Shown here piece after piece: positions 1 through 64,000 of a DNA stretch of 64,000 nucleotides. Below the pieces are notes generated by a model that was given only the letters and a program-made list of their open reading frames with translations, searched no databases and had not been told where the DNA came from. Each line of letters starts with the position of its first letter. Within the stretch, counting starts at the first letter, position 1. A program made the translations under genes and the position numbers. Source of the DNA: Nitrospira sp. GTDB taxonomy: Bacteria; Nitrospirota; Nitrospiria; Nitrospirales; Nitrospiraceae. The stretch is taken from NCBI GenBank assembly GCA_030692565.1, contig JAUYAO010000022.1:124001-188000 (forward strand), read 5' to 3'.

Positions 1-62
1 GCGCCGAGCACCATGTCGCCGCTCACGCCCGAGAAACAATCGAAATGCAACCGTCGTCCCAC
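1..62 (-). CDS. larC: LarC, nickel insertion protein for the nickel-pincer cofactor (5' end only)
   Basis: Only the first 20 codons lie in the window; the gene runs off the left edge. The reading frame gives HFDCFSGVSGDMVLG, the conserved N-terminal motif of LarC (DUF111 family), which inserts nickel into the pyridinium-3,5-bisthiocarboxylic acid mononucleotide cofactor used by lactate racemase-type enzymes. I choose a GTG start at 62 because an AAGGAG ribosome-binding site lies five bases upstream; a TTG at 50 is an alternative. A larB gene lies less than 1 kb away on the same strand, which supports the call. The fragment is too short to exclude a degenerate copy. Confidence 0.72.
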   Translation of the reverse strand, partial: MGRRLHFDCFSGVSGDMVLG

Positions 63-150
63 TCCCGCTCCTTATCGACACATCGTAACAAGCCGCACAT
101 CTTACCCAAGGCGCCGCACAACGGCAATCGCTACATTCAGGTTGCCGCAG

Positions 151-305
151 CAGGATGCTCAAAAAGACCGTTCAGCAAGACCGCAGCAAGCGAAGAGATG
201 AGTCGTACGCTCCGGTATCTCGAGCTTCCGCGCGACGCGACCTGCCCGTGCGAAACGTTTCTGCAAAGGCGGGGAACAACGCGGGCGGTCTTTTCGAGCA
301 CCCTG
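151..305. repeat. Imperfect palindromic intergenic repeat
   Basis: The left end (151-170) and the reverse complement of the right end (286-305) match at 18 of 20 bases around a GCTCAAAAAGACCG / GCTCGAAAAGACCG core. The interior is GC-rich and carries no credible gene. From memory, repeats that start with a similar AGGATGCTCAAAAAG word and end with its inverse are scattered through Nitrospira intergenic regions; that is recall, not a search. It separates larC from the next gene and could fold into a long hairpin in RNA. Nothing else is seen between 63 and 316. Confidence 0.55.
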
Positions 306-316
306 GCGGTCTTTCA

Positions 317-345
317 TTGACAGCCCCCAGAGCCTATGTTATCCC
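317..345 (+). promoter_or_regulatory. Sigma-70 promoter with extended -10
   Basis: TTGACA at 317-322 is a perfect -35 box. It is followed by a 17-base spacer and TATCCC at 340-345, preceded by TG to give an extended -10 (TGTTATCC). Transcription would start close to the ATG at 352, so the mRNA may be leaderless. Confidence 0.55.
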
Positions 346-351
346 CCATAT

Positions 352-951
352 ATGATAAACAACTGTTCTGAGTCCGCCGCCTTCCACTCACACACTTCCG
401 ACAGCACACAACCAGCCTTGCGAGACCACCGGGCACCAGGACGCGCAGGGCGCTTCGCGACGACGGGCCTGATGCTGAGCTGCATCGTCGGCCTCGTCAT
501 GCTGGCTCCCCTCGACGGCTTTGCCAAAACAAAGCCTCCGCGTGTCCCGCGCCCGGAACCGGAACTCAAAATTCTGGACTTACGCATCGCGCCGACGCCC
601 TATGAGGCAGGCAACGGGCCCTTGGAATTCTCCGTGAACGTCCAGCTCCCGAAAGAGCTGAATGGCGCGACCGTCCTTGAAGTTTCCTCCCTGATCAGTT
701 CCCCCTCGAAAACATCGTTGCGTTTTCTGACGCATCGCCAGGCACTTCAGCCGCAATCAACCAAGCCCGGCGAAGCACGAACGACGCTCCCGATTCGCCT
801 GTCCTGGGACGGGAAAGATCATCGGAAGCAACTGGCTGGCCCGGGGACCTATGCGTACGAAGTCCGCATTAAGTTGCTGACGAACAGTGAGAAAGGGCTG
901 CGCACCATGATGGTGGCCTGGCCTAAACGCGGGGAACTGACCGTCAAGTAG
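352..951 (+). CDS. Exported hypothetical protein
   Basis: This 199-residue protein has a hydrophobic stretch at about residues 41-57 (LSCIVGLVMLAPLDGFA) behind an arginine-rich N-terminus, read as a signal peptide or anchor. The mature part is predicted beta-rich, with PYEAG and RLSWDGKD motifs that recall FlgD-type Ig-like domains used to build extracellular extensions; this is weak. The start at 352 lies seven bases after a -10 box. An ATG at 472 is an alternative but would leave the hydrophobic segment without positive residues. Its last 8 bases overlap the convergent larB 3' end. No specific function can be assigned. Confidence 0.6.
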   Translation: MINNCSESAAFHSHTSDSTQPALRDHRAPGRAGRFATTGLMLSCIVGLVMLAPLDGFAKTKPPRVPRPEPELKILDLRIAPTPYEAGNGPLEFSVNVQLPKELNGATVLEVSSLISSPSKTSLRFLTHRQALQPQSTKPGEARTTLPIRLSWDGKDHRKQLAGPGTYAYEVRIKLLTNSEKGLRTMMVAWPKRGELTVK

Positions 952-1717
952 CTGCCGGCAGACGAGGGGAGTTGCCCATCAGATTGATGCGATGGGCGAG
1001 ACACCCCGCCCCGAATCCGTTATCGATATTCATCACTCCGACACCGGCCGCGCAGGAATTCAGCATCGTGAGCAACGCGGCAAGGCCACCGAAGCTTGCG
1101 CCGTATCCCCGGCTCGTCGGCACCGCCACGACAGGACAGTCGACCAACCCTCCGACCACGCTTGGCAACACGCCATCCATCCCGGCCACCACGATTGCCA
1201 CGCGCGCTTCGAAGAGCCGATCCTTCCGGCCTAACAACCGATGCAGTCCCGCGACGCCCACGTCGTACAGCGTTTCGACATGACTGCCCATCACCTCTGC
1301 CGTCACTCGCGCCTCCTCGGCGACCGGCACGTCCGCGGTCCCGGCGGTCAGAACCAGAATATGCCCTGCACGCCGCGCAGGCTTGCTGTCGATCGCCACG
1401 ATGCGCGCATCGGCATGATAGCGGGCACGGCGATCAAGTTTCATGATGGCTTTGGCGACGGACGGCTCGGCCCGGGTTGCCAGAAACGGCCCGCCCTTCT
1501 TGATCAGCGCGCGGGCAATGGCGACCGACTGCTTCGCCGTCTTGCCTTCGCACAACAGCACTTCAGGAAAGCCCTGACGGAGCGACCGATGATGATCCAG
1601 CGAGGCAAAGCCGAGATTTTCGAACGGCAGGCTGCGCAACCGCTGGACCGCGCGTGCAACGGTCATCCGACCGGTTCGTACATCCGTTAACAGCTGCTCA
1701 ATCCCCTCCGGACTCAT
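944..1717 (-). CDS. larB: LarB, pyridinium-3,5-biscarboxylic acid mononucleotide synthase
   Basis: LarB carboxylates nicotinic acid adenine dinucleotide at C5 and cleaves it to P2CMN, the first step of nickel-pincer nucleotide cofactor synthesis. The 257-residue length fits the family. The C-terminal half is PurE-like, with GMDGVLPSVVGG, PTSRGYGASFGG and NSCAAGVGVMNIDNGFGAG; Cys222 in NSC matches the catalytic cysteine of characterised LarB. The ATG overlaps the gpsA stop (ATGA at 1714-1717), so the two are translationally coupled. larC begins about 0.9 kb downstream on the same strand. No lactate racemase gene (larA) or larE is visible in the window, so the client enzyme is unknown. Confidence 0.9.
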   Translation of the reverse strand: MSPEGIEQLLTDVRTGRMTVARAVQRLRSLPFENLGFASLDHHRSLRQGFPEVLLCEGKTAKQSVAIARALIKKGGPFLATRAEPSVAKAIMKLDRRARYHADARIVAIDSKPARRAGHILVLTAGTADVPVAEEARVTAEVMGSHVETLYDVGVAGLHRLLGRKDRLFEARVAIVVAGMDGVLPSVVGGLVDCPVVAVPTSRGYGASFGGLAALLTMLNSCAAGVGVMNIDNGFGAGCLAHRINLMGNSPRLPAAT

Positions 1718-2733
1718 ATCCGCCCTTTCTCCGGCTTCGCATCCCGCTCCATCAGATCACTCACCGCCTTCCGGCAGGACTTTCCTTCGAACAGCACAGC
1801 ATTGATCTCCTGCGTGATCGGCATGTCGACCTGATGCCGCCGCGCCAAACCCAGCGCCGCCCGAGCCGTGCGGACCCCTTCCGCCACGGCCTGCATCCCA
1901 CCCAAAATAGCATCGAGGGATTCGCCCTGGCCCAATCGCACCCCAACCGTATGGTTCCGGCTGAGCGAACCGGTGCAGGTCAATACCAGATCGCCCACGC
2001 CGGAGAGCCCATATAATGTCCGCGGATCTGCCCCCATCGCCACGCCCAATCGCACGATCTCCGCAAGCCCGCGGGTAATCAGAGCCGCTCGCGCATTGTG
2101 ACCCAGGTCTAACCCGTCGACCACTCCGGCGGCCAGCGCCATGACATTCTTCAGCGCCCCGCCGAGTTGCAATCCGATGAGATCGGTATCGGCATAGACC
2201 CGCAAAGCCGGTGTCATCAAGGCAGTCTGAAACCGTGCCACGAGCTGCGCGTCCCGCCCGGCCAGACAAACCGCCGTCGGCTTCCCGGCACTGAGTTCGC
2301 TGGCGAAGCTCGGCCCGGAGAGTGCCATCAGATATTGCTCCATGGATTCCGGAAGCACCTCGTCCATGACCTGGGTCATCAGTTTTGAGCTGTCTTCCTC
2401 CACTCCTTTGGTGGCACTGATGAGCGGAATCGGACGCGACAGGCAGGAAGCCAGATTGCGCAGGACTTGTCTCGTCACATGGGACGGGACCACAAACAGA
2501 ACACCGTCACGCTGCTCGATCGCCTCGGCCAGAGACGTAGTCGCGGTCAGCGTCCGGGGAAGCGCAACACCCGGAAGAAAGACTCGATTCTCCTGTGTCG
2601 CGTTGATGGAATCGACCACATCGCGTTCATAGGCCCAGAGGCGGATCTCCAGCCCCTTTTCGGCCAGGTGTTTGGCCAGAGCGGTCCCCCAAGCACCCGC
2701 TCCAATGACTCCGAGTGATCTGATCTCCTGCAT
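1714..2733 (-). CDS. gpsA: NAD(P)-dependent glycerol-3-phosphate dehydrogenase
   Basis: It reduces dihydroxyacetone phosphate to sn-glycerol 3-phosphate for phospholipid synthesis in the cytoplasm. The 339 residues are the usual length. The nucleotide-binding motif GAGAWG is at residues 11-16, and the catalytic lysine lies in the GALKNVMALAAGVVDGL segment. The C-terminal part GLSGVGDLVLTCTG is typical of GpsA. The gene is preceded by a near-consensus promoter at 2795-2823 and is coupled to larB downstream. No irregularity seen. Confidence 0.96.
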   Translation of the reverse strand: MQEIRSLGVIGAGAWGTALAKHLAEKGLEIRLWAYERDVVDSINATQENRVFLPGVALPRTLTATTSLAEAIEQRDGVLFVVPSHVTRQVLRNLASCLSRPIPLISATKGVEEDSSKLMTQVMDEVLPESMEQYLMALSGPSFASELSAGKPTAVCLAGRDAQLVARFQTALMTPALRVYADTDLIGLQLGGALKNVMALAAGVVDGLDLGHNARAALITRGLAEIVRLGVAMGADPRTLYGLSGVGDLVLTCTGSLSRNHTVGVRLGQGESLDAILGGMQAVAEGVRTARAALGLARRHQVDMPITQEINAVLFEGKSCRKAVSDLMERDAKPEKGRI

Positions 2734-2794
2734 TCCGGATCAATCCAATGGTGAAAATGGAAGCCGCGGCAGACCGCTCAACCAAGCGGCGCGG

Positions 2795-2823
2795 ATTATA
2801 GGAAGCCCCTGGCTAGGAGTCAA
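2795..2823 (-). promoter_or_regulatory. Sigma-70 promoter of gpsA-larB
   Basis: On the minus strand TTGACT (2823-2818), a 17-base spacer and a perfect TATAAT (2800-2795) form a near-consensus promoter about 60 bases upstream of the gpsA ATG. Confidence 0.8.
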
Positions 2824-2996
2824 CGAACGGAACGGCGCTCTCAGATCTGTCAAGCCAGGAGCAACCGAAGCGTTAGACCCCCGAGGGACGATGGCACATG
2901 CCTTGCTCCCTCTGTGGACAAATTCGAGAAAACCCTTCGCGGGAAGGCCCTAGAGACATAGGATAGAACACGAGCAGACGTAGCCGGAGGAAGCCC

Positions 2997-3728
2997 ATGA
3001 CGCAACAAATGCATACGAAACACACCTTTGGAGGAGCTCTCTTGGCGGGCCTCTTGTCCTTTCTTATCGCCACGCCCTATGCGTATCCCGAAGCCTACAT
3101 CGGGGGACAGATCGGAACTGCCCTTAAAGGAAACCGCCTCACTAGCGTTGACCTCACTGACTTCTCACCCTCAGGATCGATGTCAGGCCGCGACCTCGCA
3201 GGCTCTCCCTTGCTAGGTGGAAAGGTTGGCTACTACTTCCCAAGAGCCCGTTGGTTCGGCATCGAATTCGAAGCTAACTACAGAACTCCCCACATAGAGC
3301 AGCAGCAGACAAGAGTGACGATTCCCACATCTGCAGTCCTCAGAGATTTCGGACCTGTCACCGGCGGAGAAGCGAATGGAACATTTACCGGAGATCACTT
3401 TCGCGTAGTCACGATAGCGCCTCTTAATTTAATGTTCCGATACCACAAGATGCGACTTCAGCCTTATCTTGGGATCGGGCCAGGAATATTTCTGGCAAAA
3501 GTGACTACGACCCAGTCAGGATTTGAAGGCTCACAGAGTTCCACCCGGCTAGGCTTGAATGCTAAGGCAGGCGTAGAATACTTCTTCACAAAGCATCTTA
3601 CGGGGTTTACCGAGGTTAAATACAACTATGTGAGACTCAACTTTGAAGGCAACGACAATGGTGGCCTTGGATTCAGAGCTACCTACAACCCTCTATTCCT
3701 TTCCTTTGGAATCAGCTACCACTTCTAG
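2997..3728 (+). CDS. Outer-membrane beta-barrel protein
   Basis: This 243-residue protein has an N-terminal signal sequence (ALLAGLLSFLIATPYAYPEA, ending near residue 32). Alternating strands follow, such as AYIGGQIGTAL, GGKVGYYFP, WFGIEFEANY, LQPYLGIGPG, LGLNAKAGVEYFF and FLSFGISYHF. The C-terminal phenylalanine after a beta strand is the usual BAM recognition signal. This fits small 8-stranded porin-like/OmpA-like barrels (OMP_b-brl). A GGAGGA ribosome-binding site lies just before the ATG. Base composition is more AT-rich than the neighbours. The ligand or role is unknown. Confidence 0.85.
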   Translation: MTQQMHTKHTFGGALLAGLLSFLIATPYAYPEAYIGGQIGTALKGNRLTSVDLTDFSPSGSMSGRDLAGSPLLGGKVGYYFPRARWFGIEFEANYRTPHIEQQQTRVTIPTSAVLRDFGPVTGGEANGTFTGDHFRVVTIAPLNLMFRYHKMRLQPYLGIGPGIFLAKVTTTQSGFEGSQSSTRLGLNAKAGVEYFFTKHLTGFTEVKYNYVRLNFEGNDNGGLGFRATYNPLFLSFGISYHF

Positions 3729-3736
3729 GCCATCGT

Positions 3737-3761
3737 CGCGCTGCCATGAACCGGCAGCGCG
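3737..3761 (+). terminator. Strong hairpin after the beta-barrel gene
   Basis: CGCGCTGCC (3737-3745) pairs perfectly with GGCAGCGCG (3753-3761) around a 7-base loop, eight bases after the stop codon. No T-tract follows, so termination would be weak or Rho-assisted. Confidence 0.45.
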
Positions 3762-3826
3762 GCACACACCTTCGGCACACACATCCGATACTATTTCCTC
3801 CTCGTGTAAATACTTTGCCCCGCGGG

Positions 3827-3856
3827 TTTACGCAGAACTCCGATTCGCCGTAGTAT
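3827..3856 (+). promoter_or_regulatory. Candidate promoter of the zinc-ribbon membrane protein
   Basis: TTTACG (3827-3832), an 18-base spacer and TAGTAT (3851-3856) resemble a sigma-70 promoter. The ATG at 3864 sits eight bases after the -10, consistent with a leaderless transcript. Confidence 0.4.
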
Positions 3857-3863
3857 GCAGGGT

Positions 3864-4232
3864 ATGCAGACTTGTCCAAGTTGTCACCAGTCGCTGCCGG
3901 AGATCAATCGCTTCTGTACCCAGTGCGGACAACGGCTCGCGGCGACCGCATCATCCTCGCCGGTCCAGTCCCAGGCCCCGCCCCCTCAGCCGACAACCCC
4001 GGAGCAATTGAACCTGAATGTCCTCTACGGCATGGTCGGCACGTTGATCCTCGCCGTGTTGCTCCCTCCCTGGGAAACCCCGCCGAGTCAGCCTCCGGAA
4101 TTCCTCGGCTTCCACAGCGTCCTCTCCCCGCCGACCCCCGAGGCGATCGTCAGCCGCATGTTGCTCACCATCGAGCTGACCACCGTGACGATTGCGGGGC
4201 TGTATGCCGCCTTCTTTTTCAGAAAACGCTGA
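3864..4232 (+). CDS. Zinc-ribbon membrane protein
   Basis: The 122-residue protein begins with a zinc ribbon, CPSC followed by CTQCG, typical of membrane proteins with a cytoplasmic N-terminal zinc finger. A proline/glutamine-rich linker follows, then two hydrophobic segments: VLYGMVGTLILAVLLPPW and MLLTIELTTVTIAGLYAAFFF, ending in RKR. An in-frame ATG at 3855 overlaps the likely -10 box, so I prefer 3864. Function is not known; zinc-ribbon/transmembrane proteins are often uncharacterised. A second protein of this general type lies at 45898-46569. Confidence 0.7.
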   Translation: MQTCPSCHQSLPEINRFCTQCGQRLAATASSSPVQSQAPPPQPTTPEQLNLNVLYGMVGTLILAVLLPPWETPPSQPPEFLGFHSVLSPPTPEAIVSRMLLTIELTTVTIAGLYAAFFFRKR

Positions 4233-4371
4233 CCCGTCCGCAATGCAGCTCCTCAAAATGGTCGCCAGCAAGGCCGCAGGCGAGACACCAACCGGAAGCG
4301 CGACCGTCTCACCCGCCCACCCCTCGCTGCCAGCACAACTTCTCCCCCGTGAGGTACGTTGAGGATTCTCA

Positions 4372-4412
4372 CGCGCCGAGAACGACGCTTGGGGAAGGCG
4401 CGTCTCGGCGCG
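4372..4412. other. Hairpin in a degenerate palindromic repeat
   Basis: CGCGCCGAGA (4372-4381) and TCTCGGCGCG (4403-4412) pair perfectly over 10 bases. The surrounding 4340-4455 carries words such as GTGAGGTACGTTGAGG and TTTTCAGCAGCCTG that resemble the palindromic repeat at 151-305, so this may be a decayed member. It lies between two convergent genes and could serve as a terminator for either. Confidence 0.4.
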
Positions 4413-4461
4413 ACTGGATTGGGCAGATCAGAACGTAGGCATTTTCAGCAGCCTGGAAATT

Positions 4462-5262
4462 TCAGTCGAGCGCGAGCGTCAAACACTTCGCCGACCCGCC
4501 GGACTTCATAAATTCGTCCAGCGGCAGAGAGTGCGTTCGATATCCACGGGACTGGAGCTGCCGTTCCGTCTCGGGACATCCGGCTGGAAGCACGACATGT
4601 TTCCCCACGCACACCGCATTGCACGCAAATCTCACCGCTTCGCTTTCAGGGACAACGAGACGAGCCCCTTCGGGCACCCGCTCTATGATGACCTCCTGTC
4701 CATCCGTATCGAACGCCGCCGGAAAGTAGAGCAGCTCGCCGCCTGACAGAGGGCAGAAGCACGTATCGAGATGGTAAAACCGTCCGTCGACGAGCTCCAG
4801 GGGAATGATCTCCTGCGTAAAAACGTCGCTGAGCAGCGGGAACACCCGTATGTCCGATCGCTGGCGATAGCCTCCGAACCAGCAATCGGAAAATCCCAGC
4901 AGGTCTCCGGCACCTTCGAAAAAGAACTCGGGCTCCAACGTCACCACGTCATAGCCGGCACTGCGAAACCAGTCCTCGAAATAGGCTTCCTCCCGTTGGC
5001 GCTCGGGATAGCGAAACCGGCTGACGACCGCCCGTCGGCCGACGACCACACCGGCATTGGCGGTAAACACCAAATCCGGCAACCCCGGCACCGGACGCAT
5101 CCGCTCCAGTACGGCTCCAACTTCCCGCTCGAGAACATGCATGAGACCGTGCCACTGCGTGACGGCACTGACATGATCGACCGTGTTTGAACGCCGCATC
5201 CAGGGATTGATCTCATACTCGATGTCGAAATAGTCCGGAGGGCAGACCAACAGCCGGCTCAC
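4462..5262 (-). CDS. Arginine dihydrolase-like guanidino-group modifying enzyme (ArgZ/AgrE N-domain type)
   Basis: This 266-residue protein belongs to the amidinotransferase/DDAH fold. Visible active-site elements are INPWM (Asn19), FTANAG (Asn69), FFEGAGD (Glu116), YHLDTCF (His164) and a nucleophilic cysteine near the end (GGSAKC, Cys260). In cyanobacterial ArgZ/AgrE this domain converts arginine to ornithine, CO2 and two ammonia, and asparagines in these positions distinguish dihydrolases from DDAH and deiminases. Its ATG overlaps the stop of the upstream LOR/SDH gene (ATGA, 5259-5262); in AgrE the two domains are one protein. An ordinary dimethylarginine dimethylaminohydrolase is the main alternative. 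Confidence 0.75.
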   Translation of the reverse strand: MSRLLVCPPDYFDIEYEINPWMRRSNTVDHVSAVTQWHGLMHVLEREVGAVLERMRPVPGLPDLVFTANAGVVVGRRAVVSRFRYPERQREEAYFEDWFRSAGYDVVTLEPEFFFEGAGDLLGFSDCWFGGYRQRSDIRVFPLLSDVFTQEIIPLELVDGRFYHLDTCFCPLSGGELLYFPAAFDTDGQEVIIERVPEGARLVVPESEAVRFACNAVCVGKHVVLPAGCPETERQLQSRGYRTHSLPLDEFMKSGGSAKCLTLALD

Positions 5263-6503
5263 AGGGACCTCCCGAGCTGCCTGGCCAGTTCGTTGAGAAA
5301 AGAGGCCGCATCCATCACCAGGCCAACGGCTTGAAAACTGCCTCGATCGGCGAGCTTCGTGGGAACCGACGCATTGATGTCGACACAGACGGTCGGCACG
5401 GCGGCGGGCAACAGATTACCGGTAGCCACCGCGTGCAGCGTAGAGGCGACCAGGAGCGCCAGCCCGACTCCTGGAATCGCCTCCCGCATGGCCGCTTGGG
5501 CTTGCATCGAATCGGTGATGACACCGGGCAATGGGCCATCGTCTCTGATCGTGCCGGCCATGACCACATGAACCCCGGCCCTGATGCAGGCCGCCATGAT
5601 CCCGCGCTTGATCACGCCGGATTCGACGGCGCCCCGAATGCTGCCGATCGCTCGAATCCGGTTGATGGTTCGCAGATGATGCGCATGCCCGTGCGGAACC
5701 GCATGCCCGACAGTCAACGCGTAGCCTAACGAGGTTCCGTAGAGATCGGCTTCCATATCGTGCGCCGCCAGGGCATTGCCGCAGAACAACACGTGGATGA
5801 ATCCTTCCTCGATCAACCACGTCAGCGCATCCCGCCCGCCGGCATGAATGATCGCGGGCCCTCCGGCCAGCAAGACCTTGGCCTGCCCGCTTCCCGCTCG
5901 CCGCTCGTCGCGAATCAGCTGCATCCGCCGGGCGACATCGGCAATAACGTGGCTATGCGGACGTTCGGGAGAGACCGTGGACTCCATGAAGGCAAAGACA
6001 TCGCGCTCGCGAGGCCGCTGCATCGGAATGACGCGCACGCCGGCCTGGCCGGTGACGATCATGTTTCCCTTGCGGACATCGACCATCGGAACGGTTCTGG
6101 CAGTCATGTGTTGCTGATCTACGGTAATACCCAGGTCCATCTCGACCCGTTGGACATCGAGCCATGTCCCGTTCAGGCGCACTTCGGTCGGCAAATGGGT
6201 GGTGGAATAAAATTCATCGGGGAATATGCCATCGGCTGGGGCCGGCTGCAGGATGCAGTCGGAGTCGCGCTCGACCACGGCGCCGTGCGGTTGAATCGCG
6301 CGCAGGATATGGTTCAGCGTGGCGAGCGTCGGCGCCCGCACGATAATCCGCGCCTGAGACTGATCCTCTCGGGTGCGCCCGATCTCGACCTGATCGAGGT
6401 CAAACGAACCTCCCATCATCAGAATCAGATCCAGGACCTTCGCCAGGATCAGTGAGTCGATAATGTGGCCACGCAGGACGATCGTTTCTTGGAGCTGGGT
6501 CAT
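5259..6503 (-). CDS. LOR/SDH bifunctional-domain protein (TIGR00300 type), probable ornithine cyclodeaminase
   Basis: The 414-residue protein matches the family annotated as LOR/SDH bifunctional conserved domain protein. Segments include GHIIDSLILAKVLDLI near the start and, in the Rossmann-like C-terminal half, VLLAGGPAIIHAGG, LFCGNALAAHDME and GSIRGAVESGVI. In Anabaena AgrE the homologous C-terminal domain turns ornithine into proline, releasing ammonia. The overlap with the dihydrolase-like gene suggests coupled translation and a two-subunit equivalent of AgrE. It follows truD by 58 bases on the same strand and may share its transcript. The name comes from the family; activity here is inferred. 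Confidence 0.8.
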   Translation of the reverse strand: MTQLQETIVLRGHIIDSLILAKVLDLILMMGGSFDLDQVEIGRTREDQSQARIIVRAPTLATLNHILRAIQPHGAVVERDSDCILQPAPADGIFPDEFYSTTHLPTEVRLNGTWLDVQRVEMDLGITVDQQHMTARTVPMVDVRKGNMIVTGQAGVRVIPMQRPRERDVFAFMESTVSPERPHSHVIADVARRMQLIRDERRAGSGQAKVLLAGGPAIIHAGGRDALTWLIEEGFIHVLFCGNALAAHDMEADLYGTSLGYALTVGHAVPHGHAHHLRTINRIRAIGSIRGAVESGVIKRGIMAACIRAGVHVVMAGTIRDDGPLPGVITDSMQAQAAMREAIPGVGLALLVASTLHAVATGNLLPAAVPTVCVDINASVPTKLADRGSFQAVGLVMDAASFLNELARQLGRSL

Positions 6504-6561
6504 TCGAAACCTCTCAGGGCTAGGGGCTTGAGGCGCGAGGCTAGAGGTTTATGGCACAATC

Positions 6562-7656
6562 CTACCATGCACTCACAGCGCCTCCTCCTTCCTCTTGCCC
6601 AGTGCCCCTCGCCTCGTGTCCCTCGCCAGCTTTCATGACCTCCCGCAAGACACTCGTCGCGTAGGCGCCGGGGGGCAGCGCAAACGTGAGGGTGAGCGCC
6701 GTCCCGTCGAGCGCCCACTCCAATTCAGCCAACGGAACACGCAGGGCCCGCCGTTCACCGCGAAAACCACAGTCTTTGGCTGCCGCAACCAGCGCCTCCT
6801 GCGTCGTGCCCGCCTCACCCACGACCGCTTGTTCGATCACGCCCGGCTCTCCTTCGGCCCAGGACACGCGCGAGCCGAATAAGAGGCCTGTCGGACTGAT
6901 CTCGAAACAGTCGGCGCGAATCTGTTCTTTCTCCGCATCCTCGACTAAAAAACAGGCGCCGTTCTGCGACTTCATCGCCCAATCGCCGACGGACACCCGA
7001 TCGATCCGATCGATGCGCCTGGCCAGAATAAGATTGAAGAGATAGGACTGGTACGTGTTCAAATACCACATCCGTTTGGCCCGACTCATCTTCTCGCGTC
7101 GACGGGCATCTTGCAGCAGGGCGGCGCCGACTTCATGGTTGTCCCCGCGTTTTCCCTGGCGCTGCGGACCGAAGTAATTCGGCACGCCGCGGCGTCCCAG
7201 CTCGGCGAGGATGGCCGGCACCGACTCTGCCGCATGCGAGGCCACGTCACGAACCACCAGGCGAAACCGGTTCCCCGCATGATGGCCGGTCCGCAAACGA
7301 TTGCGGTGCCGTCCCAGCACCTCCACCTTTAGCACCCGTTCGTCGATCGCCAGCCGGGAGATCCGGTCTTGATCCACACCCTGGACCGAGACCATTTGAG
7401 TCGTCACCGCGCGCGCATCTTTCAATCCGGCGACCCCGATGGCTTGGGCTTTCACTCCCAACACCGACGAAAAGTTCTTCACCAGATCCGGCGTCGACAA
7501 TCCGCGCTTGGTCACGCTCAGATACAGATGCTCGCCGTCTCCGCACGGGAGATACAACGGACGCTCTTCGACTTGAAAATCCTCGTGGGTCGCCCGCATC
7601 ACCCCGCCGATGCCGGGGATTGAGGCGGTAAGAAACGGCTCGGCTTGTGTATTCAC
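6562..7656 (-). CDS. truD: tRNA pseudouridine(13) synthase TruD
   Basis: TruD isomerises uridine 13 in tRNA-Glu and others to pseudouridine. The catalytic aspartate is Asp80 in AGLKDARA, the same number as in E. coli. Other hallmarks are PGIGG, FQVEE, HRNRLRTGHHAGNRF and NYFGPQRQG. The start is a GTG at 7656, because an in-frame stop lies two codons upstream. The last 20 or so residues (EGHEARGTGQEEGGG region) are low complexity and unlike the family. They look as if the frame has run into a CTCGC-rich spacer sequence of the kind seen in several nearby gaps. Confidence 0.93.
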   Translation of the reverse strand: MNTQAEPFLTASIPGIGGVMRATHEDFQVEERPLYLPCGDGEHLYLSVTKRGLSTPDLVKNFSSVLGVKAQAIGVAGLKDARAVTTQMVSVQGVDQDRISRLAIDERVLKVEVLGRHRNRLRTGHHAGNRFRLVVRDVASHAAESVPAILAELGRRGVPNYFGPQRQGKRGDNHEVGAALLQDARRREKMSRAKRMWYLNTYQSYLFNLILARRIDRIDRVSVGDWAMKSQNGACFLVEDAEKEQIRADCFEISPTGLLFGSRVSWAEGEPGVIEQAVVGEAGTTQEALVAAAKDCGFRGERRALRVPLAELEWALDGTALTLTFALPPGAYATSVLREVMKAGEGHEARGTGQEEGGGAVSAW

Positions 7657-7737
7657 TCTTCACCATCCGATGGTTGCGTCATGGATAATTCTCGACACTT
7701 GCTTCGGGGAAGACCAAGGCCCATGGTATATTGAATT

Positions 7738-8415
7738 ATGTTGAAGCGCGTCCAGCCAAGCTCGCCCGATCATACCGGAAACGTCCCGGCGATGCCGCTG
7801 CTCATCGCAGTCGCCTGTACATGCTTGGCAGGCTTGCTTCCCCTTTCCGTCTCAGCCGAATCTGATCGGCCGGGAAAACAATCCGACGTCTTCCGCCAAT
7901 TCACGCAACATATTCAACGGCAAATCGAGCTGGACAAGACGGCCTTCGCACAAGCCAGCGGCTGCACCAACTGGTTCTATCATCAAGACAAACAGCCTTC
8001 AGCCCCACCGATCGCCCAGCCCATCCGCTTGGATCTGCTTCTCCAGCCTCCGAGTAAGGAGGAATGTCTGCGAGCCTATCCGCGCGGGCTAGACTCGGTC
8101 CGCCAGGACTTTCACCGCACGCAAACAGCGCTATCCGTCAGCCTGACGTTCTATGAGTACGCCCTCGTGGGCGATCGCAACGACGATGGCCGCTACAGCC
8201 TGGAGGAGCTCCAGGATATTTTCCCGGCCTTGGCCCTCACGTTCGATTCCACCCGCTCTCCCGGCGCACAGGCGGCCTCGCTCGCCGGGCGCTTCGATGA
8301 CTGGTATCGCATGCGAGATCTGGAACACCTGATGACCGGCATGGCCCAACTGTACGAAAAAGGCTATCGAGTCTCACCGGCCGACCGGGCCGAACTTGAC
8401 CGAGTCACCAAATGA
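7738..8415 (+). CDS. Exported protein with EF-hand-like motif
   Basis: The 225-residue protein has a signal sequence (MPLLIAVACTCLAGLLPLSVSA). Its only recognisable motif is DRNDDGRYSLEEL near residue 140, which fits a calcium-binding EF-hand loop (D-x-N-D-D-G-x-Y-x-x-x-E). A TATATT box at 7729-7734 sits four bases before the ATG at 7738. If that is the promoter, the true start may be the ATG at 7792, directly before the hydrophobic core. The stop overlaps the start of the metallophosphoesterase gene (ATGA, 8412-8415). Otherwise unknown. Confidence 0.68.
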   Translation: MLKRVQPSSPDHTGNVPAMPLLIAVACTCLAGLLPLSVSAESDRPGKQSDVFRQFTQHIQRQIELDKTAFAQASGCTNWFYHQDKQPSAPPIAQPIRLDLLLQPPSKEECLRAYPRGLDSVRQDFHRTQTALSVSLTFYEYALVGDRNDDGRYSLEELQDIFPALALTFDSTRSPGAQAASLAGRFDDWYRMRDLEHLMTGMAQLYEKGYRVSPADRAELDRVTK

Positions 8416-9272
8416 GGGTTAGCCATTCGTGGCCCGATCGTGCCCGGGCGTTTGTCGGCACCTGCCTGAGTGAACCCTTCTATCGCCTCTTCAGCCTGTT
8501 TCCACAGTGCGAAATCGGCTTGTCGGAACATGCCGTCACCCGTCTGACCTTTCCTCATCGGGTGCTGGCCGGCCACCGGGCCGTCCATCTGAGCGATCTC
8601 CATCTCGACCGCCACCAGCCCCGCCACGATCTGATCGCCGACGAAGTCAAAGGATTGGAGCCGGACTGGATTTTCATTACCGGTGACCTGTTGAATGTCC
8701 CGGAGGGCCTGCCTCACCTGTTTCGATTTCTCGCGCAACTGCGCACCATTGCCCCGGTTTATGTCACGCTGGGCAATCATGACCACTACAGCGGCGTTCC
8801 CGTCGAACAGTTCCGCCACTGGGCGGAGCGGCATCGGATCACGCTGCTCATCAACGAGTCGGCGACGATTCACACGAACGGCGGCGAACTGGCCCTTGTC
8901 GGGGTGGATGATCCGTCGCTGCACCGAGCCGATCTCCGATGCCTACCGGCCCAAGCCCAGCATCGGTTTACGCTGCTGCTCGCGCACGCCCCGAATATTC
9001 TCGATCAAATGGAACCGCAGCATCATGCCAACCTGATTTTGTGCGGACACAGCCACGGAGGTCAGTGGAGAATTCCCGGAATTCCAACCATCTGGCTGCC
9101 ACCAGGCTGCAATGGCCGGATTGCCGGACACCACGAAAAGGGCGGCCAGCGGCTGTATGTCAATCGAGGACTCGGCTGGTCGTTTCTCCCGCTGCGGTGG
9201 AACTGCCGGCCGGAGATCGCCCTGATCCAGTGGACCGTCGAATCAGCCGCTCCGGCCATTATGGCGGCGTGA
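8412..9272 (+). CDS. Metallophosphoesterase (YkuE/LpxG-like)
   Basis: The 286-residue protein carries the full calcineurin-like motif set in order: SDLHLD, TGDLLN, LGNHDHY, LLAHAP and CGHSHGGQ, which bind two metal ions. The arrangement resembles the YkuE/YaeI and LpxG group, some of which act on phospholipids or UDP-2,3-diacylglucosamine; the substrate here is not shown. No clear signal peptide is present, though the N-terminus (FYRLFSLF) is hydrophobic and may associate with membrane. Translation is coupled to the upstream EF-hand-like protein, and the 3' end overlaps the convergent HEAT gene by 14 bases. Confidence 0.85.
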   Translation: MRVSHSWPDRARAFVGTCLSEPFYRLFSLFPQCEIGLSEHAVTRLTFPHRVLAGHRAVHLSDLHLDRHQPRHDLIADEVKGLEPDWIFITGDLLNVPEGLPHLFRFLAQLRTIAPVYVTLGNHDHYSGVPVEQFRHWAERHRITLLINESATIHTNGGELALVGVDDPSLHRADLRCLPAQAQHRFTLLLAHAPNILDQMEPQHHANLILCGHSHGGQWRIPGIPTIWLPPGCNGRIAGHHEKGGQRLYVNRGLGWSFLPLRWNCRPEIALIQWTVESAAPAIMAA

Positions 9273-9897
9273 GTCGTTCCAGCGCTTCTTTGGCGCGACT
9301 GCGCGTGGTCTGATCCCAATCTTCCTTCATCACTTCTTCAAGTTTTTCCCGGGCCTCGGAGGCGCGCAGGCGGCCCAATCCCAAGGCCGCGCAGGACCGG
9401 ACATAGGCATGATCGTCTTCGAGCGCGGCGAGCAACAACGGAACGATCGAACGGTCCTGCAGCACCCCCAAGTGACTGGCGGCCATCCCGCGAATGCGAT
9501 GTTGCTTCTCCCCGACCGCGCGGCGCAACGTGCTCACCCAAAGCTCTTTGAGCGCCGGCGCCACCGCTTCAAGCCCGTTCACCCGATACCCGTTCACTTC
9601 CGCCAGGGCGAATGACAGCTCAAGTTTCTTGTCGCGAACGGTTTCCCGCTGAAAGGCCGCGAGCAATCGATCCCGTTTGCGTGTTTGCTGCACCCGCCGG
9701 CGGATCTTCTTAATAACCACCATTACCAGCACGCCGATGCCGAGCACCGCAGCGGCCAGCGGAATCGCCTGGTCGATCACGTATTCCTGCGATTCCAGTG
9801 ACAGCCGTTTCCACACCCACACCGAGGTAATGACGACCCCTAGGAGGATGACAATGGCGCTCAGATTGGCCTGGCCCTGGTCAGCGCGTCGCAACAT
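9259..9897 (-). CDS. Membrane protein with HEAT repeats
   Basis: Of 212 residues, the first 65 contain two hydrophobic segments (LSAIVILLGVVITSVWVW and AIPLAAAVLGIGVLVMVVI) followed by a basic stretch KKIRRRVQQTRKRDR. The rest is helical with HEAT-like repeats such as HRIRGMAASHLGVLQD, HAYVRSCAALGLGRLRA and TRSRAKEALERL. Such repeats usually bind other proteins. No partner is evident from the neighbours. It is divergent from the MarR-type regulator gene with only about 55 bases between the starts. Confidence 0.7.
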   Translation of the reverse strand: MLRRADQGQANLSAIVILLGVVITSVWVWKRLSLESQEYVIDQAIPLAAAVLGIGVLVMVVIKKIRRRVQQTRKRDRLLAAFQRETVRDKKLELSFALAEVNGYRVNGLEAVAPALKELWVSTLRRAVGEKQHRIRGMAASHLGVLQDRSIVPLLLAALEDDHAYVRSCAALGLGRLRASEAREKLEEVMKEDWDQTTRSRAKEALERLTPP

Positions 9898-9952
9898 GGG
9901 AGCGGATCATACGGGCGCATCCCTCGCGCCGTCAATGAAAGATCCCCCTGCC

Positions 9953-10477
9953 ATGCACGCAAACACTCACATCAACCCGTCGTCTCTTGACCCCATGACC
10001 GCGGCAGAATATGCTCCGCCCGTGGAACTTCCCGATCTGAAAGACGACCCCCATCTCAAGCTGGTCAGACCGTTGGTAGAAGCCTACCAGGCGTTTTGGC
10101 TCGCCGATAACCGCCATATCCGATCGTTGAAGCTGACGCCGTCCCAGTTCGACGTCATTGCGACGTTGGGAGATACGGATGGCATGACCTGCTCTGAGTT
10201 ATCGGCCAGAACGCTTGTGACCAAGGGGACACTCACCGGCGTGCTCGACCGGCTGGCGGCCAAGGGATTGATTCGCCGTGAGTCCGTCGACAGCGATCGC
10301 CGCCAAATCAGGATTCAACTCACCGAGAAGGGCGGCGGCATCTTCCGCAGAACGTACGCCGCCCATATCGCGTTTCTGAAACCGTTTTTCGAACGGGCAT
10401 TGAGCCCGAAAGAGGTCGACGACGCGCGGCGGCTGCTCCTCCGCCTTCGTGACAGCTTCAAGCGAGGAACATCCTAG
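9953..10477 (+). CDS. MarR-family transcriptional regulator
   Basis: The 174-residue protein has the MarR winged helix: LTPSQFDVIATLGDTDGMTCSELS, the recognition-helix region TKGTLTGVLDRL, and the wing RRESVDSDRRQIRIQLTEKG. The DxRxxxxxLT motif is characteristic. The ATG at 9953 is preferred; ATGs at 9935 and 9995 are in frame. The MBL-fold hydrolase gene starts two bases after its stop, so the pair is probably one operon and the hydrolase may be a target or partner. The effector is unknown. No clear palindromic operator is seen in the short divergent spacer. Confidence 0.85.
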   Translation: MHANTHINPSSLDPMTAAEYAPPVELPDLKDDPHLKLVRPLVEAYQAFWLADNRHIRSLKLTPSQFDVIATLGDTDGMTCSELSARTLVTKGTLTGVLDRLAAKGLIRRESVDSDRRQIRIQLTEKGGGIFRRTYAAHIAFLKPFFERALSPKEVDDARRLLLRLRDSFKRGTS

Positions 10478-10479
10478 AC

Positions 10480-11235
10480 ATGCGGCTGACCATTCTCGGC
10501 TCTGGCACGAATGTTCACCCGACCAGGGCCGCCGCCGGCTATCTCGTCCGTACCGACCAGACCATGCTGCTGGACTTCGGCCCCAGGACACTGTCCAATC
10601 TCCTGAAAACGGGCACCGACCGCCATCGCATCACCCACATCCTCTTCTCGCATTTTCACGCCGACCACTTTTCCGATTTCATCACCTTCTACTTTGACGC
10701 GGTGATCTATACCAAGCATGGCGGCGGATGGCGCCCCGATCTCACCCTGATCGGCCCGCGCGGGGCGAAAGCCCTGTTCCGCAGCATCATGGCCACCTTC
10801 CCCAGCTTTTCCGATCCGCCGTTCCGAGTACATCTGAAAGAAGTGACGGACCGAGCCTTTTGGATCGGTGAGACGCTCATTACTCCCCGCCGGATCGTGC
10901 ATGTTCCGGATCTGAATAGCGTGGGATATCGGATCGAGCACAAGAACAAGACGCTGGTCTACTCAGGCGATGCGCAATACTGCGACAGCTTGGTGCGCCT
11001 GTGCCGTGAAGCCGACGTGGCCGTGCTGGATTGTTCGTTCCCGGCGACGAAGCCGGGACCGGTGCACATGCATGCGGGGGAATGCGGCCAGGTGGCAGAA
11101 GAGGCCGGCGTGGATCGACTGGTGCTGTCGCATTTCTATCCGCCCGCAGATCGCGCCGACGTGAAAGCTCAGGCAGCGGAGAATTTTCGCGGGACCGTGA
11201 TAAAGGGGAAAGATCTGCTGACGATTCGGCTCTGA
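10480..11235 (+). CDS. MBL-fold metallo-hydrolase, RNase Z-like
   Basis: The 251-residue protein starts LTILGSGTNVHPTRAAAGY, typical of the RNase Z/beta-lactamase-fold group. It carries the metal site SHFHADH, then VYSGDAQYCDS, LDCSFP, GPVHMHAGECG and LSHFYPPADR. These fit an Elac/RNase Z-type or phosphodiesterase-like hydrolase. It lacks an obvious exosite arm, so a tRNA 3'-processing role is not certain. An AGGAA ribosome-binding site lies within the end of the MarR gene, two bases upstream of which translation would be coupled. Substrate unknown. Confidence 0.82.
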   Translation: MRLTILGSGTNVHPTRAAAGYLVRTDQTMLLDFGPRTLSNLLKTGTDRHRITHILFSHFHADHFSDFITFYFDAVIYTKHGGGWRPDLTLIGPRGAKALFRSIMATFPSFSDPPFRVHLKEVTDRAFWIGETLITPRRIVHVPDLNSVGYRIEHKNKTLVYSGDAQYCDSLVRLCREADVAVLDCSFPATKPGPVHMHAGECGQVAEEAGVDRLVLSHFYPPADRADVKAQAAENFRGTVIKGKDLLTIRL

Positions 11236-11269
11236 GGGGAGCAGGCTGCGGAAAAAGAAACCAGCCGGG

Positions 11270-12130
11270 CTACAAGCCCTCTTCGCGGGGCTCCCCGCCG
11301 AGAATTTCGATCAGCGTGGTAAACCGCGCCGTCTTCACCGGCTCATCCATCTTGGAATAGATCGCCAGAAGATTCTTCACCATGCGGGAGAGGATGCCGC
11401 GAACCTGGCTGTGCTGCAGATACTTGTCATCGAATCCATACCCGGCTTCCGTTAAGAACCGGGCGCAATTTTTTTCCGTCAACAACGCGCCGCCGTTGAA
11501 GCAATCGATGAAAATCTTGTAGCGGTCCGACTCGTACTTCACCAGAAAATGGCCCGGCATCCCGATGCCATGCAGCGGCAGACCCAGCCGCTGCCCGATG
11601 AGGAGATAGACCACCGACAAGCTGATGGGAATCCCTACCCGCCGATCGATCACGCGGTTCAGATAGCTGTTCTCGACTTCGTAATAGTTCTTGGTATTGC
11701 CCTTGAAACCCTGTTCGGTGAACACGTAGCGGTTCAACGCATTGACCGTTTCTTCACCGGATGCGCGCGGGCCGATGCGTTCCCGGACTTCCTGCGCCAT
11801 CGTATCGAGCAGCCGCCCGTACTCCGCCGTATCGAGCAGGGGGTACGTGTACCGGGCAATGAGAAATGCGCCCTGCTCCAGATTCATGGTCGCGTCAGGG
11901 CCTGCGGCCATGGCCCGCATTTCGTCCTCGAGCTTACCCCAACGAATCTCTTCCAGAATCGTCGCGATGCGATCCGCCATCTCCGGCTGCTCGATCTCGG
12001 CTTCCTGAAGCAGCGGTACCGCCGACGGACCGATATCGATCAGCTTATCGCTGATGGTCTCGACAATGCGTGCATCCTCATCGGACAACAGCCGGATGAG
12101 GGCGCGTATTTGACTCTCTGGAATCACCAT
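11270..12130 (-). CDS. SirB1-type transglutaminase-like protein
   Basis: The product (286 residues from ATG 12130) has a helical N-terminal part and the SirB1 family core, with NALNRYVF, VGIPISLSVVYLLIGQRLGLPLHGIGMPGHFLVKY and IDCFNGG. The family is related to transglutaminases, but its activity is not established; members are often next to membrane or regulatory genes. A TTG at 12157, abutting the permease stop codon, is an alternative start. It is the last gene of a four-gene minus-strand operon that begins with the LON-domain protein at 14606. Confidence 0.82.
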   Translation of the reverse strand: MVIPESQIRALIRLLSDEDARIVETISDKLIDIGPSAVPLLQEAEIEQPEMADRIATILEEIRWGKLEDEMRAMAAGPDATMNLEQGAFLIARYTYPLLDTAEYGRLLDTMAQEVRERIGPRASGEETVNALNRYVFTEQGFKGNTKNYYEVENSYLNRVIDRRVGIPISLSVVYLLIGQRLGLPLHGIGMPGHFLVKYESDRYKIFIDCFNGGALLTEKNCARFLTEAGYGFDDKYLQHSQVRGILSRMVKNLLAIYSKMDEPVKTARFTTLIEILGGEPREEGL

Positions 12131-12157
12131 GGGGGTACTCACGCGGGGCGCAGCCAA

Positions 12158-12937
12158 CTAGCCCATCGCCCGGCGGAAAGCTTTGGCTCCGCCATACAAA
12201 CAGAGCGCATCAAAAACGACCATGACGACAATCGCCATGCCCACATGCGGCAGGGCATCGCTCCAATTGGTGAGAATCAGAGGCCGCACGGCGTCGATCG
12301 CCCAGGTCATGGGGTTGAATTGCGCCAGGACACTCATCCAGGTCGGCATCGCCGTCAGCGGCACCAGCGCCGAACTGAGGAAAATCATCGGGAGCGACAG
12401 GAATCCGAGGACCGAGAAAAAGTCGCCGTGGCTCTTCACCGAAAAGGCCATCGCCATCGAGATCGCTGTCAGCCCCACACCGAACAGCATGCCGATCAAG
12501 AGGATCATGGCCACGCCGAGCAATCCCGTCGCCGGATGCACGCCGAAGAGAAACGCGATGCCGAGGATCACCAAGACTTGCAGGGACGTGATCGTCATCA
12601 CGAAGATAAACCGGCTAAGAATGACCGAGCTCCGGTGAATCGGCGCGGACATCAACCGTTCGAGAAATCCGTTCTCCTTGTCGAACAACAGATCGACGCC
12701 GCCGGCCAGCCCGTTATTCAGCACCGTCATCACGACCACACCAGCCGCCAGGAAGCTGATGTAATTGGGCGCCTGGGTCACCTGCACATCCGCCGCGCGC
12801 TGAAACAGATTGCCGAAAAAGATCAGCCAGAACAACATCGGCTGCACCAGCGTGAAGAGCATGCTGAATTTTTCCCGGCTCAAACGGCGAACCCACCGCA
12901 TCGTCAGAGCCCCGATTTCTTGCCAATAGTGCGCCAT
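12158..12937 (-). CDS. ABC-2 type transporter permease (DrrB-like)
   Basis: This 259-residue integral membrane protein has six predicted hydrophobic segments and the ABC-2 family signature region (SLPMIFLSSALVPLTAMP, followed by FNPMTWAIDAVRPL). It would form the membrane half of an exporter with the ATPase encoded eight bases upstream. DrrAB-type systems export lipids or drugs; the substrate is unknown here. Confidence 0.9.
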   Translation of the reverse strand: MAHYWQEIGALTMRWVRRLSREKFSMLFTLVQPMLFWLIFFGNLFQRAADVQVTQAPNYISFLAAGVVVMTVLNNGLAGGVDLLFDKENGFLERLMSAPIHRSSVILSRFIFVMTITSLQVLVILGIAFLFGVHPATGLLGVAMILLIGMLFGVGLTAISMAMAFSVKSHGDFFSVLGFLSLPMIFLSSALVPLTAMPTWMSVLAQFNPMTWAIDAVRPLILTNWSDALPHVGMAIVVMVVFDALCLYGGAKAFRRAMG

Positions 12938-12945
12938 GTATCTCC

Positions 12946-13917
12946 CTACACTGGTTCTTCCGCCGGCGCCGCGTCCCGAAGAGAGCGGCCCGTGTGGGCG
13001 ATAAAGACATCGTCCAACCGGGGACGGTGATAGTCAATAAAATCGAGGCGGCAGTCCAATTTGTTCGCCGCCTCTAAGATGGCCGGAAGCGCTTTTTCAG
13101 CGGATTCCACGCGAATGTCGAGGCCGGTGGCCGTCGCATTCACCGTGCGAATGGCGGGCTGCCCCTTGAGAGCGGAAGCCAAGGCGCCAAGCCGCGCGGT
13201 TTCCTTGATCGTGAGCGACACGATGTCGCCGCCGAGCGCCACTTTCAGTTCGGCCGGGGAGCCGATCGTTTTGACCTTGCCGCAATCGATGATCGCCAGG
13301 CGATCGCACAATTGATCGGCTTCGTCGAGATAATTGGTCGTCATGACCACGGTCATGCCGCGGGCCTTGAGCATCCGGATATAGTCCCAGATCCGCAGCC
13401 GGCTCTGCACATCCAACCCCAACGTCGGCTCGTCCAAAAAGAGAATCTTCGGATTCGGCAACAGTCCGCAGGCGATATCGAGCTTCCGCTTCATGCCGCC
13501 CGAATAGGTCTTGGCCGGCCGGTCCGCGTGCTCTTCGAGTTCGACCAGTTTGAGCAATTCGGCGATCCGCTTCGTGGCTTCTTCTTTCGTCAGATGGTAG
13601 AGCGCCCCGAGCAATTCGAGATGCTCGCGCCCGGTGAGGAATCGATCAATGGCCCGCTCTTGCGGCACGTAGCCGAACAGCGTCCGCACCAGATCCGCCT
13701 CGCGCACCGTATCGTGCCCCAGCACTGTGGCAGTGCCGGACGTGGGATGGAGCAGCGTGATGAGCGTGCGCAGCGTCGTGCTTTTGCCGGCGCCGTTCGG
13801 TCCCAGCAAGCCGAAGATTTCGCCCGCATACACCTGAAAAGAAAGATCGTCGACCGCTTTATGGCCGTCGTAGGTCTTGCAGAGCCGATTCACGTCGATC
13901 GCAATTGTCCGGTCCAT
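12946..13917 (-). CDS. ABC transporter ATP-binding protein (DrrA-like)
   Basis: The 323-residue ATPase shows Walker A GPNGAGKST, the signature TYSGGMKRKLD, Walker B ILFLDEPTLGLD and a switch histidine replaced by asparagine (TTNYLDEAD), which is common in DrrA-type proteins. The C-terminal extension fits the daunorubicin-resistance subfamily (TIGR01188 type). The ATG at 13917 shares one base with the stop of the upstream LON-domain gene (TAATG), which argues for this start over a TTG at 13926. It pairs with the permease gene just downstream. Confidence 0.92.
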   Translation of the reverse strand: MDRTIAIDVNRLCKTYDGHKAVDDLSFQVYAGEIFGLLGPNGAGKSTTLRTLITLLHPTSGTATVLGHDTVREADLVRTLFGYVPQERAIDRFLTGREHLELLGALYHLTKEEATKRIAELLKLVELEEHADRPAKTYSGGMKRKLDIACGLLPNPKILFLDEPTLGLDVQSRLRIWDYIRMLKARGMTVVMTTNYLDEADQLCDRLAIIDCGKVKTIGSPAELKVALGGDIVSLTIKETARLGALASALKGQPAIRTVNATATGLDIRVESAEKALPAILEAANKLDCRLDFIDYHRPRLDDVFIAHTGRSLRDAAPAEEPV

Positions 13918-14606
13918 TACCCCCAACCCTTCGCGCCTTGTTGATCATGCACCATGAACTGGATCAGGTCGCTCAGACGACGCGCCCGCTGGTGGAGACC
14001 TTCGGCTTCTATAAGAAATTGTTTTTCCAATGGTGTGCAGTCCAAGTATGTCGACAGCGTATTCACCAGGATCTCGTCGTTCACATCGTCGCGGAACAAT
14101 CCTTCCCACGTCGCCGCATCTTCGCGCGCGCGCAGATATTTCTCCAACACCTTCATCAGGGCCTGCCGCACTTCCGGAGCCAGCGAGGGCTCGGCGGTCG
14201 CCGGCTTTATGGCCACCCTGGCTTCTCGATAGGGCTTCTCGAAAAACTCCTCCTGGATTTCATACCGTTCCAACCCGTGGAGCAAGATATTGGATCGTCC
14301 ATCAGCCAGCGGTTGCACGCTGACGAGACGGCCGATACAGCCGATCGGATAGACCGCCGGATGGCCGTAGTAATCCGTCTCCCATCCCTCCTTCAGCAGG
14401 GCCATCGCCACGCACTGTCCACCGGCCGCCGCATCCGCCACCATCTGACGATAGCGCGGTTCGAAAATATGGAGCGGCAGATACGTCTTCGGGAAAAAGA
14501 CCACGTTGGGCAACGCAAACACCGGAACACGTTCCGGGATGGCGAACGGTGCGGCTTTGTCGTAGGGGTCTTTCGTGGGTTGGTCGTGTTCGCGATCAAT
14601 CTGCAT
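13917..14606 (-). CDS. LON peptidase substrate-binding domain protein
   Basis: This 229-residue protein contains only the LON N-terminal domain (PVFALPNVVFFPKTYLPLHIFEPRYRQM, GCIGRLV, ILLHGLERYEI) and no ATPase or protease domain. Stand-alone LON-substrate-binding proteins are widespread, and their role is not settled. It is the first gene of the operon LON-domain, ABC ATPase, ABC permease, SirB1-type, with overlapping stop and start to the ATPase. The N-terminus is not exported, so it is cytoplasmic. Confidence 0.88.
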   Translation of the reverse strand: MQIDREHDQPTKDPYDKAAPFAIPERVPVFALPNVVFFPKTYLPLHIFEPRYRQMVADAAAGGQCVAMALLKEGWETDYYGHPAVYPIGCIGRLVSVQPLADGRSNILLHGLERYEIQEEFFEKPYREARVAIKPATAEPSLAPEVRQALMKVLEKYLRAREDAATWEGLFRDDVNDEILVNTLSTYLDCTPLEKQFLIEAEGLHQRARRLSDLIQFMVHDQQGAKGWG

Positions 14607-14677
14607 GGCTCACGATAGCCGAGAGTTGTGAAAATTGTCAACGCCGAGCGCCTGCGCGACCGCCCCGCAACACATTG

Positions 14678-14706
14678 CAAATCGCCTCACCAATACAGGC
14701 GATTTG
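14678..14706. promoter_or_regulatory. Perfect inverted repeat between divergent genes
   Basis: CAAATCGCCT (14678-14687) and AGGCGATTTG (14697-14706) are exact inverse copies around a 9-base gap. The site lies between the divergent LON-domain operon and the AttH-like gene, where an operator for a dimeric regulator would be expected. There is no T-tract, so a terminator is less likely. Confidence 0.45.
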
Positions 14707-14769
14707 TGCACATGAATCCACGCGTGCTATAAGCCGGTGGCCGAAATACTCATCCTGGCATGGTGTGCA

Positions 14770-15903
14770 ATGACATCGCTTGCTGCTCGTCTCGTGATTG
14801 GACTGGCGTGGGTCTTAGCCACCGGCGGATCGGTGGCACCCGCGGCCGATCCTGCCGACATCTCCTTTCGCCTGGCGCAAGAGGGCTATCGGTACGAGTT
14901 CCCGCGCGATCACGGCGCGCACGATTCCTTCCGCACCGAATGGTGGTACTACACCGGTCACCTGGAAACCGCCGAAGGCCGGCGATTCGGATTTGAGCTC
15001 ACGTTCTTTCGCCGCGCCATCGCGCCCGATCAGGTCGAGACGCGCCCCTCCCGCTGGTCGGTGGATCAACTCTATCTGGCCCATCTGGCCATCACGGACG
15101 TCACGGGCCAACGCTTCCACTTTCGCGATCGCATCAGTCGCGCCGGGTTGGGCAAAGCCGGAGCCGAGGCCACCCATCTGCACGTCTGGCTCGATCACTG
15201 GCGCGCAGAATCGTCCGGTGGAACTGGCGACCAACAGAAGCTCGAAGCCAAGGCCGATGGCGTCGCACTTTCTCTGACGCTCGATCCCGCCAAACCGCTG
15301 GTCGTGCATGGCGAGCAAGGGATCAGCAAAAAGGGATCGGCAGCGGGACAAGCGTCACACTACTATTCATTCACCAACCTCACCACAGCGGGGACTCTGA
15401 TGATCGGCACCGAGACCTACCACATCACCGGCACCAGTTGGATGGACCATGAATTCGGCTCGGCGGACTTGGGCGCCGATCTCGCCGGGTGGGATTGGTT
15501 CAGCATCCAACTCGCCGACAAGCGGGAACTCATGGTCTATCGCCTCCGTCATACCGATGGATCGTCAGACCAGGCCTCCAGTGGCACGCTCGTCTTGGCA
15601 GACGGCCGCACGCAACACCTCTCGGCCTCCGATATCCAATTAACCCCGCTCGATACCTGGACCAGCCCAACCAGCAAGGCCACCTATCCCCACCGCTGGC
15701 AAGTCTCGATTCCGTCTCTTGATCTGTCGTTGCAACTGACGCCCCTCCTGGCCGATCAGGAACTGCGCACAACACGCAGCACGCAAGTCACCTATTGGGA
15801 GGGCGCGGTCGCTGTAGAAGGCACCGAGCGAGGGCAACCAATCAAAGGCCAGGGCTATGTCGAACTGACGGGGTATGCCGAGCGGATTAGGCAGAAGCTG
15901 TAA
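14770..15903 (+). CDS. AttH/CrtC lipocalin-like exported protein
   Basis: The 377-residue product (ATG 14770) begins with a signal sequence (ARLVIGLAWVLATGGSVAPA). The mature protein has the features of the AttH/CrtC-like family (carotenoid 1,2-hydratase-related, PF07143/PF17186): FPRDHGAHDSFRTEWWYYTGHL, GFELTFFRR, LAHLAITD, HYYSFTNL and GTSWMDHEFGS. Some members are called predicted secreted hydrolases or hydroxyneurosporene synthases; the reaction here is unknown, and a carotenoid role cannot be claimed without neighbours that support it. A GTG at 14737 is an alternative start. Confidence 0.85.
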   Translation: MTSLAARLVIGLAWVLATGGSVAPAADPADISFRLAQEGYRYEFPRDHGAHDSFRTEWWYYTGHLETAEGRRFGFELTFFRRAIAPDQVETRPSRWSVDQLYLAHLAITDVTGQRFHFRDRISRAGLGKAGAEATHLHVWLDHWRAESSGGTGDQQKLEAKADGVALSLTLDPAKPLVVHGEQGISKKGSAAGQASHYYSFTNLTTAGTLMIGTETYHITGTSWMDHEFGSADLGADLAGWDWFSIQLADKRELMVYRLRHTDGSSDQASSGTLVLADGRTQHLSASDIQLTPLDTWTSPTSKATYPHRWQVSIPSLDLSLQLTPLLADQELRTTRSTQVTYWEGAVAVEGTERGQPIKGQGYVELTGYAERIRQKL

Positions 15904-15939
15904 GTGGTGGAGCCCTTACTCCCGAGAAAAACAAAGGAG

Positions 15940-16329
<390 letters not shown>

Positions 16330-16436
16330 TCACGCTACTAGAAAACCACAATGTCCCCGTTTCCTCTGCCCTAGCTCCACGCGCCGCCATGGCTCATTGC
16401 CGTGAGTGAAGGGTCGCTACATACTCGCCCGGGAGG

Positions 16437-16784
16437 TTACGCGGCCTGGAGTAGGAACTCGACCTTTACGGCCTCGTAGGGGAATTCGATGCCGCCGGTT
16501 TTCGTGCGATTCAGCAAGCCGGCGGACAACAGAGCCGTGACGTCCCTGTGCACGGCCTTCACATCCCGCTGAACGCGGCGTGCCGCTTCACGGATGGAAA
16601 CCGGCCCAGCGCCGCACAGCGCCTTCAGAAGTTCCCAGCGCTTAGCGGATAGTACCTTCCACAGCAGCTCAGGAGTCGCAAAGCCAATGCGCGCCGACCG
16701 ATGCGGCTTGCCAGATTTCCAGGCCTGCGCGAACTCAGCCATGCCTTCCTCGGGAGAGCGCACTTCAAGTATGACCGTTTTCAT
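16437..16784 (-). CDS. HTH DNA-binding protein, putative antitoxin
   Basis: The 115-residue protein (ATG 16784) has a winged-helix core: AKRWELLKALCGAGPVSIREAARRV then DVKAVHRDVTALLSAGLL, as in the HVO_A0114/MarR-like group of small regulators. It begins inside the end of the DUF6516 gene (20-base overlap), so the two are co-translated. DUF6516 proteins are commonly paired with such a regulator, and the arrangement resembles a toxin-antitoxin module. In that reading this protein would neutralise the partner and repress the operon; this is inferred from gene pairing only. Confidence 0.75.
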   Translation of the reverse strand: MKTVILEVRSPEEGMAEFAQAWKSGKPHRSARIGFATPELLWKVLSAKRWELLKALCGAGPVSIREAARRVQRDVKAVHRDVTALLSAGLLNRTKTGGIEFPYEAVKVEFLLQAA

Positions 16785-17061
16785 GATCCCACCTCGCAAT
16801 CTCACGTTGAAAGTCAGCGATCAGCTTCTCGGGAGTGGTAAAGGTGTAGGAACTTTCCTTGCTGCCGACATGCCGGTGATCTCCTTTGCCTGTCTCATTG
16901 TCGAACCGCAGCACGCACGTTCCGTTCACGACATAGGCGAGCCGGTATTTGAATGAGTGCTGCGACCCGGCAACGGGCTTCAGTACTCGCCAGAGAATCA
17001 GCTCGGCGAACGCATTCTCTGAATAGACGACTCTTCGGCGAAATAACTCGACAGCCTTCAC
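16765..17061 (-). CDS. DUF6516 family protein, putative toxin
   Basis: This 98-residue protein carries family features LILWRVLKPVAGSQHSFKYRL, VLRFDNETGKGDHRHVG and YTFTTPEKLIADF. The start is placed at a GTG at 17061 because homologues begin shortly before this point and no ATG is available; a TTG at 17106 is an alternative. No catalytic residues are established for the family. The pair with the HTH protein, its small size and its location next to a GIY-YIG gene and a repeat-bounded spacer suggest a mobile accessory island. Confidence 0.72.
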   Translation of the reverse strand: MKAVELFRRRVVYSENAFAELILWRVLKPVAGSQHSFKYRLAYVVNGTCVLRFDNETGKGDHRHVGSKESSYTFTTPEKLIADFQREIARWDHENGHT

Positions 17062-17560
17062 GTTGGAGAGTATGCCAACGGGCACCACTGTTGTCAACAA
17101 CCCCAACGCTCGAGATCAGGTCTTCCGCATGAAACCGGACGGTTCGGTGAAGCGCATGGCAGCGAACGAGGTCCTTCTGAGGGCGCGCGTTCCGCGAGCA
17201 CAGACACTTGCCGGCCGCCTCACCGCCTTCCGTCCCTCTCGCGTTACTCCCTTTGTTATCATTTAGAGGCGTGGCCTGGGCGATCTCCCACTGCGCGCAT
17301 CCTTATTACCCGCCCACTCTGGAATGCGCCGAGATTACTTGCCTGCTCCCAAAGGAATGGCACCCTTGTCGTTCCTACTGCGCCCATGGAGGGAGCACCG
17401 CCCTCGATTTCACCATCTGATTGATCCCGCGTGCGCACTCCGGGAGCACAGGAGCGACAGGGGTGGCGTTCCTCCCCTCCTCACGTGCGCGGGGCGCGAG
17501 CAAGGGAGATCGCCCGGGCCACGCCTCCCCCCCCTTCTTCTTGACTCAACAACAACGCCT
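17062..17560. other. Gene-free spacer
   Basis: No credible gene is seen over about 500 bases on either strand. The main content is the inverted-repeat-bounded element at 17266-17527. A TTGACT near 17542 followed by TGATTAGGT may be the promoter of the downstream lipoprotein gene. Confidence 0.5.
17266..17527. repeat. Element bounded by 24-base terminal inverted repeats
   Basis: The 24 bases at 17266-17289 (GAGGCGTGGCCTGGGCGATC followed by TCCC) are repeated in inverse orientation at 17504-17527 with a single mismatch. The 214-base interior has no gene. The layout resembles a MITE or a palindromic repeat, but no target-site duplication is evident at the edges. Confidence 0.6.
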
Positions 17561-18610
17561 ATGATTAGGTCCACGACTGTCATGGCGATTCGCACTGCAT
17601 TCAGATTGGCGTCGTTCGCGCTTCTCCTCTTCAGCCTCGGCTGCGAGAAAGAGAGCGAGTCGATTGTTTCCATTGCGCTGCACCCGACCAATACGCAAAT
17701 CCTCTACGTCGCTACGAACGATGCGGTCTATAAGTCCCGCGATGCCGGAGCATCCTGGGAGCGCTTCCCGAGTTTCAGCGCGCGCCGCGTGACGACGCTC
17801 GCCATCGACCCGCAGTTCCCGGCCACGATCTACGCCGGCACCATGGCCGACGCCGTCTACAAGAGTCCGGACGGCGGGCAACATTGGCTGCCCCACAACG
17901 TCGGGCTCAAGGAGCACGTCTCCTTCATCAATCAATTCGTGTTTGACTCCACCAACAACGAGCAGATCTACATTGCCACCACCGTCGGCGCCTTCTCCAC
18001 GAAGGACGGCGGACGCGAGTGGGAAGAGCGGATGGCGGGGATGAAAGAGGTGCACATCGTGGTGTCGATCGCGATCCACCCCACGAACCCGCGCATTCTC
18101 TATGCAGGCACCACCGGCGGCGTGTATCGATCGGAAGACGCGGCGGCCTCGTGGAAGAAGATCAATACCGGACTCATTCCCGAGACGGAACTGATGGGAG
18201 CCATGGCGCTGGGCGTGAATGCGATTGCCATTGATCCAGTCACACCGAACATTGTCTATGCCGGAACGACGAAAGGCCTGTTTCGCACCGCGAACAGCGG
18301 CAATTCATGGGAGCGAATCGGGGAAGGGCTGAAAGATCCCTTTGTCAGCAGCCTGCTCATCGATCCGGCACAACCGGCACAGCTTTATATTGGCGGACCG
18401 GGCGGCGTCTGGAAAAGTCTGGATAGCGGGAAAACCTGGCAGGCGATGAATGCGGGGCTCACGTCCTTGAACATCCGTTCGCTGGCCATGAGCCCCAAGA
18501 ATCCGCAAGACCTCTTTGTCGGCACCAACGGCAGCGGCCTCTATCACTCCACCGACGGCGGCACGCGCTGGACGCCCATGCCGCTGAAAGCCGCTGCCGT
18601 CCGAAACTAG
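17561..18610 (+). CDS. Beta-propeller (Asp-box/YCF48-like) probable lipoprotein
   Basis: The 349-residue product has a hydrophobic N-terminus ending LLLFSLGC, a non-ideal lipobox, so it is probably an exported lipoprotein. The rest is built of repeats with Asp-box motifs: SRDAGASWERF, SPDGGQHW, TKDGGREWEE, SEDAAASWKK, ANSGNSWERIG, LDSGKTWQ and STDGGTRWTP. They alternate with IDP...IYAGT segments, as in sortilin/VPS10-like propellers. Such proteins often bind ligands or assist complex assembly (YCF48). The ATG at 17561 may sit within a -10 box, in which case 17582 is the start. Confidence 0.82.
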   Translation: MIRSTTVMAIRTAFRLASFALLLFSLGCEKESESIVSIALHPTNTQILYVATNDAVYKSRDAGASWERFPSFSARRVTTLAIDPQFPATIYAGTMADAVYKSPDGGQHWLPHNVGLKEHVSFINQFVFDSTNNEQIYIATTVGAFSTKDGGREWEERMAGMKEVHIVVSIAIHPTNPRILYAGTTGGVYRSEDAAASWKKINTGLIPETELMGAMALGVNAIAIDPVTPNIVYAGTTKGLFRTANSGNSWERIGEGLKDPFVSSLLIDPAQPAQLYIGGPGGVWKSLDSGKTWQAMNAGLTSLNIRSLAMSPKNPQDLFVGTNGSGLYHSTDGGTRWTPMPLKAAAVRN

Positions 18611-18679
18611 TTCCTCGTATCTCGTCGCTCGCCTCTCGCGTGCGAACAACGCTTCACGAGAGACGCTTCACAGCCCGTC

Positions 18680-19162
18680 TTAATACCCTGTCTTCGCTCC
18701 GGCGCTCCCATGCTGATACTTGCTGCTGTAGGACAGCATCTGGTCGGAGAGCGCTTTCCACTCCTCGGCCGTCATCAGATCCTTCATCTTGAACCGCAGG
18801 CCGAGAATCTTCGTGGACGTCTTCATGCGCTGATTGTTCGCCTCATCCATCACCTTGGTAAACTCTTCGGGCGTCGCCGCATAATTGGCGCTGAGCGCAT
18901 AGAGCTGGCGATGAGCGGCGCGCTCCTGCTCACGGCCCGCCTTCAGCTCGGTGACAATCTCGCCGACAATGGCTTTCACCTGCGTGGCCTTGGCCGGATC
19001 CTTCACCGTCCGGTCGATCAAGCCCGCCATGTCCTGCTGGCCCTTCTGCCAATAGGCGTCGCTCTTGCCTGACTCCATCATCCCGTGATGATGATGGGAA
19101 GAACAGCCGCCCAACGCCAACATCCCGACCATCGACAACACCATCCAACGCATCTTGATCAT
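18680..19162 (-). CDS. Lipoprotein of Spy/CpxP-like build
   Basis: The 160-residue protein has a clear lipoprotein signal (MVGMLALGGC, followed by a histidine run SSHHHHG). The mature part is helical and charged, with ATPEEFTKVMDEANNQR and LTAEEWKAL; the last resembles the LT-x-EQ motifs of Spy/CpxP-type periplasmic chaperones. The ATG at 19162 follows a perfect AGGAGG. The histidine/methionine-rich start may bind metal. The family assignment is tentative. Confidence 0.7.
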   Translation of the reverse strand: MIKMRWMVLSMVGMLALGGCSSHHHHGMMESGKSDAYWQKGQQDMAGLIDRTVKDPAKATQVKAIVGEIVTELKAGREQERAAHRQLYALSANYAATPEEFTKVMDEANNQRMKTSTKILGLRFKMKDLMTAEEWKALSDQMLSYSSKYQHGSAGAKTGY

Positions 19163-19253
19163 CTTACCTACCTCCTGTGATAGCCAATGCACGAATACTT
19201 CCCGCAGGACTTGTGACTCGAAACCATCATACCGTATCATCCGGACTACGACT

Positions 19254-19598
19254 ATGCCTGAACCAGCTGTTCCATCACAGGATCCCCTGCAGAGCCTGCG
19301 CGAGGAGTTCCGGTCGCATCTGGAAACGTTCTACGCACAGCTCAAACTTGCGCCACCCTATGAAAGCGTGGAGAAAGCGATCCGGACGCTGACTACTGCC
19401 GTGCACGCGCTGCCCAAAGATGAGCAGGCCCGGATTGCCGCCGACCCCACGTTGCAATGGCAACAATTCCGGCAGGCCTTTGAAACCTCCGGCCTCGTGA
19501 AAAAACATCGCGGCATCATTGCCGGTCTCGCACACCATCGTTCGGCGCTGGACCTGCCGCCCGAATTCGACCACTTTTTAGGATTGTTCAACGCGTAG
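19254..19598 (+). CDS. Hypothetical cytoplasmic protein
   Basis: This 114-residue, mainly helical protein contains SLREEFRSHLETFYAQL and ESVEKAIRTLTTAVHALPKDEQARI. I do not recognise a family. A possible promoter TTGTGA / 18 bases / TATCAT lies at 19211-19240. It is divergent from the lipoprotein gene, and its end overlaps the convergent membrane protein gene by 21 bases. Confidence 0.6.
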   Translation: MPEPAVPSQDPLQSLREEFRSHLETFYAQLKLAPPYESVEKAIRTLTTAVHALPKDEQARIAADPTLQWQQFRQAFETSGLVKKHRGIIAGLAHHRSALDLPPEFDHFLGLFNA

Positions 19599-20204
19599 CG
19601 ACCGGCCGGTCACGACTTCTTCAAACTCCTGCTGCAGCACCGCGAGCCGGCTGTTCTCCATGCGATAGGCCATCACCACCGTCACCAGGCCGGAAAAGAT
19701 AAAGAACAGGCCCAGGGTGAGAATCCCTCCGGCCATCACGACTCCGCTGGAACTGGCCAAGCCCCCTTCCACCGCATAGCTGATGATCGTGGCCAACGTC
19801 CCGACCGTGACAATGAGAAACCACGCGCCGGTAAGGATGGCCGAGGCCCAGGGCGTGCGTTTCGTCATCGCCAACACGACCGCCTCGCCGTCGGCCCGGA
19901 GATCAATCGTGGCCTTCATCGGCCAGATCCAGAGAAACGCCCAGAGGGTCGGATAGCGGGGGCGGAGGAGCACGCGCTGGCTCTCACCGAACAACCGGGC
20001 CACCCCGTGCCGCATCGGCAGAAGCCCTAGGGTATCGAAGCGGGCATGGATCTGCGCGAGACTCATCGTGTCCAGCCGCGTCGCTCCACGCCCGACCTGA
20101 CAGCCGTAGCGGCTCGCTTCGGCGGAGAGGGTGCGGAAGTACCAGCGGTCGCCGACGAGCAAGCCGAGGAACAGCGCCCCGGCAAATAATCCTGCAAGCA
20201 TCAT
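19578..20204 (-). CDS. Hypothetical membrane protein
   Basis: The 208-residue protein has an N-terminal hydrophobic segment (LAGLFAGALFLGLLVGDRW), a soluble region of about 90 residues and two further hydrophobic segments (AILTGAWFLIVTVGTLATII, GGILTLGLFFIFSGLVTVVM). A short charged C-terminal tail follows. No family is recognised. It is transcribed away from the methyltransferase gene, with a 270-base regulatory spacer between them. Confidence 0.65.
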   Translation of the reverse strand: MMLAGLFAGALFLGLLVGDRWYFRTLSAEASRYGCQVGRGATRLDTMSLAQIHARFDTLGLLPMRHGVARLFGESQRVLLRPRYPTLWAFLWIWPMKATIDLRADGEAVVLAMTKRTPWASAILTGAWFLIVTVGTLATIISYAVEGGLASSSGVVMAGGILTLGLFFIFSGLVTVVMAYRMENSRLAVLQQEFEEVVTGRSLRVEQS

Positions 20205-20305
20205 GGCGCGTACCTATCCCATAGGCGCGCCGCGCGAATCAAGACGCCACTGCCGGACCGTCTTCCATCCCTGCTTGATGGGGCTGATGGCCTCAGAAGA
20301 ATCAG

Positions 20306-20334
20306 TTGACTCACCATCATGACTTGGCTACAGT
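20306..20334 (+). promoter_or_regulatory. Sigma-70 promoter of the methyltransferase gene
   Basis: TTGACT (20306-20311), a 17-base spacer and TACAGT (20329-20334) form a good promoter. It would give a leader of about 135 bases that contains the terminator-like structure at 20352-20397. Confidence 0.6.
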
Positions 20335-20351
20335 AGCGCCGTTTGCAATTC

Positions 20352-20397
20352 AGGCGGGCCTCTCGCGTCTCACACGGGTTCCCCGCCTTTTGTTTTT
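20352..20397 (+). terminator. Terminator-like hairpin inside the leader, possible attenuator
   Basis: AGGCGGG (20352-20358) pairs with CCCGCCT (20382-20388), followed by TTTTGTTTTT-type bases to 20397. It lies between the promoter at 20306-20334 and the methyltransferase ATG, so it would cut transcription unless disrupted. GGGTTCCCCGCC (20376-20387) is nearly repeated as GGGTTCCACGCC (20410-20421), a candidate competing arm. Alternatively it simply terminates a short upstream RNA. Confidence 0.5.
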
Positions 20398-20475
20398 CCC
20401 CAGATGTTTGGGTTCCACGCCAACCTACTTCAGTAGGCTCGGCCACTCCCAAGTCATGCGGGATTCGGAGGACTC

Positions 20476-21201
20476 ATGGATTTGAAGAAAGTAGAGCGGG
20501 TCTACACGTCGTATGCCGGCGTGTACGATCAGATTTTCGGCAAAGTCTTTCACGAGGGACGCGAATCGGCGATCCGCAATCTCAACGTGCAGCCGAATGA
20601 GCAGATTCTGGAAGTCGGCGTGGGCACCGGCCTCGCCCTTCCGATGTATCCCCGTCATTGCAAGATCACCGGCATCGATCTTTCCGAAGGCATGCTGGGG
20701 AAGGCAAAGGAACGGACGGAGATGCATCGCTTGACGCATGTGCAGCTCCACCGCATGGATGCCGGGGCCATGGAGTTCGCCGACAATAGTTTCGATACCG
20801 TCGTCGCGGCCTACGTCGTCACCGCCGTGCCGGACCACCGCACAGTCGTCAATGAAATGATCCGCGTCTGCCGGCCGGGCGGCCGCATCATCATGCTCAA
20901 CCACTTCAGCAACGGCAACAAGATCATCGCGGCAATGGAGAAAGTCATCTCCCCGCTCACGAAGCATCTGGGATGGCGCACGGACCTCTCTCTGCATACC
21001 GTCCTGGAAGGCACGTCGTTGCAGGTCGCACGCAAGCAGAACGTGAATCCGCTGCGATTCTGGGCCTTGGTGGAATGCGTGAACGGAAAGAACGGGCAGG
21101 TCGTGAAAAACGGGAACGCGGTCCATTCAAACGGCAATGGCCATGCGACCGAGCACCACACCAGCACCAACGGCCACTTCGCCAACGGGCACTCGCACTA
21201 A
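20476..21201 (+). CDS. Class I SAM-dependent methyltransferase (PmtA-like)
   Basis: The 241-residue protein has the methyltransferase fold: motif I ILEVGVGTGLALP, then ITGIDLSEGML, RMDAGAMEFADNSFDTVVA and RPGGRIIMLNHF. The start (VERVYTSYAGVYDQIFG) and overall pattern match the Rhodobacter-type phosphatidylethanolamine N-methyltransferase group, which is a possible but unproven substrate. The last 40 residues are an Asn/Gly/His-rich tail (HTSTNGHFANGHSH) that may bind metal. A GGAGG site precedes the ATG, and a structured leader lies upstream. Confidence 0.82.
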   Translation: MDLKKVERVYTSYAGVYDQIFGKVFHEGRESAIRNLNVQPNEQILEVGVGTGLALPMYPRHCKITGIDLSEGMLGKAKERTEMHRLTHVQLHRMDAGAMEFADNSFDTVVAAYVVTAVPDHRTVVNEMIRVCRPGGRIIMLNHFSNGNKIIAAMEKVISPLTKHLGWRTDLSLHTVLEGTSLQVARKQNVNPLRFWALVECVNGKNGQVVKNGNAVHSNGNGHATEHHTSTNGHFANGHSH

Positions 21202-22028
21202 TCCGGCACTCGATCAGGCCTGGCGTCGCCTCGAGATCGCCACGACTCCCACTCCCGTCCAGGAATAATTGTGGTTCCCACCAGACAACTTCCCGCATAG
21301 CGCTGCGTAATGCGATCGGCCAGCAACGTCAGCACCCGGCTCACCTGCCGGTCCGGCGTGCCGAGCGCACGGAGCACGACGCCGAATCCTTCGCCATCCT
21401 GCGCCCCATAGACCAACACACGCACGGCATTTCCGCGCGGCCCCTTGCCGTCGCCGACCGGGGTCAGGTCCCCTTCCCATCGCGCCAGCGCCTCGCTTGC
21501 GCGGCGCTTTTTCGAGATGACCCAAGAACACAGAGCGCCCGCCTCTTCGAGTTCCATGAGAAACCACGAGATGGCCGGAGCCTCCCCGGAATGCCCCTGG
21601 AACGTCCAGCGAGCCAACTCCGGGAGCACCTGCTCCGCAAGAATCGGCGTGGCAATTTCTTCGAGCTGCGCGTCTTCACAGACCGCATAAAGCTCGCCCT
21701 GCGGATCGAACCAGAACCGCAGACGCCCGTTGCTCCGCTCCGCTTGAATCACGCTGAGCGCCGACGAGTCGCTCCCCTCCTGCTCGAAGATCGAAAAATC
21801 CGTCACCCCGTTCATCACCAGCTTTGCCACCCGCACCATCCCTCGCAGCTGATAGCGGATCGTCATCGACACCGTGGTGTCGGCCAGCACCTCACGGCCG
21901 GACTCTTCGTCGAACAGCCGGCGCTTGGCCATCTGCAGGTCGGTCACATAGCCGGAACGGAAGCCGCCCGTGTGGGCCATCAGCCACCGCAGATCTTCGA
22001 CCGTTTTAATTGCGTGTTGCATGGTCAT
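21198..22028 (-). CDS. Hypothetical protein
   Basis: From ATG 22028 the product has 276 residues. It is acidic, without clear membrane segments, and mixes strands and helices (VTDLQMAKRRLFDEESGREV, GRLRFWFDPQGELYAVCED, APAISWFLMELEEAGALCSW). I do not recognise a family. A GTG at 22073 is an alternative start, but it would add a hydrophobic stretch and overlap less sensibly with the neighbour. It follows the broken methyltransferase-like gene on the same strand and could have been co-transcribed with it. Confidence 0.55.
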   Translation of the reverse strand: MTMQHAIKTVEDLRWLMAHTGGFRSGYVTDLQMAKRRLFDEESGREVLADTTVSMTIRYQLRGMVRVAKLVMNGVTDFSIFEQEGSDSSALSVIQAERSNGRLRFWFDPQGELYAVCEDAQLEEIATPILAEQVLPELARWTFQGHSGEAPAISWFLMELEEAGALCSWVISKKRRASEALARWEGDLTPVGDGKGPRGNAVRVLVYGAQDGEGFGVVLRALGTPDRQVSRVLTLLADRITQRYAGSCLVGTTIIPGREWESWRSRGDARPDRVPD

Positions 22029-22057
22029 GGATTGTAACGCAGCCCCATAGAGAACGG

Positions 22058-22902
22058 CTAGAGACAACGCCACCAGGATACGACCGGGGGAATGCGCCGC
22101 CGACGCAATGTCACTCGCAATTCACAGGAACTCTCACATCTCAGTCCCGCCTGCCGGCAAAGACCGGCGGCCACGTCGGCTTCTTCCCGACCCTGATTGA
22201 CCATCACGAAGCCACCGGACGGATTCAAATTCATCGCGATGCGCGCGAACAAGGCCTGCGGCGCCAGAAACGCCAGCGGCATCCGCCACGCCAGCACCGG
22301 CGCAGGGGTTACGAAGGGATACCAGGCCACGATCGTATCGGCCGGCTGCGCATACTGCGCATAGTCGGCGATCACAAAGTCGGTCTGCGGCAGATTGCGC
22401 ACGTACCCTTGGGCATAGTCGTGACGGCTGTAGCCGTTGTAGTAAATGCGATGGCCTTCCACTTCGACCCCGGTCAGGGCCGACGGAAGAAAAAAGGCGT
22501 GGAGCGCACGGGCATACCAGAAGTTGAGGCGCCCACATCGTGCACCACTCCGCCGACCGGCCGGGGCTGCCCCCAGGCGGCCCAAGCCTGGTCGAGAATG
22601 TCGAGGTAGTCGTAGCTCTTCAGTGTCGTGAGCGCGGCGCAATGCTGTTCAAACCGGACATCGAATTGGCGCCGCAACAGGGTAATCCGCGCTTGCTGGC
22701 TCCCGCTGAGATGCGTCAGCTGGCCCACAGGCCGTTCGCGATACAGACCGCGCGACCACTCCAATCCTTCGCCAAGCCAGTACCAGAAGGCGTGATAGCT
22801 CGAGCGGATCCGTTGCGGCAACGAATAGCGTGGCGCGGACGTGACCACGGCCGACAGCGTCCCTTCCGTCTCCTGTACCGGGCAATCGATTTCGGCAATC
22901 AT
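22058..22902 (-). pseudogene. Methyltransferase-like gene broken by one frameshift
   Basis: Two minus-strand reading frames join into one protein if one base is restored at about 22525-22528. The first (from ATG 22902) runs to VVHDVGAS. The second continues NFWYARALHAFFLP, then GHRIYYNGYSRHDYAQGYV, DFVIADYAQYAQPADTIVAWYPFV and NPSGGFVMVNQG. The joined product of about 280 residues looks like a SAM-dependent methyltransferase-like protein with DVGAS at the motif I position. The cause is either a real loss of function or a sequencing error in the GC-rich tract. The exact family is not recognised. Confidence 0.68.
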
Positions 22903-23052
22903 GACTACTTTTCGGCGATTGAGCGTGAAAGCTGAAGAGGGGAACCGGAATTGACATTGAGCCAGGGCAGCAGCGGAGGCTCACGTCGCGCTTGGCTATT
23001 GGAAAGCACGCGCCTTGACCCCGCTTTTGAGTTTATGAGACTTACTGTCTGC

Positions 23053-23736
23053 ATGCGAGCCGTTTGCCTCCAACATGCTCTCTTCGAAGGTCCCGGGGCG
23101 TTCGCCGCGGCGCTGACTGACCGGGGTGTGAGTCTCGATCGGCATCTCGTCCCGCAAGACGGGCTGCCGAAAGATGCGGGCGATCTGTTGATCGTGATGG
23201 GCGGGCCGATGTCGGTGAACGATTCGGATCGTTGGATCGCCGAGGAGACCGCGTTCATTCGCTCCGCCCTCCTCGCTGGAACACCTGTCATCGGCGTCTG
23301 CCTGGGCAGTCAGTTGATGGCGAAGGCGTTGGGCGCAGCCGTGAAACCAGGCAAGGCGCTGGAAATCGGCAAGACGCAAATACATCTAACCGGCGAAGGG
23401 AAAACCGATCCGGTGTTCGGCGGCTTTCCCGAAGCCCTCTCGGTCTTCGAGTGGCACGGAGAGGTGTTCGACCTCCCCGCCGATTGTGTGCCCCTGGCCG
23501 GTTCTGACATTGCGCCGTTGCAAGCGTTTCGCTACGGAACCAGAGCCTATGGTCTGCTGTTTCACTTGGAGATGGAACAGGCCGGGATCGATGCGCTCTG
23601 CCAGGAATGCGCTTCGGATCTTACGAAGGCGCAGCTCACTGCGCCGGATGTGAAAGCTGCGGCGATCCCACACCTCCCCGCCCTGCACCGGTTCGCCGAC
23701 CGGCTCATCGAGCATCTTCTTGCTCCTGGGCGTTGA
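23053..23736 (+). CDS. Class I glutamine amidotransferase domain protein
   Basis: The 227-residue protein resembles stand-alone GMP synthase-like amidotransferases. It has VMGGPMSVND, the nucleophile elbow GVCLGSQLMAKA with the catalytic cysteine, FEWHGE, and FHLEME with the His-x-Glu pair. Such proteins hydrolyse glutamine or act on gamma-glutamyl compounds. The acceptor is unknown and no synthetase partner is adjacent. Homologues usually begin MRAVCLQH, so I choose 23053 over 23035. A TTGACC box lies about 35 bases upstream. Confidence 0.82.
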   Translation: MRAVCLQHALFEGPGAFAAALTDRGVSLDRHLVPQDGLPKDAGDLLIVMGGPMSVNDSDRWIAEETAFIRSALLAGTPVIGVCLGSQLMAKALGAAVKPGKALEIGKTQIHLTGEGKTDPVFGGFPEALSVFEWHGEVFDLPADCVPLAGSDIAPLQAFRYGTRAYGLLFHLEMEQAGIDALCQECASDLTKAQLTAPDVKAAAIPHLPALHRFADRLIEHLLAPGR

Positions 23737-23783
23737 TTGCTGACTCATTCCTCTAGTAACCTACCGACGCCCCCCTCACCTAG

Positions 23784-23874
23784 CCTCTCCCCGATGGGGA
23801 GAGGGAAGGGAGAGAGGATCCGTCACCAGCCGTCAACTATCAGGCATCGGATGAGTGCTGGTAGCTGACGGCTG
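23784..23874. repeat. Two hairpins in the spacer before dapL
   Basis: CCTCTCCCC (23784-23792) and GGGGAGAGG (23796-23804) form a perfect 9-base stem with a 3-base loop. CAGCCGTCAACTA (23827-23839) and TAGCTGACGGCTG (23862-23874) pair at 12 of 13 positions. They are intergenic palindromes that may act in termination of the upstream amidotransferase gene. No T-tract follows either. Confidence 0.5.
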
Positions 23875-23907
23875 AATGCTATCCCCACAAAAGGAGTTGG
23901 AGTCACC

Positions 23908-25083
23908 ATGGCTGGTTTCCCCATCGAAGTCGCAACCCGAATTAAAACCTTGCCCCCCTATCTCTTTGCCGCCATCGATAAGATGAAGCAGGCGGCGATT
24001 GCCAAGGGCGTAGATATCATCAACCTCGGCATCGGCGATCCGGATTTGCCTACCCCCGAGCCGATCATCGAGAGCCTGGCGCACGCCGCCAAGAACCCCA
24101 AGCACCATCAATATCCGTCGTACGAAGGCATGCTGTCGTTCCGCACGGCGGTGGCCGACTGGTATAAGCGCCGGTTCAACGTGACGTTGAATCCCGCCGA
24201 CGAAGTCTTGACCTTAATCGGTTCGAAGGAAGGCATCGGCCATATCCATCTGGCGTTTGTCGATCCGGGCGATATCGTGCTGGTCCCCAGCCCCGGCTAC
24301 CCGGTCTATCCGGTCGGCACGAGCTTCTGCGGCGGCGTCTCGCACATCATGCCGCTCACCAAGGCCAACGGGTTCCTGCCGGACCTGAGCGCGATTCCGA
24401 AAGACGTCGCCAAGAAGGCTAAGCTGATGTGGCTGAACTCGCCCAACAATCCGACCTCCGTCATCATGACGAAGGACTACTTCAAGCGGGTGGTCGAGTT
24501 CGCGCAGGAGAATCAGGTCATCGTCTGCCACGACGCGGCCTACTCGGAGATTTTCTACGATGGGAAGCGGCCGGCGAGTTTCCTCGAAGTGGATGGCGCG
24601 AAAGACGTCGGCGTGGAATTCCACTCGCTCTCCAAGACCTACAACATGACCGGCTGGCGCCTCGGGTTTGCCGTCGGCAACAAGGACGTGCTGGCCGGGC
24701 TCGGCAAGGTGAAAAGCCAGCTGGACTCGGGCGTGTTCGAGGCGGTGCAGGCCGCCGGCATCACGGCACTGGGGCTGGACGATTCGGTAACGGACGGGCT
24801 GCGGAAGATTTATCAGGAACGGCGCGACACGCTGGTGCCGGGCCTGAAGAAGCTCGGGCTCGAGGTGGATTCGCCGCCTGCCGCTTTCTACATCTGGGTG
24901 ACCGTGCCGAAGGGGTATTCGTCCGCCTCGTTCACCGCGCATTTGCTGGAAAAGGCCGGTATCGTCACGACGCCGGGCAACGGATTCGGCGCGCCGGGCG
25001 AGGGCTACATCCGCATGACCGTCTGCACGACCAAAGAACGGCTGGCGGAAGCGGTGGAGCGGATCAAGAAGGCGGGATTCTGA
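23908..25083 (+). CDS. dapL: LL-diaminopimelate aminotransferase
   Basis: DapL converts tetrahydrodipicolinate to LL-diaminopimelate in one step, bypassing the succinylase and acetylase branches. The 391-residue protein is a fold-type I PLP enzyme with NLGIGDPDLPTP, YPSYEGMLSFR, WLNSPNNPTS, DAAYSEIFYDGKRP and the PLP lysine in SLSKTYNMTGWRLGF. The C-terminus ends GEGYIRMTVCTTKERLAEA. It complements dapA, dapB and lysA at 37.5-40.5 kb. A 3'-terminal fragment of this gene is duplicated downstream at 25192-25274. Confidence 0.93.
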   Translation: MAGFPIEVATRIKTLPPYLFAAIDKMKQAAIAKGVDIINLGIGDPDLPTPEPIIESLAHAAKNPKHHQYPSYEGMLSFRTAVADWYKRRFNVTLNPADEVLTLIGSKEGIGHIHLAFVDPGDIVLVPSPGYPVYPVGTSFCGGVSHIMPLTKANGFLPDLSAIPKDVAKKAKLMWLNSPNNPTSVIMTKDYFKRVVEFAQENQVIVCHDAAYSEIFYDGKRPASFLEVDGAKDVGVEFHSLSKTYNMTGWRLGFAVGNKDVLAGLGKVKSQLDSGVFEAVQAAGITALGLDDSVTDGLRKIYQERRDTLVPGLKKLGLEVDSPPAAFYIWVTVPKGYSSASFTAHLLEKAGIVTTPGNGFGAPGEGYIRMTVCTTKERLAEAVERIKKAGF

Positions 25084-25274
25084 GTGGACGTCATTCGCCA
25101 CTCGTCAACCGTGCAGATTCCTCACGAGGGACACGTGGTGGTTGACGGACATACGTGGACCAGTCTACATCGGGTTCGGAGCAATCGAACTAGGGCTCCA
25201 TCCGCATGACCGTCTGCACGACCAAAGAACGGCTGGCGGAAGCGGTGGAGCGGATCAAGAAGGCGGGATTCTGA
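25001..25274 (+). repeat. Direct repeat of the dapL 3' end (copies at 25001-25083 and 25192-25274)
   Basis: The last 83 bases of dapL recur 191 bases downstream with a single mismatch, stop codon included. Between the copies, 25163-25184 matches the start of folK (25380 onward) at about 20 of 22 bases. The gap therefore looks like a tandem duplication of the dapL-folK junction followed by decay. Neither copy in the spacer is a functional gene. Confidence 0.85.
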
Positions 25275-25367
25275 ATACTGTGACTGGGGACCAGTCACGC
25301 GTGACAAGCGTCTCTCCTCGCAGATACAGCTTGTCTCGTCATCTGTCACTCGTCACTCGTCACTAAT

Positions 25368-25922
25368 ATGCGCGAAACGGTTTACATCGGGTTCGGATCA
25401 AATGTCGGCGATCGCCTGGATTTCTGCGATCGCGCAGTGACCCTGTTGAGCCTGCTTCCCCATTCGCAGGTCACCGGGATTTCGTTGCTCTACGAAACCG
25501 AACCCGTGCTCGACCATGCGCAACCGGGAGAGACTTGGTTTCTCAACGGCGTCGTGCAGCTCGACACCGACATCACGCCCCGCAGCTTGCTCACGATCCT
25601 ACGCGAGATCGAGCGCTCGTTGGGGCGCGATGAGGACAATCGCTCGGGCCCTCGCACGATCGATCTGGATATTCTGTTTTACGGCACCAGGGTCATCCAC
25701 GAAGCGGATCTTGTCGTGCCGCATCCCCGGCTGCACGACCGGCGGTTCGTCCTGATGCCGTTAAACGAACTCGATCCGCTCTTGGTCCATCCCTCGCTTG
25801 AGCGCACCGCCACACAATTGCTCGCAGAGGTCAAAGACCGGTCGGAAGTTCGCCTGCTCTTCCCCCAGCCGTCCACGCGCTACGGGTCACGCCCGAGCGG
25901 TAGCCCTCGTCAGGATTTATGA
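25368..25922 (+). CDS. folK: 2-amino-4-hydroxy-6-hydroxymethyldihydropteridine diphosphokinase
   Basis: FolK transfers pyrophosphate from ATP to 6-hydroxymethyl-7,8-dihydropterin in folate synthesis. The 184-residue protein shows VYIGFGSNVGDR, FLNGVVQLDT, ERSLGRDEDNRSGPRTIDLDILFYG and VPHPRLHDRRFVLMPLNEL, the complete family pattern. There is no clear ribosome-binding site before the ATG; the upstream TCACTCGTCACTCGTCACT run is a low-complexity spacer. The stop overlaps the panC start (ATGA, 25919-25922). Confidence 0.92.
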   Translation: MRETVYIGFGSNVGDRLDFCDRAVTLLSLLPHSQVTGISLLYETEPVLDHAQPGETWFLNGVVQLDTDITPRSLLTILREIERSLGRDEDNRSGPRTIDLDILFYGTRVIHEADLVVPHPRLHDRRFVLMPLNELDPLLVHPSLERTATQLLAEVKDRSEVRLLFPQPSTRYGSRPSGSPRQDL

Positions 25923-26785
25923 ACATCCTTCGAACGCCCAAGGCCATGACCGCCTGGAGCCGGCGGCTCCACTGTGAAGGGGTCACGATCGGATTCGTTC
26001 CGACGATGGGGGCATTGCACGACGGCCATCGCGCCCTCATCCGCGCTGCCCGGCTGCAATGCGATGCGCTCGTCGTGAGTATTTTCGTGAACCCGACTCA
26101 ATTCGCCCCGACAGAAGATCTCGCCAAATACCCGCGGCCGATCGCAAACGACCGCGCGCTCTGTCGCGCGGAAGGAGTCGACATCTGCTTCGAACCCACC
26201 GTCAAGGCGATGTATCCGGAGGGATTTGAAACGGTCGTCACAGTCCCCGGAATCGCGCAGCGCTGGGAGGGCGAGATTCGCCCGCATCACTTTGCCGGCG
26301 TCGCCACGGTCGTCACTAAGCTCTTCGGGATGGTCCGGCCGGATGTCGCCGTCTTCGGGCAGAAAGATTTTCAGCAGGCGGCCCTGGTTCAACGCGTGAT
26401 CGAGGACCTCAGCCTGGGGGTCCAGCTGATCGTCCATCCGACCGTACGCGAGCAGGAGGGACTGGCGATGAGTTCACGGAATGTGTATTTGTCCGCGTCT
26501 GATCGCGCACTGGCCCCCATACTCTATAAGAGTTTGCAGGCCGGGGCGGCGGCAATCAAAGACGGAATAACATTGGGCCGGAAGATTCAAGCAATGATGA
26601 CCCAGATTCTGCGCCGGGAGCCTGCTGCAGCGGTCGACTACCTTGCAGTGTGCAATCCGGACACCCTCACACCGCTCGAATCCGTGAGCGATCGAGCGGT
26701 ACTGCTGGGAGCAGTCCGTATCGGGAGTGTGAGGCTCATCGATAATCTACTCGTGAGGAGACCGGCAACACGAGGGCGGCGCTAG
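25919..26785 (+). CDS. panC: Pantoate--beta-alanine ligase
   Basis: PanC joins pantoate and beta-alanine with ATP to make pantothenate, the precursor of coenzyme A. The 288-residue protein carries GFVPTMGALHDGHRALI, SIFVNPTQFAP, FGQKDFQQAALV and the KMSKS-like MSSRNVYLS. It is translationally coupled to folK, joining folate and coenzyme A precursor synthesis. The C-terminal part is normal for the family. Confidence 0.95.
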   Translation: MNILRTPKAMTAWSRRLHCEGVTIGFVPTMGALHDGHRALIRAARLQCDALVVSIFVNPTQFAPTEDLAKYPRPIANDRALCRAEGVDICFEPTVKAMYPEGFETVVTVPGIAQRWEGEIRPHHFAGVATVVTKLFGMVRPDVAVFGQKDFQQAALVQRVIEDLSLGVQLIVHPTVREQEGLAMSSRNVYLSASDRALAPILYKSLQAGAAAIKDGITLGRKIQAMMTQILRREPAAAVDYLAVCNPDTLTPLESVSDRAVLLGAVRIGSVRLIDNLLVRRPATRGRR

Positions 26786-26807
26786 GACCACACCCGGTAC
26801 GATACGG

Positions 26808-27317
26808 TCAGGAGTAGGTATTCGGTTGTCCGCCCTGGCCGACGAGCAGCCCGAGCACGACTTGACTCAGGCGGCGCTGCTCATCCGGATGGAGCTCCAA
26901 AAACTGTATCCCTACTGATTCAGACCTGACTGAAGAGACCATCGCCGTTTCGATTCTGATTTCCTCGCCTTCGATACTCGACCTTAAGACCAGCTCGACA
27001 AACGCCCCCTTGGCCAATCCCCCCGCCAGGATCGCGCAGCCCCCCATTGAAATATCGGTAATGCGATTGATAAAGGGCAACTGCTTGCTGTCGATCACTT
27101 GGGCGTCCATCGCCGTTGCGAGGCGTTTGTACTGGCGGCGATCAAATTCCTGCGTGCTTTGGCGAGCGCTCAGATAGAAGGCGCGAAAACGATTGGTGCA
27201 GAGCTGGCAGCGAAACGGAAACATGCGGATATGGTTGAGGGCTTTCTCAACCATCCCCTCATTTGACGTCACTCGAACGAACGTCGTTCCGCAACTTGGA
27301 CAGTGCAGCGATTTCAT
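26808..27317 (-). CDS. Zinc-finger PilZ domain protein
   Basis: The 169-residue protein begins with a zinc ribbon (CPSCG near residue 6 and CQLC near 37), then a PilZ domain with the c-di-GMP motifs RRQYKRL (R-x3-R) and DISMGGC (D/N-x-S-x-x-G). PilZ proteins bind cyclic di-GMP and change the activity of partners. The target is unknown. It overlaps the end of the MazG-like gene by four bases. A second, smaller PilZ protein lies at 54742-55143. Confidence 0.85.
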   Translation of the reverse strand: MKSLHCPSCGTTFVRVTSNEGMVEKALNHIRMFPFRCQLCTNRFRAFYLSARQSTQEFDRRQYKRLATAMDAQVIDSKQLPFINRITDISMGGCAILAGGLAKGAFVELVLRSSIEGEEIRIETAMVSSVRSESVGIQFLELHPDEQRRLSQVVLGLLVGQGGQPNTYS

Positions 27318-27745
27318 GCGCCTCGCAGCATCTCCTCAACACCTCCGAGTGGCCTCTGCGCTTCTTCGGGAGCACTCATTTGCATCGCCAACAAGGGTTC
27401 GATCTTAGCCGGTGAATAGGTCGGAGGCTTCACCCACTTGCCATCCTCCCGCTTATACCCGCCGACTTTACTGAGATTCGACCGGTGCACTTCGCGAAAT
27501 ACCGGCTCCATATCGATACCATACGAGACGGCTGTTCCGTACACGACATAGAGCAGATCGGCCATCTCCTTGGCCAATGCGGCAAGATTGCCCTCCGCTA
27601 TGGATTCCTTGAGTTCGTCAAACTCCTCCTGAATGAGACGGATGCGGAGGCGTTTCGTGTCCTCGCTGGCATCTGTCGGGCTGGCCTGCACAAGAATATC
27701 GAATTTCTTATGGAACTCTTCGACCATCGACTGCTCATCCGTCAT
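27314..27745 (-). CDS. MazG-like nucleotide pyrophosphohydrolase
   Basis: This 143-residue all-alpha protein has the metal-binding pattern of the MazG/HisE superfamily: RLIQEEFDELKESI (EExxE) and KEMADLLYVVYGTA (ExxD). The C-terminal part (EVHRSNLSKVGGYKREDGKW) is common in the phosphoribosyl-ATP pyrophosphohydrolase-like branch. It probably cleaves non-canonical or excess nucleoside triphosphates. It is followed by the PilZ gene with an ATGA overlap and preceded by rmuC nine bases upstream. Confidence 0.85.
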   Translation of the reverse strand: MTDEQSMVEEFHKKFDILVQASPTDASEDTKRLRIRLIQEEFDELKESIAEGNLAALAKEMADLLYVVYGTAVSYGIDMEPVFREVHRSNLSKVGGYKREDGKWVKPPTYSPAKIEPLLAMQMSAPEEAQRPLGGVEEMLRGA

Positions 27746-27754
27746 GCGTACTCC

Positions 27755-29143
27755 TTACTCACCGTCAAAAGGCAATGTCCGGCGCGGCACCAGCTCAGCC
27801 GGTTCCAACTGCGGGATCTCTTTTTCAGACGCGACCCCAAGCTCTTTGAATCGGCGCGCCGCCGGAAGAATTCTCGTCTCCAACGAACCCACCGCTCGGT
27901 TGTAGGCCGACACACTCTTGCCTAACGCCTGTCCGACATCATTCACATGTTCAGCCAGCACCGCCATGCGCTCGTAGAGATCTTTGCCGAGCCGGCCGGC
28001 TTCTTCGGCATGGGCATTCATCTGCTCCTGTCGCCAGCCATACCCCACGGCCCGCAATAGCGCGATTAATGTCGTGGGCGTGGCGAGCACCACCCCGCGC
28101 GTAAACCCTTCTTCGATCAAACGCGGATCATGATCCAGCGCTGCGCCGAGGAATTGCTCCCCGGGAAGGAAGAGCACCACAAACTCAGGGGCCCGCTCAA
28201 ATTGCGTCCAGTAGGCCTTCAACGACAACTCGTCCATCCGGCTGCGGACCTGCGCGGCATGCCGGCGCAAGGCTTCGATCCGACGCTGATCGTCCGGGGC
28301 TTCATGAGCATCGAGGTAGGCCGCCAGGACCGTCTTCGCATCGACGATGATCTGCCGTCCGCCCGGCAGCCGCACGACCATGTCGGGACGGAACCGCCGA
28401 TCCTCGCCGGTGACGCTTTCCTGCTCGAAGAAATCGCAATGATCGACCATCCCCGCCAACTCAGCTACCCGCTTCAGCGTGATTTCACCCCACTGACCGC
28501 GGACCGTCGGCGCGCGGAGGGCCTTGACCAGGTTGCCGGTCTCCTGCTGGAGACGTTGATGGGACTCCGCCAGCGATTTCAGGTGTTGATCCAACCCGCC
28601 ATAGGCCGATTGGCGGGATTGTTCGAGCAGCCGCATTTGTTCATCGTAGCGCTGCAATGAATCATGGAGCGGCTTCACTAGTCCGTCGATCGCCTGTTGC
28701 CGTTGCGACAGTTCGCCCTCGGCTTTGGCCTGGAGCGTTTCGAACGACACGCGAGCCAGATTCAAGAAGGCCTGATTGTTTTTAGTGAGCGCGTCGTTCG
28801 ACAACGCTTGGAACGATTCGAGGAGCTGCTGGCGGGATTGATCGACGAGTTGCTTTTGTTCGGCGACGTGCTTCAGCGCTTCTTCGGTCCGCACTTCGGC
28901 TGAGGCCCGCGCTTGCTGGGCGGTCGCCAGGTCTGCCCGAAGCTGCACCCCTTCCAGGCGATCCTGCTCCAGCTGGCGACGCAACTCCGCCTCAAGCGAT
29001 TCGGCCCGTTCAGCTCGTGCACTCAGTTCGACCGTGTGCTGCTGGAATTGCCGGGAGAGCCGACCCACGCCAAGAAACCAACCGACGAGCGCGCCAGGAA
29101 CGAGACCGATGACAATCCCCAGCAATATGCCGGTCACATCCAT
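27755..29143 (-). CDS. rmuC: RmuC-type DNA recombination protein
   Basis: The 462-residue protein has an N-terminal membrane anchor (GILLGIVIGLVPGALVGWFLG), a long coiled coil to about residue 200 and the RmuC nuclease-like core: ALRAPTVRGQWGEITLKRV, FRPDMVVRLPGGRQIIVDAKT, VVLFLPGEQFLGAAL and GVVLATPTTLIALLRAVGYGW. RmuC limits inversion of short inverted repeats and belongs to the PD-(D/E)XK-like fold. The window contains several inverted repeats, which is context only. A candidate promoter lies at 29232-29260. Confidence 0.92.
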   Translation of the reverse strand: MDVTGILLGIVIGLVPGALVGWFLGVGRLSRQFQQHTVELSARAERAESLEAELRRQLEQDRLEGVQLRADLATAQQARASAEVRTEEALKHVAEQKQLVDQSRQQLLESFQALSNDALTKNNQAFLNLARVSFETLQAKAEGELSQRQQAIDGLVKPLHDSLQRYDEQMRLLEQSRQSAYGGLDQHLKSLAESHQRLQQETGNLVKALRAPTVRGQWGEITLKRVAELAGMVDHCDFFEQESVTGEDRRFRPDMVVRLPGGRQIIVDAKTVLAAYLDAHEAPDDQRRIEALRRHAAQVRSRMDELSLKAYWTQFERAPEFVVLFLPGEQFLGAALDHDPRLIEEGFTRGVVLATPTTLIALLRAVGYGWRQEQMNAHAEEAGRLGKDLYERMAVLAEHVNDVGQALGKSVSAYNRAVGSLETRILPAARRFKELGVASEKEIPQLEPAELVPRRTLPFDGE

Positions 29144-29231
29144 TACGCTATCCTCTCCGTCTTCTGACGCGCGGCATCCTCACGGACAGAGAATCTATTG
29201 GGTGATACAGTAAGGCCTGGAGAATTGTTGG

Positions 29232-29260
29232 AGCGTACGAGATACGTCAAAAAAGGTCAA
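29232..29260 (-). promoter_or_regulatory. Candidate promoter of rmuC
   Basis: TTGACC (29260-29255), a 17-base spacer and TACGCT (29237-29232) on the minus strand, about 90 bases before the rmuC ATG. Confidence 0.45.
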
Positions 29261-29349
29261 GCAGCGAAAAGTCCCATGTCATTCGGCCCTAGCGTTGTCA
29301 GTCTCTGTGACGCTCCTGCACGCGAGCCGTTCGTTATCAGGGACCACGC

Positions 29350-31980
29350 TCACCCGAGAGAACGATCCTGAGATGGCAGCGGCCGTCGCACAGTACCAGC
29401 GGCCGCATCAAGCTCGATGATCTCCCCATCGCGCACAGAGGTCGTGATCCCCGGGATGTTGGCCACCGCCGGCAATCCATATTCACGCGCGATGATCGCG
29501 CCGTGCGACAACGTCCCGCCCATTTCTACGACGAGTCCCGCGGCAATCCCGAACAATGGCGCCATCCCTGGGTCGATCACAGGACTAACAAGAATGTCGC
29601 CTGGAACCACTCTCTTCCAATCCTCTACCGTTCGGATTATTCGCGCCGGACCCCTTGCAGCACCGGCACTGATCGGCACCCCCCGCCACCCTGCTGCCTC
29701 CGGCGCGAGTTCTGCCGAGACCTCTTTCGCTCCATCGATCAACTGATCGGGAGCTACCAGCTGAAGATCGCGTACACGCGCCTGCTTGCGCGACGCCACC
29801 AAGGCCCGCCAATCACGAGCCTCGAGACTGAACAACGGTGATTGTTCTTCCACGCGGATAAAGAAGACATCCTCCGCCTGATCCAACTGGGCATGCTCCG
29901 TCAGCAATGCGCCGGCGCGTAATAACAGCCGGCGCGTCGCCCCCGCGTAGTACATCAAATGGTGTCGATTGGCTTCCCGTAGCGCATAGAACCGACAGAG
30001 CCGCCGGTACCACCAGGAAAAGACCGTCCAACGAAGCCGGCCGCACCGGGCGCGAATGTCCGCGCAGCCCTGCTCACGTATCCTCCGCTGCCGCGCCGCA
30101 ATATCAGCCGGCGATTGCGCCGTCAGGGCAGTGATCTGATGCCGCAGCACGTCCAGCACGATTTCCGGCTGATCCGCAAATCGCGGGGACATAATATCGG
30201 ACTCCCCCAGCCCCCGATGCCCATAGTCGAGCAAGTACTGTTCGAACAGATCGTAGAATCGGGTCCCGCGGAGCCTCTGACCCGCGACCCGCCCGTCCCA
30301 CTCCGCACTTTCGAACACGCGTCGCACGGATTCGTCACGACGCGCCACCTCGACCAATGCCGCCAGCCTGACGATCTGCTGCGCGCTGATGGCTTGGGCC
30401 TGCCCCTGGAGTGCCGCGTTGAGCAGTCCGCGCCAGTCCTCTCCCAGCCATCGCGGCAACAGAAACCCCAGCGCCTGCAGGCATTGCGTCACACCGCCGG
30501 CAATGCCGAACGTCATTTCACGGCGAAGAAACTCCTCGTTCAATGCCTGGATCCGTTCACGGACTTGGGCCAGCGTCAGCGCCTGCACCGCCTCGCGATG
30601 ATTCTCCAGCCCCATCCGCTTCATGTCGGCAAACCAGCGCTCCGACTGACGAGAGGCCTGGCGGATCCACCAAGCGACCAGCAATCCCGCCCGTAGCAAG
30701 GCCCCGGGACTGAGTTGTTTGATCGGGAGAGGCCGGGACACCGTCTGTCCGCCCATATGCTCCGCAAGCGTCGACGTGTCGCCACGCAGCTGTTCGATCA
30801 ACGCATGCATCAGACTCACATTGAGATAGGGACGTCCTCGATATATTCGAACCGACGCCATCCCGCGAGGGATCTGGCACCCCAACCGTCGGTAAGGTCC
30901 CATCAGAAACAGATCCATAAACTGTTCAAGAAACGAGATCCCGAGCGGGCTGGGCACATCCGGCATCGTCTCTTTGAAATTGGTGCGGGACCATTCGCAG
31001 CCATCATCGAGGCGCGAAGGCTGTGTCGTCACGACTGTGACCGGGCGGGCCTGCAAGAGCCAAAGTCCCTGCCCGTCCATGGCCCATTCGATATCGACGG
31101 GCTGATGCAGCGCCGCCTCGACTCGCTTCCCCAGTTGCACCAACGCCTCAAGCTCATCGTCCGTGACCGACGGTCGCTCGCGCTCGGATGGATCAAGCGC
31201 GTGATCAAGGATGCCGGCTGTCCCCAGCCGCATTGCGCGGTCTTTGTTCGCAATCACTCGTTCCTGCACGGAGGCCCGTGAAGTCGAGACATCCCACTGC
31301 AACGTGAACTGATCCGGAGTCATCGTGCCGTCGACGAGACCCGCCGCCAGACCCGGCACGACATTCGCCACGACCTGATCGTCACGCCCCGTGACAGGAT
31401 GAATCGTATAGAGCACGCCGGCGGCCCGAGCTTCGAGAACCGGCTGAATCACCACTGCCATGGCCGGCGGGCGATCGCTCCACCCGACCCGCTCGTAGTA
31501 GGTCGCCAGGGGCTCGTCCCACAGCGACGCCCAGACCGTCTGCACACTGAGCCCCAACTGCTCTCCGGCGACTCCCAGCTCTGTGTGGTACAGCCCCGCA
31601 AAGCTGGCGTGTGTCTCGTCCTCATTGGTGGCAGAAGATCGCACAGCCCAGAGCTGTTCAACCGGCCGCTGCATTGCCCGGAGATGCCGCTGTAGTTCTG
31701 ACAGGCACTCGCCAGAGAGGCGGCCTTGCTGAATTCGCCTGCGGCAGTCTTCAAGGAGTGCTGCGCGAGCGGCTCCTTTGGCATCCTGCACCTGCCTCCA
31801 GATCGCCGCAGGATCCATTCCTTGATCACGCAAGAATTGGCGGTACGCTTCGACGGTGAGACACAGCCCCGGAGGGACGGGAAACCCTTCAGCTATCAGG
31901 CGTGCTAATCCCGCGGCTTTCCCGCCAACGAAGCGGCGATCGGTGCAGGCTTTGAGAGGCAGGATCAGCGGGGATGACAT
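29350..31980 (-). CDS. PEP-synthase/rifampicin phosphotransferase-like protein
   Basis: The 876-residue product has an N-terminal ATP-grasp PEP/pyruvate-binding domain (FVGGKAAGLARLIAEGFPVP, AVRSSATNEDETHASFAG). A long middle region follows, then a C-terminal swivelling domain with the catalytic histidine in GGTLSHGAIIAREYGLPAVA. The three-part layout and length match rifampicin phosphotransferase and PEP-synthase-like proteins. The classical PEP synthase C-terminal barrel is absent, so pyruvate phosphorylation is unlikely on its own. Glycerate 2-kinase lies 14 bases upstream on the same strand. The substrate is open. Confidence 0.8.
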   Translation of the reverse strand: MSSPLILPLKACTDRRFVGGKAAGLARLIAEGFPVPPGLCLTVEAYRQFLRDQGMDPAAIWRQVQDAKGAARAALLEDCRRRIQQGRLSGECLSELQRHLRAMQRPVEQLWAVRSSATNEDETHASFAGLYHTELGVAGEQLGLSVQTVWASLWDEPLATYYERVGWSDRPPAMAVVIQPVLEARAAGVLYTIHPVTGRDDQVVANVVPGLAAGLVDGTMTPDQFTLQWDVSTSRASVQERVIANKDRAMRLGTAGILDHALDPSERERPSVTDDELEALVQLGKRVEAALHQPVDIEWAMDGQGLWLLQARPVTVVTTQPSRLDDGCEWSRTNFKETMPDVPSPLGISFLEQFMDLFLMGPYRRLGCQIPRGMASVRIYRGRPYLNVSLMHALIEQLRGDTSTLAEHMGGQTVSRPLPIKQLSPGALLRAGLLVAWWIRQASRQSERWFADMKRMGLENHREAVQALTLAQVRERIQALNEEFLRREMTFGIAGGVTQCLQALGFLLPRWLGEDWRGLLNAALQGQAQAISAQQIVRLAALVEVARRDESVRRVFESAEWDGRVAGQRLRGTRFYDLFEQYLLDYGHRGLGESDIMSPRFADQPEIVLDVLRHQITALTAQSPADIAARQRRIREQGCADIRARCGRLRWTVFSWWYRRLCRFYALREANRHHLMYYAGATRRLLLRAGALLTEHAQLDQAEDVFFIRVEEQSPLFSLEARDWRALVASRKQARVRDLQLVAPDQLIDGAKEVSAELAPEAAGWRGVPISAGAARGPARIIRTVEDWKRVVPGDILVSPVIDPGMAPLFGIAAGLVVEMGGTLSHGAIIAREYGLPAVANIPGITTSVRDGEIIELDAAAGTVRRPLPSQDRSLG

Positions 31981-31994
31981 GGCCCAGATACTAA

Positions 31995-33332
31995 CTAGAG
32001 TGCGAGCAGAAGGTAAAGATCGTTCACGTTGGTGCCGGTAGGTCCCGTGACAATGTGACTCTTGAGCGCGTGAAGGGCTGGATAGGTATCGTGCCGCGCG
32101 AGTGCGCGACGAAGATTCACCCCTTTTATTTTCGCCTTTCCAAACGTGGCCCCGGCCACCACCGCACCAGCCACCTCGGTCGGACCGTCGGTCCCATCGG
32201 TCCCGACGGCAGCAACCCAGACGTTGTGAAGACCGGCGATCGCACAGGCCGCTGCGGCAGCGAACTCCTGTGCACGGCCACCCTTGCCGCGCCCTGTGAC
32301 TGTGACGGTTGTTTCCCCGCCGGCCACAATACAATAGGGCCGCCGGACGATTCCCTTCCCCTCAGACAAGCATTCTGCGAGTGACGCGAATGTCTTTCCG
32401 GCTTGAGCGGCTTCGCCGAGAAGGGGCGTCGAAAACAGAACGGTTCGCAGACCCGCCTGTTGAGCCGCTTGCGCGGCTGCAACGAGCGCCATCTCGTTAT
32501 TCCCGATGATCTCATGCTGCACTCGCCGGAATCGCGCCGTACCCGGCTTCGGCGTCTCATTGACGTCGCCGCAATCACCACGCTTGAGGTGTCGGCGGAT
32601 TGAAGCAGGCGCCTTCGTCCAGATTCGTCGCCGCTTCATGATCGCGATTGCATCACGATAGGTCGAAGGGTCGGGCGCCGTCGGACCGGAGCCGATGGCC
32701 GTCAATTCATCGCCGATTACATCCGAGAGGATCAGCGTCACAATCCTTGCGCGAGTGGCTTCGGCGAGGCGCCCCCCCTTGATCGTCGAGAGGTGTTTTC
32801 TGACCACGTTGATCTCTTGAATCGTCGCACCGCTTCTCAGGAGTAATTGCGTGATGGTCTGTTTATCGGCAAGGCTGACCCCCTCGACCGGAGCAGGGAT
32901 CAAACTGGATGCCCCGCCAGAGAGCAGCACAATGAGGAGATCGCGAGCGCCTACCTCTGCCACTCGGGCGCGCAGTTGTTCGGCCGCTTCCAGTCCGGCT
33001 CGATCAGGAACCGGATGACCGGCTTCGATCACAGTGATGCGTTTGGTGGGCAGACGATGGCCGGTTTTGACGACAATGAGCCCGCTGTTCAGATACGAGC
33101 CTAACACCCGCTCGAGGGCTTGCGCCATTCGCGCGGAGGCTTTTCCCGCCCCGACCACGACCACTCGATCGAATGATCGCAGATCATACGTGCGGCGCCC
33201 CACCTGCAATCGGTGGCCGGTTCGATGAACGTGCTGGCACAGAGCGTGGGCGGGATCCGCCGCCCGCAACCCCGCCCCGATTACACGACGAAGAATGGAT
33301 CGGGCGGGAGAGGCCGGTAACGTGAGAGGCAT
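31995..33332 (-). CDS. Glycerate 2-kinase (type II, GckA/TtuD family)
   Basis: It phosphorylates D-glycerate, in this family to 2-phosphoglycerate. The 445-residue protein shows VVVVGAGKASARMAQAL, GHPVPDRAGLEAA, LLSGGASSLIPAPVEG, VRKHLSTIKGGRLA, SDVIGDELTAIGSGPTAPD and the C-terminal VGTDGTDGPTEVAGA, all typical of the MOFRL-type kinases. It follows the lytic transglycosylase gene by five bases and precedes the PEP-synthase-like gene. A route glycerate to 2-phosphoglycerate to PEP is conceivable, but enolase is not in the window. Confidence 0.92.
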   Translation of the reverse strand: MPLTLPASPARSILRRVIGAGLRAADPAHALCQHVHRTGHRLQVGRRTYDLRSFDRVVVVGAGKASARMAQALERVLGSYLNSGLIVVKTGHRLPTKRITVIEAGHPVPDRAGLEAAEQLRARVAEVGARDLLIVLLSGGASSLIPAPVEGVSLADKQTITQLLLRSGATIQEINVVRKHLSTIKGGRLAEATRARIVTLILSDVIGDELTAIGSGPTAPDPSTYRDAIAIMKRRRIWTKAPASIRRHLKRGDCGDVNETPKPGTARFRRVQHEIIGNNEMALVAAAQAAQQAGLRTVLFSTPLLGEAAQAGKTFASLAECLSEGKGIVRRPYCIVAGGETTVTVTGRGKGGRAQEFAAAAACAIAGLHNVWVAAVGTDGTDGPTEVAGAVVAGATFGKAKIKGVNLRRALARHDTYPALHALKSHIVTGPTGTNVNDLYLLLAL

Positions 33333-33337
33333 GGGTT

Positions 33338-34393
33338 CTACGGGGTCTTGGCCTGCTTGAAACAGCGGCTCGGGCAGGTTTGCCGTGGAACCCTGATCTG
33401 GTAGATGCCCTGCGGGAGGACATCCTTCTTAAACTCAGGATTCAGCATCTTCAATTCAAGAAAATAGGTCCCGTACTCCTCGGCGATCGACGTCAGAGCC
33501 CGCTGCGATTCTTTTACATTGACCGTGAGGGTCTCAGTTTCCAACGGGACGTAGAGATCCTTCTTGCTCAACCCCAAATACTTCTCCGGCTGCGAATAGA
33601 TCTCTTTTGCCGCGATGATCCGCGGCACATAGCGCATGGTTTCGCGCGGACCATGCATCTTCCAATAGTCGGTGATCTTCTGCTCCTTGAGAAGCTTGCG
33701 CACCCGTTCTTCACCGGCATTGTAGGAGGCCATCGCCAGGAACCAATCGTTCTGCTGGAAATCTTTGAGGTACTTGAGGTACTTGACCGCGGCCTCGGTC
33801 GACATTTCGAGGTTGCGGCGTTCGTCGAGGACGGAGTCGCTCTTGAGGCGATACCGCTTCCCGGTAGACGGGATGAATTGCCACGGGCCGGAGGCCTTGG
33901 CCTTGGAATAGGCGGCCGCAATACACTTGCTCTCGACCAATAACATGTACTTCAGATCGTCCGGGAGCCCGGCGTCGGCCAGCTGCTTTTCGGCTGGGGG
34001 GAAGCACCGTCCAGTGCGTTTCGCCAGGATGATACTTTCGCCCTGATCTTCGAGAAACTGATAAAACTCGTATTCAATGCGTTCCCTGACCTGCCAGTTA
34101 TCGAGCGGAACCGGTACCCCTCCGAATGTTATTTTGTCGGGGAGTTTGAACGAACTCAGAAAGTACCGTTCTCCTTCCCGTTTAATCTCCGGAAGAATGA
34201 CCAATCGGTCTTCCGGCTCTGGTTGATTGTCCAGCGGCTCGGGGAGGATGAGATCGCGAAATCCAGAATCTGACTTTGCCGCATCTTTGCCTTCAGGATG
34301 GCCCTGGACCGGCTCTGCCCAGGCCTGGCTTGCCCCCCAGCTGAGAAGACCTGCAAGGACCCAATATCCAATTCGCATACCAGACTCTGCCAT
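33338..34393 (-). CDS. Lytic transglycosylase (MltD-like)
   Basis: The 351-residue exported protein (signal MRIGYWVLAGLLSWGASQAWA) contains an SLT domain. The catalytic glutamate sits in LLVESKC, followed by AYSKAKASGPWQFIPSTGKRY and MASYNAGEERV. The C-terminal region (LTSIAEEYGTYFLELKMLNP) resembles a LysM-like tail. It cleaves peptidoglycan glycan strands in the periplasm. The start at 34393 is chosen because GGAG lies eight bases upstream; 34378 is in frame. It heads a three-gene operon with unrelated glycerate metabolism genes. Confidence 0.87.
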   Translation of the reverse strand: MAESGMRIGYWVLAGLLSWGASQAWAEPVQGHPEGKDAAKSDSGFRDLILPEPLDNQPEPEDRLVILPEIKREGERYFLSSFKLPDKITFGGVPVPLDNWQVRERIEYEFYQFLEDQGESIILAKRTGRCFPPAEKQLADAGLPDDLKYMLLVESKCIAAAYSKAKASGPWQFIPSTGKRYRLKSDSVLDERRNLEMSTEAAVKYLKYLKDFQQNDWFLAMASYNAGEERVRKLLKEQKITDYWKMHGPRETMRYVPRIIAAKEIYSQPEKYLGLSKKDLYVPLETETLTVNVKESQRALTSIAEEYGTYFLELKMLNPEFKKDVLPQGIYQIRVPRQTCPSRCFKQAKTP

Positions 34394-34510
34394 CCGAGGT
34401 ACTCCTCTGTTATTCTTAGACTAATGAATGTTGGTCGTGGTCATGCTAACAGCAAGCCCAAACCCCGGCAAGCACGAATGACTTCTCGTTCATGATACAG
34501 TGATCCGGCC

Positions 34511-35209
34511 ATGCACTCACTTACCGTCCTGAATCACGCGATCACCGATTGCACGGCCTGCACACGCCTGGTGACCTACCGGGAGACTGTGGCCCAAACC
34601 AAACGCCGACAGTATCTGGAATGGACGTACTGGGGAAAGCCGATCCCTGGATTCGGCGACCCGGAGGCGGAACTCTACGTGCTCGGGCTTGCACCGGCGG
34701 CTCATGGCGGAAATCGAACCGGTCGGGTCTTTACGGGCGATCGCAGCGGGGACTGGCTCTACGAAGCCATGCATCACTTCGGATTCGCCAACCAAGCCTC
34801 ATCGACGCATCGCGGCGACGGGTTGGCCCTCACGAACTGCTATATCGGCGCGACCGTCCGCTGTGCGCCTCCCGGGAACAAGCCGTCGCCCGATGAATTT
34901 GCACAGTGCGGCCGATTCTTGCGTGATGAAATGCGTCTCCTCAAACGAAAACGCATTGTCATCACGCTCGGGAAGATTGCCTTCGATCACTATCTGAAGA
35001 TGCACAGAGCCGATGGTCACACCATCCCGTCACCGACGCCTAAGTTTGGACATGGCGTTGCGTATCGACTTCCGTGGGGAGACCTCTTGCTCGGCTCTTA
35101 TCATCCCAGTCAGCAGAATACGTTTACCGGAAAGCTGACCCGCCCCATGTTCCATTCAGTCTTTGCGCAGGCACGGCGCGAACTCGGCACACCCCATCCC
35201 GCCAAGTAA
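34511..35209 (+). CDS. Family 5 uracil-DNA glycosylase (UDGb)
   Basis: The 232-residue protein removes uracil and related damaged bases from DNA. It has the iron-sulfur ligand pair CTACTRL near the start, WTYWGKPIPGFGDP, LGLAPAAHGGNRTGRVFTGDRSG, the conserved VRCAPPGNKPSPDE, and SYHPSQQNTFTG with the catalytic-pocket histidine. The AxxxGGNRTG form without an activating aspartate marks family 5 rather than family 4. A TACAGT box ends ten bases before the ATG. Confidence 0.93.
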   Translation: MHSLTVLNHAITDCTACTRLVTYRETVAQTKRRQYLEWTYWGKPIPGFGDPEAELYVLGLAPAAHGGNRTGRVFTGDRSGDWLYEAMHHFGFANQASSTHRGDGLALTNCYIGATVRCAPPGNKPSPDEFAQCGRFLRDEMRLLKRKRIVITLGKIAFDHYLKMHRADGHTIPSPTPKFGHGVAYRLPWGDLLLGSYHPSQQNTFTGKLTRPMFHSVFAQARRELGTPHPAK

Positions 35210-35218
35210 CCACGAGCC

Positions 35219-35866
35219 TTATTTTTTCGCCTGGGCATCCCAATCGGCCAAAAATTTCTTGAGGCCGATGTCCGTCAATGGATGCTTGACCATTTGCTGG
35301 AAAATTGAAAACGGCATCGTGCAGATATGGCCGCCGGCCAAAGCAGCTTCGACGACATGCTGCGGATGGCGGACGCTGGCCACTAAGACGAAGGTCTTGT
35401 AGTCGTAATTCTTGTAGATGGTGAGGATTTGGCGGATGAGCTCCATGCCATTGGAACTGATATCGTCGAGACGCCCGATGAAGGGCGACACACACCAGGC
35501 CCCGGCTTTCGCCGCAAGCAGCGCTTGGGTGGGCGAGAAACACAGGGTGACGTTCACCTTGATACCTTCAGCGGCCATCCGTTTGGTCGCCTTCAACCCT
35601 TCCGCAATAAGCGGGACCTTGACCACAATATTCTTGTGGATCTTGGCCAGCTCTTTTCCTTCTTTGACCATGGCATCCGCTTCGACACTGACGACTTCCG
35701 CACTGATGGGCCCGTCGACGATGTTGCAGATTTCGACGAGCATTTCCTTGAAACTACGGCCCTCTTTGGCTACAAGCGAGGGATTGGTTGTCACCCCATC
35801 GAGCAACCCAAGACTGGCCGCTTCTTGAATTTCTTTCACGTTCGCCGTATCGAGATAGAATTTCAT
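35219..35866 (-). CDS. Transaldolase / fructose-6-phosphate aldolase family protein
   Basis: The 215-residue protein is the short transaldolase form (TalC/FSA). It has [21 protein letters not shown], the Schiff-base lysine Lys83 in [33 protein letters not shown] and SVRHPQHV. Sequence alone does not separate transaldolase from fructose-6-phosphate aldolase. It acts in the pentose phosphate pathway or related sugar chemistry. It converges with the uracil-DNA glycosylase gene with nine bases between stop codons. An AAAGGA site precedes the ATG. Confidence 0.92.
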
Positions 35867-35961
35867 AAGAACATCCTTTCATTACCGAGATGACGTTTGC
35901 GCATATTCTGTGTCGTCCATTTTAGGGGGAACTCATGCACGACGCAACGCGACGCCGTGGT

Positions 35962-35990
35962 TTGACAGCTATCCGGTCGGGGGTTAGAAT
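35962..35990 (+). promoter_or_regulatory. Near-consensus sigma-70 promoter
   Basis: A perfect TTGACA (35962-35967), a 17-base spacer and TAGAAT (35985-35990) stand about 60 bases before the lipoprotein ATG at 36052. Among the best promoters in the window. Confidence 0.75.
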
Positions 35991-36051
35991 TTGCACGTCA
36001 ACCAAGCCACGCATCGTACGTTGTGTGTCGCATCCGAGGAGGAACTCACTC

Positions 36052-36363
36052 ATGCGTCTCTCTGTTATGCTTTTGATCAGCTGCTTGGCTCTGACCGCCT
36101 GTAGCTCCAGTAATCCCTACCTTGAAGCCTCGCTCAAACCGGCAGAACTCCAGGGGAAAGATAAAGCCTGGTTTGAAAAAAACTGGGGCACCCCGGACGG
36201 GAAAGCATCTCGCTTTTTCGGCGGCGAAACATGGACGTACTACCGCATCGCCGGCGGAAAATCCGGTCCTCCTCTGTTTAACTTCTCACCGAACCAGTGT
36301 CAGATTCTGCTGAAGTTCGACAAGGAAGAAAAGTTGTCGGACTACAGCTACTCAGGCTGCTAA
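36052..36363 (+). CDS. Small lipoprotein
   Basis: The 103-residue protein has a strong lipoprotein signal (SCLALTAC followed by SSSNPY). The mature domain has WFEKNWGTPDGKASRFFGGETW and ILLKFDKEEKLSDYSYSGC, which resembles the SmpA/BamE-like and related small periplasmic lipoproteins in which a predicted two-strand/helix fold is common; the assignment is tentative. A GAGGAGG ribosome-binding site and the promoter at 35962-35990 support the start. Its stop overlaps the convergent YHS gene by four bases. Confidence 0.78.
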   Translation: MRLSVMLLISCLALTACSSSNPYLEASLKPAELQGKDKAWFEKNWGTPDGKASRFFGGETWTYYRIAGGKSGPPLFNFSPNQCQILLKFDKEEKLSDYSYSGC

Positions 36364-36611
36364 CTCGTTCGCTGCTTCTGAAACTTCTCCGCGCATTCCT
36401 GACTGCAAAAGCAATTGGAGACGCCTCCGACCTGCTGGACAATTGCAGTTTTTATAGGCACAAACACCCCGCAGACCGGATCTTGGACCATCTGATCTCC
36501 ATCTAATGGTGGTCGTGCCGGTCTACCGGCCTGTTTGGAATTCCGATAAATGCTTTTCACAAGCACAAATAAGATGACCAGCAATCCGATTATCAGAAAT
36601 AATCTATACAT
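36360..36611 (-). CDS. Membrane-anchored YHS-domain-like protein (PP0621 type)
   Basis: The 83-residue protein starts MYRLFLIIGLLVILFVLVKS, a single transmembrane segment. A soluble part follows with QDPVCGVFVP and NCFCSQECAEKF, a cysteine pattern of the PP0621/YHS-like family that likely binds a metal. An upstream ATG at 36638 is in frame but lacks support; AGGAAC lies before 36611. Function is unknown; family members are frequently near peptidoglycan or thiol genes. Confidence 0.72.
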   Translation of the reverse strand: MYRLFLIIGLLVILFVLVKSIYRNSKQAGRPARPPLDGDQMVQDPVCGVFVPIKTAIVQQVGGVSNCFCSQECAEKFQKQRTS

Positions 36612-36813
36612 AGTGTGTTCCTGCCAAACCGACCACAATCCTATGGAAGCGTCCTAGAGCTGTCAAGGCTGAGCCTTCTGCAATGCGGGTTGTCTCATTG
36701 TGCAGAAATGGCCAAATGGCCTAGTATATCGTTGGTCAAAAAGGACTCTTGCCCTTACCATCCAGTACTTCAGAAGGATATGCATCCATTTCTGTAAGTG
36801 TTAGAGTTTGTTT

Positions 36814-36966
36814 ATGAAGACATGCGATAAATGCCGCGGTTCAATGTTGCCAGAGCGGGCGGTGGATTTGGACGCAGGACTTGCGATCACAGTGTTTGCG
36901 TGCTTAAACTGTGGTCGGAGAAAAGCAGCGGACCAAGAACCACGGCCCATCACGGCAAGACATTGA
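36814..36966 (+). CDS. Tiny zinc-ribbon protein
   Basis: A 50-residue open frame encodes two CxxC knuckles: CDKCRG near the N-terminus and CLNCGR about 25 residues later, with a typical short beta-hairpin spacer. This is a common zinc-ribbon format. It is followed seven bases later by another small gene and then a third, forming a compact row. A possible promoter TTGTGC / 18 bases / TAGTAT is at about 36698-36727. No function is known. Confidence 0.55.
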   Translation: MKTCDKCRGSMLPERAVDLDAGLAITVFACLNCGRRKAADQEPRPITARH

Positions 36967-36972
36967 CCGTCT

Positions 36973-37176
36973 ATGGCAGAACCAAAACCACTTACGTACG
37001 ATGAGCAGAAAGCTGCCGAGGCAGCTTTTGTTGGCGCCCCTTCGAATCCGAAATGGACGGAGGCCGCTCAACTGCTCTATGCCAGGCTTTCGGCGACGAT
37101 CCAGACTCGCGCGAAAGAACCGATCGGCGCGTCAACCGGGTCCGCGATTCAGGACGGGGATACGTCTCGTCGATGA
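36973..37176 (+). CDS. Small hypothetical protein
   Basis: This 67-residue protein begins MAEPKPLTYDEQKAAEAAF and contains PSNPKWTEAAQLLYARLSATI, a pattern I associate with a small conserved protein of Nitrospira (recall only). It is mostly helical and soluble. The stop overlaps the ATG of the following zinc-ribbon gene (ATGA, 37173-37176), so the two are coupled. Confidence 0.6.
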   Translation: MAEPKPLTYDEQKAAEAAFVGAPSNPKWTEAAQLLYARLSATIQTRAKEPIGASTGSAIQDGDTSRR

Positions 37177-37331
37177 AACCCGCGGTGATTAAGTTGGCTG
37201 CCGTTCCCCGGACTGCCGTCCTGTGCTGTCCCTCCTGCTATCGCATGATCAGTTACACACGCGACCAACTTGTCGTTGCGTGCAATGCCTGCGGACAGAG
37301 TGTTCCGCAATCTTCCCCTTCGTCGAACTAG
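37173..37331 (+). CDS. Tiny zinc-ribbon protein
   Basis: The 52-residue product carries CCPSCY and CNACGQ, two CxxC knuckles about 20 residues apart. It overlaps the end of the upstream small gene by four bases. The genes at 36814, 36973 and 37173 form a compact three-gene unit of tiny proteins, two of which are zinc ribbons. Function unknown. Confidence 0.6.
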   Translation: MKPAVIKLAAVPRTAVLCCPSCYRMISYTRDQLVVACNACGQSVPQSSPSSN

Positions 37332-37504
37332 TTCCGGCTTATCTGACACAAATTGTCGGTCTTGGTTACGGCTCTCTCCCGCTGCGAAGTAACGGATCGG
37401 CCGCACCATCCATCCGGATCAGGCAGCGCGGGGCGAATAAGAAAGCGCGATGAAGTTGGCAGGGCAATGCAAGGGAACCGTGACCGGCATGGCTCAGAAC
37501 TGAG

Positions 37505-38308
37505 TCACTTCAGACCTAACACATCCATCATGTCATAGAGGCCCGGGGGCTGGCGTACCACCCATCGAGCCGCGCGCAACGCGCCACGCGCAAAGGTGTC
37601 GCGGCTACTGGCACGGTGCGTCACCTCGATGCGCTCACCCATTCCGCCGAAGAGAATGGTGTGATCTCCCACAATATCGCCGGCCCGGATGGTCTGAATA
37701 CCGATTTCCTGTTTCGTTCGTTCCCCGATCAGGCCTTTTCTGGAATAGACGCCGACTTGGTCCAGGTCGCGATTGACGGCGCGCGCGAGCACTTCCGCAA
37801 TTTTCAATGCGGTACCGCTCGGCGCGTCTTTCTTGAGACGGTGGTGGGCCTCAATCACTTCAATGTCGTAGTCGTCGCCCAATGTTTTCGCCATTTCCCC
37901 GATGACTTTATAGATCAAATTGACTCCCACGCTCATATTGGGTGACAACACGCAGGGAACGTGTCTCGCAAGCCCCTTGATCTCTTCAAGTTGAGACGGA
38001 TTGAGCCCCGTCGTGCCGATGACCATGGCCCGCCGATGTTGGGCGACAATGCGGAAATGCTCGAGCGTCGCTTCGGGAGCGGAAAAATCGATCACGACTT
38101 CACCACGGTCCATCAACGCGGCCAGGTCACTGGTGATGGCCACCCCGGCGCGCCCGGTCCCGGAAGTCTCGCCGGCATCATCGCCGATGGCATGATGCCC
38201 ACTCCCCTCGATAGCCCCGGCCAATGTCAGCGCCGTCGAATCACGCACCAGCGCCACCAATCGGCAACCCATCCGTCCCGCCGCACCAGCCACCACAACT
38301 TTAATCAT
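37505..38308 (-). CDS. dapB: 4-hydroxy-tetrahydrodipicolinate reductase
   Basis: DapB reduces 4-hydroxy-tetrahydrodipicolinate with NAD(P)H in the lysine/meso-diaminopimelate pathway. The 267 residues show VVAGAAGRMGCRL at the N-terminus, DFSAPEATLEHF, IGTTGLNPSQLEEI, SPNMSVGVNL and the active-site segment EAHHRLKKDAPSGTALKIAE. It is the last gene of the arg-lys operon, 28 bases after dapA. Confidence 0.96.
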   Translation of the reverse strand: MIKVVVAGAAGRMGCRLVALVRDSTALTLAGAIEGSGHHAIGDDAGETSGTGRAGVAITSDLAALMDRGEVVIDFSAPEATLEHFRIVAQHRRAMVIGTTGLNPSQLEEIKGLARHVPCVLSPNMSVGVNLIYKVIGEMAKTLGDDYDIEVIEAHHRLKKDAPSGTALKIAEVLARAVNRDLDQVGVYSRKGLIGERTKQEIGIQTIRAGDIVGDHTILFGGMGERIEVTHRASSRDTFARGALRAARWVVRQPPGLYDMMDVLGLK

Positions 38309-38336
38309 GACCGCGTCTCATCTTTCTACTGGAACG

Positions 38337-39209
38337 CTAAATAAAGCGAGCCTCTTTCATCACCTGCACCAGCTTGTCGCGATACTCTTTCCCCATCGGG
38401 CAAAGCGGCAAACGAAGTTCAGGGTCAATCTTCCCCATCATGCCCAGCGCCTCTTTCACGGGGATCGGATTCGTTTCGTAGAACAACGCGGCAAACAAAG
38501 GGGACAACTGGAAGTGGATGCGTCGGGCCTCCTCAATGTTCCCGGCCGCAAACGCCTTGACCATATTCGCCATTTCGGTGGGAGCGATATTGGCGGTGAC
38601 GGTAATCACGCCTTGCCCGCCGACCGCCATCATCGGCAGCGTCATTGCATCGTCTCCGGCAAGCACCGCAAGGCGGTTACCGCATGTCTGCACAATGTCC
38701 GAGGCCTGCTGAATCACCCCGCTCCCCTCTTTCACCCCGACAATGTTCTGGATCACGGCCAATCGAGCAATCGTCGCCGGAAGCATATTCACCCCGGTTC
38801 GCCCGGGAATGTTGTACAGCACCAGCGGCAAATCGACCGCCTCGGCGATCGCCTTATAGTGACGATACAAGCCTTCCTGCGTCGGCTTGTTGTAGTACGG
38901 CGTAATGAGCAGCGCGGCATCGGCCCCGGCTTCCTTGGCATGCTTCGTCAGCGAGATGGCCTCCTCAGTACAATTGGATCCGGTCCCTGCCGTGACGGGG
39001 ACTCGACGACGGGCCACCTCCACCGTCAGCTCAATCACACGGTTATGCTCCTCGTGTGACAGCGTGGCGGACTCTCCGGTAGTACCACAAGGGACGATGC
39101 CGTTCGTGCCCTTCGCGATCTGCCACTCGATCAGATCACCCAACGCCCGCTCGTCGACTTTACCCTTTCGAAAGGGTGTCACGATCGCGACATGAGAACC
39201 GGTAAACAT
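38337..39209 (-). CDS. dapA: 4-hydroxy-tetrahydrodipicolinate synthase
   Basis: DapA condenses pyruvate with aspartate semialdehyde. The 290-residue aldolase shows ATVTPFR-like AIVTPFRKGKVDE, GTTGESATLSHEEH, the tyrosine in LLITPYYNKPTQEG, YNIPGRTGVN and the Schiff-base lysine in VGVKEGSG. It lies between lysA (52 bases upstream) and dapB. It is likely feedback-regulated by lysine as in other bacteria, but the sequence does not show this. Confidence 0.96.
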   Translation of the reverse strand: MFTGSHVAIVTPFRKGKVDERALGDLIEWQIAKGTNGIVPCGTTGESATLSHEEHNRVIELTVEVARRRVPVTAGTGSNCTEEAISLTKHAKEAGADAALLITPYYNKPTQEGLYRHYKAIAEAVDLPLVLYNIPGRTGVNMLPATIARLAVIQNIVGVKEGSGVIQQASDIVQTCGNRLAVLAGDDAMTLPMMAVGGQGVITVTANIAPTEMANMVKAFAAGNIEEARRIHFQLSPLFAALFYETNPIPVKEALGMMGKIDPELRLPLCPMGKEYRDKLVQVMKEARFI

Positions 39210-39261
39210 AATGGCTCCTTCTCAAGGTACGGGAGAATCTACAGGCCGCCCACGCCGCGTA

Positions 39262-40524
39262 TTACTTCAAGAACGCCGGGATCATCTCGCCCTTGACCAG
39301 ATCCTCGTAGGTTTCACGCTCACGGATGACATGAATGTCTCCGCCCTTGACCAGTACTTCAGGGACGCGGGGCCGGGAATTGTAATTCGAAGCCATGACG
39401 AACCCGTAGGCCCCCGCACTCATCACCGCCATTAATTCGCCCGGCTTCACGGCGGCCAACAAGCGATCCTTGGCAAGAAAATCTCCCGATTCGCAGACCG
39501 GACCGACGATATCCACCTGCTGCTTGGCGCGATGCCCGGCCTCTTCATTGACCGGCTTGATTTCATGATAGGCGCCATAAAGGCTGGGGCGAATGAGATC
39601 GTTCATTGCGGCATCGACGATGACGAAGCTCTTCGCCTCCCCTTCTTTCAAGTACAACGCTTTGGTCACCAGGATGCCGGCGTTGCCGACGATGACACGC
39701 CCCGGCTCCATCACTAAGGTAAGACCGAGATCGGAAATGATCGGTGAAATCGCATCCGCCAAATCTTGCGGCAGCGGAGGTTTTTCCTCGGAATAGGTAA
39801 TCCCTAACCCGCCACCGATGTTCAGATACCGGATGTTGATTCCCTGTGCTTTCAGCGTTCCGATGAGCGCGACGACCTTCTTTAACGAATCAACGAACGG
39901 GGTCACCTCCGTGAGTTGGGACCCGATATGGGCATGAACGCCCACCACGTCGATATGGCTCAGTGAGGCGGCCATCTTGTATTCTTGCAGCGCGCGGTCT
40001 GCGGCAATTCCGAACTTGCTCTTCTTCATCCCCGTTGAAATATAGGGATGCGTTTTGGGATCGACATCCGGATTGATCCGCAACGCGATGCGGGCTTTCT
40101 TGCCGACGGACGCCGCGACCTCTTGAATCGCCTGCAGTTCAGCCGATGACTCGATATTGAACATCAGAATATCGGCCTTCAGGGCATCCCGGATTTCGTC
40201 GGCGGTTTTTCCGACCCCGGCAAACACGATTTTGGAAGGAGGAACGCCGGCCTTGAGGGCGCGAAACAACTCGCCGCCCGAGACGATATCGACGCCGCTG
40301 CCCTCCTTGGCCATCAGACTGAGGATGGCCAAATTCGAGTTCGATTTCATAGCGAAGGCGACGACGTGAGGGATGTTCTTGAACGCGTGATCGTACGCCC
40401 TGAAATGCCGGATGAGCGTCGAGTGGCTATACACATAACACGGCGTACCGACCTCTTTGGCAATTCGGCTGATCGGCACCTGCTCGCAATATAATTCGCC
40501 CTGGCGATATTCGAAATCATGCAT
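39262..40524 (-). CDS. lysA: Diaminopimelate decarboxylase
   Basis: LysA removes CO2 from meso-diaminopimelate to give lysine. The 420-residue alanine-racemase-fold enzyme shows VVAFAMKSNSN with the PLP lysine, GVDIVSGGELFRA, VGVHAHIGSQ, LNIGGGLGI, EPGRVIVGNAG, GPVCESGDFLAKDR and AGAYGFVMASNYNSRPR. The ATG at 40524 is favoured by GAGG nine bases upstream over the GTG at 40530. It follows a small lipoprotein gene in the operon. Confidence 0.96.
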   Translation of the reverse strand: MHDFEYRQGELYCEQVPISRIAKEVGTPCYVYSHSTLIRHFRAYDHAFKNIPHVVAFAMKSNSNLAILSLMAKEGSGVDIVSGGELFRALKAGVPPSKIVFAGVGKTADEIRDALKADILMFNIESSAELQAIQEVAASVGKKARIALRINPDVDPKTHPYISTGMKKSKFGIAADRALQEYKMAASLSHIDVVGVHAHIGSQLTEVTPFVDSLKKVVALIGTLKAQGINIRYLNIGGGLGITYSEEKPPLPQDLADAISPIISDLGLTLVMEPGRVIVGNAGILVTKALYLKEGEAKSFVIVDAAMNDLIRPSLYGAYHEIKPVNEEAGHRAKQQVDIVGPVCESGDFLAKDRLLAAVKPGELMAVMSAGAYGFVMASNYNSRPRVPEVLVKGGDIHVIRERETYEDLVKGEMIPAFLK

Positions 40525-40579
40525 CGTCACAATCCTCGTTCAGTAAGTTGAGTCCACTCGCCAAAACTCTCTGCCCACA

Positions 40580-40846
40580 CTATCTCGTTCCAACCGGCCG
40601 CAAGGGCGGCAACTCTTCATCCTGCCCTTTGATCTCGCCCGGGGCGACCTGATCCGAAGATGCTGCTGGATTAACTGCCTCTTGAGTCTCTCCTAGTTTT
40701 TTCAACTCCATCTTCTGTCTGGCAATCGTCGGATTGACGCCCACGTTTTCCGGAGCAATGGGAGCACCCACGACGCCGCAACCCGTTACAACAGTCAATA
40801 CGGTCAGGCTCACACCGGCAAGAAACATGTCACTCGTTTGTATCAT
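40580..40846 (-). CDS. Small lipoprotein upstream of lysA (LptM/LppL-like candidate)
   Basis: The 88-residue protein has a signal peptide ending TVVTGC and a mature start CGVVGAPIAPEN, a short Gly/Pro-rich stretch directly after the lipidated cysteine. Small lipoproteins of this kind with a CGxxGP-type start lie next to lysA or dapF in many Gram-negative bacteria. In E. coli the equivalent (LptM, formerly YifL) assists the LPS transporter LptD. That link is inferred from position and the lipobox region only. The ATG overlaps the argH stop (ATGA, 40843-40846), so it is co-expressed with arginine synthesis. Confidence 0.72.
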   Translation of the reverse strand: MIQTSDMFLAGVSLTVLTVVTGCGVVGAPIAPENVGVNPTIARQKMELKKLGETQEAVNPAASSDQVAPGEIKGQDEELPPLRPVGTR

Positions 40847-42255
40847 GCCAACAACTTCGCCAATTCCTTCAGGCGGCGAACCACTTGCAACCTGGCAGTT
40901 CCACCAATCTGCGCCTTCCGGTCGATGGCCCCCTGCACCGTAAGCCGATCCAGCACGGATTTCTCGAAGCGAGGCGAAAACACGCAGAGCTCTTTGACGG
41001 TGAGTTCGGAGAGTTCGCGCCCGGCATCCAAGGCCCACCGGACGACCCGACCGGTGATCGCGTGCGCTTCCCGAAATGGTACACCCTTGATCACCAAATA
41101 GTCAGCCAGCTCCGTTGCCAACATCCCGCCGCCCGTGAGGGCGCGGGTCAGCGCGGCCCGGTCCACGTTGAGCCGGCGCATCAACTCCGTCATGACTTCG
41201 ACGCAGTCTTGCGTGGTGTCGAGCGCGTCGAACAGCGCCGGTTTATCTTCCTGCAAATCGCGGTTGTAACTGAGCGGCAAGGCCTTCAACGTCGTCATCA
41301 ATCCGATGAGATGACCGTAGACGCGGCCGGTCTTCCCGCGCACCAACTCTGGCACATCGGGATTCTTTTTCTGGGGCATCATGCTGCTGCCGGTGCAGAA
41401 TCCGTCCGGCAGATCGACAAAATGAAATTCCTGCGTGGCCCAGAGAATGAGTTCTTCGCTCATGCGCGATAAGTGCATCATGACGATCGCTAACGCGGAT
41501 GCCACTTCAATCATGAAGTCGCGGTCGGACACCGCGTCGAGGCTATTTTGCGTCACCGCAGGGAAGTCTAATAGCGCCGCCGTATAGAGGCGATCCACCG
41601 GATAATTCGATCCCGCCAGCGCCCCGGAACCCAGCGGCATCACGTTGACCCGCGTCCGTGCATCCGCGAGACGCGCCTTATCGCGCAGAAACATTTCCAC
41701 GTACGCCAGCAGATGATGGGCCAACAACACGGGTTGCGCGCGCTGCAAGTGCGTGTAGCCCGGCATCGGGACATCAAGATGTTCCGTTGCCTGCGTCACC
41801 AATACCCGTTGGAATTCCGTCAGCCGTCCGATCAGAACCGTGAGCTGATCACGCACATAGAGCCGCACATCGAGCGCCACCTGATCGTTCCGGCTGCGGC
41901 CCGTATGCAATTTGCCGCCGACCGGACCGATCAACTCGGTCAATCGGCGCTCGATCGCCATGTGAATATCTTCGTCTTCCGGCAGAAACGTGAACCGTTC
42001 CCGCTCCAGTTCGTGCTGAACCAATTGCAGACCACGGACGATTGTCGCGGTCTCGCGACGACTGAGCACACCGGCCTTGGCCAGCGTCTGGCAATGGGCG
42101 ATGCTGCCGCGGATATCGTGCGCGTACAACCGCTTATCCACCGCAATGGAACGGGTGAAGGCTTCGACCAACCGATCGGTGGGCTCGCGAAACCGTCCCG
42201 CCCATGCTTTGCTCGGCTTGCCTGCCCCTGCTTTGCCGGATCTCCGACTGGCCAT
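40843..42255 (-). CDS. argH: Argininosuccinate lyase
   Basis: ArgH splits argininosuccinate into arginine and fumarate, the last step of arginine synthesis. The 470-residue protein carries AWAGRFREPTDRLVEAF, IHMAIERRLTELIG, TGRSRNDQVALDVRL, MPGYTHLQRAQPVLLAHHL and the fumarase-superfamily signature GSSMMPQKKNPDVPELVRG with the catalytic serine. Its start overlaps the argG stop by one base (TAATG). Confidence 0.97.
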   Translation of the reverse strand: MASRRSGKAGAGKPSKAWAGRFREPTDRLVEAFTRSIAVDKRLYAHDIRGSIAHCQTLAKAGVLSRRETATIVRGLQLVQHELERERFTFLPEDEDIHMAIERRLTELIGPVGGKLHTGRSRNDQVALDVRLYVRDQLTVLIGRLTEFQRVLVTQATEHLDVPMPGYTHLQRAQPVLLAHHLLAYVEMFLRDKARLADARTRVNVMPLGSGALAGSNYPVDRLYTAALLDFPAVTQNSLDAVSDRDFMIEVASALAIVMMHLSRMSEELILWATQEFHFVDLPDGFCTGSSMMPQKKNPDVPELVRGKTGRVYGHLIGLMTTLKALPLSYNRDLQEDKPALFDALDTTQDCVEVMTELMRRLNVDRAALTRALTGGGMLATELADYLVIKGVPFREAHAITGRVVRWALDAGRELSELTVKELCVFSPRFEKSVLDRLTVQGAIDRKAQIGGTARLQVVRRLKELAKLLA

Positions 42256-43469
42256 TAGGACTTCGCTTTCCGCCTCTGTGCCCGGATCTTCAACCGCAGC
42301 GCGTTCAACCGGATGAAACCCTCGGCATCTTTCTGGTTGTACACATCGTCTTCTTCAAACGTCGCAATATCCAGCCGGTAGAGGGAATTCTTCGACTTCC
42401 GGCCGGCGAGAGTGCAACTCCCCTTATAGAGCTTCACGCGGGCCGTCCCGGAAACATCTCTTTGCGCTTCGTCGATCGCTACTTGCATCATTTCCCGTTC
42501 CGGGCTGAACCAGTATCCGTTGTAAATCAGATCGGCAAACCGCGGAATCAGGCTGTCACGGAAGTGCAGCACCTCCCGATCCATCGTGAGCGATTCGAGT
42601 CCACGATGCGCGACGTGCAGAATCGTCCCGCCCGGCGTTTCGTACACACCACGGGACTTCATCCCGACATAGCGGTTTTCGACCAGATCGACCCGGCCTA
42701 TCCCATGGGCCCCGCCCAGCTTGTTGAGGTGCGCGAGCAGCTTTGCCGGGCTCATCTTTTTGCCGTCAACGGCGACCGGGTTTCCCAGCTCATACTCGAT
42801 TTCGACTTCCAGCGGCTTGTTGGGCGCCTTTTCAGGAGACACCGTCATCTGGAAAATTTCATCCGGCGGAGACTTCCAGGGATCTTCAAGGATGCCGCCC
42901 TCGTAACTCACATGAAAAAGATTGAGGTCCATACTGTAGGGCTTGGCTTTCGTCGCCGTCACGGGAATGCCGTGCTTGTCGGCATACTCGATACATTCGC
43001 GCCGTGATCGCAGGGTCCACTCGCGCCAGGGCGCAATGATCTTCAGCCCTGGAGCCAGCGCCATATAGGTCAGCTCGAACCGGACCTGATCGTTGCCCTT
43101 CCCGGTCGCGCCATGCGACACCGCCTCGGCCCCCTCCTGCAACGCGATTTCGGCCTGGCGGCGGGCGATGAGCGGCCGCGCAATCGATGTACCCAGGAGA
43201 TAGCAACCTTCGTACATTGCGTTCCCACGCAACATCGGAAACACGTAGTCCTTCACGAAGGTCTCGCGCAGGTCCTCGACATAGACCTTCTTCACACCCA
43301 GCTTCTTGGCTTTCGCCTTGATCGCCTGCAGGTCTTCGCCCTGGCCGAGATCCGCACAAAACGCAATCACTTCCGCCTGATAAGTTTCCTGCAACCACTT
43401 CAAGATGACTGAGGTATCAAGCCCGCCGGAATACGCGAGGACAATTTTCTTGATCGATGTCTGTTTCAT
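42255..43469 (-). CDS. argG: Argininosuccinate synthase
   Basis: ArgG joins citrulline and aspartate with ATP. The 404-residue protein begins with the PP-loop [15 protein letters not shown], then [49 protein letters not shown] and [20 protein letters not shown]. These match bacterial type 1 ArgG. It sits nine bases after argF and overlaps argH by one base. Confidence 0.97.
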
Positions 43470-43478
43470 GATGAGTGC

Positions 43479-44456
<978 letters not shown>

Positions 44457-44457
44457 A

Positions 44458-45675
44458 TCAGTGCGGCTGATCCTTTTCCGCCATCGTCCGTTGATTGAAG
44501 ATGGACGATAACGTCTCCAGGACGCGATCGATTTCCGCCTGGGAAATGATGAGCGGCGGCACAAACCGCAGCACCCGTTCACTGGTGGCATTCACCAGCA
44601 CGCCGCGGCTCAAACAGTCCGCCACGACGGCTTTCGCATCAATCTCCACTTCCAGGCCCTGTAACAACCCCAATCCTCGAACGTCCCGCACCGCGCGATG
44701 GCGGTCTTTGAAGTCGGCCAGCCCTTTAGCCAGATAATCCCCCATGCGCCGGGCCTGTTCAAGCACACGCCCTTCGATCAAGATCCGACAGACCGCGAGC
44801 CCCGCAGCGCAGGCCAACGGATTGCCGCCGAATGTCGAGGCATGCGACCCGGCCGTGAAGACTGCAGCGACCGCCTCTTTGGCCAAACAGGCGCCGATCG
44901 GCATCCCGCCGCCGAGCCCCTTGGCCAGGGTCATGATGTCGGGCTCCACGCCCAGTTGCTCATAGGCAAACAACGTCCCGGTCCGCCCCATTCCGGTCTG
45001 GACTTCGTCGAAAATCAGGAGGATATCCTTCTGCGTGCACAGCTCCCGCAGATTCTTCAGATAGGCTTGATCGGCGACATGCACGCCCCCCTCACCCTGA
45101 ATCGGCTCCAACATGATCGCCGTGGTCTTCTCCGTGACGAGCGATTCAATCGCCGCAAAATCGTTGAACGGCGCATAGACAAACCCCGGAACGAGCGGCT
45201 CAAAGCCTTTCTGCACCTTCTCCTGGCCGGTCGCCGTCAGCGTCGCCATCGTGCGGCCGTGGAAGGAATTCTTCATCGTGATGATCTCGAACCGGTTCGC
45301 GCCGTGCTTCTCATGCCCGTAGCGCCGCGCCAGCTTAATCGCCGCTTCATTCGCCTCCGCGCCGCTGTTGCAGAAAAAGACCCGGTCGGCGCACGAATGA
45401 TCGACCAGCATTTGCGCGAGTCTGACCTGCGGCTCCGTGTAGTAGAGGTTCGACACATGGATCAGCTGGGCCGCCTGGCGCTGGATCGCCTGTACCAGAT
45501 CCGGATGGCCATGCCCCAAAATATTGACCGCGATGCCACCGACAAAGTCGATGTACTCCCGGCCTTCCATGTCGTAGACCTTGGCTCCACGCCCCCGCAC
45601 GATTGAAATCGGCTGACGCGCATAGGTTTGCATCAAATACTTGGCTGCGTAATCTTTAAGTTCCTCTGTCGGCAT
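44458..45675 (-). CDS. argD: Acetylornithine aminotransferase
   Basis: ArgD transaminates N-acetylglutamate semialdehyde to N-acetylornithine. The 405-residue class III PLP enzyme carries GRGAKVYDMEGREYIDFVGG, FCNSGAEANEAAIKLAR, NSFHGRTMATLTATGQEK, EPIQGEGGVHVAD, IFDEVQTGMGRTG and the lysine in TLAKGLGGGMPIGA. ArgD often also acts as succinyl-diaminopimelate aminotransferase, but dapL makes that unnecessary here. It is the first gene of the eight-gene operon and has a promoter just upstream. Confidence 0.96.
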   Translation of the reverse strand: MPTEELKDYAAKYLMQTYARQPISIVRGRGAKVYDMEGREYIDFVGGIAVNILGHGHPDLVQAIQRQAAQLIHVSNLYYTEPQVRLAQMLVDHSCADRVFFCNSGAEANEAAIKLARRYGHEKHGANRFEIITMKNSFHGRTMATLTATGQEKVQKGFEPLVPGFVYAPFNDFAAIESLVTEKTTAIMLEPIQGEGGVHVADQAYLKNLRELCTQKDILLIFDEVQTGMGRTGTLFAYEQLGVEPDIMTLAKGLGGGMPIGACLAKEAVAAVFTAGSHASTFGGNPLACAAGLAVCRILIEGRVLEQARRMGDYLAKGLADFKDRHRAVRDVRGLGLLQGLEVEIDAKAVVADCLSRGVLVNATSERVLRFVPPLIISQAEIDRVLETLSSIFNQRTMAEKDQPH

Positions 45676-45706
45676 GGCAGACGTATCCCCTCAAGAAAGA
45701 AGGGGA

Positions 45707-45735
45707 AAGCTAGCATAGGGTTGAGTCGAAATCAA
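45707..45735 (-). promoter_or_regulatory. Promoter of the arg-lys operon
   Basis: TTGATT (45735-45730), a 17-base spacer and TAGCTT (45712-45707) with a TG extension (ATGCTAGCTT) lie 32-60 bases before the argD ATG. No ARG-box-like palindrome is obvious near it. Confidence 0.55.
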
Positions 45736-45897
45736 TAACGGCGACGGCCCCTCGGGAGGATTTCAGCCCCGTCCTTCAGGGTGTTTAGACGCGGGCATCT
45801 AATTGCTCACTTCCTCCACGGTATCAGACCGTGACCTATCCGGCTCCGCACAATAAGGCCTCAGCCCGGATGTCCGAGTATGATAAGCTGCGTGTCC

Positions 45898-46569
45898 ATG
45901 AAACCCTGTCAGCACTGTCGCCAACAGAACTCTGAAGACGCCAACTTCTGCGCGCAATGTGGAATGGCCCTCGCCCTCACCTCGTCTGCCGACTCGGCTG
46001 GGAGTACGACTGCTGGTGCGCCACCCGAAGCAACACCCTACACGCCCCTCGCAACCGATCAGGATCTCTGGCGGCAGTTCGTCGGCCCGAAGGCCGATTA
46101 TTATCTCGAACAGTTCAAGAAGTTTTCCTCCGACGGGCAGCCCAGATTCGCCCTCAGTTGGAACTGGCCGGCCTTCCTGTACATTTCGTTTCTCTGGTTT
46201 CTCTACCGGAAGATGTATCTGCACGCCTTTGTGTACGCCATCGGCCCCATGGCCTCGACCTATGTCACCGGCGACATGACCGTCGGCCTCGTGTGGAGCG
46301 TCATGGCCGGCGCCACGGCCAACTACCTGTACTACTGGCACTGCAAGGAAGAGATCGCAGAGATCAAGAAAGCGGGAAAGCTCAACCCCGCGGCGCAGGA
46401 GGCCGCCTTGCAGGACGCCGGCGGGGTCCAGCCGTATGTTATCTACGTGGGAATCGTGCTCTATGTGATTGCGCTGGCCGGCGTGGCCAAAATGCTTGAG
46501 GAAGGACAGCTGGACGGAGACAAGATCCCGACACGTCCGGCGAAGCCTGTTTCGACTGTCTCTACCTAG
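45898..46569 (+). CDS. Zinc-ribbon protein with DUF2628-like membrane domain
   Basis: The 223-residue protein starts with a zinc ribbon (CQHC and CAQCG). After a Ser/Thr/Pro-rich linker it has a DUF2628-type region: WRQFVGPKADYYLEQF, SWNWPAFLYISFLWFLYRKMY, then hydrophobic segments (VWSVMAGATANYLYYWHC, YVIYVGIVLYVIALAGVA). Such proteins combine a cytoplasmic zinc finger with several membrane helices; function unknown. The ATG at 45898 is chosen so that the product begins MKPCQHC; 45880 is in frame. Confidence 0.8.
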   Translation: MKPCQHCRQQNSEDANFCAQCGMALALTSSADSAGSTTAGAPPEATPYTPLATDQDLWRQFVGPKADYYLEQFKKFSSDGQPRFALSWNWPAFLYISFLWFLYRKMYLHAFVYAIGPMASTYVTGDMTVGLVWSVMAGATANYLYYWHCKEEIAEIKKAGKLNPAAQEAALQDAGGVQPYVIYVGIVLYVIALAGVAKMLEEGQLDGDKIPTRPAKPVSTVST

Positions 46570-46599
46570 TTCCTCCGAGCAACGGTCTGAGAAATTCCG

Positions 46600-47427
46600 T
46601 CAACCTCTTCCTTGTTGCCAGCCCATCCAGGCCTGGAACCATTGAAAGTCCTGTTCGTACGCGGCCCCGCCCGCATCGGTCGCTTCCTGTCGCTGTTCAA
46701 GTTGGGTATACGTGCGCGGCCAGTTCTTCTGCCACCAGGACTTGAGTTCGTCCGGCGGATAGGGCTGGCCGTTGGGATTCAGAATACCGGCGGCGGCACA
46801 GAGCGGGGCGACCAGCGGCCAGTAGCGGTCTTTTCCCAGCCCGAGACTGCGGAAGTGCTCACGCAGCAGAAAGACCACCCACAGTTCGGCACTATGTTTC
46901 TTGTTGTGCTTGAACGGCTGGGTCTGGCGGAGCGGCACGGGATCAAAGGCTTTGACAATCGACGTGTAATCCGGACCGCCGTAGGTCCCTGCGGCTTCGG
47001 CAATCCCTTCGACGATGTTCGCCAGTTCAAGCTCTGTGACCGGCGACGCGCTGAGGCCCTTGCCCTGGGAGGATTCGGATAAGGGACCAGGGGCGGTCAG
47101 CAATTCGATCAGCGGCTTCAGTTCCCGCAAGCGAACGGCGGCCGCCTTGAGAATGTGTTCCGATTCAAGCCAGTAGTCCGGATCGCTCTTCGTCAGCCGC
47201 TCGCGACCTGGCGGAGGCAGCACGGTCGGCACCCAGTAGCGCATGAGCACGAACAGCACATAATCGGCCTGCGCGCCGACCTGGGCAATGCGGTCGAAAT
47301 GATTGCCCGCCTGAACGGCGGTGAAGAAGGCCTGCGCCCGGTCCAACACGGCGAGCCGCGCGCCCATTCCGCACCACCAGGCTTCAAGCGCGGACCAATT
47401 CATATCAGATGCCGGCGGGACCGTCAT
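46600..47427 (-). CDS. Hypothetical protein
   Basis: This 275-residue soluble protein contains GNHFDRIAQVGAQADYVLFVLMRYW, ELANIVEGIAEAAGTYGGPDY and LWVVFLLREHFRSLGLGKDRYWPLVAPLCAAAGI, and ends FQWFQAWMGWQQ. I recognise no family. An ATG at 47403 is an alternative start. It is divergent from gpmA with a 137-base spacer. Confidence 0.6.
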   Translation of the reverse strand: MTVPPASDMNWSALEAWWCGMGARLAVLDRAQAFFTAVQAGNHFDRIAQVGAQADYVLFVLMRYWVPTVLPPPGRERLTKSDPDYWLESEHILKAAAVRLRELKPLIELLTAPGPLSESSQGKGLSASPVTELELANIVEGIAEAAGTYGGPDYTSIVKAFDPVPLRQTQPFKHNKKHSAELWVVFLLREHFRSLGLGKDRYWPLVAPLCAAAGILNPNGQPYPPDELKSWWQKNWPRTYTQLEQRQEATDAGGAAYEQDFQWFQAWMGWQQGRG

Positions 47428-47496
47428 GGATCGTCTGTTCCTGCGTGGAGCGAATAGAGCGGCATGGTACTGCCGGTTCCGGATGAAAGCAACGGC

Positions 47497-47524
47497 TTGA
47501 CTTGATCGCCCGATCCAGTATTCT
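47497..47524 (+). promoter_or_regulatory. Promoter of gpmA
   Basis: TTGACT (47497-47502), a 16-base spacer and TATTCT (47519-47524), about 40 bases before the gpmA ATG. Confidence 0.6.
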
Positions 47525-47564
47525 TGCTGACAGGTACTTGGCTTCCCGAGAAAAGGAGACGACT

Positions 47565-48170
47565 ATGGCTCGCTTGGTCTTGCTGCGTCACGGTGAATCG
47601 CAATGGAATCTGGAGAACCGGTTCACCGGCTGGGTCGATGTCCCGCTCTCCCCGCGCGGCATCCAAGAAGCCAAGAATGCCGGCGATAAGCTGCGCGGCT
47701 TCTCTTTCAACCGGGCGTTTACTTCTGTACTGGCCCGCGCAAATGAAACCTTGCGTCTGGCGCTTGAGGGCATCGGGCAAACGAATATCCCGATCGAGAA
47801 AGATAAAGCGCTGAACGAGCGGATGTACGGAGAGCTACAGGGGCTGAACAAGGCCGAGACGGCGAAGAAGTATGGCGACGACCAGGTCAAAATTTGGCGT
47901 CGGAGTTTTGATGTGCGTCCGCCGGGGGGAGAGAGCTTGAAGGATACGGCCGAGCGGGTGCTTCCCTACTATGAAAGCAAGATCAAGCCCTACGTCCTGA
48001 AGGACGAAACGATTCTGATCGCCGCCCATGGCAACAGCCTGCGCGCATTGGTCATGGAATTGGAACAGCTTACGAAGGAACAAGTGCTGGAACTCAACAT
48101 CCCCACCGGCGCTCCGCTCCTGTACGAACTCGACAAGAACGGGAAGGTGGTGTCTCACCGATATTTGTAG
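47565..48170 (+). CDS. gpmA: 2,3-bisphosphoglycerate-dependent phosphoglycerate mutase
   Basis: GpmA interconverts 3- and 2-phosphoglycerate in glycolysis/gluconeogenesis. The 201-residue protein shows the phosphohistidine motif LLRHGESQWNLENRFTGW, LSPRGIQEAKNAG, LNERMYGELQGLNKAE and ILIAAHGNSLRALVM. It is shorter than the 230-250-residue enterobacterial enzyme, as in several compact relatives. An AAGGAG site lies six bases before the ATG, and a promoter is at 47497-47524. Confidence 0.92.
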   Translation: MARLVLLRHGESQWNLENRFTGWVDVPLSPRGIQEAKNAGDKLRGFSFNRAFTSVLARANETLRLALEGIGQTNIPIEKDKALNERMYGELQGLNKAETAKKYGDDQVKIWRRSFDVRPPGGESLKDTAERVLPYYESKIKPYVLKDETILIAAHGNSLRALVMELEQLTKEQVLELNIPTGAPLLYELDKNGKVVSHRYL

Positions 48171-48195
48171 AGAGACGGCACTCGTCGGCAGGAAC

Positions 48196-48672
48196 CTACC
48201 GGACGTCGTCGAGGAGTTCCGCGTACTGATCGACCGGTGCGTAGTCGATCAAGAGCACCAGCAGCTTCTGCCGGTCGTCGGACGACACCACGCCCTGGTC
48301 TTCCAACAGCGTGGCGGCTTCCGCGCTGAGCCCCATCGGGTTCAACCGGTCGTCCATCAGCCGCGCATAATGCTCCCGCCGCTCGTCGAGCTCCTGCCGA
48401 TATCCGTCCCAGCGCTCCAGGCCGAATGTATCCGACGACCATTGAGCGGTGACCGATTCGAGCAAGAGCCCGCCGATCAGCGCCCGGTACTTCTGCAGAA
48501 TATGGGCATCGACCGCCGCAAGAATCCAATACAGATTCAGCGACAGGATTTCCCTCGCGAGATGGCGGGCCTGAGACTCGGTGACCTCGATCCCGTATTC
48601 CTGGATCTGATCGACCGAGATAGGTTTCGGAAGGGCCGCGTATAGGCCGGCAGCAGCATCTTTCGGTGTCAT
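48196..48672 (-). CDS. Hypothetical protein
   Basis: This 158-residue, mainly helical, acidic protein contains ISVDQIQEYGIEVTESQARHLAREIL and YWILAAVDAHILQKYRALIGGLL. I do not recognise a family. GGAGA precedes the ATG, which supports translation. It converges with gpmA. Confidence 0.6.
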   Translation of the reverse strand: MTPKDAAAGLYAALPKPISVDQIQEYGIEVTESQARHLAREILSLNLYWILAAVDAHILQKYRALIGGLLLESVTAQWSSDTFGLERWDGYRQELDERREHYARLMDDRLNPMGLSAEAATLLEDQGVVSSDDRQKLLVLLIDYAPVDQYAELLDDVR

Positions 48673-48747
48673 GGTAACGGATCTCCACTCCGCAGGTCGA
48701 TGAGCGCCTTGCAGGGTACTGCACCTGCGACTCGACTCTCAAGCGCC

Positions 48748-48776
48748 TTGTTCGAGTCAAAACGCTATGCTAGATT
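48748..48776 (+). promoter_or_regulatory. Promoter with extended -10
   Basis: TTGTTC (48748-48753), a 17-base spacer and TAGATT (48771-48776) with a TG extension. The ATG at 48783 is seven bases after the -10, pointing to a leaderless transcript. Confidence 0.55.
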
Positions 48777-48782
48777 CCCGAC

Positions 48783-49358
48783 ATGCGTTCACAAGATGTC
48801 TTCACACCGAGCACCCGTCCGCTCCACTTTATCGGAGCATTCGCACTGGTCATTCTGATATGGAGCAGTCTCTTCCCCGGGCCAGTCCGTGCCGATGAGA
48901 ACCGCTGGGGATTCGGCTCAGACCTCGGACTGACGACCGGCACGGTCAATGGAACCGTCTTCGCCCTCGGGTTCAATGTCGACTATTACGCCGATCGGAA
49001 CTTTTCCTTCGGACCGATGATGCAGCTCAGTCCCACGGGCAATCTCTTTCAGATTGCGTTTGCGGGAGTCGGGAAATACCACCTCCGGCTGAATAACGGG
49101 TTCAACCTGGTCCCCTTCACTGGCATCGGACTTATCCATGCCGACCTGGACCGCGGCACCGGGCCTTCGCAAATCAATCGAAACGACACCAGTTGGTACA
49201 TTCCCATCGGCCTCTCTTTGGAGTATCAAGTTATTCACAACATCGCGTTGTCCTCAACGCTGATGGTGAATCTCCATGACATCAATCTCCAGCCGTCCCT
49301 GCCGGAGAAAGACCGAACCAGTATCAGTCTGATGTTCGGCTTCCGTTGGGGACCGTAG
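48783..49358 (+). CDS. Outer-membrane beta-barrel protein
   Basis: The 191-residue protein has a signal sequence (FIGAFALVILIWSSLFPGPVRA). Beta strands follow, typical of small barrels: WGFGSDLGLTTGTVNG, FALGFNVDYYADRNFSFGPMMQ, FQIAFAGVGKYHL, FNLVPFTGIGLIHADL, YIPIGLSLEYQV and SISLMFGFRW. The last strand ends FGFRWGP, not a typical terminal phenylalanine. It has no visible ribosome-binding site and may be leaderless. Role unknown. Confidence 0.8.
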   Translation: MRSQDVFTPSTRPLHFIGAFALVILIWSSLFPGPVRADENRWGFGSDLGLTTGTVNGTVFALGFNVDYYADRNFSFGPMMQLSPTGNLFQIAFAGVGKYHLRLNNGFNLVPFTGIGLIHADLDRGTGPSQINRNDTSWYIPIGLSLEYQVIHNIALSSTLMVNLHDINLQPSLPEKDRTSISLMFGFRWGP

Positions 49359-49475
49359 ACACGCTGCCGACGCTCTCCCTGGGCATGCCAGTAGCCCAAC
49401 TGGCAGCAAGCGCCATTCGGCCCAAGTGCCGGCTGATTTCTATCTCAAGATCTAGAGAGGATTGCTTGCGGGAGG

Positions 49476-50498
49476 CTAAGCGGCTTTGGCCGGCTGCCAG
49501 CGCAAGCCGACATTCAGCAGTTCCTGGAGCAGATCTTTGTAGCTATAGTCGGCTTTCTCGGCGGAATCGGCAAAGTCCTCCTCATGCGCGATTTGCGGAT
49601 TGGGATTGGCCTCCAGCACATAGACTTTCCCCTCCGCATCCATCCGAACATCGATTCGCGCATATCCGCTGAGACCGAGCGCTCGATAGACCCGCTTGGC
49701 CATGTGTTGGATCTCCTCGGCCTTGCCGGCCGGAAGATTTCTGGCTTCCTCCGATGTGATGCCGTACTTATCTTGATACTTCCGGCTCCACTTCACCCGC
49801 TGAGTGGCAATGCGCCTGGCATCCTCAGGGAGTTTGTCCATGACCAGTTCCCACACGGGCAACACCTGAATGTGACCATTGCCCATAATCCCGACATAGA
49901 ACTCTCGCCCCTCGATATACCGTTCCACCAGAGCACCGGTCCCGACGCTTTGATGGATGAAGGCCACCCGCTCTTTGAGTTTCTCATCATCTTCCACAAT
50001 CGACGCTTGAGAGATGCCTAACGACGCTTCCTCGCTGATGGACTTGACGATGAGAGGGAACGTTAGATCTTTGGGTCGCTTGGCGCTCCGGCCTTGCGGC
50101 ACGACCATGAAGTCGGGATAGGGAATCCGGTGATAGGAAAGAACCTTTTTCGTCAGCGCTTTGTCGCGCGCCAACATGAGCCCGCGCGGATTGCAGCCGG
50201 TATAGGGCATATGCAGCAACTCGAGGTATGACACGACATTCTGGTCATACACCGATATCCCGTCGAATTCTTCCAGCAGATTGAAAGCGATGTGCGGACG
50301 CCATGCTTCGATCGCCGTCCTGATCACCCCTAAATCGCTCTTCACTCCGAGCGGGTGCACCTCGTGGCCCAATTTCCTGAGCGTCGACACGACATCGTAT
50401 TCGGTCTTCCATCCGACCTTGCTCAGATCGTGGCCGTTCAGCTCGTCCGGCGGCACCAGATCTTCATGCATCAGCACGAGGATACGCAGGCGCCTCAT
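49476..50498 (-). CDS. ATP-grasp ligase (D-alanine--D-alanine ligase-like)
   Basis: The 340-residue protein has the ATP-grasp layout of Ddl-type ligases: HIAFNLLEEFDG, YTGCNPRGLMLARDKALTKKVL, FPLIVKSISEEASLGIS, LVERYIEGREFYVGIMGN and a metal site in VYVLEANPNPQIAHEEDFADSA. There is no mur or fts gene near, so a cell-wall Ddl role is unlikely; a peptide or amino-acid ligase is more probable. Its ATG overlaps the stop of the zinc metallopeptidase gene (ATGA, 50495-50498), so the two are expressed together. Confidence 0.85.
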   Translation of the reverse strand: MRRLRILVLMHEDLVPPDELNGHDLSKVGWKTEYDVVSTLRKLGHEVHPLGVKSDLGVIRTAIEAWRPHIAFNLLEEFDGISVYDQNVVSYLELLHMPYTGCNPRGLMLARDKALTKKVLSYHRIPYPDFMVVPQGRSAKRPKDLTFPLIVKSISEEASLGISQASIVEDDEKLKERVAFIHQSVGTGALVERYIEGREFYVGIMGNGHIQVLPVWELVMDKLPEDARRIATQRVKWSRKYQDKYGITSEEARNLPAGKAEEIQHMAKRVYRALGLSGYARIDVRMDAEGKVYVLEANPNPQIAHEEDFADSAEKADYSYKDLLQELLNVGLRWQPAKAA

Positions 50499-51556
50499 AG
50501 GGCCACCCGATGCCGGCCGCTACGCAAATAATTCATCGTATGCACCGTCAGCAGAATGGTGAAGTCCAGCTTGGCCTGCTCTTCTGCCACCGACAAGCGA
50601 AGATCCAATTGGCGGCACCGTTGGATCATGTCCTCCAACACCTGATCGATGGTGTACTGGTACTCTCCGGTCCAACTGGCAACCTTCCGGCGCACTTCCC
50701 GTCGAAACCGGTTGAGAAAGGTCGCGGCGCTTGGTTTGCCCTGTTGCGCCGACCCATCCGAAAACAGCCGTTTGAGGTCGGGGTCGTAGAGGAGGGAATG
50801 TTCCACGCCATAGTGCGCGCGCTTTTGCTCATAATGTTCACGTAGCGTCTTCTTGAGGCTGGGGAGCGGATCGATCTCTTCAGTGGTCACGACGGTCGGC
50901 TCGACCTCGGCCAACTCTTGCATCAATGCATCGACATATTTCAGCTTCTTCAGCACCGGCCACCCGCGATACCGGTCATGCCAGGTGGAATCCGGCGTCA
51001 GCCAGACAGCAAACGTCTCGGCGAAGTCTTCGTCCGGATGACTCTGGGCGTACCACACATCGAGATGCCGGACAAAACTCCGGCTGTAGGGTCTGGGGCT
51101 ATAATACTTGGGATAGGCCTGGGACGATTTGCCGAAGATGGCTTGCCGCGTGCGGCGGCGGCGGATGCGATACGCATTTTCAATCGCGTGTCCGGCTTCG
51201 TGCCGTAGAATCCGCAGACACCAATCAGGCGTCCCGCCTTCCACTTCCAGCATCTGCGTCAACTCCAGCTTGGCCAGCCGGGGATGCGCCAGATAGAACG
51301 GAATCGCAATGCCCGGGATACCATCCGGCGTGAACCACTCATTCGACAGCCAATAGTGCGGACGGAATCGCAAGTGCCGCGATTCCAACTCACGGTCCAA
51401 TTCAGCAATTGGGCCTTCCAGAAAGCCGCCTTTAATTTCCACATTGAGCCGGCCCATCGGCAGATCCAACAACTGGTCGTCAGACCACCCGACCCACTCC
51501 GGATCAATCAAGTCATGTGCAGGGTGTTTGGCGATCTCAAGTGCTGATCGATGCAT
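50495..51556 (-). CDS. Putative zinc-binding metallopeptidase
   Basis: The 353-residue protein has the zinc motif LRHEAGHAIENAYR (HExxH) and downstream HPDEDFAETFAVWLTP, where an acidic residue could be the third ligand. This fits the putative zinc-binding metallopeptidase family of bacterial proteins often found next to an ATP-grasp ligase. No signal peptide is evident, so it is cytoplasmic. The overlap with the ligase gene suggests a shared substrate. The peptide target is unknown. Confidence 0.8.
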   Translation of the reverse strand: MHRSALEIAKHPAHDLIDPEWVGWSDDQLLDLPMGRLNVEIKGGFLEGPIAELDRELESRHLRFRPHYWLSNEWFTPDGIPGIAIPFYLAHPRLAKLELTQMLEVEGGTPDWCLRILRHEAGHAIENAYRIRRRRTRQAIFGKSSQAYPKYYSPRPYSRSFVRHLDVWYAQSHPDEDFAETFAVWLTPDSTWHDRYRGWPVLKKLKYVDALMQELAEVEPTVVTTEEIDPLPSLKKTLREHYEQKRAHYGVEHSLLYDPDLKRLFSDGSAQQGKPSAATFLNRFRREVRRKVASWTGEYQYTIDQVLEDMIQRCRQLDLRLSVAEEQAKLDFTILLTVHTMNYLRSGRHRVAL

Positions 51557-51734
51557 CGTGCAACCGCTTCATACATTCTCGACAGAAAACTTATGCTGCT
51601 TGAGAAACTATAGCATTCGAAGTGGATTTCGTCGGCCACTGGGCATGACCACGCTTGCGCATGACAAAAGAGCGGAATAATTTGTCACTGAGCGTACAAG
51701 AATGAACCGAGGAGTGAGAGCGTTGTGTCGAAAG

Positions 51735-52220
51735 TTACAGAAGATGTGGCAATCGTGCCGCGAAGTGAGGGATCGCATCGCAAATGTGATCCACAACCGA
51801 TACGACATAGGCCTGCGCCAGCTCGGGATCTTCTTCCCAGTTGGGAAGCGCCTCGTGCAGATCAAGGATCGGTTCGTCGCGAGCAAAACACAGTTGATTG
51901 AAGAGCGGGATCGATCGTCCAAACAATCGTTGCACCGCTTCTTGATGGTCGCGCCCCATCGCCACGACACAGTCCGCCTCATCAAGTAAGGGTTGCGTCA
52001 GCTTGCGTTGCATATGCCCGGCAGGATCAGCGCCATACTCCAGGAGTCTGGCACGCACGATGGGATGGATCGATTGTGGCTTGGCCTCGATCCCGGCAGA
52101 CCCGACGCAATACAAGCCTTGCGAACCACGATACCGCTTGAGCGCATATTCTGCTGCCAGGCTCCGAAAAATGTTGCCTGTGCAAACAAAGAGAATCGAC
52201 TTCACTTTATTGTCGGTCAT
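51735..52220 (-). CDS. Low-molecular-weight protein tyrosine phosphatase family protein
   Basis: The 161-residue protein has the P-loop FVCTGNIFRS (C-x5-R-S, Cys13 to Arg19) near the N-terminus and the acid region NWEEDPELAQ near the C-terminus. This fits LMW-PTPs such as Wzb. Arsenate reductases of the related ArsC type lack this acid arrangement. No kinase or polysaccharide genes lie nearby, so the substrate is unknown. It is divergent from ttcA. Confidence 0.85.
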   Translation of the reverse strand: MTDNKVKSILFVCTGNIFRSLAAEYALKRYRGSQGLYCVGSAGIEAKPQSIHPIVRARLLEYGADPAGHMQRKLTQPLLDEADCVVAMGRDHQEAVQRLFGRSIPLFNQLCFARDEPILDLHEALPNWEEDPELAQAYVVSVVDHICDAIPHFAARLPHLL

Positions 52221-52244
52221 GATCGTCTTACCGTTGCTCCATCA

Positions 52245-52274
52245 TCGACAGCCGGATAATTGAGCAGGTACAAT
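52245..52274 (+). promoter_or_regulatory. Promoter of ttcA
   Basis: TCGACA (52245-52250), an 18-base spacer and TACAAT (52269-52274). The ATG at 52282 is eight bases after the -10, so the mRNA may have no leader. Confidence 0.5.
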
Positions 52275-52281
52275 CGCTCCC

Positions 52282-53154
52282 ATGCCTTCATCACCAGGCC
52301 CTCCAACGACCCTCGCAAAGTTAGACGAGGAAACTGAAAAACTCCAGACCCGGCTCTGTCGCCTGGTCGGCCAAGCCATCGCCGACTATCGGCTGATTGA
52401 AGACGGGGATAAGATCATGGTCTGCCTGTCAGGCGGGAAGGATAGTTACGGTTTACTCGATATCCTGCTTCTTCTGCAACAGCGTGCACCCGTTCACTTT
52501 GATCTCGTGGCCGTCAACTTAGACCAAAAACAGCCTGGCTTTCCCGCGCACATTCTGCCGGAGTACCTGACGAACCGGGGCATTCCATTTCACATTGAAA
52601 CGCGCGACACCTACTCCATCGTGAAGCGTCTGATCCCTGAGGGCCAGACCACGTGCTCCCTCTGTTCTCGGCTCAGACGCGGGCATCTCTATCGCATTGC
52701 CTCTGAGTTGGGCGCCACCAAGATCGCACTCGGCCACCACCGCGATGATATCAATGAAACATTGTTTCTGAATCTCCTGTACACGGGCAAGCTCAAGGCC
52801 ATGCCACCAAAACTCCGTTCAAAAGACGGGCGACATCTTGTCATCCGACCGCTCGCCTTTGTGAAGGAAGTAGACCTGGCCCGATACGCGGAACTCCGGA
52901 GATTTCCGATCATCCCCTGTGATCTATGCGGGTCTCAAGAGGATCTGAAGCGAAAGGACGTGAAGGCCTTGCTCCGTCAGTGGGAAACACGATCGCCCGG
53001 CTGCTCGGACAGCATCGCGGCGGCGATCGCCAACGTCGCACCGGCGCTGCTCATGGATCAACGTCTATTCGATTTTCAAACGCTTCGCACGGCACACGAC
53101 AATGCTGGCGAAGGCGACGCCTGGTTGGATGCTGAGGCACATCCACCGCAGTAG
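52282..53154 (+). CDS. ttcA: tRNA 2-thiocytidine(32) synthetase TtcA
   Basis: TtcA thiolates cytidine 32 of some tRNAs. The 290-residue protein has the PP-loop SGGKDS at residues 50-55, the iron-sulfur CxxC pair in [33 protein letters not shown] and CDLCGSQ. The N-terminus [20 protein letters not shown] is typical. It stands alone between a phosphatase gene and an unknown membrane protein. Confidence 0.93.
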
Positions 53155-53212
53155 CGCCGCAAAGGGATTGACGCTCGACAGGAAACCACATCACCGCAGG
53201 TGTAGTCGAGAA

Positions 53213-53647
53213 ATGGACGGCTTGCGTGATTCTGATGATGACGTTCGATCCGATCCGCCACTCTGGTCGATAGGACTGGCCGTCCTCGTCATCCTTGCCG
53301 CTCCTTTGATCTTGTACTCCCTCGCCCCGCCAGGCCCGCTGCGCACGGGGGACACCATTTTCTCTCAAGGTCAGCAGCAGGTGCAGGTGGCTGCATCCGG
53401 AATGGCGGTAGGGACGCCGATAGGGGATACCTGCCTACTCGACCCCAACACCCCCCTCATCATTCTCGAATTGCATGATGAGCGGGAAGAAGATGCCATC
53501 CTCGGCACCGTACAAGGTAATCCTGCTTCTGAATGGCCGTTCTGCCCACCCCATACCCGGGTACTCTTGAGCACTCATCAGATTTTTCAAAAGCCTGATG
53601 CATGGGATGCGCCGAAACGAGGGCTGTCGTGGATGATTGGGAAGTGA
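53213..53647 (+). CDS. Membrane-anchored hypothetical protein
   Basis: From ATG 53213 the product has 144 residues. It has one transmembrane segment (IGLAVLVILAAPLILYSLAPP) and then an exported part with IFSQGQQQVQVAASG and LLDPNTPLIILELHDE. No family is recognised. Its 3' end converges with msrA, 14 bases apart. Confidence 0.55.
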   Translation: MDGLRDSDDDVRSDPPLWSIGLAVLVILAAPLILYSLAPPGPLRTGDTIFSQGQQQVQVAASGMAVGTPIGDTCLLDPNTPLIILELHDEREEDAILGTVQGNPASEWPFCPPHTRVLLSTHQIFQKPDAWDAPKRGLSWMIGK

Positions 53648-53661
53648 CGGCGGGACTCCGG

Positions 53662-54204
53662 TCAGAGCTTCAGCTTCGACACAAACTGCTTCCGAAACTT
53701 GGCCACCTTTGGACTGACCACAAACTGACAGTACCCTTGAAGCGGATTCCTGGCGAAGTATTCCTGGTGATATCGTTCAGCCTCATACCACGTTGTCGCC
53801 GCAACGATCTCAGTAACGACCGGGTTAGGATACAACCCTTGGGCTGTGACCGCGGCTTTGACCGCCTCAGCTACCTGCCGCTGCTCGGGTAAATGGTAGA
53901 AAATGGCGGAACGATACTGCGTGCCTTCGTCGTTGCCCTGGCGATTCAGCGTCGTGGGGTCATGGATCGAGAAAAAGATCTCGATCAACTCCCGACACGA
54001 AATCAGCGAGGGATCATAGGTGACCCGCACCGCTTCGGCATGGCCTGTCCTTCCACCGCATACCGCTTCGTACGAAGGATTCTCAAGGGCGCCTCCGATA
54101 TACCCGGATTCAACCGAGAGGACGCCCTTGATTTGGTCATAGACCGCCTCCAGACACCAGAAGCACCCGCCCGCCAGAGTGATGACTTCGCTTCCGGTGC
54201 TCAT
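53662..54204 (-). CDS. msrA: Peptide methionine sulfoxide reductase MsrA
   Basis: MsrA reduces the S-epimer of methionine sulfoxide in proteins. The 180-residue protein shows the active site GGCFWCLEAVY (Cys14), SGYIGG, YEAVCGGRTGHAEAV, DEGTQYRSAIFY and YHQEYFARNP. It stands alone on this strand and has no fused MsrB domain. Confidence 0.95.
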   Translation of the reverse strand: MSTGSEVITLAGGCFWCLEAVYDQIKGVLSVESGYIGGALENPSYEAVCGGRTGHAEAVRVTYDPSLISCRELIEIFFSIHDPTTLNRQGNDEGTQYRSAIFYHLPEQRQVAEAVKAAVTAQGLYPNPVVTEIVAATTWYEAERYHQEYFARNPLQGYCQFVVSPKVAKFRKQFVSKLKL

Positions 54205-54287
54205 CGCGCAGCCGTCCTCCCACCGTGCCCCAGTTGTCCGTTTCCGAATCGACCGCGTGCCTTCATTGCGTCAGGCTTTCCGGCATA

Positions 54288-54449
54288 TTAGTCGTCTTCT
54301 TCCTCTTCAATATCCTCGATCCCCTCATAGCTCATTTCTGGAAATGCGGCGGTCGCCTTTTCACAGGCAGTTTCTATCATTTCCTCAGCATCTTCAGCCG
54401 AATCAGCGTTGACCAAGAACTTGACTGTAATCGCATACCGTTGCTCCAC
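54288..54449 (-). CDS. Small acidic hypothetical protein
   Basis: The 53-residue product starts at a GTG (54449) with an AAGGAG ribosome-binding site six bases upstream. It contains VKFLVNADSAEDAEEMIETA and ends in an acidic run (EGIEDIEEEEDD). The pattern resembles small regulators of one helix and two strands, but I recognise no family. An upstream ATG at 54524 is unlikely. Confidence 0.55.
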   Translation of the reverse strand: MEQRYAITVKFLVNADSAEDAEEMIETACEKATAAFPEMSYEGIEDIEEEEDD

Positions 54450-54741
54450 TCCACACTCCTTTCGGTTCCCCTGCAAAAATGAAAAGGCTGAGAACGAGGG
54501 CCACGAAGGGACTCTCCGTTTCATCCTGTCTAGTGGCGGTACTTTGTTACAGCGAGAGGGAGCATGTCAATCGGTAGTCCCCCTCATAATGTGCGCGAGC
54601 TGGCCCCCCAAGCCAAGTAGTGACCGCCCTTCGACGGCAATGGTTCAGCCGAGAGTTGTCACGCCTGGAGATGTCGCTAGGGGAAGGAAGAGAATCCGGC
54701 ACGTATGATTGCCGAAGCGGATGGGCGACGATGGGGAGAGG

Positions 54742-55143
54742 TCAGGCCTGCTGCTCCTGCTCAATCTTGCTGATAATGGCAGTGATTTTATCTTGCTCTC
54801 CCGACCTGATACGTGTGAAAGCCAGCCCAAATGTCTTCCCCTCAACCCAGCGAACGATTGCTTCATCGATCATAATCGGCCAATCGAGGTCTGGAATATG
54901 GAGACGACATTCAAACTTATCTCCTTGGCCGACAATCGTTCCGCTTTCGATCTTGCACCCTCCGATAGACAGATCGAGCGTTCGTCCATTCCCTTCATTT
55001 GGGCCGCCCGAGAAGGTGCTTCGAAACTGCGTGGTAAAGCGAGGTTGATTCCGACGCTCATCAGGACTCGAGAAGACGGTCTCCGTCGACTTCTTCTCAG
55101 GCTTGAGTAGCGAGGCCATTTTTTTCAGCGCTGAAATTGGCAT
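54742..55143 (-). CDS. PilZ domain protein
   Basis: The 133-residue protein is essentially a PilZ domain: RRNQPRF (R-x3-R) and LDLSIGGCKIESG are the c-di-GMP ligand motifs, followed by CRLHIPDLDWPIMIDEAIVRWVEGKTFGLAFTRI. Its N-terminal 25 residues form a short lysine-rich leader. Cyclic di-GMP would be the ligand. It is immediately downstream of pal but separated from it by a terminator hairpin. Confidence 0.88.
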   Translation of the reverse strand: MPISALKKMASLLKPEKKSTETVFSSPDERRNQPRFTTQFRSTFSGGPNEGNGRTLDLSIGGCKIESGTIVGQGDKFECRLHIPDLDWPIMIDEAIVRWVEGKTFGLAFTRIRSGEQDKITAIISKIEQEQQA

Positions 55144-55183
55144 ATCGGCAAGCTGCGTGGCGGTTTAACCAAAGAATTCTTAA

Positions 55184-55224
55184 GCGAGGCATCCTTCAGC
55201 ATGATCTTGTGAAGGACGCCTCGC
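55184..55224 (-). terminator. Terminator hairpin after pal
   Basis: GCGAGGCATCCTTCA (55184-55198) and TGAAGGACGCCTCGC (55210-55224) pair at 14 of 15 positions. It is just past the pal stop codon and is followed on the minus strand by an AT-rich tail (TTAAGAATTCTTTGG). Confidence 0.7.
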
Positions 55225-55245
55225 GGTGAAATGAACTCTGACCTT

Positions 55246-55914
55246 CTACTGCTTCACCTGAAGCAACATGTGTCCACGGCGATTTTGCTGGTAGCATGAC
55301 TCGGCATGGTCAAAGCAAAACGGCTGCTCTTTACCGAATGATACAATAGCGACCTGCTTGGGACTGATTCCGGCTTCATGAAGGTATGTCTTTGCTGCCT
55401 TCGCCCGCTTGTCGCCAAGAACCATGTTGTAATCGGTCGTTCCTCGCTCGTCGCAATGGCCTTCAATTTTCAGGACGGCACCAGGATGATCCTTCAACCA
55501 GCTTGCATCGCGATTCAGCGCTTCCATAGCGGCATCGGATACGGTCCACTGATCGTAACCAAAAAATACGTCTTGGAGTCCTGCTTCAATGGCTGCCTTC
55601 TCTTCCTTCGTCAATTCGGCGCGCCGTCTTACGGCGACATCGGAAGGATTCAGCGAAGCTCGATAGCCGCTTTGGGCCAATCGCTCTTCATCGGGATTCT
55701 GAGAAAACCCTCTGAGTTCGCCTGAAGCCCCCCCACGGGCCATGCCAGGGAAATTGGGATTGACGCCTTCTCCATTCCAGTTTTTTGACTTGTCAGACTG
55801 TGCTGACGAGACCTCTCCGTCGGACTGAAGCCATTTCATCCCGCAACCTTGACTCACAATCATGACTACACCCAGCATGACCACACTGGCCATAGAAGCA
55901 TTTCTTCCCGTCAT
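55246..55914 (-). CDS. pal: Peptidoglycan-associated lipoprotein (Pal/OmpA-like)
   Basis: The 222-residue lipoprotein has an N-terminal signal with a cysteine (VMIVSQGCG) and, from about residue 110, an OmpA-like peptidoglycan-binding domain: DVFFGYDQW, LKIEGHCDERGTTDYNMVLGDKRAKAAK and VAIVSFGKEQPFC. Pal anchors the outer membrane to the wall and works with TolB; no tol genes are in the window. The middle part is an unusual linker (NPNFPGMARGGASGELRGFSQ). GAGGAG precedes the ATG. Confidence 0.88.
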   Translation of the reverse strand: MTGRNASMASVVMLGVVMIVSQGCGMKWLQSDGEVSSAQSDKSKNWNGEGVNPNFPGMARGGASGELRGFSQNPDEERLAQSGYRASLNPSDVAVRRRAELTKEEKAAIEAGLQDVFFGYDQWTVSDAAMEALNRDASWLKDHPGAVLKIEGHCDERGTTDYNMVLGDKRAKAAKTYLHEAGISPKQVAIVSFGKEQPFCFDHAESCYQQNRRGHMLLQVKQ

Positions 55915-56313
55915 ACAATTCTCCTCAGTTAATAATTCCTATCGTGATGCGATCGTCAGAGCCTCTTTTCGAATGCGTGTGAATCTCAGAATTCTGCAAG
56001 AGGGCTCGGCGTCCCTGCGTGAAGACGATCAGTGCAAATCGTTAGATCAACTATAGCACCAGGTTCAGAATTGTCTTCCCCGAGAGGGGGCCGCCCTTGG
56101 GTATTTAGCGATAGAGTTGATCGGGGATTGCAGGGGCCAGAAAACTCTGATTAGAAAAACCTTGGAGGGACTGACGCTTAGCAGCCGCAAGCCATTAAAT
56201 TATTGGGGGAAACGCTGATACTTGAGAACTGCAGCCAACCGAAGAGAGGACACCCCGGCGTTATAAGAGAGCACGGAGCGGACGAGATACCGAGTTACAC
56301 GACGACGCCTTAA
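55915..56313. other. Gene-free region upstream of pal
   Basis: No credible gene is seen in about 400 bases. A possible pal promoter on the minus strand has AAGACA (56077-56072) and TATAGT (56055-56050) with a 16-base spacer and a TG extension. The stretch 56150-56230 is AT-rich. A small RNA cannot be excluded. Confidence 0.4.
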
Positions 56314-56457
56314 CTAGCGTGAAACCTTACGGTCCGACCACCGGGCCGGTCGCATAACCGTCCCCAATCCGGCAACAGCGCAGATTAACGCCAACATCGC
56401 AAGACCCACGGCAAGAAGAAAACCTGCCTTTACTTCATGCATTCCAGGAATCATCAT
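56314..56457 (-). CDS. Tiny single-span membrane protein
   Basis: A 47-residue frame with a GGGAGGGAG ribosome-binding site directly before two ATGs (56457, 56454). The centre is one transmembrane helix (FLLAVGLAMLALICAVAGLG), followed by a basic tail (MRPARWSDRKVSR). It lies 18 bases after the tiny zinc-ribbon gene on the same strand. No family is recognised. Confidence 0.5.
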   Translation of the reverse strand: MMIPGMHEVKAGFLLAVGLAMLALICAVAGLGTVMRPARWSDRKVSR

Positions 56458-56475
56458 CGCTCCCTCCCAATCTAT

Positions 56476-56643
56476 TTACCCACACTGCCATCCGCATGTG
56501 CAGTACCAGGCACCCATGGGCTCTTCTTTCTGGAGGATCCGACCACAGCAAGGGCAGGAACGCGTCCATCGCCACCGAGCTGATGCTAGAAGCTTACCAG
56601 ACCGCTTTCTTCCATGTCTCTCTTTTCGGCAATAACCACCCAT
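56476..56643 (-). CDS. Tiny basic zinc-ribbon protein
   Basis: The 55-residue frame has a basic N-terminal half (KERHGRKRSGK) and a cysteine-rich C-terminal half with CPCCG and CTCGW, a zinc-ribbon pattern C-x2-C ... C-x-C. A purine-rich GGGGGTG precedes the ATG. It would be co-transcribed with the small membrane protein gene. The frame is short, so it could be chance; the cysteine spacing argues for a gene. Confidence 0.45.
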   Translation of the reverse strand: MGGYCRKERHGRKRSGKLLASARWRWTRSCPCCGRILQKEEPMGAWYCTCGWQCG

Positions 56644-56807
56644 GGAACACCCCCGCCAGAACTATTTTCATTTTAGGGCAGGGGCTATCTGAATACTATT
56701 CCCCGTTGGCGGGAGATAGGGCATGTGAGCTAACAGGGAATTAAAAGCACCGGGCAGGATACACTTCTTACTTGTCAATCACTTAGCAGTCAGTCCATCG
56801 ATGCGAG

Positions 56808-56884
<77 letters not shown>

Positions 56885-56979
56885 ACAACGACACTTCAAT
56901 CACTTCTGTGGCAGAAATGTCAAGGATAGCTGGACCCCCCACCCCATACGCCAGCACGAAACTTAGCGGCATACTCGAT

Positions 56980-57486
56980 CTACCGCTGGATGGAAGAAAG
57001 AATCGTCTCGACGATTTGATTGATGGTGCATCCATCGGTAGGCACAATATGGTCGGCGGCCTCGCGATATTTGGGCGTTCGCACCGCCAGGACTTCCTCA
57101 ATCTCCTCGACGAATGATTTGGTGCCCGTCAGTGATGGGCGCTGAGTATCACGCCCGATGCGCGACGCGATCGTTGCGATCGAAGCGGTCAGCCAAAACA
57201 GCGTGCCGTTCTTCTTCAAACAAGCCACGTTCTCCTGACGAAGAATCGCCCCTCCGCCTGTGTCGATAATCAGTCCATCTTGTGCGGAAAAGTCCCGGCA
57301 AACCGTCGACTCAAGATCACGAAAATGCTCCCAGCCATGCTGCGCAACTATCTCCGGAACTGATCGCCCCGCCCGACGAACAATTTCCGCATCCGTCGAG
57401 ACCAGCGGCAACACGAGCCTCGCAGCCAGTACTTTCCCAACCGTACTTTTCCCCGTCCCGCGATATCCGATCAGTACGATGTTCAT
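56980..57486 (-). CDS. aroK: Shikimate kinase
   Basis: AroK phosphorylates shikimate in aromatic amino-acid synthesis. The 168-residue protein has the P-loop GYRGTGKSTVG near the start, STDAEIVRRAG, WEHFRDLES, IIDTGGGAILR and RPSLTGTKS. The ATG overlaps the aroE stop (ATGA, 57483-57486). It is the last gene of the trmI-SDR-aroE-aroK row. Confidence 0.95.
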   Translation of the reverse strand: MNIVLIGYRGTGKSTVGKVLAARLVLPLVSTDAEIVRRAGRSVPEIVAQHGWEHFRDLESTVCRDFSAQDGLIIDTGGGAILRQENVACLKKNGTLFWLTASIATIASRIGRDTQRPSLTGTKSFVEEIEEVLAVRTPKYREAADHIVPTDGCTINQIVETILSSIQR

Positions 57487-58340
57487 CGAAAGCGAGACTC
57501 CAGCACGGCTCGCATGGTATCCGCCGGAGCGGGCCGATCCGTCCACAGCTCAAATTGCGCGGCAGCTTGATGCAGAAACATTTCCAACCCGGGAATCGTG
57601 ACGCATCCTGCCTGCCGGGCATCCTTGAGCAATTGCGTCTCGCGCGGATTGTAGACAATATCCATGACGGCCAAGCCGGCGTGTAAGAGCGGTGCCGGCA
57701 CGCAAGTCCCTTCAGTTTTTGGGGACATGCCGATCGGAGTACAATGGACCAGGATGTGCGAAGCGGGAAGAGTCTTCGCCAGCCCGGCTTCGTCGAGATG
57801 AGCCTCCTCCACTGAAAGCGACGTCTTCGATCGAATATCCGCCGCCAATCGCGACCGCTCATTCGCGTCCACGCCGAGCAACGTTAGTCCCGCAAGTCCC
57901 GACTCACCGGCAAGCGCAAAGGCAATCGCCCTGGCTGCTCCTCCCGATCCCACCATCACGACGCGTTTTCCGGCGAGAGGCCCCGCCCCTCCACGAAGCG
58001 CACGCAATGCACCGATGGCATCGGTGTTGTACCCAATCAGCGCGCCCTGCTTTACCACGATCGTATTGATGGCGCCGATGTGCCCGGCGGTGGGGTCAAC
58101 CTCGTCGAGAAACGGAATCGACGAAACTTTATGAGGGATCGTGACGCTGGCGCCCCGAAATCCACCCAACGCACGGAGCCCCCTGATCGCTTCACCGATC
58201 GCCTCGACTCGAAACGCGAGGTACACCAGATTCAGCCGGAGCTGTTGAAACGCCGCGTTGTGGATGGCGGGAGAAAGCGAATGTTCGACGGGATTCCCGA
58301 TAACCCCGCAGAACCCTGTGTGTGCATCAATCTCCATCAT
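57483..58340 (-). CDS. aroE: Shikimate dehydrogenase
   Basis: AroE reduces 3-dehydroshikimate to shikimate with NADPH. The 285-residue protein shows GVIGNPVEHSLSPAIHNAAF, VTIPHKV with the catalytic lysine, AINTIV, LIGYNTDAIGA, GSGGAARAIAFAL, MDIVYNPRETQLL and PGLEMFLHQAAAQFELWT. It is coupled to aroK and follows the SDR gene by 35 bases. Confidence 0.95.
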   Translation of the reverse strand: MMEIDAHTGFCGVIGNPVEHSLSPAIHNAAFQQLRLNLVYLAFRVEAIGEAIRGLRALGGFRGASVTIPHKVSSIPFLDEVDPTAGHIGAINTIVVKQGALIGYNTDAIGALRALRGGAGPLAGKRVVMVGSGGAARAIAFALAGESGLAGLTLLGVDANERSRLAADIRSKTSLSVEEAHLDEAGLAKTLPASHILVHCTPIGMSPKTEGTCVPAPLLHAGLAVMDIVYNPRETQLLKDARQAGCVTIPGLEMFLHQAAAQFELWTDRPAPADTMRAVLESRFR

Positions 58341-58375
58341 TCAGCTCACCTGTACTCTGAGGCCAACGGGACTGT

Positions 58376-59131
58376 TCACCACACGGTCATTCCGCCATCA
58401 ATGCGAAACGTCCCGCCGGTGACCCAGGCCGATTCGTCCGACGCAAGATACAGGACCATGTTCGCCACTTCTTCTGGTTTGCCGGGGCGGCGGATCGGAT
58501 AGTGCGACAAGATCGATCCAAGCTGATCGGGATTGGCCATCAACGGAGCGGCCATTGGCGTATCAATCAAGCCCGGGTTCACCACATTGCACCGAATCCC
58601 ATCCGTTGCGTAATCAATCGCGATCGATCGAGTCAGCGCGTCGAGCGCTCCTTTGGAAGCCGCATAGGCGGACAAGAGTGGGATGCCGACCAGGCTGGCA
58701 ACCGATGAAATATTGACGATGGCTCCGCCGGCCTGCTTAAGCATTTCCGGAATCACCGCCCGTGTCATCCGGAACACGCCGGTCAAATTCACATCCAACA
58801 CATTCGCCCAGGCCGCATCATCCATCTCATGAAGGCGTTTCCCAAAATCTCCGACACCGGCGTTGTTCACCAACACATCAATTTTTCGAAACGACGCTAA
58901 TGCCTGCTGAACCACCGCCCGCACATGACCGTCATCCGTGACCGACCCGACGACAGCGAGCACCTTGCCACCGTGCGCTGAGATCTCACGGACTACCCGA
59001 TCGAGTTCGGCCTGGCGTCGGCCCGTAATCACAACAGCCGCGCCCTCCTCGGCGAACCGCTTGGCGACGGACTCCCCAATGCCGGCATTCCCGCCCGTGA
59101 TTAACGCAACTTTTCCCTCCAACCGTTTCAT
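58376..59131 (-). CDS. SDR-family NAD(P)-dependent oxidoreductase
   Basis: The 251-residue protein has the classical SDR motifs: LITGGNAGIGESVAKRF, the NAG of VNNAGVGD, SS in VNISSVASLVG, the active-site Tyr-Lys in SAYAASKGALD, and NPGLIDT. It resembles 3-oxoacyl reductase/glucose dehydrogenase-type members, but the substrate is not determinable. It overlaps the trmI stop by four bases (ATGA, 59128-59131). Confidence 0.88.
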   Translation of the reverse strand: MKRLEGKVALITGGNAGIGESVAKRFAEEGAAVVITGRRQAELDRVVREISAHGGKVLAVVGSVTDDGHVRAVVQQALASFRKIDVLVNNAGVGDFGKRLHEMDDAAWANVLDVNLTGVFRMTRAVIPEMLKQAGGAIVNISSVASLVGIPLLSAYAASKGALDALTRSIAIDYATDGIRCNVVNPGLIDTPMAAPLMANPDQLGSILSHYPIRRPGKPEEVANMVLYLASDESAWVTGGTFRIDGGMTVW

Positions 59132-60006
59132 GACGCTGCCCCTTCTGCCTCGCTGGCCCCGAGGGATTCTGAGAGAAACGCCTCCGCAAGTTCCGGCTCG
59201 CGACCGATCCCCAGCAGACCCGGCTCGACCTTCCTCGCCACCGTGATAAAACCCGAATGGGCCACCATCCGATGATCGGGACGAACGCTTCGCCCCAACA
59301 CCGACCAGGTACGGATGAGGGATTCGAATGTCTCCACCATGCCAAACACCTTTGCCCGCTCAAGCGCTTCAACGGTTTGAACGACTTGCGGAACCGTCGG
59401 CACAAAACTCAAATAGATGCCGCCTGACCGCAAGGCTTTGGCCGCGTGCGGCACCACCTGCCAGGGCTCCGGCAAGTCGAGTACAACGCGATCAAACGGG
59501 ACCCCATCGTCCAGTAAATCAATCCCCTCGTAGGCGCTCTTTCTCAAGGACACAAGATTCGGCGTCGGCCCTAGATAACGACTGATATTAGTCAACGCTG
59601 TTTTCGCAAAGTCTTCTCTCAAGTCATACGTGACAACAAGGCCTTGCGGCCCTACGAGACGCAACAGCGCCATGGTCAACGCACCGGACCCGGTCCCGGC
59701 TTCGAAGACACGCGCGCCAGGATACACATCCGCCCACATTGGAATGAGTGCCAGATCCTTGGGATACAGCACCTGGGCGCCACGCGGCATTTTCAAGACA
59801 TAGTCACCGAAGGTCGGACGTAACGCCAGCATCTTCTTGCCCCCCGACAAAGTCACCACCGTCCCATCAGGACGGCCGATCATCTCGTCGTGAGGAATCT
59901 TTTGCCCGCTGAATTGATACGTCTCCCCGGCCTTGAGCGTCAGCGCGTACTGCCGCCCTTTCTTGTCGACGAGATGGATGCGTTCGCCTGATAGAAGTTG
60001 TGACAT
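59128..60006 (-). CDS. trmI: tRNA (adenine-N1-)-methyltransferase TrmI
   Basis: TrmI methylates N1 of adenosine 58 in tRNA. The 292-residue protein has the N-terminal domain (HDEMIGRPDGTVVTLSGGKK, ALRPTFGDYVLKMPRG) and a Rossmann MTase with motif I RVFEAGTGSGALTMAL, DLREDFAKTALTNI and the catalytic-loop LDLPEPWQVVPHAAKALRSGG. The C-terminal tail is unusually long and Glu/Ala-rich. It heads the row leading to SDR, aroE and aroK. Confidence 0.9.
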   Translation of the reverse strand: MSQLLSGERIHLVDKKGRQYALTLKAGETYQFSGQKIPHDEMIGRPDGTVVTLSGGKKMLALRPTFGDYVLKMPRGAQVLYPKDLALIPMWADVYPGARVFEAGTGSGALTMALLRLVGPQGLVVTYDLREDFAKTALTNISRYLGPTPNLVSLRKSAYEGIDLLDDGVPFDRVVLDLPEPWQVVPHAAKALRSGGIYLSFVPTVPQVVQTVEALERAKVFGMVETFESLIRTWSVLGRSVRPDHRMVAHSGFITVARKVEPGLLGIGREPELAEAFLSESLGASEAEGAAS

Positions 60007-60425
60007 GGGGCGGCATTCTAGGGGGTTCGTTCTCCCCTTTGCAACCGATGATAGGGAGCGGCGTAATCATTCTCGCCCTCTATTCCATGAAGTGCGCACC
60101 TCTCTCAGCATCAATCCCAAAACGATTCGCGGTTTTCAGTGAACGTGACGACCCGCATCGACCACCGAAGATGGTCGGAGAGAGAACGGGTGAGGCAGAT
60201 CGGTCGGCATGCAGTGCAATTCCTACATAGTTGCCGCATTCGCATCACAGTGCGATTCAGTTTCTCTCATTAAGCCCCCCTAATCTTGCTGCAATATCTT
60301 CGGGATTGCGCGTCGGGCTTCTCATGTTCAATCCAGCATCACTCTTGCTTCGTAGAAGGACTATAGAGTGGCAGAAATATCGGTGAATCTTATTGATTCA
60401 AGATAACTCTAACAGGAGTGAACAG
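60007..60425. other. Gene-free region upstream of the sigma-factor gene
   Basis: No gene is seen on either strand. A TGAATC...GATTCA inverted repeat (60384-60399) lies just before the ribosome-binding site AGGAG of the sigma gene and may be a regulatory site. An ACTATAGAG near 60361 is a possible -10, without a clear -35. Confidence 0.4.
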
Positions 60426-61727
60426 ATGCGAAACCAGGAGACAAGAGGTGACGCGATGGAACATGAAGACCTGCGGACAACAGAAAACATAGACGACCAG
60501 ACCGCGACAGCCGATGTCGACACCGACGATTCCGGCGCCAGCGATGCCATGGAAGCGATCGGACGGGAGGCGGAAGTGGAGGCAGAGCCGACGGAGAAGG
60601 ACGAGAAAGACTTGGACGCCGCCACGCTCAAAACAAGTCCCGGCGCGAGCCCCTTCCTCCTGGAGTCGCTCTACTTTCGCTCATTCGGGGAGCGGGCGCT
60701 CCTGACACGAGAGGAAGAAATTACCTTAGCCAAGCGGCTGGACGAAGGTTCGCGCCGTATCCGGGTAGCTTTGCGAGAGACGCTGAAAGTCATGGCGCGC
60801 GCGAAGCGCACCCCCATTCTGCTGGAATCGACAAAGTCCCTTCAACTCGCACGCGGGCTCAGCGGGTTTTCCGCCACTGCGCTCGATAAAGTCGAGCAGG
60901 CCATTCTGAATATTCTGAAACCTGCGATCCGGGAGATGAAACCGGCGGCCACGGTCGCGAAACAACTCAAGGCCTTGCTCGATGAAATTCGGGCCGCCCG
61001 GCTCGTTTTGGAGCGAGGAAAAGACGAGATGGTCCGTTGCAATCTCCGCCTGGTGGTAGATGTCGCGAAACATTACACCCATCGCGGGCTAACCCTGCTC
61101 GATCTGGTGCAGGAAGGGAACATCGGCTTGATGAAGGCGGCCGAACGGTATCAACACCGGAAAGGCTTTAAGTTCAGTACCTATGCAACCTGGTGGATCC
61201 GTCAAGGCATCACGCGAGCCCTGGCTGATCAATCACGGACAATCCGTATCCCGGTCCACCAGACCGAGGCTTCCAGTAGGATTCTCCGGGTGACGCGCCG
61301 ACTCGGGCAACAGTTCGGTCGTCCGGCTAAGCTAGAAGAAATTGCCAACGTGCTGCGGATGAGACCGGAGCGGTTGCATGAAACCGTGCAGGCGTTTCAG
61401 GAACCAGTCGCACTCGAACGCCCAGTCGGGGACGGTGATACGGAGTTCGGGGAGATGATTCCTGATCACCAAGTACCACCGCCTGATGCCCATGTGCATC
61501 GTACCGAGATGACGCAGCAACTGGATCGAATCCTGGGCACTTTGACGCCGAGAGAACAGACCGTGATCCGGCTCAGGTTCGGAATCGGGCACGATGAGCC
61601 CTGCACCCTTGAGCAAGTCGGCCAGAACCTGTCGGTGACGCGTGAACGGATCCGGCAAATCGAGGCCAAAGCCCTGAAGAAGCTCAAGACTCCGGAAATC
61701 AAAGAGCTGTTTGCGGCAATCAAGTAG
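60426..61727 (+). CDS. RNA polymerase sigma factor, RpoD/SigA family (group 2-like)
   Basis: The 433-residue protein has an acidic, low-complexity N-terminus to about residue 75. Region 1.2 is diverged (LYFRSFGERALLTREEEI). Regions 2.1-2.4 include NLRLVVDVAKHYTHRG, LDLVQEGNIGLMKAAERY, KFSTYATWWIRQGITRAL and IRIPVHQTE. Region 3 follows, and the region 4 HTH is LEQVGQNLSVTRERIRQIEAKAL. The absence of the large RpoD N-terminal extension suggests a group 2 or RpoS-like factor. AGGAG seven bases upstream supports ATG 60426 over 60456. Confidence 0.9.
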   Translation: MRNQETRGDAMEHEDLRTTENIDDQTATADVDTDDSGASDAMEAIGREAEVEAEPTEKDEKDLDAATLKTSPGASPFLLESLYFRSFGERALLTREEEITLAKRLDEGSRRIRVALRETLKVMARAKRTPILLESTKSLQLARGLSGFSATALDKVEQAILNILKPAIREMKPAATVAKQLKALLDEIRAARLVLERGKDEMVRCNLRLVVDVAKHYTHRGLTLLDLVQEGNIGLMKAAERYQHRKGFKFSTYATWWIRQGITRALADQSRTIRIPVHQTEASSRILRVTRRLGQQFGRPAKLEEIANVLRMRPERLHETVQAFQEPVALERPVGDGDTEFGEMIPDHQVPPPDAHVHRTEMTQQLDRILGTLTPREQTVIRLRFGIGHDEPCTLEQVGQNLSVTRERIRQIEAKALKKLKTPEIKELFAAIK

Positions 61728-61746
61728 CCCTATCCTCCCAATTACC

Positions 61747-61785
61747 AGGCGCACGAGATAGAGAACTCGTGCGCCTGTTCCTTCT
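61747..61785 (+). terminator. Strong intrinsic terminator of the sigma-factor gene
   Basis: AGGCGCACGAG (61747-61757) and CTCGTGCGCCT (61766-61776) pair perfectly over 11 bases with an 8-base loop, followed by the T-rich tail GTTCCTTCTTT to 61787. It is 19 bases after the stop codon. Confidence 0.85.
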
Positions 61786-61860
61786 TTCCCCCTCCAACTC
61801 AGGTATGAGAGAATGCGACCCACGTTGGATCCTCGCCTCCGGCTTGTTTGAAGGACACCG

Positions 61861-62907
61861 ATGAAGCAGCCTCAACCAACTATCAGGTTTCTGTTGCCAC
61901 AGGCTGTGATGACCTTCGCGATCGCGGCCATTTGGACCTTCGCCTGGAATCATCCTGCGAGCGCTGACGAAAAGCCCTTATCGGTGCCGTCCGTCGTAGC
62001 TAAGGTACGCCCCTCCGTCGTGACGATTTTGACACGCGGGATGCCCTCAGCTCCATCCCTCCATGGAACACAGTCAGGTTCCGGCTCAGGCATTGTGCTC
62101 GATACAACCGGCTACATCCTGACGAACAATCATCTGGTGGAAGGGATCACCAGTCTCGTCGTGGGATTACCGACCGGACGGTTGACACCGGGGCGCGTGG
62201 TCGCGCGAGACTTCTTGTTGGATCTCGCATTAGTCAAAATCAATGCGACAGATCTGGTCCCGGCTACACTGAACGCTTCGGCATCTTTGGAAATCGGAGA
62301 AACCGTGGTCGCGATCGGGAACCCCTTGGCCCTCAAGGGAGGATCGACCGTCACCGTAGGAGTCGTCAGCGCCTTGGACCGTTCGGTGCTCACCCCGAAC
62401 GGTGAGACGTTGTACGATCTGATCCAGACTGACGCGGCGATCAATCCCGGCAATAGCGGGGGCCCGCTCGTGGATTTATCCGGCCAGGTAGTGGGCATCA
62501 ATGTCGCGATCGCGCCATCGGCCCAGGCGATCAGTTACGCCATTGCCATTGAAGCCGTCTATCCTCACATCCATTCGATGATGCTTCGTGGAACCATCTC
62601 TCGTCCGGACTTCGGGTTTACGCCGGTGACGGTCACTCCGAGTGTCGCCGCCAGCTTCGGGTTGGAGGCGGAGCGCGGGATTCTCGCTCTGAATGTGGAT
62701 CCGGCCAAGGTTGCCGGCGCGGCAGGCTTGCAAACCGGAGATGTCATCACAGCGTTGGATCAACGCCAACTCTACAACATGGGGGACTTCTGGCACAGCG
62801 CGATGCAGGAAGGCGAATCGGCATCCCTCCACATGACAATCCAAGGGCGTACCGGCCAGACCACGTTGACCATGCCACGGCCGCCGGTACAGAAATTCGT
62901 GCCATGA
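61861..62907 (+). CDS. HtrA/DegP-type serine protease
   Basis: The 348-residue exported protein (signal VMTFAIAAIWTFAWNHPASA) has a trypsin-like domain with triad His91 (TNNHLVE), Asp121 (FLLDLALVK) and Ser199 (NPGNSGGPL), then one PDZ domain (FGLEAERGILALNVDPAKV, GLQTGDVITALDQRQ). The triad is complete, unlike many degenerate homologues. It would act in the periplasm on misfolded proteins. The lipB gene overlaps its stop (ATGA, 62904-62907). Confidence 0.92.
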   Translation: MKQPQPTIRFLLPQAVMTFAIAAIWTFAWNHPASADEKPLSVPSVVAKVRPSVVTILTRGMPSAPSLHGTQSGSGSGIVLDTTGYILTNNHLVEGITSLVVGLPTGRLTPGRVVARDFLLDLALVKINATDLVPATLNASASLEIGETVVAIGNPLALKGGSTVTVGVVSALDRSVLTPNGETLYDLIQTDAAINPGNSGGPLVDLSGQVVGINVAIAPSAQAISYAIAIEAVYPHIHSMMLRGTISRPDFGFTPVTVTPSVAASFGLEAERGILALNVDPAKVAGAAGLQTGDVITALDQRQLYNMGDFWHSAMQEGESASLHMTIQGRTGQTTLTMPRPPVQKFVP

Positions 62908-63665
62908 CAACACCGATGGCTCGACGCACGCCTAGCGTCGCTGACCCGTCCAACGTGCCCGGTTTCCACACTCCGACGGAACTGCTCTGGTTCTCTTCGC
63001 CCGTCCCCTATGCCGAGGCATGGGACCTTCAGATGCGCCTGCATCGCGAGCGCATCATGGACTCAAGACTCGATACCCTCCTCATCCTCGAGCACCAACC
63101 GGTCTATACCGTCGGCCGAAGAACCCGGATTGCGGACTGGGGCGGTGACCCCACGGCGGCACGCATAGATGGTATCGAGATTCAGCACGTCAACCGGGGC
63201 GGGTCTGTCACTTATCACGGGCCAGGACAACTGGTGGTATACCCGATCCTTCGCCTGACAGACCATGCCACAGGCGTACGTTCATACGTAGAGCAACTGG
63301 AAGCGGCTGTGATCCAATGCCTGCTGGAGAACGGAATTACCGGCCATCGGAAACCAAAGACTCCGGGCGTCTGGGTGACAAATCCCCAAGAGGCCAAAAT
63401 CGCCTCGATCGGGATTCGTGTGGATCGAGGCGTGACCATGCATGGAGTGGCACTCAATGTGGACATGGATCTCTCACCATTTCGAGGGATCACTCCCTGC
63501 GGCCTGCAAGACTGCCACGCGACGTCAATGGCTGAAGTCGTTGGGCAACCGGTTTCCTTATTGACTGTGACCCACTCGCTTCTCGAGCAACTGAAACAGA
63601 CATTGGCTCTCAAATGGACCGAGACACCGGCCCCCACCGCATTCAATAATTTGGCGCGACCATGA
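62904..63665 (+). CDS. lipB: Octanoyltransferase LipB
   Basis: LipB transfers octanoyl from acyl carrier protein to lipoyl domains. The 253-residue protein shows LLILEHQPVYTVGRRT, RGGSVTYHGPGQLVVYPI, GVWV, KIASIGIRVDRGVTMHGVALNV and the catalytic cysteine in GITPCGL. It is coupled to the protease gene. lipA is not in the window. Confidence 0.93.
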   Translation: MTTPMARRTPSVADPSNVPGFHTPTELLWFSSPVPYAEAWDLQMRLHRERIMDSRLDTLLILEHQPVYTVGRRTRIADWGGDPTAARIDGIEIQHVNRGGSVTYHGPGQLVVYPILRLTDHATGVRSYVEQLEAAVIQCLLENGITGHRKPKTPGVWVTNPQEAKIASIGIRVDRGVTMHGVALNVDMDLSPFRGITPCGLQDCHATSMAEVVGQPVSLLTVTHSLLEQLKQTLALKWTETPAPTAFNNLARP

Positions 63666-63701
63666 ACTCGACAGACTTTCCGGCAGCAGCGTGAGGGCGA
63701 C

Positions 63702-64000
63702 ATGAAAGAATACGACACCCCGACGTTTCGATTAGCCGTTTCCCAGTTCGACCAGGCAGCGGAAGCGATGCACCTGGATCACAACCTGCGAGAGCGGCTC
63801 AAACAGCCCCAGCGTTCGCTCGTCGTCAGCATTCCTGTCCGGATGGACGACAACCGCGTCGAAGTGTTCACTGGATACCGCGTACAGCATGACTCCTCGC
63901 GTGGCCCTTCTAAGGGCGGTGTCCGCTACCATCCCGAGGTCAACCTCGGAGAAGTGGCCGCACTCGCCATGTGGATGACATGGAAATGCGCCTTGGCCGG
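63702..64000 (+). CDS. Glutamate dehydrogenase family protein (5' end only)
   Basis: The first 99 codons lie in the window, and the gene runs off the right edge. The frame has [38 protein letters not shown] and [17 protein letters not shown], the N-terminal glutamate-binding region of Glu/Leu/Phe/Val dehydrogenases with [13 protein letters not shown] precedes the ATG. It could be NAD- or NADP-linked glutamate dehydrogenase; the cofactor part is outside. Confidence 0.9.

Follow-up and report, generated by a model that had tools for sequence, protein, structure and literature searches.

The window analysed here, a 64,000-nucleotide stretch of a Nitrospira sp. contig, carries near one end two overlapping open reading frames on the minus strand. 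The upstream frame (6503-5259, ATG start, 414 residues) matches TIGR00300, the ornithine cyclodeaminase family (OCD), and the downstream frame (5262-4462, GTG start, 266 residues) encodes an arginine dihydrolase homologue (ADH), assigned by its match to NF052232, by identity and by its position in a tree. Both frames lie where the first-pass annotation had placed them, with OCD preceding ADH. The four-base overlap that it described (5259..5262, minus strand) is also present, but it reads GTGA rather than ATGA since ADH begins with GTG. Ribosome-binding-like sequences precede both starts (GAGAGG before the ATG of OCD and GGGAGG before the GTG of ADH), and the sequence allows a 4-base OCD/ADH overlap at 25 of 30 Nitrospirota loci, a recurrence that argues for maintained coupling and against an accident.

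Upstream of OCD, on the same strand and across a gap of 58 bases, lies truD (6562..7656, minus strand; TIGR00094 over cut-off), and on the other side of the pair is gpsA (1714..2733, minus strand; NF000942 over cut-off). Both are conserved neighbours by synteny, and the order truD-OCD-ADH-gpsA recurs in a Nitrospira defluvii MAG (L146), in support of the first-pass annotation's suggestion that the host is Nitrospira-like. gpsA overlaps by 4 bases with larB (944..1717, minus strand), a gene of nickel-pincer nucleotide (NPN) biosynthesis that scores 281 bits on NF033503 (cut-off 175). The 5' end of larC follows at 1..62, again on the minus strand; the whole gene, an open reading frame over the TIGR00299 cut-off with 416 bits on PF01969, extends beyond the window (C22:122851-124062). 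These two lar genes downstream of OCD/ADH had gone unnoticed in the earlier annotation. Scans for promoters and terminators yielded little more than shuffled sequence did, and the single good promoter-like site (2823-2795) stands in front of gpsA, so that gpsA-larB is probably a transcription unit separate from truD-OCD-ADH.

Family placement and predicted function of the pair

OCD scores 460 bits on TIGR00300 over residues 7-410, above the cut-off of 410.8, and contains the three Pfam domains of the C-terminal half of ArgZ. Its identity is 41% with the OCD part of AgrE and 45% with MMP1218, a stand-alone archaeal enzyme reported to convert ornithine to proline (PMC10809761). The polar residues that MMP1218 and AgrE hold in common (H220, H248, H273, H275, H276, H357, C373, K383, D386 and R387) are all kept in OCD. 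An AlphaFold model (mean pLDDT 86, built from 26 sequences) matches the MMP1218 structure (3c2q) with a Z of 41, with deoxyhypusine synthase as the next-nearest fold. Unlike MMP1218, the OCD of the window is paired with a predicted arginine dihydrolase, in an organism that also has proA and proC.

Over its own length ADH shares 45% identity with both ArgZ and AgrE, compared with 36-39% for a pair of actinobacterial 'dimethylargininases' and 21% for Photobacterium DDAH. Its scores of 286.9 bits on the arginine dihydrolase model NF052232 (cut-off 450), 238.3 bits on the Mycobacterium tuberculosis (Mtb)-type dimethylargininase model NF045659 (cut-off 300) and 18 bits on the arginine deiminase model TIGR01078 (cut-off 489) all fall short of the respective cut-offs. 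The 286.9 bits of ADH, like the 460 bits of OCD on TIGR00300, are far more than chance would give. As no Nitrospirota homologue in the sampled genomes passes the NF052232 cut-off, automatic naming will probably miss ADH. The catalytic positions of ArgZ are occupied in ADH by N19, N69, E116/D120, H164 and C260. The two asparagines are thus numbered correctly in the first-pass annotation, but their use as a dihydrolase signature fails because both also occur in the actinobacterial 'dimethylargininases', while DDAH-type sequences carry Asp at the second position. The partner OCD, which uses ornithine, is a stronger argument than the Asn pair for ornithine as the product of ADH. In a quick maximum-likelihood tree of 104 proteins, computed without bootstraps and with long outgroup branches, ADH joins ArgZ and AgrE in a 95-row clade (SH-aLRT 95) that leaves the actinobacterial, haloarchaeal and DDAH branches outside; the phylogeny proposed as a check on dihydrolase identity hence places ADH with ArgZ/AgrE and not with DDAH.

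The homology and family placement of the two proteins, their conserved residues, the coupling of the genes and their wide conservation make it likely that OCD and ADH form a translationally coupled two-protein pathway of arginine catabolism leading to proline and ammonia; the enzyme activities, and the coupling in the cell, are what we infer from them. At its guanidine-modifying superfamily site (Cys260/His164) ADH would hydrolyse arginine, yielding ornithine, CO2 and two molecules of ammonia, and OCD would then turn ornithine into proline with release of a third ammonia. The two would work as cyanobacterial AgrE/ArgZ does, though as distinct proteins and with the OCD gene in front; AgrE is described as releasing three ammonium per arginine en route to proline (PMC8262935). 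Both proA and proC are over cut-off in the genome of the window and in nearly all of the class, so proline synthesis should not depend on OCD, and a role in catabolism with release of ammonia is thereby favoured. Such a pathway would give Nitrospira a route for ammonia release from arginine. Two points speak against it: the ADH score lies well below the dihydrolase cut-off (287 versus 450 bits), and ADH homologues stand alone, with no OCD, in one Nitrospirota family (f13), so the pair is not always tied.

A widespread two-gene form of AgrE/ArgZ

AgrE (Alr4995, Anabaena) and ArgZ (Sll1336, Synechocystis) are homologous to the window's proteins over the full length of both parts (to AgrE, 45% for ADH and 41% for OCD), share the same conserved residues and have the same predicted net conversion of arginine to proline, three ammonia and CO2. 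They are encoded by one bifunctional gene, however, whereas the pair described here consists of two genes with OCD first and has larB and larC as neighbours, and the cyanobacterial fusion lies far from the window's proteins in both trees. The model for bifunctional ArgZ/AgrE (NF052231; 1025 bits on one polypeptide) is accordingly not reached by the two frames, which score 282 and 371 bits.

TIGR00300 is over cut-off in 36 of the 148 sampled Nitrospirota genomes, and in every one of these 36 an ADH homologue adjoins OCD on the same strand. A scan of a species genome collection, which favours relatives of the query and is no census, found OCD immediately ahead of ADH, in the same orientation, at 49 of 80 loci among the matches listed (with a few OCD genes cut by contig ends). 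Among those matches the arrangement occurs in Planctomycetota, Verrucomicrobiota, Chloroflexota, Omnitrophota, Nitrospinota, Methylomirabilota, Myxococcota, Armatimonadota and Nitrospirota, and no OCD-ADH fusion was seen at any of the 80 loci listed. Full-length TIGR00300 was present somewhere in the genome in 47 of 50 genomes from these loci. Two separate genes with OCD in front are thus a widespread form, and among the sampled loci it is the cyanobacterial fusion that looks exceptional. The earlier proposal of a split AgrE-like system yielding proline and three ammonia is supported by homology (the ADH tree and the 45% identity of OCD to MMP1218), but the split and the reversed order are no peculiarity of this organism: the pair represents a known system in split form, nothing unusual for its lineage and frequent outside it. 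What makes the find useful is how widely the split form occurs, together with its tie to NPN genes. The arginine dihydrolase/OCD pathway would no longer be a speciality of cyanobacteria but one that is common among bacteria, and with two genes ADH and OCD can each be studied alone.

Several loci depart from the common pattern. Stand-alone ADH homologues occur in genomes lacking full-length TIGR00300 (L059, L060 and L061, all of family f13, and L052 of genome G131). A Nitrospinota MAG (L125:5718-7786) carries an OCD-ADH pair that the ADH tree and the OCD tree alike place within the Nitrospirota clade, as a result of either gene transfer or a binning error. In a genus member of 2.0 Mb (L062; G105 contig C2), gpsA, larB and larC are kept and OCD/ADH was not found; the contig stops just past gpsA, so that loss of the pair and an assembly gap are indistinguishable.

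Nickel-pincer nucleotide genes and the cofactor of OCD

LarB, LarC and LarE make the nickel-pincer nucleotide, and about 15% of genomes, many of them cyanobacterial, have larB, larC and larE without larA, which has been taken to indicate a user other than LarA (PMC11796402). The genome of the window conforms to this pattern, as larB, larC and larE are all present (larE elsewhere in the genome), and larA was found in 0 of the 15 genomes of the genus sample; it differs from the published cases in that the genes beside larB and larC suggest a user, the TIGR00300 OCD. Among the 36 OCD-bearing Nitrospirota genomes, larC is present in all and larA in only 11, leaving 25 without it. In 30 of the 36, larB lies at most 5 kb from ADH on the same strand; all 30 belong to one family and thus represent one inherited arrangement. 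A case separate from Nitrospirota is found in a planctomycete (L104), where larC is 1.8 kb from ADH.

The Verrucomicrobia that carry the pair offer a counterpart. LarB is over cut-off in 0 of 15 of their genomes versus 24 of 29 others, and larC was absent from the four Verrucomicrobia genomes searched for it. Their OCD-like proteins have lost residues that are invariant or nearly so outside Verrucomicrobia and present in the window's OCD: all 13 such proteins have Asn in place of His275, 11 lack His248, 10 lack Lys383 and 9 lack His220, with H248Y and K383R among the changes. Since Verrucomicrobia form one clade in the OCD tree, this amounts to one evolutionary event and not fifteen. Two genomes (L114 and L122) speak against a link of OCD to NPN, as their OCD residues are intact and neither larB nor larC was found. 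As an observation in its own right, ADH accompanied by a residue-depleted OCD-like partner in the absence of LarB is seen in Verrucomicrobia L117-L119, L121, L123, L127, L129, L133, L136, L138-L140 and L145.

From these sequence comparisons we lean towards the view that OCD uses the NPN which LarB, LarC and LarE produce, with larB and larC lying close to the pair; the NCBIfam name of TIGR00300 is already 'ornithine cyclodeaminase, nickel-pincer nucleotide-dependent'. In searches covering mainly the open literature, we found no paper showing NPN dependence of OCD and no report of an OCD-ADH system in Nitrospira. A somewhat less probable, but substantial, alternative keeps the same arginine-to-proline pathway and has OCD use NAD+ in place of NPN, with the lar neighbours as an old, stable gene order serving another enzyme. 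The crystal structure of AgrE with ornithine and NAD+ (6lrg) favours this alternative, as does the fold of the OCD model, for which deoxyhypusine synthase, the nearest match after MMP1218, is an NAD+ enzyme. The restriction of larB within 5 kb of ADH to one family and the presence of larC without a TIGR00300 OCD in most Nitrospirota point the same way. The absence of LarA from the fold matches listed for OCD carries no weight for either view. Against it stand the co-occurrence of larC with every Nitrospirota OCD where larA is mostly missing, the NCBIfam assignment, the loss of conserved His and Lys residues of OCD in larB-less Verrucomicrobia and the independent larC neighbour in the planctomycete.

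If NPN dependence of OCD holds, Nitrospira would turn arginine into proline and ammonia with a nickel organometallic cofactor supplied by neighbouring genes. The larB and larC neighbours, together with the lack of larA, make it testable which proteins use NPN in genomes without LarA. We tentatively extend this to a broader proposal, for which the chances seem a little short of even: AgrE would have the split OCD-ADH as its widespread and probably older form, and in bacteria that lack larA the missing user of NPN other than LarA would be this OCD.

The lar genes of Nitrospirota extend beyond the OCD loci. The genome of the window (G000) has three LarB homologues over cut-off (C22:124983-125600, C43:42122-42748 and C8:80244-80852), a single larC and no larA, and many other Nitrospirota genomes have larC with neither larA nor a full TIGR00300 protein. 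Several of them (e.g. G136:C25:11001-11201) give weak partial matches to TIGR00300 positions ~184-257, the region at which the window's OCD itself weakly matches the NCBIfam GSU2086 family. Proteins with such partial matches could be other NPN users.

Alternative roles of ADH and OCD

The window also contains an arginine biosynthesis row, argD-argF-argG-argH (40843..45675, minus strand; NCBIfam models over cut-off), in which argF-argG-argH spans 40843-44591 with argD adjoining and all genes are intact. The first-pass annotation rightly noted a complete argF-argG-argH row, which lies about 36 kb from the pair (37 kb in that annotation), and proposed from it an ornithine-ammonia cycle; no linkage of argFGH to OCD/ADH was found in the window, and the row, as ordinary biosynthesis of the kind that any arginine prototroph would have, is no evidence for the cycle, which is possible in this organism and has no specific support. 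In such a cycle ADH would return ornithine to argF, argG and argH, and OCD would be merely a drain. Every enzyme is present, and separate proteins could free ornithine more readily than a fusion does. Yet arginine synthesis requires argFGH anyway, OCD is translationally coupled upstream of ADH, and the cyanobacterial cycle is itself described as a side activity of the catabolic route to proline (PMC8262935), which together with the distance of the arg row makes the cycle improbable as the main role of the pair.

Slightly less probable still is that OCD mainly makes proline from biosynthetic ornithine, with ADH incidental. The precedent is methanogens, in which the stand-alone archaeal TIGR00300 protein MMP1218 fills the proline pathway (PMC10809761); here, however, proC and proA are present, including in G105, the genus member in which the pair was not found.

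That ADH is instead a DDAH- or deiminase-type enzyme producing citrulline is very unlikely, for although ADH reaches 238 bits with the dimethylargininase model of the Mtb type, a group that shares both asparagines, it reaches more with the dihydrolase model (287 bits), misses the dimethylargininase cut-off, clusters with ArgZ/AgrE and has a partner, OCD, that takes ornithine and not citrulline.

The actinobacterial 'dimethylargininases' (ddaH, Mtb type, NF045659) resemble ADH in having both asparagines and the catalytic Cys and His, and differ from it by their 36-39% identity, their separate clade and the lack of an OCD partner. The mycobacterial gene likewise overlaps one for an ornithine-using enzyme in a similar way: at L153:2908-5024 the ddaH-annotated gene overlaps rocD (ornithine aminotransferase) by 4 bases. 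This ddaH-annotated protein has both asparagines and may act as an arginine dihydrolase supplying rocD.
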